IMG/VR virus record: IMGVR_UViG_3300025769_000784
Location: 1-24,988 of that record
DNA length: 24,988 nt
Source of the DNA: a virus
Reading direction: 5' to 3' (one strand)
Positions 1 to 24,988 of the stretch are shown here, piece by piece. Within the stretch, counting starts at the first letter, position 1. Every line of letters starts with the position of its first letter. The notes under the pieces were generated by a model, which was not told the origin of the DNA, ran no database searches, and saw only the letters and a list, made by a program, of their open reading frames with translations. The position numbers were made by a program, and so were the translations under genes.

Positions 1-96
1 TCAGATTTTGAAAACAGACATTTAACAAATGAAGATAAAACTAAAATCTTAAATACTATTGAACAATTAACTAAATTATTAAAAGACAATCTCTAG
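1..96 (+). CDS. 3' end of an unidentified upstream gene
   Basis: An open frame enters from the left edge and closes with TAG at 94-96, giving the last 31 residues of a protein. They are polar and look helical (SDFENRHLT...IEQLTKLLKDNL). There is too little to assign a family. A strong terminator follows 24 bases later, so this is probably the last gene of the preceding transcription unit. It could be a whole small gene if a start lies just outside the window. Confidence 0.6.
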   Translation, partial: SDFENRHLTNEDKTKILNTIEQLTKLLKDNL

Positions 97-119
97 ACTT
101 ATTTCCTGATTTTAATCGG

Positions 120-149
120 TGGGGGCGTACCATATACGCCCCCATTTTT
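120..149 (+). terminator. Rho-independent terminator
   Basis: Perfect 10-bp stem TGGGGGCGTA (120-129) / TACGCCCCCA (135-144), loop CCATA, followed directly by TTTTT (145-149). It is GC-rich in an otherwise AT-rich region. It lies between the partial upstream gene and the promoter at 247, and so marks the boundary between two transcription units. Confidence 0.92.
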
Positions 150-246
150 ATATTTGACTATCTGGGCAGCCTTGCCTTGAGTTCACCACAAACAGCCCCC
201 AGCTTTTTGAAAAACGGCTGCCAAAAAAATTTTATAAAAAAAATTC

Positions 247-275
247 TTGACCTTTCGGCACTGAACACCTATACC
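247..275 (+). promoter_or_regulatory. Sigma70-like promoter for the late/packaging unit
   Basis: TTGACC (247-252) matches 5 of 6 bases of the -35 consensus, and TATACC (270-275) has the core TATA of the -10. The spacer is exactly 17 bp. It lies between a strong terminator and the first gene of the next unit. A start site 7-8 bases past the -10 would fall at about 282-283, on the ATG of the gene at 283, and no Shine-Dalgarno is visible before that ATG. The transcript may therefore be leaderless. Bases 150-246 hold no gene or other signal I can support. Confidence 0.6.
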
Positions 276-282
276 ATAAATT

Positions 283-525
283 ATGAAAAAATATACATTA
301 CATGGTTGGGATGGGGAGCATACCTTGCCTCTATCTGGCAACCCAACGCAGATAATTGATCAAATCACTGACAAATCAGAGATGGCATTTAGAAATAGGG
401 AAGATTTACGTAGAACTTATGCGTCTATGGTATCTGACTGGACTGGTGACTCTATTCGATTTGGCTCAGATGAGGAATTGATTGAGGACTTGGTTGAAAG
501 TGGTGTGTTAAAGGAGCAAAAATGA
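283..525 (+). CDS. Small hypothetical protein, possibly leaderless
   Basis: An 80-aa acidic soluble protein starting MKKYTLHGWDG. I do not recognise the family. It has no signal peptide, membrane segment or cysteine pair. The C-terminal half (SDEELIEDLVESGVLKEQK) looks helical. The ATG is the first in frame after the candidate promoter at 247-275, and there is no purine-rich ribosome binding site before it. The stop overlaps the next start as ATGA (522-525), so the two genes are probably translationally coupled. As first gene of the unit next to an HTH gene, it could be regulatory, but nothing in the sequence shows that. A frame beginning at TTG 177 overlaps it and is treated as a shadow. Confidence 0.7.
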   Translation: MKKYTLHGWDGEHTLPLSGNPTQIIDQITDKSEMAFRNREDLRRTYASMVSDWTGDSIRFGSDEELIEDLVESGVLKEQK

Positions 526-929
526 AGAAAAACGAAGAAAGTTTCAGCGACTGGAACGGAGAAAAGCTAAAAAAGCATAGAAGCAAGCTAAATCTCAGTC
601 AAATAGACATGGCTAAGAAGATAGGTCTAAGCGAAAGAGGCTACAGATGCTATGAAACTGACAAGTATCGCATACCATTGTCTGTAAAGTACGCTGTTTT
701 GTACTGGACAGAGGCGAAGAAGGCTGAAAAAGCCGTTCAAGAGCTGAAAGAATATGATGATGAGATTAAGCCTTTAACAAAATATGAAAAAGATCGTGTT
801 TGGAAGCTTTGCAATGCAATAGATCATACAATTGGCGATGCAAACAAGCGTCAAGATGAGCTTTGGGTGTCGAGATTACTTGATCAGAGCAATCGTGAAA
901 TGACAATGCTATTGCAAAAAGCAGTTTAG
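522..929 (+). CDS. XRE-like helix-turn-helix protein (regulator or small-terminase candidate)
   Basis: A 135-aa basic protein. Residues about 13-55 read as an XRE/Cro-type helix-turn-helix: GEKLKKHRSKLNLSQIDMAKK, then IGLSERGYRCYETDKYRIPL. A charged helical region follows (EAKKAEKAVQELKEY), with a helical C-terminus. The start is supported by AAGGAG at 511-516 and a 4-nt overlap with the previous gene. Two roles fit. It could be a late-gene transcription regulator. It could also be the DNA-recognition (small) terminase subunit, since such subunits often carry an N-terminal HTH and lie upstream of the large subunit; no other small-terminase candidate is seen. The 663-aa gene between it and the large terminase is unusual for a direct TerS-TerL pair. 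Confidence 0.75.
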   Translation: MKKNEESFSDWNGEKLKKHRSKLNLSQIDMAKKIGLSERGYRCYETDKYRIPLSVKYAVLYWTEAKKAEKAVQELKEYDDEIKPLTKYEKDRVWKLCNAIDHTIGDANKRQDELWVSRLLDQSNREMTMLLQKAV

Positions 930-938
930 TGTATTAAT

Positions 939-970
939 ATCTCCAAAAGAGCATTATTTTGGAGATTTTT
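939..970 (+). promoter_or_regulatory. RBS-sequestering hairpin / possible attenuator before the 663-aa gene
   Basis: Perfect 10-bp inverted repeat ATCTCCAAAA (939-948) / TTTTGGAGAT (957-966) with an 8-nt loop, followed by T's to 970 and the ATG at 972. The right arm contains GGAG (961-964), the ribosome binding site of the gene at 972, which pairs with CTCC (941-944) in the left arm. The structure could block translation initiation. With its short U-tract it could also act as a weak terminator, although the stem is AU-rich and the T-run short. Confidence 0.7.
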
Positions 971-971
971 C

Positions 972-2963
972 ATGGCGAATGGACCTTTAGGTGGTTTTAT
1001 GCCGACCCCTGCGTCACCATCACAACCTCCTCAAGTCAAATTAGACACAACTGCGGCAAGTCGTGGTACTTTTAACGATTTTTTAAGGAATATGGGTGGT
1101 TCCTCAACTCCTCCAAGTATGATGGCACCATCTATGGGTGCCATGAACCCCTTGCAAATGGCACCCGCTATTTCTGACGTTGATATATTCAATCAGCCTA
1201 TACAAATGATGTTTAACGGTGGTGAGGTTGATGACTTTGGTGATGTGCCAGGTGATACAAGTGATCCGTCTATTGGTGATACAGAAGATCGTTCAGAGTC
1301 TGATTCATTTCAAGATGCTTTAGACAGCATAGATTTAGGTTCAAGTGATGACAGTATGTTTTCAGATGACCCAAGTTCAGCTACTCCAATGGGTTTAAGT
1401 ATGCCTTCTGGCCAAAACTATGGCAGCAGAGCAAACATACCTAACTTAGACGCTAATACAATTAATTTGTTGAAGACTGAAATTAATAGTAGAAATGAAG
1501 TATCTTTATCAGATAGAGATGATCTTTTTAACAAAGATTTTACTTTGAACGATAAAGGTAAGGAAGAATTAGCTAATTTAAATAAAGTGTCTTTAAATGA
1601 GGTAATAAGTGGTGCTGTACCTGCTTCCAATTACATATCTGTTGGTGATAAATCTGGATTACAAGATACATTAAGCTTAACAAAAAGCCAAGATGAGATA
1701 GATCCATTTGACATACAACCATCTTATCAAAACTATGGTCTACCAGGTGTAAGTGGTTTGCCAACAGTTCAGACAGAAATGAGAAGTAGCCTTGCTCAAC
1801 AACAACTTGATGCTCTTAAAGGGTTAGTTGGTGATAAGCAGCCAACGATAGGAGAGCAACTACAACAGAACGTATTGGCAGATAGAGGTAGGGCATTAGG
1901 CCCTACGACTTTTGCAGATGATTTGGCAAATTTTAGTGCAAACGTGAGGGGTCAAACACCAAACGAAAATAGCAGAGTTGGTGATGATCAACTTGCTATA
2001 GATGAAGCTGAACGAGCTGCTCAACGAGCAAGTAAAGTTGGAGATGACTTTCAGATTGCATTAGATCTTGTTGATGCAAGGCAAAAAGCATTAACAGCAA
2101 GAGATGCAAATGTAAGAGATATGGATGACATCGACATAGCAACTGCTGGTAGGGCTTCTGATTTTCCAACCTTATCAACTGCACCAGAAGATTTTGAAGA
2201 AAACGTAGGCAGAAAGTTTGACGCTGATCGTATGGCAGACATTGAAAGATTATACGGAGAAGATATTGGTCAGACAAAAGCTGGGAGGGGTTCAGACCCT
2301 ACACTTCTTGAAGGATTAGGACTTCCTACACCAGCAACAATATTTGGTGACTTCATAGAAAGAAAGTCCAGAGAAAACATGGCTAACGAAATAGCGTTAG
2401 GCAGACCTATGGGATTAGGTGAAACATTATTTGGTTTTACAGCACCTAACTTACAGACACAGACCATGAAAGATTATATGGCGAACACTCAAAAGAATGT
2501 TTTGAATGAAGCGGGTGATGCAGAAACAGTTTCACGTAGATTATCAGAAAATCAATTAATCAGAAACGATAGTGGTCGTGTTATTGGTATAAGAGATGCA
2601 AGTGGTAGATTAGTTTCTGGAACAGATCCAAACGTACAAATGCCTTCTGGTGATAGTAGTGATCCAATCATAAGACCTATAATTCCCGTTGAGGAAGAAG
2701 AAAAATCAGACGCACCTCCAAGTATTTTGGGTGCCGCAATGCCTTCTGGTATTGGCTCAGCACCATTCATAGTTGAATCACCTTTTACCACAAATGTTGG
2801 GGACTTTAGAGGCACTGGATTTGATGTAGGCGATTTGAACGCATTAATTGCACAAATAACAAGACAACAATTACCAAGGGCTATGGCTAAAGGTGGTGTA
2901 GCTAAGTTTGCCAATGGTGGTTTGATACAAGCAGTTGATGACTTCTTATCCACAGGAACATGA
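972..2963 (+). CDS. Large disordered virion/scaffold-like protein with C-terminal Gly-Gly motifs
   Basis: A 663-aa protein that I cannot assign to a characterised family. The N-terminal 150 residues are rich in Met, Pro, Ser, Gly and Asp and look disordered (for example GDVPGDTSDPSIGDTEDRS). The middle (about 270-430) is polar and probably helical. MPSG occurs three times. Gly-Gly motifs occur as MFNGGEV at residues 80-86 and MAKGGVAKFANGG at 638-650, near the C-terminus, and match motifs in small basic proteins downstream. There is no catalytic signature or membrane segment. Its stop overlaps the terminase start as ATGA (2960-2963). Its ribosome binding site lies inside the hairpin at 939-966. 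Position and composition suggest a structural, internal-virion or scaffolding-type protein, but this is inference. Confidence 0.85.
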   Translation: MANGPLGGFMPTPASPSQPPQVKLDTTAASRGTFNDFLRNMGGSSTPPSMMAPSMGAMNPLQMAPAISDVDIFNQPIQMMFNGGEVDDFGDVPGDTSDPSIGDTEDRSESDSFQDALDSIDLGSSDDSMFSDDPSSATPMGLSMPSGQNYGSRANIPNLDANTINLLKTEINSRNEVSLSDRDDLFNKDFTLNDKGKEELANLNKVSLNEVISGAVPASNYISVGDKSGLQDTLSLTKSQDEIDPFDIQPSYQNYGLPGVSGLPTVQTEMRSSLAQQQLDALKGLVGDKQPTIGEQLQQNVLADRGRALGPTTFADDLANFSANVRGQTPNENSRVGDDQLAIDEAERAAQRASKVGDDFQIALDLVDARQKALTARDANVRDMDDIDIATAGRASDFPTLSTAPEDFEENVGRKFDADRMADIERLYGEDIGQTKAGRGSDPTLLEGLGLPTPATIFGDFIERKSRENMANEIALGRPMGLGETLFGFTAPNLQTQTMKDYMANTQKNVLNEAGDAETVSRRLSENQLIRNDSGRVIGIRDASGRLVSGTDPNVQMPSGDSSDPIIRPIIPVEEEEKSDAPPSILGAAMPSGIGSAPFIVESPFTTNVGDFRGTGFDVGDLNALIAQITRQQLPRAMAKGGVAKFANGGLIQAVDDFLSTGT

Positions 2964-4429
2964 ACTTAGATTTTGCTGAATATTTAAGCGATGATGAGCT
3001 ATCCAAAATAGCTCCTATGCTTGAGCGTTTGAACACGCTTGAAAAACAGAAAATTAGCCAAGATAAATATTTAGATTTTGTAAAACGTATTTGGCCTAAC
3101 TTCATTGAAGGAAGACATCACAAGATATATGCAGAAAAGCTTCAAGCCGTTGCAGATGGTAAAATTAAGCGTTTGATAGTTAACATGCCTCCGAGGCATA
3201 CCAAATCTGAATTTGCGAGTTACTTGTTTCCTGCTTGGCTTATGGGCAGAAGATCAGATTTAAAAATCATTCAAGCAACACACACGGCAGAATTGGCTGT
3301 TGGGTTTGGTCGTAAGGTTAAGAACCTAATTGACAGTGAAGATTTCAGAGATGTGTTTCCAGATATTAAATTAGCAAGTGATGCGAAGGCATCTGGCAGA
3401 TGGTCAACAAATGGTGGTGGTGAATACTATGCTGTTGGTGTGGGTGGTGCGTTAGCTGGTCGTGGTGCAGACTTATTGATTATTGATGACCCTGTTTCAG
3501 AACAAGATGCACTAAGTCCTACAGCTTTGGATAGTATTTATGAGTGGTATACATCTGGACCACGACAGAGACTTCAGCCAGGTGGCTCGATTATCATTGT
3601 TATGACACGTTGGGGTATCAAAGACCTAACGGCAAGAGTTTTACAAAAGCAAGCTCAAGGAGGTGCGGACAAATGGGAAGTGGTAGAATTTCCAGCGATA
3701 TTTCCAGAGACTGGAAACGTACTCTGGCCAGAGTATTGGAGCAAAGAAGAATTAGAAGGCGTGAAAGCCTCGATTCCCGTAGGAAAATGGAACGCACAGT
3801 ACATGCAAAATCCGACGGCAGAAGAAGGAGCGATAATCAAGAGGGAATGGTGGAACATTTGGAATCGTGATGATCCTCCCGCTTGTTCTTATGTAATTCA
3901 ATCATATGATACGGCTTTTACAAAGAATGAGCGTTCTGACTTTAGTGCTATAACCACTTGGGGTATTTTTACACCAGTTGAGGGTGAGGGTGATGCTATC
4001 ATCTTGCTTGATGCAGAAAAGGGAAGGTGGGATTTTCCAGAACTAAAGCAGAAAGCAATGGAGTTATGTGAGGCATATGAACCTGATATGATACTGATTG
4101 AGCAAAAGGCTAGTGGAACGCCTTTAACACAAGAGTTAAGACGTATGGGTGTGCCAGTTACACCATTTACGCCAAGCAAAGGTTCTGATAAGTTTGCAAG
4201 AATGAATGCGTGTGCACCAGTCTTTGAGAGTGGCATGGTGTACAGACCTGATGCTAATTTTGCAGAGGAGGTTGTTGAAGAATGTGCAAGCTTTCCACAT
4301 GGAGATCATGATGACTTGGCAGATTCGATGACACAGGCTATACTAAGATTCAGACAAGGTGGTTTTATATCCACACCTGACGATGAGGAATTTGAACCCG
4401 CTTACAGAAGAAAGATGGAGTATTACTAA
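2960..4429 (+). CDS. terL: Terminase large subunit
   Basis: A 489-aa DNA-packaging motor. The N-terminal ATPase domain has a Walker A-like MPPRHTKSE (76-84), Walker B LLIIDD (172-177) and coupling motif IIIVMTRWG (211-219). The C-terminal RNase H-fold nuclease has acidic residues in the expected places: D317 in SYDTAF, E381 in LIEQKASGTP and D451/D452 in HDDLADS. The length is normal for a complete TerL, and all motifs are intact. The gene overlaps the preceding one by 4 nt and is followed by a TAATG 1-nt overlap. By family knowledge the protein docks on the portal (6182-8581), translocates DNA into the prohead and cuts it. Confidence 0.97.
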   Translation: MNLDFAEYLSDDELSKIAPMLERLNTLEKQKISQDKYLDFVKRIWPNFIEGRHHKIYAEKLQAVADGKIKRLIVNMPPRHTKSEFASYLFPAWLMGRRSDLKIIQATHTAELAVGFGRKVKNLIDSEDFRDVFPDIKLASDAKASGRWSTNGGGEYYAVGVGGALAGRGADLLIIDDPVSEQDALSPTALDSIYEWYTSGPRQRLQPGGSIIIVMTRWGIKDLTARVLQKQAQGGADKWEVVEFPAIFPETGNVLWPEYWSKEELEGVKASIPVGKWNAQYMQNPTAEEGAIIKREWWNIWNRDDPPACSYVIQSYDTAFTKNERSDFSAITTWGIFTPVEGEGDAIILLDAEKGRWDFPELKQKAMELCEAYEPDMILIEQKASGTPLTQELRRMGVPVTPFTPSKGSDKFARMNACAPVFESGMVYRPDANFAEEVVEECASFPHGDHDDLADSMTQAILRFRQGGFISTPDDEEFEPAYRRKMEYY

Positions 4430-4635
4430 TGGCAGCATCAAATGATAAACTTGCAGATGATTTAGCAAAAGCTGGAGAAAAAAGAGGTGTTGACGAAATA
4501 TTGGGAGTTGACACGGAGCCAATGTCTGTAAGGCAAATAAGAAAATTATTGGTTAAAAAAGGCGTTTTACCTAGACCTATGAACATGGGCGGCGTTGTTC
4601 CTGGTCGTGGTGGTAGTTTTAAAGGAGTAAGGTAA
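4429..4635 (+). CDS. Small basic Gly-Gly-motif protein A
   Basis: A 68-aa basic protein of unknown function. Residues 1-50 look helical (DKLADDLAKAGEK, SVRQIRKLLVKKGV). The C-terminal 18 residues are a Gly-rich tail, MNMGGVVPGRGGSFKG (51-66) plus VR. The next gene encodes a protein of exactly the same length with the same 16 residues at the same position but a different N-terminal half. The start overlaps the terL stop (TAATG), with GGAG about 9 bases upstream. Position between terminase and portal suggests a virion or assembly role. No enzyme signature is present. Confidence 0.85.
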   Translation: MAASNDKLADDLAKAGEKRGVDEILGVDTEPMSVRQIRKLLVKKGVLPRPMNMGGVVPGRGGSFKGVR

Positions 4636-4841
4636 TGAAAGATAAAATGAAGAGACTTGCAGAAAACATTTTAAAAGCTGAACAAGGTTTGGTTGGTGCT
4701 AACATAGCAGCTAATCCCATAAGAAATTTGCCAGGTGTTGTAAAAATTGAGATTGCAAAAAAAATTGTTGGAAAACCCAAAAAAATGAATATGGGCGGTG
4801 TAGTACCCGGCAGAGGCGGTAGTTTCAAAGGAACAAAGTAA
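4635..4841 (+). CDS. Small basic Gly-Gly-motif protein B
   Basis: A 68-aa basic protein of unknown function, start preceded by AAAGGAG and overlapping the previous stop (TAATG). Residues 1-50 (KMKRLAENILKAEQGLVGAN, then a Val/Ile/Lys stretch) do not align with protein A. Residues 51-66 are identical to A (MNMGGVVPGRGGSFKG), ending TK. In the shared 48 nt, 9 of 16 codons differ from A and every difference is synonymous, so the tail is kept by selection and is not a fresh copy. A function such as capsid binding or DNA condensation is a guess. Confidence 0.85.
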   Translation: MKDKMKRLAENILKAEQGLVGANIAANPIRNLPGVVKIEIAKKIVGKPKKMNMGGVVPGRGGSFKGTK

Positions 4842-5308
4842 TGTCAGATGAAGCAGATAGAATTAGAGCTTATCAAGATTTAGCTAGGCGTGGTCAGCCA
4901 GTTCCCGGCAAGAACTTTGGTACTGGTGTAACACCAAAGATAAAAAGAACAGAGCCAAAGATTAAAGTTATAGACACAACCAAGATGAAGCAATTAAAGC
5001 TTTTAAAAAAGGGTGGCGAGACATCTCCTTTGAAGGGTATAGCTAAAACAATTACTGATATACAGAGTGGCAAAACTGGCGTTAAGACTGTGGATACACA
5101 GAGGAAGAAAGATGCCGCTATGATAAAGAATTTGAAAAAATCTGCAAAAGTAAGTAAAGTTAGTGCTAGGCCACAGACTTTTAGTATAACACCTAACCCT
5201 AAGAAAGATCCGTTTAGTGTTCAACAAAAGACAATTCAGATGGCTAACGGAGGCGAGGTTGTTAACATGACTAGATCAAGAATGATTAACCCAGAGACAG
5301 GAGAGTAG
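4841..5308 (+). CDS. Lys-rich Gly-Gly-motif protein
   Basis: A 155-aa, strongly basic protein (SDEADRIRAYQDLARRGQPV at the N-terminus, then long Lys-rich segments such as KSAKVSKVS). It carries KKGGETS near residue 57 and MANGGEV near residue 134, close to the C-terminus, the same motif class as in neighbouring proteins. I recognise no domain. Its start overlaps the preceding stop (TAATG) with AGGA just upstream, so it is part of one tightly coupled run from terL to the portal. Low complexity and high charge suggest disorder and nucleic-acid or capsid contact, which is inference. Confidence 0.8.
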   Translation: MSDEADRIRAYQDLARRGQPVPGKNFGTGVTPKIKRTEPKIKVIDTTKMKQLKLLKKGGETSPLKGIAKTITDIQSGKTGVKTVDTQRKKDAAMIKNLKKSAKVSKVSARPQTFSITPNPKKDPFSVQQKTIQMANGGEVVNMTRSRMINPETGE

Positions 5309-5309
5309 T

Positions 5310-6179
5310 ATGGCAGACTATGGTAAAATGAGCAAGTCACAGCTTTTAAACAAATATGGTTCTTTTATTAAGAAAAACTTTGGAAAAAAAGAATTAGATT
5401 TTGTCAAAGGAGAAGACACTAGTGGAGTAAGAAAGTACATACAAGATTTAGATCCAGAGCCAGTTAAAAAGAAAGATGGTGGCGATGTAGCTAAACCTAA
5501 AATGAGACCTAAAAGCCTTAAAGCCGATAAAACAGAAATAATAAATGAGGAGTTTAGCAAAAAGGTAGCTAGGCAAAATGCAAAAAATAAAGAAACTGGA
5601 AAAGCTAATTTAAAAAACTTGCCAGGTTCTAAAGAGTCTTTGGAAGACAATGATGATATTTTTAAGAAAGCTAAAAAGATGGCAAAGGGTGGTATGATAA
5701 AAACAAGAGCACGACCAAGTCCTATGAGAGCCATGAACAAACTAGATGACGCAGTAGAAGAATTTATTGAAACAATTGAGCCGTTTCAAGGCACAGTAAG
5801 GAAAGGCGAAACTCTTAGAAACATAGATGGCAAAACTATGATTGTCAAAAGAACACCTAATCCTAATTTTGGTAATATGATATCAGATAGAGACAGAGCA
5901 ATGGTAGGTGCTATGTTAGGAGGGGGTGGCAGAATGATCTCTGACGCAGACAGACGTATGGTAAGTGAAATGATGGGTGCTAGAAGGATGGAAGATGGCG
6001 GAGTTGTGCCAGCAAAATTAAAAGGTTTTTCTAAATTACCAGAAGATGTGCAACAAAAGATGAATCCAACATTAGCAAAAAAATTCAAAAAAGGTGGACC
6101 TGTTAAGATGGGTTCTGGCGGTGGTGTCTGTAGAGGTATGGGTGCTGCACGAGCAGGTGGAAAGTTTAAACTTAGATAA
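5310..6179 (+). CDS. Multi-copy Gly-Gly-motif basic protein
   Basis: A 289-aa Lys/Arg/Met-rich protein with the densest set of the shared motif: KKDGGDVAKPKM, KMAKGGMIKTRARP, RMEDGGVVPAKLKG, KKGGPVKMGSGGG and a C-terminal ARAGGKFKLR. A repeated element precedes the third copy: MISDRDRAMVGAMLGGGGR and MISDADRRMVSEMMGARR, a Met-rich internal duplication of about 18 residues. The N-terminal 40 residues (MSKSQLLNKYGSFIKKNFGK) look folded and helical. Function is unknown. The gene sits directly before the portal gene and follows the previous stop by 1 nt, with GGAGAG upstream. It is probably a virion-associated or assembly protein. Confidence 0.82.
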   Translation: MADYGKMSKSQLLNKYGSFIKKNFGKKELDFVKGEDTSGVRKYIQDLDPEPVKKKDGGDVAKPKMRPKSLKADKTEIINEEFSKKVARQNAKNKETGKANLKNLPGSKESLEDNDDIFKKAKKMAKGGMIKTRARPSPMRAMNKLDDAVEEFIETIEPFQGTVRKGETLRNIDGKTMIVKRTPNPNFGNMISDRDRAMVGAMLGGGGRMISDADRRMVSEMMGARRMEDGGVVPAKLKGFSKLPEDVQQKMNPTLAKKFKKGGPVKMGSGGGVCRGMGAARAGGKFKLR

Positions 6180-6181
6180 TC

Positions 6182-8581
6182 ATGGCAATTGAAAAAGTAA
6201 ATGGCGTTGAAAACGTAGAACAACCTCAAGGCATACAGATACCTTTGCCAGAGGCAGATATTACACCTGGAGTAACAGAACTTGATGACGGCTCTGCTAT
6301 CATAGGTGAAATACAAGAAGAAATTGAAACAACTTTACCAGTGCCATTTGATGCCAATTTAGCAGACTTTATTGATGATGATGATCTTGGTGTAATTTCA
6401 ACTGATTTAGTTGGTGCCATTGAAGATGATATCTCTTCTAGAAGAGAGTGGGAAGACACATACAAAAGTGGCTTAGAGCTTCTTGGTATGAACTATGAAG
6501 ACAGAACAGAGCCTTTTGATGGTGCTTCTGGTGTTGTTCATCCTCTATTAGCAGAAAGCGTCACACAGTTTCAAGCACAAGCATACAGAGAAATGTTACC
6601 TGCGGGTGGTCCAGTTAGAACAGTTATTGTGGGTTCAGAAAGTCCAGAGTTATTAGCACAATCAGAGCGTGTTAAGAACTACATGAATTACCAAATAACC
6701 TATGAAATGGAAGAGTATGACCCTGAATTAGATCAGATGTTGTTTTACTTACCAATTGTAGGTTCTGCTTTTAAAAAGATTTATTTTGACCCATCAATGC
6801 AAAGAGCAGTATCAAAGTTTGTTCATGCAGAAGATTTAATCGTTCCATATAACGCTACAGATTTAAGAACATCATCACGTATAACTCATGTAGTAAGAAT
6901 GGGTAAAAATGAGATTAGAAAACTTCAATTACAAGGGTTTTATAAAGACATAGACTTGCCATCAACAGATGGTGGTTCTACTAACTATGATGAAGTAAAA
7001 GAAACAATAGATGAAATTCAAGGTGTAGAAAAAAGTACAAGTGATAATGAAGAGTTAACTTTATATGAAGTTCACACAGATTTAGATCTAGTAGGTTTTG
7101 AAGATATTGGACAAGACGGAGAGCCAACTGGATTAAAGCTACCTTATGTTGTAACAATAATGGAGAAATCTGGTGAAGTCTTATCGATCAAAAGGAATTT
7201 CAACGAAATTGATCCGTTCCGTAGGAAAATACCTTACTTTGTACACTATAAGTTTTTGCCTGGTCTTGGCTTTTATGGTTTTGGTCTCACGCATATGATA
7301 GGTGGCTTATCAAGAGCCTCAACATCAATACTAAGACAATTAATAGATGCTGGTACGTTATCTAACCTCCCTGCTGGATTTAAAGCAAGGGGTGCAAGAA
7401 TAAGAGATGATGAAACACCTCTTAGCCCTGGAGAGTTTAGAGACGTTGATATGGTAGGAATGGATTTAAGGCAAGCAATCATGCCTTTACCATTTAAAGA
7501 GCCTTCCCAGACCTTGTATTCGCTATTAGGAACCCTTGTAGACTCTGGTAGACGTTTTGCGTCAATGGCTGACATGAAAGTTGGCGAGATGAATGGCAAC
7601 GCTCCAGTTGGCACCACTATGGCTATAATGGAGCGTGGTACCAAAGTTATGTCTGCTATACACAAGAGGCTTCATTACTCACAAAAAATAGAATTTAAAT
7701 TACTTGGAAGAATATTTGCTATGGATGTTCCAATGTATCCATATCAAGTTCCAGGTGCTCCACCAGAAATCAAACAAACAGATTTTGATGACAGAATTGA
7801 TATATTACCAGTTTCAGACCCAAATATATTTTCTATGTCACAGCGTATTGCTTTGGCACAAACACAATTACAGTTAGCACAAAGTAATCCAGACATTCAT
7901 GGGCCCAATGGAATGTATCAAGCCTACAGAAAAATGTATGAAGCATTGGGCGTTACAAACATTGAGGCTGTGTTGCAACCTCCACCTCAGCCTATGCCCA
8001 TGAACCCTGCAAAAGAAAATCAAGAAGCTTTAAAAGGCGGTGCTTTAAATGCTTTTCCAGAACAAAATCATCAAGCACATATATCTGCCCATTTAGCTAT
8101 GGTAAGTACTCCAGTAGCACAAGCTAATGCTGCTATAATTATGACATTACAAGGTCATATATCAGAACACATTGCTTTAATGTCAGAATTGCAAGCACAA
8201 CAAGAAGTAATGGCTTCAATTCCACCAGAGCAACAAATGATGATGCAACAAGATCCAAATGCTATGAAAGCAATGCAAGATCAAATAGCTTCAAGAAGTG
8301 CAGAATTAGCTGCTGAAATTCAAGAACAGTATGCACAAGCCTTAACACCTCCACCAAGTGAAGATCCTCTTGTAACAATAAGAAAACAAGAGTTAGCTTT
8401 AAGAGGTCAAGAGATAGCACAGAAGCAAGATCAGTTTGAGAAAAAACAAAATTTAGAGAAGGAAAAAGAAAGAAATGATATTCTTCTTGATCAACAAAGA
8501 TTAGACCAACAAGAAGAAATAGCCAATCAAAGGGATCAAACAGCTAGAGATATTGCAGCAATGAAAGCTATGAAAGGATAG
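6182..8581 (+). CDS. Portal protein, P22-like
   Basis: A 799-aa portal, the dodecameric head-vertex channel that binds terminase and the tail adaptors. Recognisable segments include DPELDQMLFYLPIVGSAFKK, the wing/stem region (PYFVHYKFLPGLGFYGFGL), the crown-side helices (GTTMAIMERGTKVMSAIHKR) and a long Gln-rich helical C-terminus from about residue 600 to 799, which fits the extended barrel known in P22-type portals (P22 gp1 is about 725 aa). An acidic N-terminal extension (EVNGVENVEQ, then many Asp/Glu) precedes the clip/wing core. The gene lies shortly after terL, as expected. The ribosome binding site is weak, so coupling to the upstream gene is likely. The family assignment is from recognition of the sequence pattern. 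Confidence 0.93.
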   Translation: MAIEKVNGVENVEQPQGIQIPLPEADITPGVTELDDGSAIIGEIQEEIETTLPVPFDANLADFIDDDDLGVISTDLVGAIEDDISSRREWEDTYKSGLELLGMNYEDRTEPFDGASGVVHPLLAESVTQFQAQAYREMLPAGGPVRTVIVGSESPELLAQSERVKNYMNYQITYEMEEYDPELDQMLFYLPIVGSAFKKIYFDPSMQRAVSKFVHAEDLIVPYNATDLRTSSRITHVVRMGKNEIRKLQLQGFYKDIDLPSTDGGSTNYDEVKETIDEIQGVEKSTSDNEELTLYEVHTDLDLVGFEDIGQDGEPTGLKLPYVVTIMEKSGEVLSIKRNFNEIDPFRRKIPYFVHYKFLPGLGFYGFGLTHMIGGLSRASTSILRQLIDAGTLSNLPAGFKARGARIRDDETPLSPGEFRDVDMVGMDLRQAIMPLPFKEPSQTLYSLLGTLVDSGRRFASMADMKVGEMNGNAPVGTTMAIMERGTKVMSAIHKRLHYSQKIEFKLLGRIFAMDVPMYPYQVPGAPPEIKQTDFDDRIDILPVSDPNIFSMSQRIALAQTQLQLAQSNPDIHGPNGMYQAYRKMYEALGVTNIEAVLQPPPQPMPMNPAKENQEALKGGALNAFPEQNHQAHISAHLAMVSTPVAQANAAIIMTLQGHISEHIALMSELQAQQEVMASIPPEQQMMMQQDPNAMKAMQDQIASRSAELAAEIQEQYAQALTPPPSEDPLVTIRKQELALRGQEIAQKQDQFEKKQNLEKEKERNDILLDQQRLDQQEEIANQRDQTARDIAAMKAMKG

Positions 8582-8584
8582 GTT

Positions 8585-8851
8585 ATGGTTAGTTCAATTA
8601 GAGAAAAAATTTGGGAAGTTGAGAAAGAGAAAAAGAGAAAAAGAAGACTTGCAAAAGAAGGAGTTGTAGATGCCGTTGAAGAAAGGGTCAAGCCAGAAGA
8701 CAATCAGCAAGAACATACGCAAGTTGAGGAAAGAGAAATATCCACAGAAACAAGCAATAGCGATAGCGTTGTTAAAAGCAGAGAAGTCAAAAAAGAAGCA
8801 AAAAAAGGCAGACCAAAAAAAACCACAAAAAAAAATAATAAAAAAACGTAA
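8585..8851 (+). CDS. Possible small charged protein overlapping the next gene out of frame
   Basis: An 88-aa frame beginning 3 nt after the portal stop, with AAGGA 6 nt before its ATG. The N-terminal 40 residues ([20 protein letters not shown]) look like a plausible helical protein. The rest becomes Glu/Ser-rich, then Lys-rich where the DNA is nearly pure A. It overlaps the better-supported gene at 8670 by 182 nt in another frame. A good ribosome binding site and the lack of any other use for 8585-8669 favour a real gene. The C-terminal half may be poorly constrained. I recognise no family. Confidence 0.45.
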
Positions 8852-8915
8852 TGGTGGAATTATAAAGAAGTTTTCTGAAATAGCTAAACCACAAAGATTT
8901 CAGGGGATTTTTTAG
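8670..8915 (+). CDS. Small basic phage protein with QAIAIAL motif and Gly-Gly motif
   Basis: An 81-aa, very Lys-rich protein. The first 38 residues ([35 protein letters not shown]) match a pattern I know from many uncharacterised marine phage proteins, in which a basic helix is followed by QAIAIAL. A poly-Lys linker follows, then [19 protein letters not shown] near the C-terminus, another copy of the shared Gly-Gly motif. GAAGGAG at 8657-8663, 6 nt before the ATG, and an in-frame stop immediately upstream fix the start. Function is unknown; nucleic-acid binding is plausible from charge only. Confidence 0.8.
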
Positions 8916-8923
8916 AGGTAATT

Positions 8924-9679
8924 ATGGTCGTTGCTGAAATTCTTACAGGTATAGCACTAGTCAAGAAAAGTGTTGACTTCATAAAAGAAAATATATCCAC
9001 AGTTCAAGATATACAAGGCATAGCTAAACAAATAGATGGCTTTTTTCTAGGCGAAGAGCAGATGAATAAAGGTCAAGGCAAAGGTCTATCATTAAAAGAG
9101 CAATTTGGCTCAGTTGAATCAAGTGCAGAAGATTTTATCAATCGAAAACTATTAGAAGAACAAAGAAACGAACTTAAACAATTAATAAATTTAAGATTTG
9201 GACCTACTGCTTGGGATTCTATATTAGCTGAAAGAGCAGAAAGAATTAATCAAGCTAAAGAAGCCCAAAAACAAGCCAGAATAAAAGCTAAAAAAGAACA
9301 AGAAGAAATATTAGAGGTTATTAAATGGGTCGCATATGGGTTTATCATCATTGGTTTATTAATGGCTATGATAGTTTTTGGTGTAAAAGCTTTCGCAAAA
9401 GGTAAAATTTATAATGCACCTAAAGACTACACAAGAAATCAAAAATTAAACAATGGCACTATAACACCACCTAAAATGACCACTTGTAGATTAAAAAAAC
9501 AAAAAGTTTTTAAGGATAAGATGGCGTGTATTTATGTTGGTGCTCAAAAGACATATGAACTGGAATTTACAGATATTCATGTAGGGTGTCCACGCAATTA
9601 TCAATGTGTTTTCAATCCTAATGGCCAAGAGCCTTCAATAGATAAAGTAATGGAAAGCTTACGAAGCATAGCTAAATAG
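8924..9679 (+). CDS. Single-TM protein with C-terminal four-Cys domain
   Basis: A 251-aa protein. Residues 1-130 are soluble and helical, with a charged probable coiled coil at 74-132 (AERAERINQAKEAQKQARIK). A single hydrophobic segment spans about 132-155 (WVAYGFIIIGLLMAMIVFGV). The C-terminal 95 residues contain C188, C202, C222 and C228 (GCPRNYQCVF), compatible with two disulfides or a metal site outside the cytoplasm. I do not know a named family. It heads a cluster of membrane proteins that includes the holin, so a role in lysis or in the cell-envelope stage is possible. It could equally be a virion protein. Confidence 0.82.
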   Translation: MVVAEILTGIALVKKSVDFIKENISTVQDIQGIAKQIDGFFLGEEQMNKGQGKGLSLKEQFGSVESSAEDFINRKLLEEQRNELKQLINLRFGPTAWDSILAERAERINQAKEAQKQARIKAKKEQEEILEVIKWVAYGFIIIGLLMAMIVFGVKAFAKGKIYNAPKDYTRNQKLNNGTITPPKMTTCRLKKQKVFKDKMACIYVGAQKTYELEFTDIHVGCPRNYQCVFNPNGQEPSIDKVMESLRSIAK

Positions 9680-9688
9680 GAGATATTA

Positions 9689-9811
9689 ATGGAAAATATG
9701 GTGTTAGATGCATGGAATGATTTAACGTACTTTGAGGGTATACTATTTACAGTATGGCTTTTTATTTTATATTATGGAAAATGTTGGATAGATAGCAGGT
9801 TTAAAAAATGA
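9689..9811 (+). CDS. 40-aa membrane peptide
   Basis: A 40-aa protein, with AGGAGA at 9678-9683 six bases before the ATG. The sequence has a short acidic N-terminus, one hydrophobic helix (GILFTVWLFILYYG, residues 17-30) and a basic end (DSRFKK), the expected orientation for a single-span inner-membrane peptide. Its stop overlaps the next start as ATGA (9808-9811), so it is coupled to the two-helix membrane protein that follows. Function is unknown. Membership of the holin cluster suggests a lysis-related role, by context only. Confidence 0.72.
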   Translation: MENMVLDAWNDLTYFEGILFTVWLFILYYGKCWIDSRFKK

Positions 9812-10041
9812 CAGTTGAAACTTTTTTAAAATGGAAAATTTTACCAAGACTAATGATGCTTGCTAGTACAGTCATGTCATGGAGATGTGCTGAATGGTTT
9901 ATGCAGCTTGAAGTTCCTACAGCTGCTCAATCCGCCTTTGTATCGGTTGTTATGGGTGTAATGACAGGTGTGTTTGGTATATGGATGGGGCATGAACATA
10001 AAGGAGATAATATTAGTAATTCTTCAACAACAAATAAATGA
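9808..10041 (+). CDS. Small two-helix membrane protein, holin-like
   Basis: A 77-aa protein with two likely membrane helices: about residues 14-33 (LMMLASTVMSWRCAEWFMQL) and 43-62 (AFVSVVMGVMTGVFGIWMG). A polar C-terminal tail (HEHKGDNISNSSTTNK) follows. Size and topology fit small class II holin-like or antiholin-like proteins, but I recognise no specific family. It overlaps both neighbours by 4 nt (ATGA at each end), with no strong ribosome binding site of its own, so it is probably translated by coupling. Confidence 0.75.
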   Translation: MTVETFLKWKILPRLMMLASTVMSWRCAEWFMQLEVPTAAQSAFVSVVMGVMTGVFGIWMGHEHKGDNISNSSTTNK

Positions 10042-10235
10042 CTGTTTTCTTATTGATTTGTTACTTAAATTCAAATATTGATGACAAAATTTATTTTAAA
10101 AACGTGAATGATTGCATTTTTTATGCAGAAAGATTAAATAAACAAATGATTTCTGTACCAGAAAAGGTTGAAAGTTATCAATGTATGTGTAAACTTGTAT
10201 CAAAAGTTGATATTGATAAAGTCAAAGTTTATTAG
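10038..10235 (+). CDS. Small Cys-containing protein with hydrophobic N-terminus
   Basis: A 65-aa protein. The N-terminus (MTVFLLICYLNSN) is a short hydrophobic stretch, too short for a clear membrane span but similar to a weak signal sequence. The remainder is soluble, with C26, C48 and C50 (YQCMCKLV). I recall similar small proteins beside holin genes in marine phages, without known function. It overlaps the previous gene by 4 nt, and its stop lies inside the strong ribosome binding site of the next gene. Confidence 0.7.
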   Translation: MTVFLLICYLNSNIDDKIYFKNVNDCIFYAERLNKQMISVPEKVESYQCMCKLVSKVDIDKVKVY

Positions 10236-10244
10236 GAGGTAGCA

Positions 10245-10640
10245 ATGTTACAAGCTTTGATAGGTCCAGTAACTGGACTTCTCGATAAATTTATTCCAGA
10301 CGCAGATCAAAAGGCAAAGCTCGCACACGAGATAGCCACTATGTCTGAAAAACATGCTCAAGAAGCTTTACTTGCCCAGTTAGAAATAAACAAAGCAGAA
10401 GCTGCAAGTGGCTCAATTTTTAAAGGTGGATGGAGACCTGCTGTTGGATGGGTATGTGCGATTGCTTTTGCATATCATTTTATTCTTAAAGATTTGATCA
10501 TATTTGGTGCCAGTTTTGCAGGAGCAGAGCTTCCAGAATTGCCAGAATTTGATATGGGTACACTTTTAACTGTTTTGGGTGGAATGTTAGGAATTGGTGG
10601 ATTGCGGACATACGAGAAGCAAAAAGGTCTAACTAAATGA
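10245..10640 (+). CDS. Holin, 3-TM GTA-type
   Basis: A 131-aa protein that should form the inner-membrane lesion at lysis. After an amphipathic N-terminus (LIGPVTGLLDKFIPDADQKA) and a charged helix, the segment GSIFKGGWRPAVGWVCAIAF (about 56-75) is the hallmark of the 3-TM holin family first described for gene transfer agents. Further hydrophobic segments lie at about 78-92 and 103-120 (LLTVLGGMLGIGGLRTYEK). The ribosome binding site is the best in the window: AGGAGGT at 10234-10240, 4 nt before the ATG. No endolysin gene is adjacent; it may lie outside this window. Confidence 0.88.
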   Translation: MLQALIGPVTGLLDKFIPDADQKAKLAHEIATMSEKHAQEALLAQLEINKAEAASGSIFKGGWRPAVGWVCAIAFAYHFILKDLIIFGASFAGAELPELPEFDMGTLLTVLGGMLGIGGLRTYEKQKGLTK

Positions 10641-10786
10641 ATGAAGAAAAAGTAGTAATTTGTTATATACATAAAATAGTTATGCAAGAAGTAGACCAAT
10701 CAGAACCAATCCCTTTTTTGGGTGAGTTTAAATATAAAGAGTATAAATGTCCAATGTGTATGACAACACTTAGAGAAGATCAGTAA
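10637..10786 (+). CDS. 49-aa mini zinc-binding protein
   Basis: A 49-aa protein starting in a 4-nt overlap with the holin stop and ending in a 1-nt overlap (TAATG) with the next gene. It has C9-x-x-H12 near the start (VICYIHK) and C38-x-x-C41 near the end (YKCPMCMTTL). Four ligands in a CxxH...CxxC arrangement suggest one bound zinc in a small zinc-ribbon or treble-clef fold. The family is unknown to me. Such mini zinc proteins can bind nucleic acid or another protein; nothing here decides between these. Confidence 0.72.
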   Translation: MNEEKVVICYIHKIVMQEVDQSEPIPFLGEFKYKEYKCPMCMTTLREDQ

Positions 10787-10977
10787 TGGATGGTGTGAAC
10801 GTAGCACAATTCCTTTTAAAGAACATACGTCAAAGAAGAGATGAGTTAATTCAATCTTTGGCTGATGGTTCGATAGACTCAATAGAAGACTATCGGTTCA
10901 TAACAGGTCAAATACGAGGACTGACTTGGTGTGAAGAAGAAATAAGAACCTCGATGAAAGGTATAGACGATGACTAA
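10786..10977 (+). CDS. Small acidic helical protein
   Basis: A 63-aa protein (NVAQFLLKNIRQRRDELIQS, then DYRFITGQIRGLTWCEEEI). It looks like a two-helix hairpin. I recall similar short helical proteins preceding capsid genes in several phages, without known function. The start overlaps the previous stop (TAATG) and the stop overlaps the GroES-like start (10970-10977). The conserved context in the capsid-assembly stretch suggests an assembly or structural accessory role, but this is inference. Confidence 0.75.
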   Translation: MDGVNVAQFLLKNIRQRRDELIQSLADGSIDSIEDYRFITGQIRGLTWCEEEIRTSMKGIDDD

Positions 10978-11446
10978 AAAACTTTATGTGCCAGATAGAT
11001 TATTGGCAAAAAAACAAATTAATCCAACTCCAACATCAATATCAAAAGCTTTTGGAAAGTCAGAAGAGCCTAACAAAAATGAAGATGATCCATCAAAAAT
11101 AGATGTATCAGTCATTGAAAGATTGCCACAACCAACTGGTTATAGGCTTTTAGTAATTCCTTACTATCCAAGAGAAAAGACAAAAGGTGGTGTTTACATA
11201 CCAGACGCAACAAGGGATAGAGAATCATTTGCAACTGTTGTTGCTTATGTAGTCAAAATGGGTCCAGATGCCTATAAAGACGAACATAAATTCCCAAATG
11301 GAGCGTATTGTTCTGAAAAAGAATGGGTACTTATGGGTAGATATGCTGGAAATAGGTTCAAAGTGGAGGGTCTTGAGCTAAGACTCATAAATGATGATAA
11401 TATTATAGCAAAAATACTTGATCCCACAGATATTTCGTATGTATAA
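10970..11446 (+). CDS. GroES-like cochaperonin
   Basis: A 158-aa cpn10-fold protein. An N-terminal extension of about 45 polar residues precedes the domain: VIERLPQPTGYRLLVIPYYP, then the mobile-loop region REKTKGGVYIPD, VVKMGPDAYKD, and the C-terminal strands WVLMGRYAGNRFKVEG and LRLINDDNIIAKI. By analogy with T4 gp31 and other phage GroES proteins, it would cap host GroEL to fold a capsid protein. Its place just upstream of the scaffold candidate and major capsid gene supports this. It is longer than bacterial GroES (about 97 aa). AAAGG precedes the start. Confidence 0.9.
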   Translation: MTKKLYVPDRLLAKKQINPTPTSISKAFGKSEEPNKNEDDPSKIDVSVIERLPQPTGYRLLVIPYYPREKTKGGVYIPDATRDRESFATVVAYVVKMGPDAYKDEHKFPNGAYCSEKEWVLMGRYAGNRFKVEGLELRLINDDNIIAKILDPTDISYV

Positions 11447-11457
11447 TGGAGAGCATG

Positions 11458-12399
11458 ATGTCCGAATCACAAGAAAAAATTGAAGTTTTAGAAAATGAAG
11501 AAGAAAATGTCATTGTTGACATAGATGAGTCTTCAGAAAAAAAACAAGAATCTTTAAATTCTCAAGCACAAAATGCAGAGCGAACAGATGTTCGTTCTGA
11601 CAAGCCAGAAGAAGAGCTTGATGAATATTCAGAAAATGTTCAGAAACGTATTAATCAATTAACTGCTAAAAGAAAAGCCGCTTTAGAAGAGGCTGACGCA
11701 GCTTTTAAATATGCAGAAGAGCAAAAAAGGCAGAATGAAGAGCTTCAAAAACAACTTAAACAATTAAATACTGGATACACTTCAGAGTTTGGTAATAGAA
11801 TAGAAGCACAAACTGCTCAAGCAAAAAAACTTTATAAGGAGGCTTTTGATGCTGGAGATGCTGAAAAAATGTCTGAGGCAAGCGACCTCATGGCTAAACT
11901 CGCTATTGAGAACGAAAGACTCAGAATCCAAAAAGCAAGAAATGAGCAAGAAAGAACAGTTGCAAATAATGAAGGACAGAGCAACAACCAAGAAACCCAA
12001 ACCCAAGCGAGGCAAGTCAACCAAAGGCAAGAAATAGATCCAAAACTACAAGGTTGGCTTGATAAAAATACTTGGTTTGGTCAAGATATGGTAATGACAA
12101 GAGGAGCACAAGTCATACATGAGCAAGTTGTTGCTGTAGATGGCTTCGATCCTACAACTGATGATTACTATAAAGAAATTGATAAAAGAATCAGAAAAGA
12201 GTTTCCTCATAAGTTTCAGAGTGACAGAAAAGTCGCCCAGACTGTCGCACCTGTGAACGGAAAATCCGTTAATAATAATGGGCGGAAAAAGCAAATAGAA
12301 CTTACTCCTGGACAAGTTGCGTTTGCTAAAAAAATGAGAATACCTTTGGAGCAGTACGCAAAAGAGGTAGCTAAAATAGATTCCAGGAAAGGAGCTTAA
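11458..12399 (+). CDS. Coiled-coil scaffolding protein candidate
   Basis: The start is placed at the second or third ATG. The first in-frame ATG (11446, TAATG overlap) has no ribosome binding site, whereas GGAGAG at 11448-11453 is well spaced for 11458, giving 313 aa. The N-terminal 50 residues are very acidic. A long coiled coil follows (QKRINQLTAKRKAALEEADA onward, to about residue 165), then a Gln-rich linker and a smaller basic domain (DPKLQGWLDKNTWFGQDMVM to the end). An acidic, helical protein with a basic C-terminal capsid-binding end, upstream of the major capsid gene, is the classic profile of an internal scaffold. I assign it by profile and position, not by a motif. Confidence 0.78.
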   Translation: MSESQEKIEVLENEEENVIVDIDESSEKKQESLNSQAQNAERTDVRSDKPEEELDEYSENVQKRINQLTAKRKAALEEADAAFKYAEEQKRQNEELQKQLKQLNTGYTSEFGNRIEAQTAQAKKLYKEAFDAGDAEKMSEASDLMAKLAIENERLRIQKARNEQERTVANNEGQSNNQETQTQARQVNQRQEIDPKLQGWLDKNTWFGQDMVMTRGAQVIHEQVVAVDGFDPTTDDYYKEIDKRIRKEFPHKFQSDRKVAQTVAPVNGKSVNNNGRKKQIELTPGQVAFAKKMRIPLEQYAKEVAKIDSRKGA

Positions 12400-12400
12400 A

Positions 12401-12853
12401 ATGGTGGATAGAACCAATCGAGAGTCTGTTACTCGTGAAAAACAGGAAAGATTTAAAGCATGGACACCTCCATCAGCATTAGATGCTCCCCCAGCACCTA
12501 TTGGTTACAAACATAGGTGGATTAGAGAACGTGTTATGGATTACGATGATAGAGCTAATGTCCATAAACGACAAAGAGAAGGATATGAATTAGTACGTGC
12601 AGAGGACTATCCAGATGCAGATTTCCCTGTGATTGATGAAGGCAAAAATGCTGGAGTAATTGGTCAAGGAGGACTTTTATTAGCACGGATTCCAGATGAA
12701 ATAGTCGAATCAAGAAATGAGTATTTCATGAATAAAACAAGTACCCAGATGGAGGCTGTTGATAGAGATTTGATGAAAGAATCAAACCCTTCTATGCCAA
12801 TATCAAAGGAAAGGAAGTCTCAAGTCGCTTTTGGTGGCAAGAGGCAAAGTTAA
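12401..12853 (+). CDS. Conserved head-region protein of unknown function
   Basis: A 150-aa basic protein, with AAGGAG before the ATG and 1 nt after the scaffold stop. Notable stretches are PIGYKHRWIRERVMDYDD, KRQREGYELVRAEDYPDADF and GVIGQGGLLLARIPDEIVES. I know this pattern from uncharacterised phage proteins encoded next to capsid genes. The second half (RNEYFMNKTSTQMEAVDRDL) looks helical. No catalytic residues are obvious. A structural or head-assembly role is inferred from its place between the scaffold candidate and the capsid proteins. Confidence 0.8.
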   Translation: MVDRTNRESVTREKQERFKAWTPPSALDAPPAPIGYKHRWIRERVMDYDDRANVHKRQREGYELVRAEDYPDADFPVIDEGKNAGVIGQGGLLLARIPDEIVESRNEYFMNKTSTQMEAVDRDLMKESNPSMPISKERKSQVAFGGKRQS

Positions 12854-12878
12854 TAAAATTCTTACTTAGGAGTTAAAA

Positions 12879-13463
12879 ATGGCAAATCAAGATGCTGCTT
12901 TTGGCATGAGACCAGTCAAGATGGTAGGGGGTGCCCCTTTCACTGGTGGTCAAAGCCGATATAGAATCGCTGCCAATTACGGAACAAGTATTTTTCAAGG
13001 TGACATGGTAGCCCAAGTCACTGGTGGCGGTGTAGAAGTACACGCTGATGGAGGATCAGTCCCAATAGTTGGAGTGTTCAATGGTTGTAGGTATACAGAC
13101 CCTACAACTGGAAAAGAAACCTTTTCCAATTACTACCCTGCAAGCACAAATGCTGCGGATATTGAAGCTTTCATTATAGATGACCCAAATGTTATCTTTG
13201 AAATTCAAGCCGATGCTACATTTCCAGTTGCAGATTTATTAGGTAACTTTGACATTGTTTATACAAGTGCAGGCTCAACTGTAACTGGTATTTCTGGTGC
13301 AGAGTTAGACGTAACAACAGGTGCTACTACTGCTACTCTACCGATCAAAGCGATAGACATATCACAAGATCCAGAGAATAGCGATGTTGGCTCCGATGCG
13401 ACTAATGTCCTTGTTGTGATTCAAAATCACATATTTGGGCAAAAGTCTGCTGGATTAGCGTAA
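12879..13463 (+). CDS. Head decoration/stabilisation protein candidate
   Basis: A 194-aa, beta-rich, Gly/Thr/Asp-rich protein with few charged clusters (ANQDAAFGMRPVKMVGGAPF, then AANYGTSIFQGDMVAQVTGG). I recognise the beginning as a common family encoded immediately before major capsid proteins in marine phages, usually unnamed. A strong ribosome binding site (AGGAG) precedes it. Composition and the tight linkage to the capsid gene (13-nt gap) fit an outer head decoration protein. It may instead be a minor capsid protein. Confidence 0.78.
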   Translation: MANQDAAFGMRPVKMVGGAPFTGGQSRYRIAANYGTSIFQGDMVAQVTGGGVEVHADGGSVPIVGVFNGCRYTDPTTGKETFSNYYPASTNAADIEAFIIDDPNVIFEIQADATFPVADLLGNFDIVYTSAGSTVTGISGAELDVTTGATTATLPIKAIDISQDPENSDVGSDATNVLVVIQNHIFGQKSAGLA

Positions 13464-13475
13464 GGAGATTAGATT

Positions 13476-14387
13476 ATGGCTATTTCAAGAGCACAACTCC
13501 AAAAAGAGTTAGAACCAGGTCTTAACGCTTTATTCGGCATGGAATATGATCGTTATGATCAAGAGCATTTAGAAATCTATGACACAGAATCTTCAGACAG
13601 AGCGTTTGAAGAAGAAGTAATGTTGAGTGGATTTGGTAATGCAGCAACAAAATCAGAGGGTGCTGGTGTATCTTTTGATAATGCAAACGAAGTGTATACT
13701 TCAAGATATACAATGGAAACTATTGCTTTAGCTTTTGCACTTACAGAAGAAGCAATGGAAGACAACTTGTATGATCAGCTTGGAGCTAGATACACAAGAG
13801 CGTTAGCAAGATCAATGGCACACACAAAGCAAGTAAAAGCCGCTGCTACATTAAACAATGCGTTTAATTCAAGCTTCACTGGTGGCGATGGTAAAGAGCT
13901 TTGTGCTACAGACCATCCTTTAGGTGGTGGTGGAACATTTAGAAATGAGCCATCAACTGCTGCAGATCTTAATGAGACATCATTAGAAAATGCTCTTATC
14001 GACATTTCAAACTTTGTTGATGAGAGAAATATGATTGTAGCATTAAGGGGAATGAAACTTATTATTCCACCTGCATTACAATTTGTTGCAGACAGATTAC
14101 TTGAGTCCACTTTAAGACCAGGAACATCTGACAATGATGTTAACGCAATGAAAAACATGGGTATGTTACCAGAGGGTTATACAATTAACCACTTCTTAAC
14201 AGACACAGATGCGTTCTTCATCAAGACAGATGCACCTAATGGTTTCAAGTATTTTGAAAGAATTCCATTAAGTACAAGTATGGAAGCTGACTTTGATACA
14301 GGCAACATGAGATATAAAGCTAGAGAGCGTTATGCCTTTGGTTTTTCAGACCCTCGTGCTGTCTTTGGTTCTCCTGGAGCCGCATAA
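13476..14387 (+). CDS. Major capsid protein, Mu gpT-like
   Basis: A 303-aa capsid subunit. The pattern EEVMLSGFGNAATKSEGAGV, then LARSMAHTKQVKAAATLNNA, then HPLGGGGTFRN (from about residue 147), and the C-terminal MRYKARERYAFGFSDPRAVF matches the Mu gpT-type major head family (HK97 fold). AAGGAG precedes the start. There is no long N-terminal delta-domain, and no prohead protease gene is seen nearby, so assembly probably relies on the separate scaffold candidate at 11458. A strong terminator directly follows the gene, as is common for the most highly expressed structural gene. Confidence 0.93.
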   Translation: MAISRAQLQKELEPGLNALFGMEYDRYDQEHLEIYDTESSDRAFEEEVMLSGFGNAATKSEGAGVSFDNANEVYTSRYTMETIALAFALTEEAMEDNLYDQLGARYTRALARSMAHTKQVKAAATLNNAFNSSFTGGDGKELCATDHPLGGGGTFRNEPSTAADLNETSLENALIDISNFVDERNMIVALRGMKLIIPPALQFVADRLLESTLRPGTSDNDVNAMKNMGMLPEGYTINHFLTDTDAFFIKTDAPNGFKYFERIPLSTSMEADFDTGNMRYKARERYAFGFSDPRAVFGSPGAA

Positions 14388-14406
14388 AAATATTCACATA
14401 TTTTTT

Positions 14407-14434
14407 AAGGGGTCTTTTCAGACCCCTTTTTTTT
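14407..14434 (+). terminator. Rho-independent terminator after the capsid gene
   Basis: Perfect 9-bp stem AAGGGGTCT (14407-14415) / AGACCCCTT (14420-14428), tetraloop TTTC, and a run of eight T's (14427-14434). It lies 19 bases after the major capsid stop and before the next gene, and therefore limits read-through from the head unit into the tail unit. Confidence 0.95.
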
Positions 14435-14437
14435 GTG

Positions 14438-14491
14438 TATAGTTAAATTACCTTGACGAACAATTAAGTTCGACAGAGCCAAGACAAGGAG
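14438..14491 (+). promoter_or_regulatory. Candidate promoter and inverted repeat upstream of 14498
   Basis: TATAGT (14438-14443) could be a -10. The only -35-like match at 17 bp is TTTTCA inside the terminator, so the promoter call is weak; an alternative TTGACG (14453-14458) lacks a -10 at the right distance. An inverted repeat TGACGAAC / GTTCGACA (14454-14461 and 14468-14475, 7 of 8 pairs, loop AATTAA) lies in the would-be leader, followed by AAGGAG (14486-14491). It could be an operator or leader hairpin. Confidence 0.4.
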
Positions 14492-14497
14492 ATTTAT

Positions 14498-15004
14498 ATG
14501 GCTAATTCAACATTCTCAGGTCCTATACGATCTGAAAGCACAATCAAGACTATTAGTAAAAATGCTACTACTGGAACAATCACAGAAGTTATGACTATGG
14601 GTGATGCACCAGTTGCATTAGCAGACGAGAACAAAACACTCGATAATGCAACACACAGCGGAAGAACAATGGTTGTACCAGCTATAACTGCTAATAGAAC
14701 AATTACACTTCCATCCCCAACTGGAGGAGCTACATTTAAGCTTATATATGGTGGTGCAGCAGAAGAGACAGAAAATCTAATAATTGATACTGGCTCAGAC
14801 ACTAACTTCTTTATTGGTGGTGTACAGCACTTAGACACTAATGCAGATAACGTATCAGTGTATGCAGATGGTAATTCAAACTCAAAATTAACACTTACTG
14901 ATTTTGGTATTATGGAAATTAATATCATGGCTAAAGATTCAACAAATTGGTATATTTGGGGTAATGTAGTTTCTGAAGACGCTCCAGCTTTTGCTGATCA
15001 ATAA
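14498..15004 (+). CDS. Beta-rich virion protein (head fibre/decoration candidate)
   Basis: A 168-aa Thr/Asn/Ala-rich protein starting MANSTFSGPIRSES, a beginning I recall from a widespread unnamed phage structural family. The middle TITLPSPTGGATFKLIYGG and the C-terminal SKLTLTDFGIMEINIMAKDS, NWYIWGN are typical of beta-structured surface proteins. It is the first gene after the capsid terminator, with AAGGAG 6 nt before its ATG. There are no cysteines or enzyme motifs. A role on the head surface or as a small fibre is inferred. Confidence 0.8.
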   Translation: MANSTFSGPIRSESTIKTISKNATTGTITEVMTMGDAPVALADENKTLDNATHSGRTMVVPAITANRTITLPSPTGGATFKLIYGGAAEETENLIIDTGSDTNFFIGGVQHLDTNADNVSVYADGNSNSKLTLTDFGIMEINIMAKDSTNWYIWGNVVSEDAPAFADQ

Positions 15005-15016
15005 TAGGAGGTATAA

Positions 15017-15418
15017 ATGGCTGATGCAGTAACCTCTCAAACTTTAATTGATGGCGAGCAAATTGCCGTACTGAAGTTTACAAATATTTCTGACGGCACA
15101 GGTGAATCTACCGTTACAAAAGTAGATGTTTCTGCTTTATCATCAAATGCTAGAGGGCAAGCTTGCACAAAAGCTACCATTGAAAAAATATGGTGGCAGT
15201 GCAATGGCATGAAAGTACAAGTTTTATTTGATGCTACATCAAATGTTTTTTGCATAGAGCTTGGTGAAAATCAAAGTGGACATCACGATTACACATCTTT
15301 TGGTGGATTAACAAATAATGGTGGAAGTGGAGTTACTGGAGATGTACTTTTTACCACTGTTGGTGCCAGTTCTGCTGATACTTACACAGTAATAATGCAA
15401 GTCAGAAAGCTTTATTAA
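15017..15418 (+). CDS. Conserved beta-rich structural protein
   Basis: A 133-aa protein, with AGGAGG before the ATG. It starts MADAVTSQTLIDGEQIAVLK and continues with FTNISDGTGESTVTKVDVSA. I recognise this as a common, uncharacterised phage family found among marine phage structural genes. C51, C63 and C80 are present. The C-terminal half has GDVLFTTVGASSADTYTVIM. It is probably a virion protein. The stop overlaps the next start (TAATG), linking it to the basic-protein run that follows. Confidence 0.8.
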   Translation: MADAVTSQTLIDGEQIAVLKFTNISDGTGESTVTKVDVSALSSNARGQACTKATIEKIWWQCNGMKVQVLFDATSNVFCIELGENQSGHHDYTSFGGLTNNGGSGVTGDVLFTTVGASSADTYTVIMQVRKLY

Positions 15419-15702
15419 TGCCTAGGAAGCAAGACAAACAGCCTCCTAAAACTAAAAAGTATTTCCGCTCCACTAAAAGTGGTGCGGGAATGACCAAAGC
15501 AGGTGTTGCTCGATATAGAAGAGAGAACCCTGGAAGTAAATTAAAAACAGCTGTTACAGGTAAAGTAAAAGCAGGAAGCAAGGCATCTAAAAGAAGAAAA
15601 TCATTTTGTGCTAGAAGTGCAGGTCAAATGAAACAGTTTCCTAAAGCAGCAAAAAATCCTAACAGTCGTTTAAGACAAGCTAGAAGAAGGTGGAAGTGTT
15701 AA
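15418..15702 (+). CDS. Small Lys/Arg-rich protein (DUF6321-like, from memory)
   Basis: A 94-aa, extremely basic protein. Core segments are GMTKAGVARYRRENPGSKLK, TAVTGKVKAGSKASKRRKSF, CARSAGQMKQF and a C-terminal RQARRRWKC. I know this pattern from many cyanophage and marine phage genomes and think it is catalogued as a domain of unknown function (DUF6321, number not verified). Two cysteines (one at the very C-terminus) and the charge suggest DNA contact inside the head, but this is unproven. It begins a run of five small basic proteins. Confidence 0.82.
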   Translation: MPRKQDKQPPKTKKYFRSTKSGAGMTKAGVARYRRENPGSKLKTAVTGKVKAGSKASKRRKSFCARSAGQMKQFPKAAKNPNSRLRQARRRWKC

Positions 15703-15703
15703 T

Positions 15704-15862
15704 ATGAAAGCAGAAGATGTTTTAAAATTATTAGAAAAACACGAAAGTGAATGTAATAGGCGATATGCAGAAATACAAGATAAACTTAAATCTTTAGATA
15801 GTAGGATATGGGGTATTTATGGTGTCATTATAGTTGTTGCAGTACTTGAAAAGGTATTTTAG
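15704..15862 (+). CDS. 52-aa coiled-coil/TM peptide
   Basis: A 52-aa protein. Residues 1-34 are charged and helical (KAEDVLKLLEKHESECNRRY, EIQDKLKSLDSR) and 35-48 form one hydrophobic helix (IWGIYGVIIVVAVL), so it is probably a tail-anchored membrane peptide. The layout resembles small hemolysin-XhlA-like phage proteins (coiled coil plus C-terminal span), which can partner holins. It sits oddly between basic virion-like proteins. The ATG is 1 nt after the previous stop. Confidence 0.72.
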   Translation: MKAEDVLKLLEKHESECNRRYAEIQDKLKSLDSRIWGIYGVIIVVAVLEKVF

Positions 15863-15982
15863 ATGGTTATGGGTCGCTCTCAAATGAGTCAGCAAGTCTC
15901 AAAACCACCGAACAAAAAGAAAAAGAAAAAAAATATAAAGATAAAAAAGAATGCCAAAAGACGCTTGTTACAGAAAAGTTAA
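15863..15982 (+). CDS. 39-aa Lys-rich peptide
   Basis: A 39-aa frame whose ATG directly follows the previous stop. It begins MVMGRSQMSQQVSKPPNKKK and continues as a nearly pure Lys/Asn/Arg stretch encoded by a long A-rich tract (15908-15948). The start GRSQMSQQ...KPP resembles the beginning of small unnamed phage proteins I recall. It overlaps the next gene by 32 nt in another frame. An internal ATG at 15869 is an alternative start. It is uncertain because A-rich DNA always yields Lys codons. Confidence 0.5.
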   Translation: MVMGRSQMSQQVSKPPNKKKKKKNIKIKKNAKRRLLQKS

Positions 15983-16220
15983 ATCTCGATATAGAGTTTT
16001 TCCATCAGCTTATGCTTCAGGAGCCATAGCAGCTTGTAGAAAAAAAGGTGCTAAAAATTGGGGTAATGCTAAGAAAAAAGCAAATGGTGGTGTTATTAAA
16101 ATGAAATATGGTGGAGATGTAGCTAAAGGCAAAGTAAAAAGACCATCAAAAAATCCTAATATTGCAAGAGGTTGTGGTATTGTTATGGAAAACAGAAGAA
16201 AAGTAACAAAGTTTAGATAA
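15951..16220 (+). CDS. Small basic protein with Cys pair and Gly-Gly motifs
   Basis: An 89-aa protein. The first 38 residues (DACYRKVKSRYRVFPSAYAS, GAIAACRKKGAKNWG) match a well-known uncharacterised small phage family. Then come KANGGVIKMKYGGDVAKGKV, two copies of the shared Gly-Gly motif, and the tail NIARGCGIVMENRRKVTKFR. Three cysteines are present. It looks like a fusion of a small conserved basic domain to the motif-bearing tail. The stop overlaps the next start (TAATG). DNA binding or virion association is inferred. Confidence 0.82.
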   Translation: MPKDACYRKVKSRYRVFPSAYASGAIAACRKKGAKNWGNAKKKANGGVIKMKYGGDVAKGKVKRPSKNPNIARGCGIVMENRRKVTKFR

Positions 16221-16501
16221 TGGCTGTTCGTAAAACAAAATCTGGATTAGCACTTAAAAGATGGTTCAAGGAAGATTGGAAAGACGTAAGGACTGGTAAG
16301 GCTTGCGGAAGGAAAAAGGGAGAAAAGCGTGGTACACCTTATTGCAGACCTAGTAAACGCATATCTTCTAAAACACCTAAGACTGCTTCAGAAATGACAA
16401 CCTCAGAAAAAAGAAAACGTATATCTCAGAAGAAAAGATTAGGTCAACCAGCTGGAAAGCCTAGAAGAGTAGAGGCAGCTAGGCGAAAAAAGAAAAAGTA
16501 A
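16220..16501 (+). CDS. Small Lys/Arg-rich protein (DUF5872-like, from memory)
   Basis: A 93-aa, extremely basic protein: KSGLALKRWFKEDWKDVRTG, KACGRKKGEKRGTPYCRPSK, RISSKTPKTASEM, then a Lys/Arg tail. I recall this pattern from cyanophage and other aquatic viruses and believe it corresponds to DUF5872 (not verified). The CGRKKG...YCRPSK pair of cysteines could form a metal site or disulfide. It overlaps both neighbours by 1 nt (TAATG), so it is strictly coupled in the operon. Function is unknown. Confidence 0.82.
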   Translation: MAVRKTKSGLALKRWFKEDWKDVRTGKACGRKKGEKRGTPYCRPSKRISSKTPKTASEMTTSEKRKRISQKKRLGQPAGKPRRVEAARRKKKK

Positions 16502-17064
16502 TGGATGAATATATAAATGTTGAAGACAAAATTTGTGAAGAAATACGTCTTTGGTCACAACATGCACTAGAAATACCTAATAAAAATTACAATAATTTAC
16601 CTTCTTGTCCTTTTGCCAAAAGTGCATGGGCTAACGATAAAGTTACTTTTGCTTTTAAAAATTTATCAAATAATGATTTAATATATTCATTAGTAAACTA
16701 TTTTAATGATAACAAAGACTTAATAATAATTGTTGATATGAATTATCAAAACAATGAAGATTTCCATAACAATTTAAATAATATTAACGAAAAAATAAAC
16801 AAAAGCCTATTTAAGCAAAGAGATATTTGGTTAATGGGATTTCATCCAGATGACGATGTTAATGATCTAATTGATGATGGTTCATTTGAAGAAATTGTTG
16901 AAAAAGAATATGCTTTGATATTTGTACAAAGATTAAGTAAGCTTCAAGAAAGTGCAAATAAATTGAAGAAACTTGGTTATTATGATAAATATTATAATGA
17001 GTATAATGTTGAAGACATTTATGAGCAACGTGAAAACTACTACAGGAGACTAAAATGGCAATGA
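16501..17064 (+). CDS. Conserved acidic protein of unknown function
   Basis: A 187-aa acidic, Asn/Asp-rich alpha/beta-looking protein between strongly basic small proteins. Notable segments are YINVEDKICEEIRLWS, NLPSCPFAKSAW (31-43), DLIIIVDMN (73-81), DIWLMGFHPDDDVNDLIDDG (108-127) and YALIFVQRLSKLQESANKLK. I recognise it as a family recurring in marine phages, apparently uncharacterised. The buried strands plus acidic surface loops look like an enzyme-like or partner-binding fold, but I see no known catalytic signature. C36 with the nearby FHPDDD may be worth testing. Its last 10 nt overlap the next gene. Confidence 0.8.
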   Translation: MDEYINVEDKICEEIRLWSQHALEIPNKNYNNLPSCPFAKSAWANDKVTFAFKNLSNNDLIYSLVNYFNDNKDLIIIVDMNYQNNEDFHNNLNNINEKINKSLFKQRDIWLMGFHPDDDVNDLIDDGSFEEIVEKEYALIFVQRLSKLQESANKLKKLGYYDKYYNEYNVEDIYEQRENYYRRLKWQ

Positions 17065-17222
17065 GTCCAAGGAAAATGATGGCTATGTCAAAAGACTTAG
17101 CTAAAGCTGCTAAAATGATGGAAGGTGGCAAAGTTAAAAAAATGAGAGGTGGTGGCATGGCTAAAAAAATGCGTGGTGGTGGCATGGCTATGAAGAAGAT
17201 GAAAAAAGGTGGTAAGGCTTAA
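17055..17222 (+). CDS. 55-aa Met/Lys/Gly repeat protein
   Basis: A 55-aa protein with 13 Met and many Lys and Gly. Residues 1-22 form a basic helix-like start (SPRKMMAMSKDLAKAAKMM). The rest is GGKVKKMRGGGMA, a second KKMRGGGMA, then MKKMKKGGKA. AGGAG at 17044-17048 gives a 6-nt spacing to the ATG, which lies inside the previous gene (10-nt overlap). The stop overlaps the next start (TAATG). Similar MRGGG repeat peptides occur in other marine phages as far as I recall. Function is unknown. Confidence 0.78.
   Translation: MAMSPRKMMAMSKDLAKAAKMMEGGKVKKMRGGGMAKKMRGGGMAMKKMKKGGKA
17139..17192 (+). repeat. Two tandem 27-nt repeats encoding KMRGGGMA
   Basis: Adjacent units at 17139-17165 and 17166-17192 each encode K-M-R-G-G-G-M-A plus one residue. 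They share GGTGGTGGCATGGCT exactly, while the Arg codon differs (AGA versus CGT). The unit lies inside the 55-aa gene. Confidence 0.85.
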
Positions 17223-17890
17223 TGGCTACATCAAGCTCAGTAGATTTTGAATTAGATGTAGCAGAATACATCGAAGAAGCTTTTGAGCGATGTGGTCTTG
17301 AAGTAAGAACTGGATACGACCTTCAAACTGCAAGAAGATCCATGAATATTATGTTAGCAGAGTGGGCTAACAGAGGATTAAATCAGTGGACAATTGAACA
17401 AAGAACACAAACAGTTACTATAAACGATTCAGAGTATAGCTTAGACGCAGATGTCATTGATATTTTGTCTTTGGTAGTGAGAAGAAGTGGTACTGACTTT
17501 TCAATGACAAGAATTAGTAGAGACACTTTTTTAAATTTGCCAAACAAAACTTCAACTGGTAGACCTACTCAATATTTTTTAGATAGACAAATTACACCAA
17601 ATTTAAAGTTGTATCCAACACCAGAGAACAGCACAGATGTAATAGTTTACGATGCTCTAACACGCATACAAGACGCAGATAGTGCCGCTAACACAATGGA
17701 AATACCTTTTAGGTTTTATCCATGTCTTACTGCTGGTTTAGCCTATTATATAGCTATGAAAAAAGCACCTGATAGAATACAATTATTGAAAACAGTATAT
17801 GAAGAAGAATTTGAAAGAGCTATGGCAGAAGATAGAGATAGATCTGCTTTTAATGTTGCTCCAAAGTTAGATTATTATAGAGTTGGTTAA
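17222..17890 (+). CDS. Head-to-tail adaptor, P22 gp4-like
   Basis: A 222-aa protein: DVAEYIEEAFERCGLEVRTG, then ARRSMNIMLAEWANRGLNQW (about 39-58), a small beta domain (TVTINDSEYSLDADVIDILS) and a C-terminal helical part (YPCLTAGLAYYIAMKKAPDR). This helix-beta-helix layout fits the P22 gp4-type tail accessory factor/head-completion family, which binds under the portal and extends the DNA channel. It starts the neck/tail block. The start overlaps the preceding stop (TAATG), with AAGG upstream. Confidence 0.85.
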   Translation: MATSSSVDFELDVAEYIEEAFERCGLEVRTGYDLQTARRSMNIMLAEWANRGLNQWTIEQRTQTVTINDSEYSLDADVIDILSLVVRRSGTDFSMTRISRDTFLNLPNKTSTGRPTQYFLDRQITPNLKLYPTPENSTDVIVYDALTRIQDADSAANTMEIPFRFYPCLTAGLAYYIAMKKAPDRIQLLKTVYEEEFERAMAEDRDRSAFNVAPKLDYYRVG

Positions 17891-18204
17891 TGGCTTTTGC
17901 TAGTGGTAAATATGCTTATAGAATTTCAGATAGGTCTGGATTTAGATATCGTTTGAAAGATACAAGAAAAGAATGGAATGGATCTATTGTAGGCAAAGAT
18001 GAATATGAAGAAAAGCACCCACAATTAGAGCCTATTAGAACAAGACCTGATCCAGAAGCTATAAGAGATGCAAGACCAGATGTTAAAGATGACAATAAAA
18101 AGTTCATTGTGTATACTAATACTGGGTTAGGAAATATAGGAAGTTTGCTTACAACATTTAGTGCAACGGCTTCAGTTGGAACAGTTACAGTGAGCACATC
18201 ATGA
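17890..18204 (+). CDS. Small neck-region protein related to a zinc-ribbon family but lacking the cysteines
   Basis: A 104-aa protein: AFASGKYAYRISDRSGFRYR, then KEWNGSIVGKDEYEEKHPQL and EPIRTRPDPEAIRDARPDV. I recall a phage family with the pattern CDRCGFRY...EWNG...CPxCYExKHPQLEP. Here the corresponding positions are SDRSG and GKDEYE, so all four likely zinc ligands are absent. A Cys-free branch of this family also exists to my recollection. The C-terminal 30 residues are Ser/Thr/Val-rich (TFSATASVGTVTVSTS). It lies between two adaptor genes and is probably a structural neck protein. The stop overlaps the next start (ATGA). Confidence 0.72.
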   Translation: MAFASGKYAYRISDRSGFRYRLKDTRKEWNGSIVGKDEYEEKHPQLEPIRTRPDPEAIRDARPDVKDDNKKFIVYTNTGLGNIGSLLTTFSATASVGTVTVSTS

Positions 18205-18848
18205 GTTTTACATACACAACATTAACGGCATCAATTCAAGAGTGGACACAAAATGACGAGTCTACATTTGTAGCAGAGATACCTTTTTTTATTCAAAATG
18301 CTGAAGAAAGAATATTTAAAGTAGTTGATTTAGACTATTTTAGAAAAAATGTAACTGGCTCTATGACAAGTGATAATAAATTTTTACAAAAGCCAAGTGA
18401 TTATTTGGCTAGTTTTTCGTTGTCATATGTAAATGCCAGTAATCAAAATGTTTTTTTATTGCAGAAAGATGTAAATTATATTCAAGAATTTAATCCGAAT
18501 CCTAGTGATACTGGAAGTCCAAGATTTTATGCTTCTTTTGATGTTGATAATTTTATTGTGGCTCCCACTCCAAATTCAGACTATGCAGTAGAGTTGCATT
18601 ATTTTTACAGACCAGCTTCTTTAACAACAGTTGATTCTGGAACAACTTGGATAAGCGAAAATGCACCAGATGCATTATTGTACGCAAGCTTGGTGGAGGC
18701 TTACACTTTTATGAAAGGTGAATCAGATTTAATACAACTTTACACTGCTAGATTTACAGAATCTATTAGCAGACTTAAATTATATGCTGAAGGTCAAGAA
18801 AATACTGATGCTTATAGGGAGGGATTGGTTAGAACTCCAAAACAATAA
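18201..18848 (+). CDS. Tail adaptor protein, SU10-like
   Basis: A 215-aa protein with a characteristic beginning, TLTASIQEWTQNDESTFVAE, then IPFFIQNAEERIFKVVDLDY, FLQKPSDYLASFSLSY, and VELHYFYRPASLTTVDSGTT, WISENAPDALLYASLVEAYT. I recognise this as the phage SU10-type adaptor family, which forms a ring between portal/first adaptor and the tail nozzle. Length is normal and no segment is missing. It overlaps the previous gene by 4 nt. With 17222-17890 it makes a two-adaptor neck. Confidence 0.86.
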   Translation: MSFTYTTLTASIQEWTQNDESTFVAEIPFFIQNAEERIFKVVDLDYFRKNVTGSMTSDNKFLQKPSDYLASFSLSYVNASNQNVFLLQKDVNYIQEFNPNPSDTGSPRFYASFDVDNFIVAPTPNSDYAVELHYFYRPASLTTVDSGTTWISENAPDALLYASLVEAYTFMKGESDLIQLYTARFTESISRLKLYAEGQENTDAYREGLVRTPKQ

Positions 18849-18860
18849 AAAGGTAGCAAA

Positions 18861-19583
18861 ATGAAAAAAAAATTAAAAAGTGTAGCCATAGTTGGCTTGG
18901 GCAATAGTTGTTCCGAATACATAATGAGTAAAATTAGGAGTGAACAATTTGATGAAACTTGGGCAATAAATGCTATTTCATCCGTAATTTATCACGATAA
19001 AGTTTTTATGTTAGATCCAGCATCAAGATTTTTAGACACACCTAATGCTGGTAAACAAACTGATATAATGTCTCAAAGACTTAAAGCAAAATTAAATATA
19101 CCTATTTTTTCTTGTGAATTAGATAAAAGATGTCCAGATGTAGTTGAATATCCTTTGCAAGAAGTTTTGCAAAAAACTGGGTATGCTTACCTAAACAACA
19201 CTGTAGCCTATGCAATAGCTTATGCAATTTACAGAGAGGTTCAAGAATTACATCTTTATGGAATTGATTTTACACACAAAAATGTAGCTTTTGCAGAGGC
19301 TGGTAGAGGTTGTTGTGAATTTTGGTTAGCTATTGCAACTACAAAAGGCATTAAAATAAATATAGCTCACAACTCCTCCTTATTGGACACCAATGTCCCC
19401 GAAGATCAAAAGTTATATGGTTATCATAGACTAGATAACCCATTAATATCTACTGTTTCCAAAGGAAATTTAATGATTAAACGAAAATCTAAAAAAGACC
19501 CACCAAATCCAGTTGACTTACCTAATGTTATTGGTAGAGAAGATATACCTGGCGTGACTTATGAGGAGAAAAAAAGTGTTTAA
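18861..19583 (+). CDS. Rossmann-fold glycosyltransferase-like protein
   Basis: A 240-aa protein. It has an N-terminal nucleotide-binding beta-turn (SVAIVGLGNSCSEYI, residues 7-21), then ETWAINAISSVIYHDKVFML (32-51), and a second block LNNTVAYAIAYAIYREVQEL, HLYGIDFTH (111-139). The pattern of a Ser/Thr-rich helix followed by hLYGIDF is reminiscent of sialyltransferase-like (GT42) and MptE/DUF115-like enzymes, where that strand lines the nucleotide-sugar or substrate pocket. It could modify a virion protein or a host glycan, or the fold may be reused structurally. It sits unexpectedly between tail adaptor and tail genes. AAGG precedes the ATG. Confident as a gene; moderate on function. Confidence 0.7.
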   Translation: MKKKLKSVAIVGLGNSCSEYIMSKIRSEQFDETWAINAISSVIYHDKVFMLDPASRFLDTPNAGKQTDIMSQRLKAKLNIPIFSCELDKRCPDVVEYPLQEVLQKTGYAYLNNTVAYAIAYAIYREVQELHLYGIDFTHKNVAFAEAGRGCCEFWLAIATTKGIKINIAHNSSLLDTNVPEDQKLYGYHRLDNPLISTVSKGNLMIKRKSKKDPPNPVDLPNVIGREDIPGVTYEEKKSV

Positions 19584-19863
19584 TGTAGGAGTATCACAAA
19601 CTGGAAAAGTAAATGTCATGACATCAGATCAAGGCGGATTAACAAACGAACAAATAGCGGATTTGGCCGTTGATAAAATAGTCAGCATCTCCGAACAAGC
19701 TCCGCCACATATTAGACAACAAGCTAAACAATTCAGAGAATATCTTAAAAAAGTATTGTATCATTATCTACTATTGGCAAGAAAGGAAGAACGTGGTACT
19801 ATTATTCAAGCCTTGAGATCAAGTGGTCAAAAGGAAATGGCTGAATATATAAGGAGACTCTAA
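19576..19863 (+). CDS. Conserved small tail-region protein, GTG start
   Basis: A 95-aa helical protein. The best start is GTG at 19576, because GAGGAG at 19563-19568 lies 7 nt upstream. The upstream in-frame ATG (19561) has no ribosome binding site. The body reads NEQIADLAVDKIVSISEQAP, then RQQAKQFREYLKKVLYHYLL, and ends SGQKEMAEYIRRL. I recall this as a widespread unnamed phage family with the C-terminal GQKELAexIRRL. It overlaps the preceding gene by 8 nt. Function is unknown, possibly a small tail component or chaperone. Confidence 0.82.
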   Translation: MFNVGVSQTGKVNVMTSDQGGLTNEQIADLAVDKIVSISEQAPPHIRQQAKQFREYLKKVLYHYLLLARKEERGTIIQALRSSGQKEMAEYIRRL

Positions 19864-19864
19864 T

Positions 19865-20320
19865 ATGGCTATAGCACAAGCAATGTGTACTTCCTTCAAG
19901 AAAGAGTTGTTAGAAGGTGTACACAATTTTAAACTAAGCGGTGGTGACACTTTCAAATTAGCACTTTATGCAGAAGGTAGTGGTGGTAAATCATCTACAA
20001 CTGCAACACTAGGAGCTGCAACTACTGCATTTACAACAACTGGTGAAGTCGCATCTAGTGGTTCATATGCAACTGGTGGTGGTTCTTTAACAAGAGTAAA
20101 TCCAGCAACATCTGGAACAACTGCATTTACAGATTTTGCTGATCTAAGTTTTACAACTGCAACAATTACTGCGATGGGTGCTTTAATATACAATAGCTCA
20201 GACAGTAATAAAGCTGTTGCTGTTTTGGATTTTACATCCAACAAAACCTCTACAGCAGGAACATTTACAATACAATTTCCAACTGCGGATGCTTCAAACG
20301 CTATTATCAGAATAGCCTAA
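19865..20320 (+). CDS. Conserved Thr/Ala-rich structural protein
   Basis: A 151-aa protein starting MAIAQAMCTSFKKELLEGVH, then GDTFKLALYAEGS, repeated Thr/Ala/Ser segments and the strongly conserved-looking end TAGTFTIQFPTADASNAIIR. I recognise the family as common among phage structural genes, without a defined role. It is beta-rich and nearly free of charge clusters, which fits a virion surface or tail protein. AAGGAG lies 8 nt before the ATG. Confidence 0.82.
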   Translation: MAIAQAMCTSFKKELLEGVHNFKLSGGDTFKLALYAEGSGGKSSTTATLGAATTAFTTTGEVASSGSYATGGGSLTRVNPATSGTTAFTDFADLSFTTATITAMGALIYNSSDSNKAVAVLDFTSNKTSTAGTFTIQFPTADASNAIIRIA

Positions 20321-20334
20321 TCAAAGGCTAACCG

Positions 20335-21297
20335 ATGGCGAACATTAACGGTTGGGGTCGAGGCACATGGGGAGAAGGAGCATGGAGCTCTCCTCTTCCT
20401 GTAGAAGTTACTGGTGTTTCTGGTACTACGGCACTTGGTAATGAAGTAGCCTCTGCTGGAGCTACTGTTACTCCTACCGGGATTTCTGCAACCTCATCTT
20501 TAGGTAACACAGTTGAAACTGGAACTGCTAAAGTTACCCCAACGGGTGTTCAGGGTTCTGGACAACTTGGGGATGAAATTACAAGACCACAAATTGTAGT
20601 CGGTGTAACGGGTGTTCAAGCCACTAGTGCTCTTGGAACGGCTGAAGCGGCTGGACAAACAATTATTTCCCCTACTGGATCGAGTGCAACTGGTGCGATT
20701 GGCGACACAGTTGAAACTGGGACGGGTACTTTTACTCTTACTGGCGTAAGTGGTACTTCTTCTGCAGGTGATGTAGCAATAATAGGAAATTCTTCTGTTA
20801 CTGGAGTAGGTCTTGCTGCAACTGGAGAAACAGGAACGGTAACTGCCCTTCCATCGATAGAGGTTGTACCAACGGGTGTTTCTAGCACTGGTGAGATTGG
20901 CGATGCTTTAGCGGCGGGTGGAGCTAAAGTTGTTGAGGATGCTATCACAGGTACTGTTAATATTGGTGAGGAAGCCGTAAAAGGTGATGCTAATATTTTT
21001 GTAAGTGGCGTTTCTGCTACTGGAAACAACGGCACTGTTAATATTATTGGTGGTTGTAATTTCGTTTCTACGTCTGTAATTGGCACAACTTCTTTGGGTG
21101 AAGAAACTATTCTAACAGAAATACCCGTTCCAGTTACAGGTATTTCTGGAACCGAAGGTATAGGAACACTTGTCATAATACCTGAATGTGTGGTATCTTT
21201 AACTGGAATTAGTGCCACTGGTGCAACTGGTGAGGAGCAAGTTTATAGTTTAATTGAGCCAGACCAACTGGCAAACTGGGTAGAAAAGGCGGCATAA
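20335..21297 (+). CDS. Repeat-rich tail fibre/spike-like protein
   Basis: A 320-aa protein. The N-terminal motif INGWGRGTWGEGAWSS (4-19) is followed by about 12-13 imperfect repeats of 20-23 residues, with consensus TGVSATxxLGdxvxxgxxxVxP, and a short non-repeat end (EPDQLANWVEKAA). Each repeat is predicted to be a pair of beta strands, so the protein should form a beta-stacked or trimeric fibre shaft. There are few charged residues and only two cysteines. The Trp/Gly N-terminus resembles a segment of the nozzle-like protein at 24269. The only Shine-Dalgarno is weak (AAAGG), and a small hairpin TAGCC/GGCTA (20313-20330) overlaps it. Confidence 0.82.
   Translation: MANINGWGRGTWGEGAWSSPLPVEVTGVSGTTALGNEVASAGATVTPTGISATSSLGNTVETGTAKVTPTGVQGSGQLGDEITRPQIVVGVTGVQATSALGTAEAAGQTIISPTGSSATGAIGDTVETGTGTFTLTGVSGTSSAGDVAIIGNSSVTGVGLAATGETGTVTALPSIEVVPTGVSSTGEIGDALAAGGAKVVEDAITGTVNIGEEAVKGDANIFVSGVSATGNNGTVNIIGGCNFVSTSVIGTTSLGEETILTEIPVPVTGISGTEGIGTLVIIPECVVSLTGISATGATGEEQVYSLIEPDQLANWVEKAA
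20404..21234 (+). repeat. Tandem degenerate repeats of about 60-69 nt in the fibre gene
   Basis: Roughly 12-13 in-frame units encode variants of TG(V/I)S(A/G)T--LG(D/N)-V. Some DNA words recur exactly, such as ACGGGTGTT (several copies) and ACAGTTGAAACTGG (near 20510 and 20708), but most units differ at the DNA level. This indicates an old, selected repeat array with some recent exchange. Confidence 0.78.
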
Positions 21298-21300
21298 ATT

Positions 21301-22383
21301 ATGGCAGAATATACTAATGATTTAAGATTAAAAGAAATAGCTACAGGTGATGAATCTGGAACTTGGGGTACATCGACAAACACAAACCTAGAACTAATAG
21401 GTGAAGGTTTAAGTTTTACCACAAAAGATTGTTTTGCCTCTAATGCAGATCAAACAGAAACTGTGGCAGATGGTTCAACAGACCCATTAAGAGGTATGTA
21501 CGTTAAGGTAACATCTTCTGCAACATTATCTGCAACAAGAGTTCTTACTATTCTACCAAACACAGTAAGTAGATTACAATTTATTGAAAATGCTACAACA
21601 GGTAGTCAAATAATAACTATAAAACAAGGTTCAGGTTCAACTGTTAATATTGCAAATGGAGAAGTTAAGGCAGTATATTTAGACGGAGCTGGAAGTGGAG
21701 CGGCAGTTGTTGATGCGTTTACAGATTTAAATTTAGGTGGTAATCCAACATCGACCACACAAACAGCGGGTAACAATACCACAAGACTTGCGACTACAGC
21801 ATTTGTAACAACAGCAGTCGGTAATGCAGAGCCATTTCCATCGGGTACATCAATGTTGTTTCAACAAACATCAGCACCTACTGGTTGGACAAAGCAATCA
21901 ACTCACAATGATAAAGCACTAAGGCTAACATCTGGAACTGTAGGAACTGGTGGTAGTGTAGCTTTTACTACTGCAATGGCAACTCCTGCCGTTAGTTTGG
22001 GTAGTGTTACTGGTAATCCTGGAACAAACCAAACTGTAAGTGCAGGAAACTTGGCTGTAAGTATGAGTGGTAACATCTCAAATACAACATTATCAACAAA
22101 TCAAATTCCAAGTCACGAACATACCACTGCTCTTGGTGCAGGTGGTACGAATCATTTGGCTATTATAAATGCTTCAGTTAACACACAAGCTGCAACTTTC
22201 TATAATTTAGGAGGGAATACTGGTGGTGGTGGATCACACAATCACGGACATAATTTAAGTGGCAGTATGACTGGTGCTCCAACTTTAAGTGGTAATGTAA
22301 CTGCAGGTAACTTAGCAGTAGCCGCTTCAACTGCCACTATTAATGTGCAATATGTAGACTTTATTATAGCTAATAAGGATTAA
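21301..22383 (+). CDS. Tail fibre with collar-like, His-rich receptor-binding tip
   Basis: A 360-aa fibre. The N-terminal 35 residues (YTNDLRLKEIATGDESGTWG) look like the virion-attachment domain I know from marine phage fibres. A beta-rich shaft follows to about residue 175. From about 180, PSGTSMLFQQTSAPTGW starts a phage tail-collar-like domain. It contains IPSHEH (about 269-274) and GSHNHGHN (about 311-318), His-x-His motifs that in the T4 gp37 tip coordinate metal ions. It ends VQYVDFIIANKD, a typical closing strand. The ribosome binding site is weak; the gap to the repeat-fibre gene is only 3 nt, so coupling is likely. Confidence 0.88.
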   Translation: MAEYTNDLRLKEIATGDESGTWGTSTNTNLELIGEGLSFTTKDCFASNADQTETVADGSTDPLRGMYVKVTSSATLSATRVLTILPNTVSRLQFIENATTGSQIITIKQGSGSTVNIANGEVKAVYLDGAGSGAAVVDAFTDLNLGGNPTSTTQTAGNNTTRLATTAFVTTAVGNAEPFPSGTSMLFQQTSAPTGWTKQSTHNDKALRLTSGTVGTGGSVAFTTAMATPAVSLGSVTGNPGTNQTVSAGNLAVSMSGNISNTTLSTNQIPSHEHTTALGAGGTNHLAIINASVNTQAATFYNLGGNTGGGGSHNHGHNLSGSMTGAPTLSGNVTAGNLAVAASTATINVQYVDFIIANKD

Positions 22384-22384
22384 T

Positions 22385-22687
22385 ATGAAGTTAGAAGTAG
22401 AAGATAATTGTCCACTTAATAACTTTAAAAAATGCAAACAGTTTAAATGTGCATGGTTTGTGCAAATGAAAGGTACAAATCCAAATGATGGTAAAGAAGT
22501 AGATGAATATGCTTGTGCTATGGCATGGTTGCCAATGTTGTTAGTAGAGAATGCAATGCAGTCAAGACAAGCAGGAGCTGCAATAGAATCATTTAGAAAT
22601 GAAATGGTAAAGGCAAATGAGTCAAATCAAAACTTATTACAATTATCAAAGTTTATGGAACAAAGAACAAATAAGGCATTATTATAA
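22385..22687 (+). CDS. Small four-cysteine protein beside the fibre gene
   Basis: A 100-aa protein. C9, C17, C22 and C44 (EDNCPLNNFKKCKQFKCAWF, then YACAMAWLP) could bind a metal or Fe-S centre. The second half is a long helix (SFRNEMVKANESNQNLLQLS). I recognise the family as recurring immediately downstream of fibre genes in marine phages, with no known function. The 1-nt gap to the fibre and 1-nt overlap with the oxygenase gene suggest a functional trio, which is inference. Confidence 0.82.
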   Translation: MKLEVEDNCPLNNFKKCKQFKCAWFVQMKGTNPNDGKEVDEYACAMAWLPMLLVENAMQSRQAGAAIESFRNEMVKANESNQNLLQLSKFMEQRTNKALL

Positions 22688-23274
22688 TGAATGATATGTC
22701 AAAAATTAAAAATATGACATTTATATCTGGATACGAAAACATAGCTTCTGATGACTACTGCGACAGAATGATTGCTAAATTTGAGTTATTATTAAAAGAT
22801 TCTTCTGTTCATATGGCATATGGTTCAGAGCAAAATGGTTCTAAAAACAGAAAAGATTTTCAATTTTATTTTGATGAAAAAAGAAATGATACAGAAGATT
22901 TGGCTACAGAAACTCATAAGATATTAGATATTGCTTTAGCAAAATATATGGATGAGTTTCCATCGTTTGCTATAATACCATGTTACAGTAGAGTTATAAA
23001 AGTTCAGAAAACACCACCTAAAGGGGGGTTTCACGAATGGCACAGAGAACATTTTCTTGGTGAAGCATCACATAGAATATTAGCATGGACAATTTATTTA
23101 AATGATATACCTAAAGGTGAAGGTGAAACTGAGTTTCTTGAGTATGGCGTAAAAGTACAACCCAAAAAAGGAAGTGTTTGTTTTTTTCCTGCCTCTTGGA
23201 CACATACTCATAGAGGAAATGCAGTTTACACAAAAGATAAATATATAGCAACTGGTTGGTACTATCAAGTTTAA
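22687..23274 (+). CDS. 2OG-Fe(II) oxygenase, prolyl-4-hydroxylase-like
   Basis: A 195-aa protein with a C-terminal double-stranded beta-helix dioxygenase domain. The iron-binding H-x-E is H119-R-E121 in FHEWHREHF. The distal His is H173 or H175 in WTHTHRGN, and a basic residue such as K185 in TKDKYIATGW may hold 2-oxoglutarate. The pattern RILAWTIYLND-GEGETEFLEY between them is typical of phage and bacterial prolyl-hydroxylase-like enzymes. It would hydroxylate a protein side chain using O2 and 2-oxoglutarate. Its place between fibre genes suggests a tail protein as substrate, but a host target is possible. An internal Met at residue 4 is an alternative start. Confidence 0.9.
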   Translation: MNDMSKIKNMTFISGYENIASDDYCDRMIAKFELLLKDSSVHMAYGSEQNGSKNRKDFQFYFDEKRNDTEDLATETHKILDIALAKYMDEFPSFAIIPCYSRVIKVQKTPPKGGFHEWHREHFLGEASHRILAWTIYLNDIPKGEGETEFLEYGVKVQPKKGSVCFFPASWTHTHRGNAVYTKDKYIATGWYYQV

Positions 23275-23285
23275 GGAGAAAAATT

Positions 23286-23684
23286 ATGGCAAAAATAATA
23301 TATATATGTGAAGGTCAAGAAGAAAATACATCACGAATAGTTATTGACGGTGAGTACATTGACTCAGCAAACTTTGTTGGTTTTGTTGATAGTAATATTC
23401 ATGCTATTCAATGGGATGGTACAAGTGGAGAAATTGAATATAAAGATGATACACCAAATGCAACTATATCTGACATATCTTCTTATGGTTTTGAAACAAA
23501 ATTTGCTACAGAAAAACAAACAATAGCCGATGCCGAAGCTGATAGAATTGCTAACATGACATATGCAGAAAAAAGGCAAGCTGAGTATCCAATGATTCAA
23601 GATCAACTAGATGACATTTATCACAATGGTATTGATGGTTGGAAAGGTACAATTAAAGCAATTAAAGATAAGTATCCTAAATAA
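23286..23684 (+). CDS. Fibre-associated protein with XkdW-like C-terminal motif
   Basis: A 132-aa protein. AAGGAG at 23273-23278 and the ATG at 23286 fix the start; a longer in-frame version from 23256 would overlap the oxygenase and lacks a signal. The N-terminal 90 residues are mixed beta (IYICEGQEENTSRIVIDGEY). The C-terminus, EYPMIQDQLDDIYHNGIDGW, KGTIKAIKDKYPK, is a signature common in small proteins encoded beside tail-fibre genes (XkdW-like, fibre assembly or attachment). It is therefore probably a fibre chaperone or small fibre-linked protein. Confidence 0.82.
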   Translation: MAKIIYICEGQEENTSRIVIDGEYIDSANFVGFVDSNIHAIQWDGTSGEIEYKDDTPNATISDISSYGFETKFATEKQTIADAEADRIANMTYAEKRQAEYPMIQDQLDDIYHNGIDGWKGTIKAIKDKYPK

Positions 23685-23695
23685 AAGTTAGTTTG

Positions 23696-24265
23696 ATGCC
23701 AATAACGTCTTTAAAATTTAGACCAGGAATAAATAAAGAGACAACATCTTACTCAAATAAAGGTGGATGGAACGATTGCGATAAAATTCGCTTTCGTTTT
23801 GGTTATCCAGAAAAAATTGGCGGTTGGGAAAAATATGCTACTGGAACTTTTTTAGGAACATCAAGAACTTTACATTCTTGGGCAAATTTAGAAGGTGATA
23901 AGCTTTTAGGATTAGGAACTGAACAAAAATTTTATATTGAACAATCACAAACGTACAATGATATTACTCCAATAAGACGTAAAGTCGTTAATGGTGTTGT
24001 AATTTTTGATATTAATGGAAACCCAATTATAACAACTGTATCAGGAAATGCTGGCACTGGTGCTGTTGGAACAGTTGTTATAGAGTCAGCTTACGAAGTA
24101 AAATCAACTAACCCAGAAAATAATTTGAGAATATTAGGAACTACAGGTCTTGGAACAGTAACTATAAACACTCCTCCGTCTTCTGCAAATTTATTTGGAA
24201 CTGGAACAGTAGGGAATGTAACTGTGTCTATTACTAATGAATCAACAGTTATAGTGGGTGATTAA
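23696..24265 (+). CDS. N-terminal part of a tail nozzle/hub-like protein, ended by an in-frame stop
   Basis: The start is ATG 23696, giving 189 aa. The first 95 residues (PITSLKFRPGINKETTSYSN, GGWNDCDKIRFRFGYPEKIG, LHSWANLEGDKLLGLGTEQK) are the N-terminus of a large phage tail protein I know as one continuous chain of several hundred residues, similar in character to P22 gp10/T7 gp12-type nozzle proteins. Residues about 115-189 are Gly/Thr/Val-rich and resemble fibre repeats (GNAGTGAVGTVVI, GTTGLGTVTI, GTGTVGNVTVSI). TAA at 24263-24265 ends the frame, and the same frame resumes 3 nt later at ATG 24269 with the next expected part. This is a broken or naturally split gene. Confidence 0.78.
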   Translation: MPITSLKFRPGINKETTSYSNKGGWNDCDKIRFRFGYPEKIGGWEKYATGTFLGTSRTLHSWANLEGDKLLGLGTEQKFYIEQSQTYNDITPIRRKVVNGVVIFDINGNPIITTVSGNAGTGAVGTVVIESAYEVKSTNPENNLRILGTTGLGTVTINTPPSSANLFGTGTVGNVTVSITNESTVIVGD

Positions 24266-24268
24266 AAT

Positions 24269-24988
24269 ATGGCAATAACATTCACAACGGCAACCGACAG
24301 CACTAGTGTAACTGTAAACGACACTACTCATGGAGCTATAGAAGGAGATTTTGTAACCTTTAGTAATGCAGACACAGGCAACACTACTTTAAACACTCAA
24401 TTGAATAATGAGTTTTCTATAACATCGATTACAAATACTAACAGTTATGTGATAACTTTAAGCGATAATGCAGCCGCAGCTTTGTCTAGTTCGGGATCAG
24501 CGGATGCAGAGTATCAATTAAACATTGGATTAAATACAGTTGTACCTGGTAGTGGCTGGGGTGCTGGTACATGGGGTGCAGATGGTTGGGGATTAGCTTC
24601 AACTGATGTTGTTGGTGGTGGCACAATTAGACTTTGGTCACAAGATAATTTTGGAGAAGATTTAATTTTTAATGAAAAAGATAGTTTTATTTTTTATTGG
24701 GATAAAACTCTTGGAACAGGTGCAAGGGCAAAAAATTTAATAGAACTATCTGACGCAGCTCCAACTAAATCAAGAAAAGTAATAGTATCTGAAAGAGATC
24801 GTCATGTCATTTGTTTTGGTGCTAATCCTATAGGATCTTCAACGCAAGATAGATTGTTAGTAAGATTTAGCACACAAGAAAATCCATTTCAATGGATACC
24901 AAGTGCGACTAATACGGCAGGTGATTTGAGAATAGGTTCTGGTTCTGAAATTATAACTGCTGTAAAAACAAGACGAGAGATAGTTGTT
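24269..24988 (+). CDS. Second part of the tail nozzle/hub-like protein (runs off the window)
   Basis: 240 codons, open to the right edge and in the same frame as the preceding part, separated by TAA AAT. The segments TVNDTTHGAIEGDFVTFSNA, GSGWGAGTWGADGW (about 95-108), TIRLWSQDNFGEDLIFNEKD, VIVSERDRHVICFGANP, QDRLLVRFSTQENPFQW and GDLRIGSGSEIITAVKTRRE follow the order expected for the central beta-propeller-like body of this tail protein family. No ribosome binding site precedes ATG 24269, so initiation would need coupling after termination, or the TAA is read through, or it is a recent mutation or sequencing error. Confidence 0.8.
   Translation, partial: MAITFTTATDSTSVTVNDTTHGAIEGDFVTFSNADTGNTTLNTQLNNEFSITSITNTNSYVITLSDNAAAALSSSGSADAEYQLNIGLNTVVPGSGWGAGTWGADGWGLASTDVVGGGTIRLWSQDNFGEDLIFNEKDSFIFYWDKTLGTGARAKNLIELSDAAPTKSRKVIVSERDRHVICFGANPIGSSTQDRLLVRFSTQENPFQWIPSATNTAGDLRIGSGSEIITAVKTRREIVV

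Follow-up and report, generated by a model that had tools for sequence, protein, structure and literature searches.

A conserved C-terminal tail on unrelated small proteins of ocean phages is probably an address label for the virus particle

The sequence analysed here is a virus record of 24,988 bases (the window). Its terminase and portal genes border a cassette of small genes in the order TerL, twin 1, twin 2, 155-aa protein, 289-aa protein, portal. The features used below are the following:

2960-4429, + strand: terminase large subunit (TerL), 55-60% identical to HTVC023P/HTVC027P, with a Terminase_6C match; upstream border of the cassette
4429-4635, + strand: gene 1, 68 aa, a predicted helical body (residues 1-50) followed by the type-1 tail
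4579-4626, + strand: MNMGGVVPGRGGSFKG, the type-1 tail of the first twin, with VR and the stop codon after it
4635-4841, + strand: gene 2, 68 aa, a predicted helical body unrelated to that of gene 1, with the same type-1 tail
4785-4832, + strand: type-1 tail of gene 2, MNMGGVVPGRGGSFKG again, with 9 of 16 codons silently different
4841-5308, + strand: 155-aa protein with the tail NGGEVxNMTRSxxINPETGE; the same N-terminal body is joined elsewhere to type-1 and type-2 tails
5310-6179, + strand: 289-aa protein with GGGVCRGMGAARAGGKFKLR as its type-2 tail; in contig L012 the same N-terminal body carries a type-1 tail
6182-8581, + strand: portal (phrog_1216 portal, SU10_portal); downstream border of the cassette
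8670-8915, + strand: 81-aa protein ending in PQRFQGIF, a conserved C-terminus like the FxGxx end of the tails
13476-14387, + strand: major capsid protein (phrog_371; Phage_capsid_4, Mu gpT)
17222-17890, + strand: SU10-type adaptor; relatives carry tailed genes between this and the next adaptor
18201-18848, + strand: second adaptor, by an SU10-type match

TerL, the portal, the capsid protein and a Cpn10 (GroES) co-chaperonin encoded in the same module are homologous to their counterparts in HTVC023P and HTVC027P and follow the same order. By this gene content, the phage belongs with the HTVC023P-type pelagiphages and their relatives. Downstream of the portal, two open reading frames (8585-8851 and 8670-8915; 88 and 81 aa) overlap in different frames, and both are matched in many related loci; the 81-aa frame matches phrog_2423, and the 88-aa frame may be real or may be its shadow.

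An earlier note on this DNA had singled out the two 68-aa genes, and translating the window anew gave the same picture: both products carry MNMGGVVPGRGGSFKG at residues 51-66, and a recount agreed that the differences, in 9 of the 16 tail codons, are all silent. Random codon draws from the window's own usage yield 7.9 ± 1.8 differences in 16 codons. Since the observed nine is close to that expectation, the silent sites of the twin tails are saturated, and on this ground the idea that one twin recently acquired its tail from the other by duplication or gene conversion was rejected. Silent differences were also near random expectation in the tails of the other two-copy cassettes examined. The first 50 residues are unrelated, as had been claimed: BLASTP produced no alignment and the hhalign profile-profile probability was 0.9%, so homology of the N-terminal halves was rejected. 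Neither twin matched PHROG, Pfam gave non-significant matches only, and the bodies had no significant match among PDB sequences or by Foldseek. AF2 placed helices at residues 3-16, 21-25 and 34-44 of the gene 1 protein and at 2-26 and 34-44 of the gene 2 protein, with pLDDT values of 45-50 and 47-51, respectively, across residues 51-68. These models, whose overall confidence is low (pTM 0.24 and 0.41), suggest bodies of short helices and a disordered tail.

The pair stands as described, and we can now extend its tail to a widespread class found on metagenomic contigs, some of which carry orthologues of gene 1. The type-1 (T1) pattern, GGxxxGRGGxFKG, was scanned in IMG/VR as GG-xxx-G-R/S-GG-x-FKG and was found in at least 119 stretches. 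Among the matches listed, 98 of 99 distinct open reading frames with the motif end exactly two residues past FKG, the sole exception being a 1080-aa protein in an unrelated context. The same pattern occurred in 32 stretches of 84,980 bacterial and archaeal genomes, where none of the 18 motif frames read ended two residues after the motif. This contrast argues that the T1 tail is not a product of chance. Nor is there support for the tail being present in host genomes: none of the bacterial motif frames read ends like the phage ones. The search required the GG...G.GG.FKG positions; it did not require the distance to the C-terminus, the valine at -13 (97/97 among the matches listed) or the M-N-M residues (92-97%, again among the matches listed). 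Among the matches listed, single linkage sorts the bodies preceding the T1 tail into at least 17 groups by their N-terminal parts, and stricter grouping gives 31. A single 16-aa peptide is written in 17 distinct DNA encodings, which points to selection on the protein rather than on the DNA.

The 289-aa protein of the window bears a related, type-2 (T2) tail, GGxCRGMGAAxRGGxFxxx. The pattern GGxxRGxGxAxxGGxF was terminal in 103 of 106 distinct open reading frames, which ended 3-4 aa past the F. When 66 representative proteins were aligned freely, T1 and T2 tails fell into one register, and the near-invariant columns were those of the tail and the start methionine only. The 155-aa family has its own conserved tail, that listed above, and the 81-aa family a conserved C-terminus, FSxIAxPQRFxG[VI]F (41 distinct C-termini, nearly all ending in [RK]FxG[VI]F). 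Other conserved C-termini lie in the window: a 663-aa protein upstream of TerL (972-2963), in the same module, has GGLIKAVDDFLSTGT after GG repeats, and an 89-aa protein (15951-16220) with a VFPSAYASGA domain common to T4-like cyanophages (gp114-type) ends in NPNIARGCGxVMxNRRKxTKFR, possibly a further tail class.

The tail had been proposed to be under long purifying selection, and separate estimates for tail and body bear this out. In pooled Nei-Gojobori counts for two orthologue sets, where the pooled pairs are non-independent and the figures therefore descriptive, pN/pS was 0.021 in the tail core and 0.295 in the body for P0002 orthologues, and 0.112 and 0.318 for P0001 orthologues. Constraint on the protein is thus 3-14 times stronger on the tail core than on the bodies in these sets. 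Far from varying freely, the tail appears to be under stronger purifying selection than the bodies, which are constrained too.

The majority of tailed bodies match nothing. LysM domains above the Pfam cut-off were found in 3 of the 66 representatives (E 6e-13 to 3e-15) and two further LysM bodies by motif, all of them with type-2 tails. EF-hand or dockerin-like loops occur in 18 type-2 proteins, below Pfam cut-offs where scanned; neither LysM bodies nor EF-hand-like loops were seen with a type-1 tail. Net charge is positive in all tailed T1 and T2 proteins, and none (0/97 T1, 0/171 T2) contains a transmembrane-like segment, defined as 19 aa above hydropathy 1.6. That the LysM bodies lack a membrane segment suggests that the virion delivers them: a protein that binds peptidoglycan but has no export signal would reach the wall most simply by carriage in the particle, release at lysis being another route. 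A short module, xxISDADRxxMxxML, is repeated in many tailed bodies, sometimes in two or three copies; its carriers include the 289-aa protein (5310-6179) and many T1 and T2 proteins elsewhere (e.g. L048 7394-7666).

With the window proteins as probes, T1 genes were found after TerL and before the portal in nearly every locus of sufficient length. In three loci (L057, L082 and L133) they lie between the two adaptor genes. T2 genes occur either ahead of the portal gene or close to the adaptors, where a position between the two is the commonest, and the order TerL-T1-(T1)-T3-T2-portal, or adaptor-T2-adaptor, holds in nearly all loci. Near-full records that have T1 carry one or two copies. Exceptions to this synteny are T2 tails on 104-108 aa proteins (L208 765-1079, L253, and L273 2581-2907); none of the head and neck genes of the window had a match in their surroundings.

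Bodies and tails are exchanged. Identical bodies occur under different tail classes, in mixed groups of T1/T2, T2/T3 and T1/T3. The T1 gene of L012 and the window's 289-aa T2 gene are 97-100% identical in DNA over about 150 nt and then drop to random level. Between the window and L016, the end of TerL is about 97-100% identical, body 1 is at 42% (random level), tail 1 is partly common, the end of tail 1 and body 2 match at 165/167, tail 2 is at 0.83 and the portal at 0.88. This profile argues that an unrelated body has taken the place of body 1 and that one crossover fell within tail 1. In the pair L135 and L154, the upstream region and the body are shared and divergence begins at the tail. 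To judge from such DNA identity, some swaps are recent. The N-terminal parts had been thought either diverged or swapped; the identical bodies with different tail classes, together with the replacement of body 1 between near-identical flanks, narrow this to swapping, and tail-swapping in other phages, which the note had proposed to look for, is found in the mixed groups. The constraint on the tail and its reuse on swapped bodies also support the view that the Gly-Gly tail is a functional unit.

Tailed proteins exist in a cultured phage. HTVC023P, whose host is HTCC1062, encodes two, gp32 (the gene after the portal), ending in GIRGVGAAIRGHKFIGVK, and gp51, ending in RGGGAAVRGMGFKGVF. No tail was found in HTVC027P or 023Pt_psg01 by the T1 and T2 patterns, and the absence from HTVC027P makes the tag accessory within the group. 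A 23-residue module of the 289-aa protein (5310-6179), KGFSKLPExVQxKMNPxLAKKF, recurs as a stand-alone 46-aa gene (gp38) in the HMO-2011-type phage HTVC033P (L306 5944-6084). We found no description of the tail in the literature, of which our open-access coverage was limited, nor virion proteomics or localisation for any tail carrier there; the accessible parts of the HTVC023P-type genome and transcriptome papers mention neither the tail nor virion proteomics.

The tail is strictly C-terminal, constrained, reused and exchanged among unrelated bodies, and encoded among head and neck genes. We propose, with a probability of roughly 55%, that it serves as a modular docking tag at the C-terminus. 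In HTVC023P-type pelagiphages and their relatives, it would gather many small, basic proteins at the head or neck while the virion is being assembled. The tail would dock onto a capsid, portal, adaptor or scaffold protein, the major capsid protein being one candidate partner that we infer and 11446-12399 encoding a putative scaffold; the docked proteins would most likely be loaded into the particle and ejected along with the DNA. The bodies would be interchangeable payloads, some with peptidoglycan-binding domains. The tag is thus probably an address label that loads unrelated small proteins into the virus particle, since abundant ocean phages swap dozens of such proteins yet keep it.

The tail might instead anchor variable decoration or adhesion proteins outside the capsid or neck, with the bodies facing the host or the environment. 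An anchor joined to a variable domain would fit this reading, T2 genes lie between adaptor genes in many relatives, and LysM bodies might attach to the host wall from its outer side; in Gram-negative hosts, however, LysM targets are buried below the outer membrane, and the bodies, small and strongly basic, look more like internal DNA-contacting proteins. We consider this placement outside the particle unlikely. Somewhat less likely still, the tail would be an RGG-like peptide that binds nucleic acid, condensing or escorting the DNA or RNA of the phage, and its sharing would reflect generic chemistry. The tail does contain RGG and RG motifs and, close to them, a Phe, and every carrier is net positive, but the fixed spacing, the strict C-terminal distance and the valine that is invariant among the matches listed are unlike degenerate RGG boxes, and the carriers sit in one morphogenesis module. 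It is improbable that the tail docks a chaperone or assembly factor such as GroEL, its carriers then assisting assembly while staying out of the virion: GroES is encoded in the same module and GG-[VI]-hydrophobic bears what we take to be a loose resemblance to GroES mobile loops, but the likeness spans few residues and LysM bodies make little sense on a cytoplasmic helper. Finally, a DNA homology handle for recombination, with the protein sequence incidental, would account for crossovers inside tails (window/L016; L135/L154) but is largely refuted by silent divergence, since a handle would conserve nucleotides, whereas silent sites are saturated between tails of one genome and one peptide has 17 encodings.

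If the address-label reading holds, the tag allows dark-matter genes to be predicted as virion cargo, a class recognisable across unrelated small proteins, and HTVC023P offers a concrete address label in a culturable phage. A swappable tagged cassette would also explain the fast change in gene content between terminase and portal.

Tags of known systems share parts of this design. GlyGly-CTERM and PEP-CTERM are likewise short homologous C-terminal regions on many unrelated proteins. They need a partner that processes them as well as a transmembrane helix, whereas the tailed phage proteins have no C-terminal transmembrane helix (0/97 T1). The capsid-targeting sequence (CTS) of T4 is N-terminal and is cut off by the prohead protease, and the proteins that it marks lie inside the virion and are ejected. 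It resembles the pelagiphage tag in being short, conserved and carried by small proteins that are otherwise unrelated: T4 internal proteins are small and basic, with diverse, hypervariable bodies and the CTS alone in common (PMC3012670, PMC9391042). The pelagiphage tag, in contrast, is C-terminal (98/99 among the matches listed) and appears unprocessed, with no prohead protease site, (L/I)xE, in or just before the tail of either window protein by reading. In encapsulins, a cargo-loading peptide binds the luminal face of the shell. Encapsulin cargo is loaded via a C-terminal peptide, and the cargo genes stand next to the gene for an HK97-type shell (PMC7355545). As here, a conserved C-terminal peptide is borne by unrelated cargo whose genes adjoin those of the shell; encapsulin, though, forms a compartment shell, whereas the present elements belong to a tailed phage with terminase and portal, and any likeness of letters between the two peptides seems superficial. 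Being C-terminal, seemingly unprocessed and without detected homology, the tag belongs to neither the CTS nor the encapsulin class, and our best reading is that it would nevertheless function much as the T4 CTS and the encapsulin cargo-loading peptide do.
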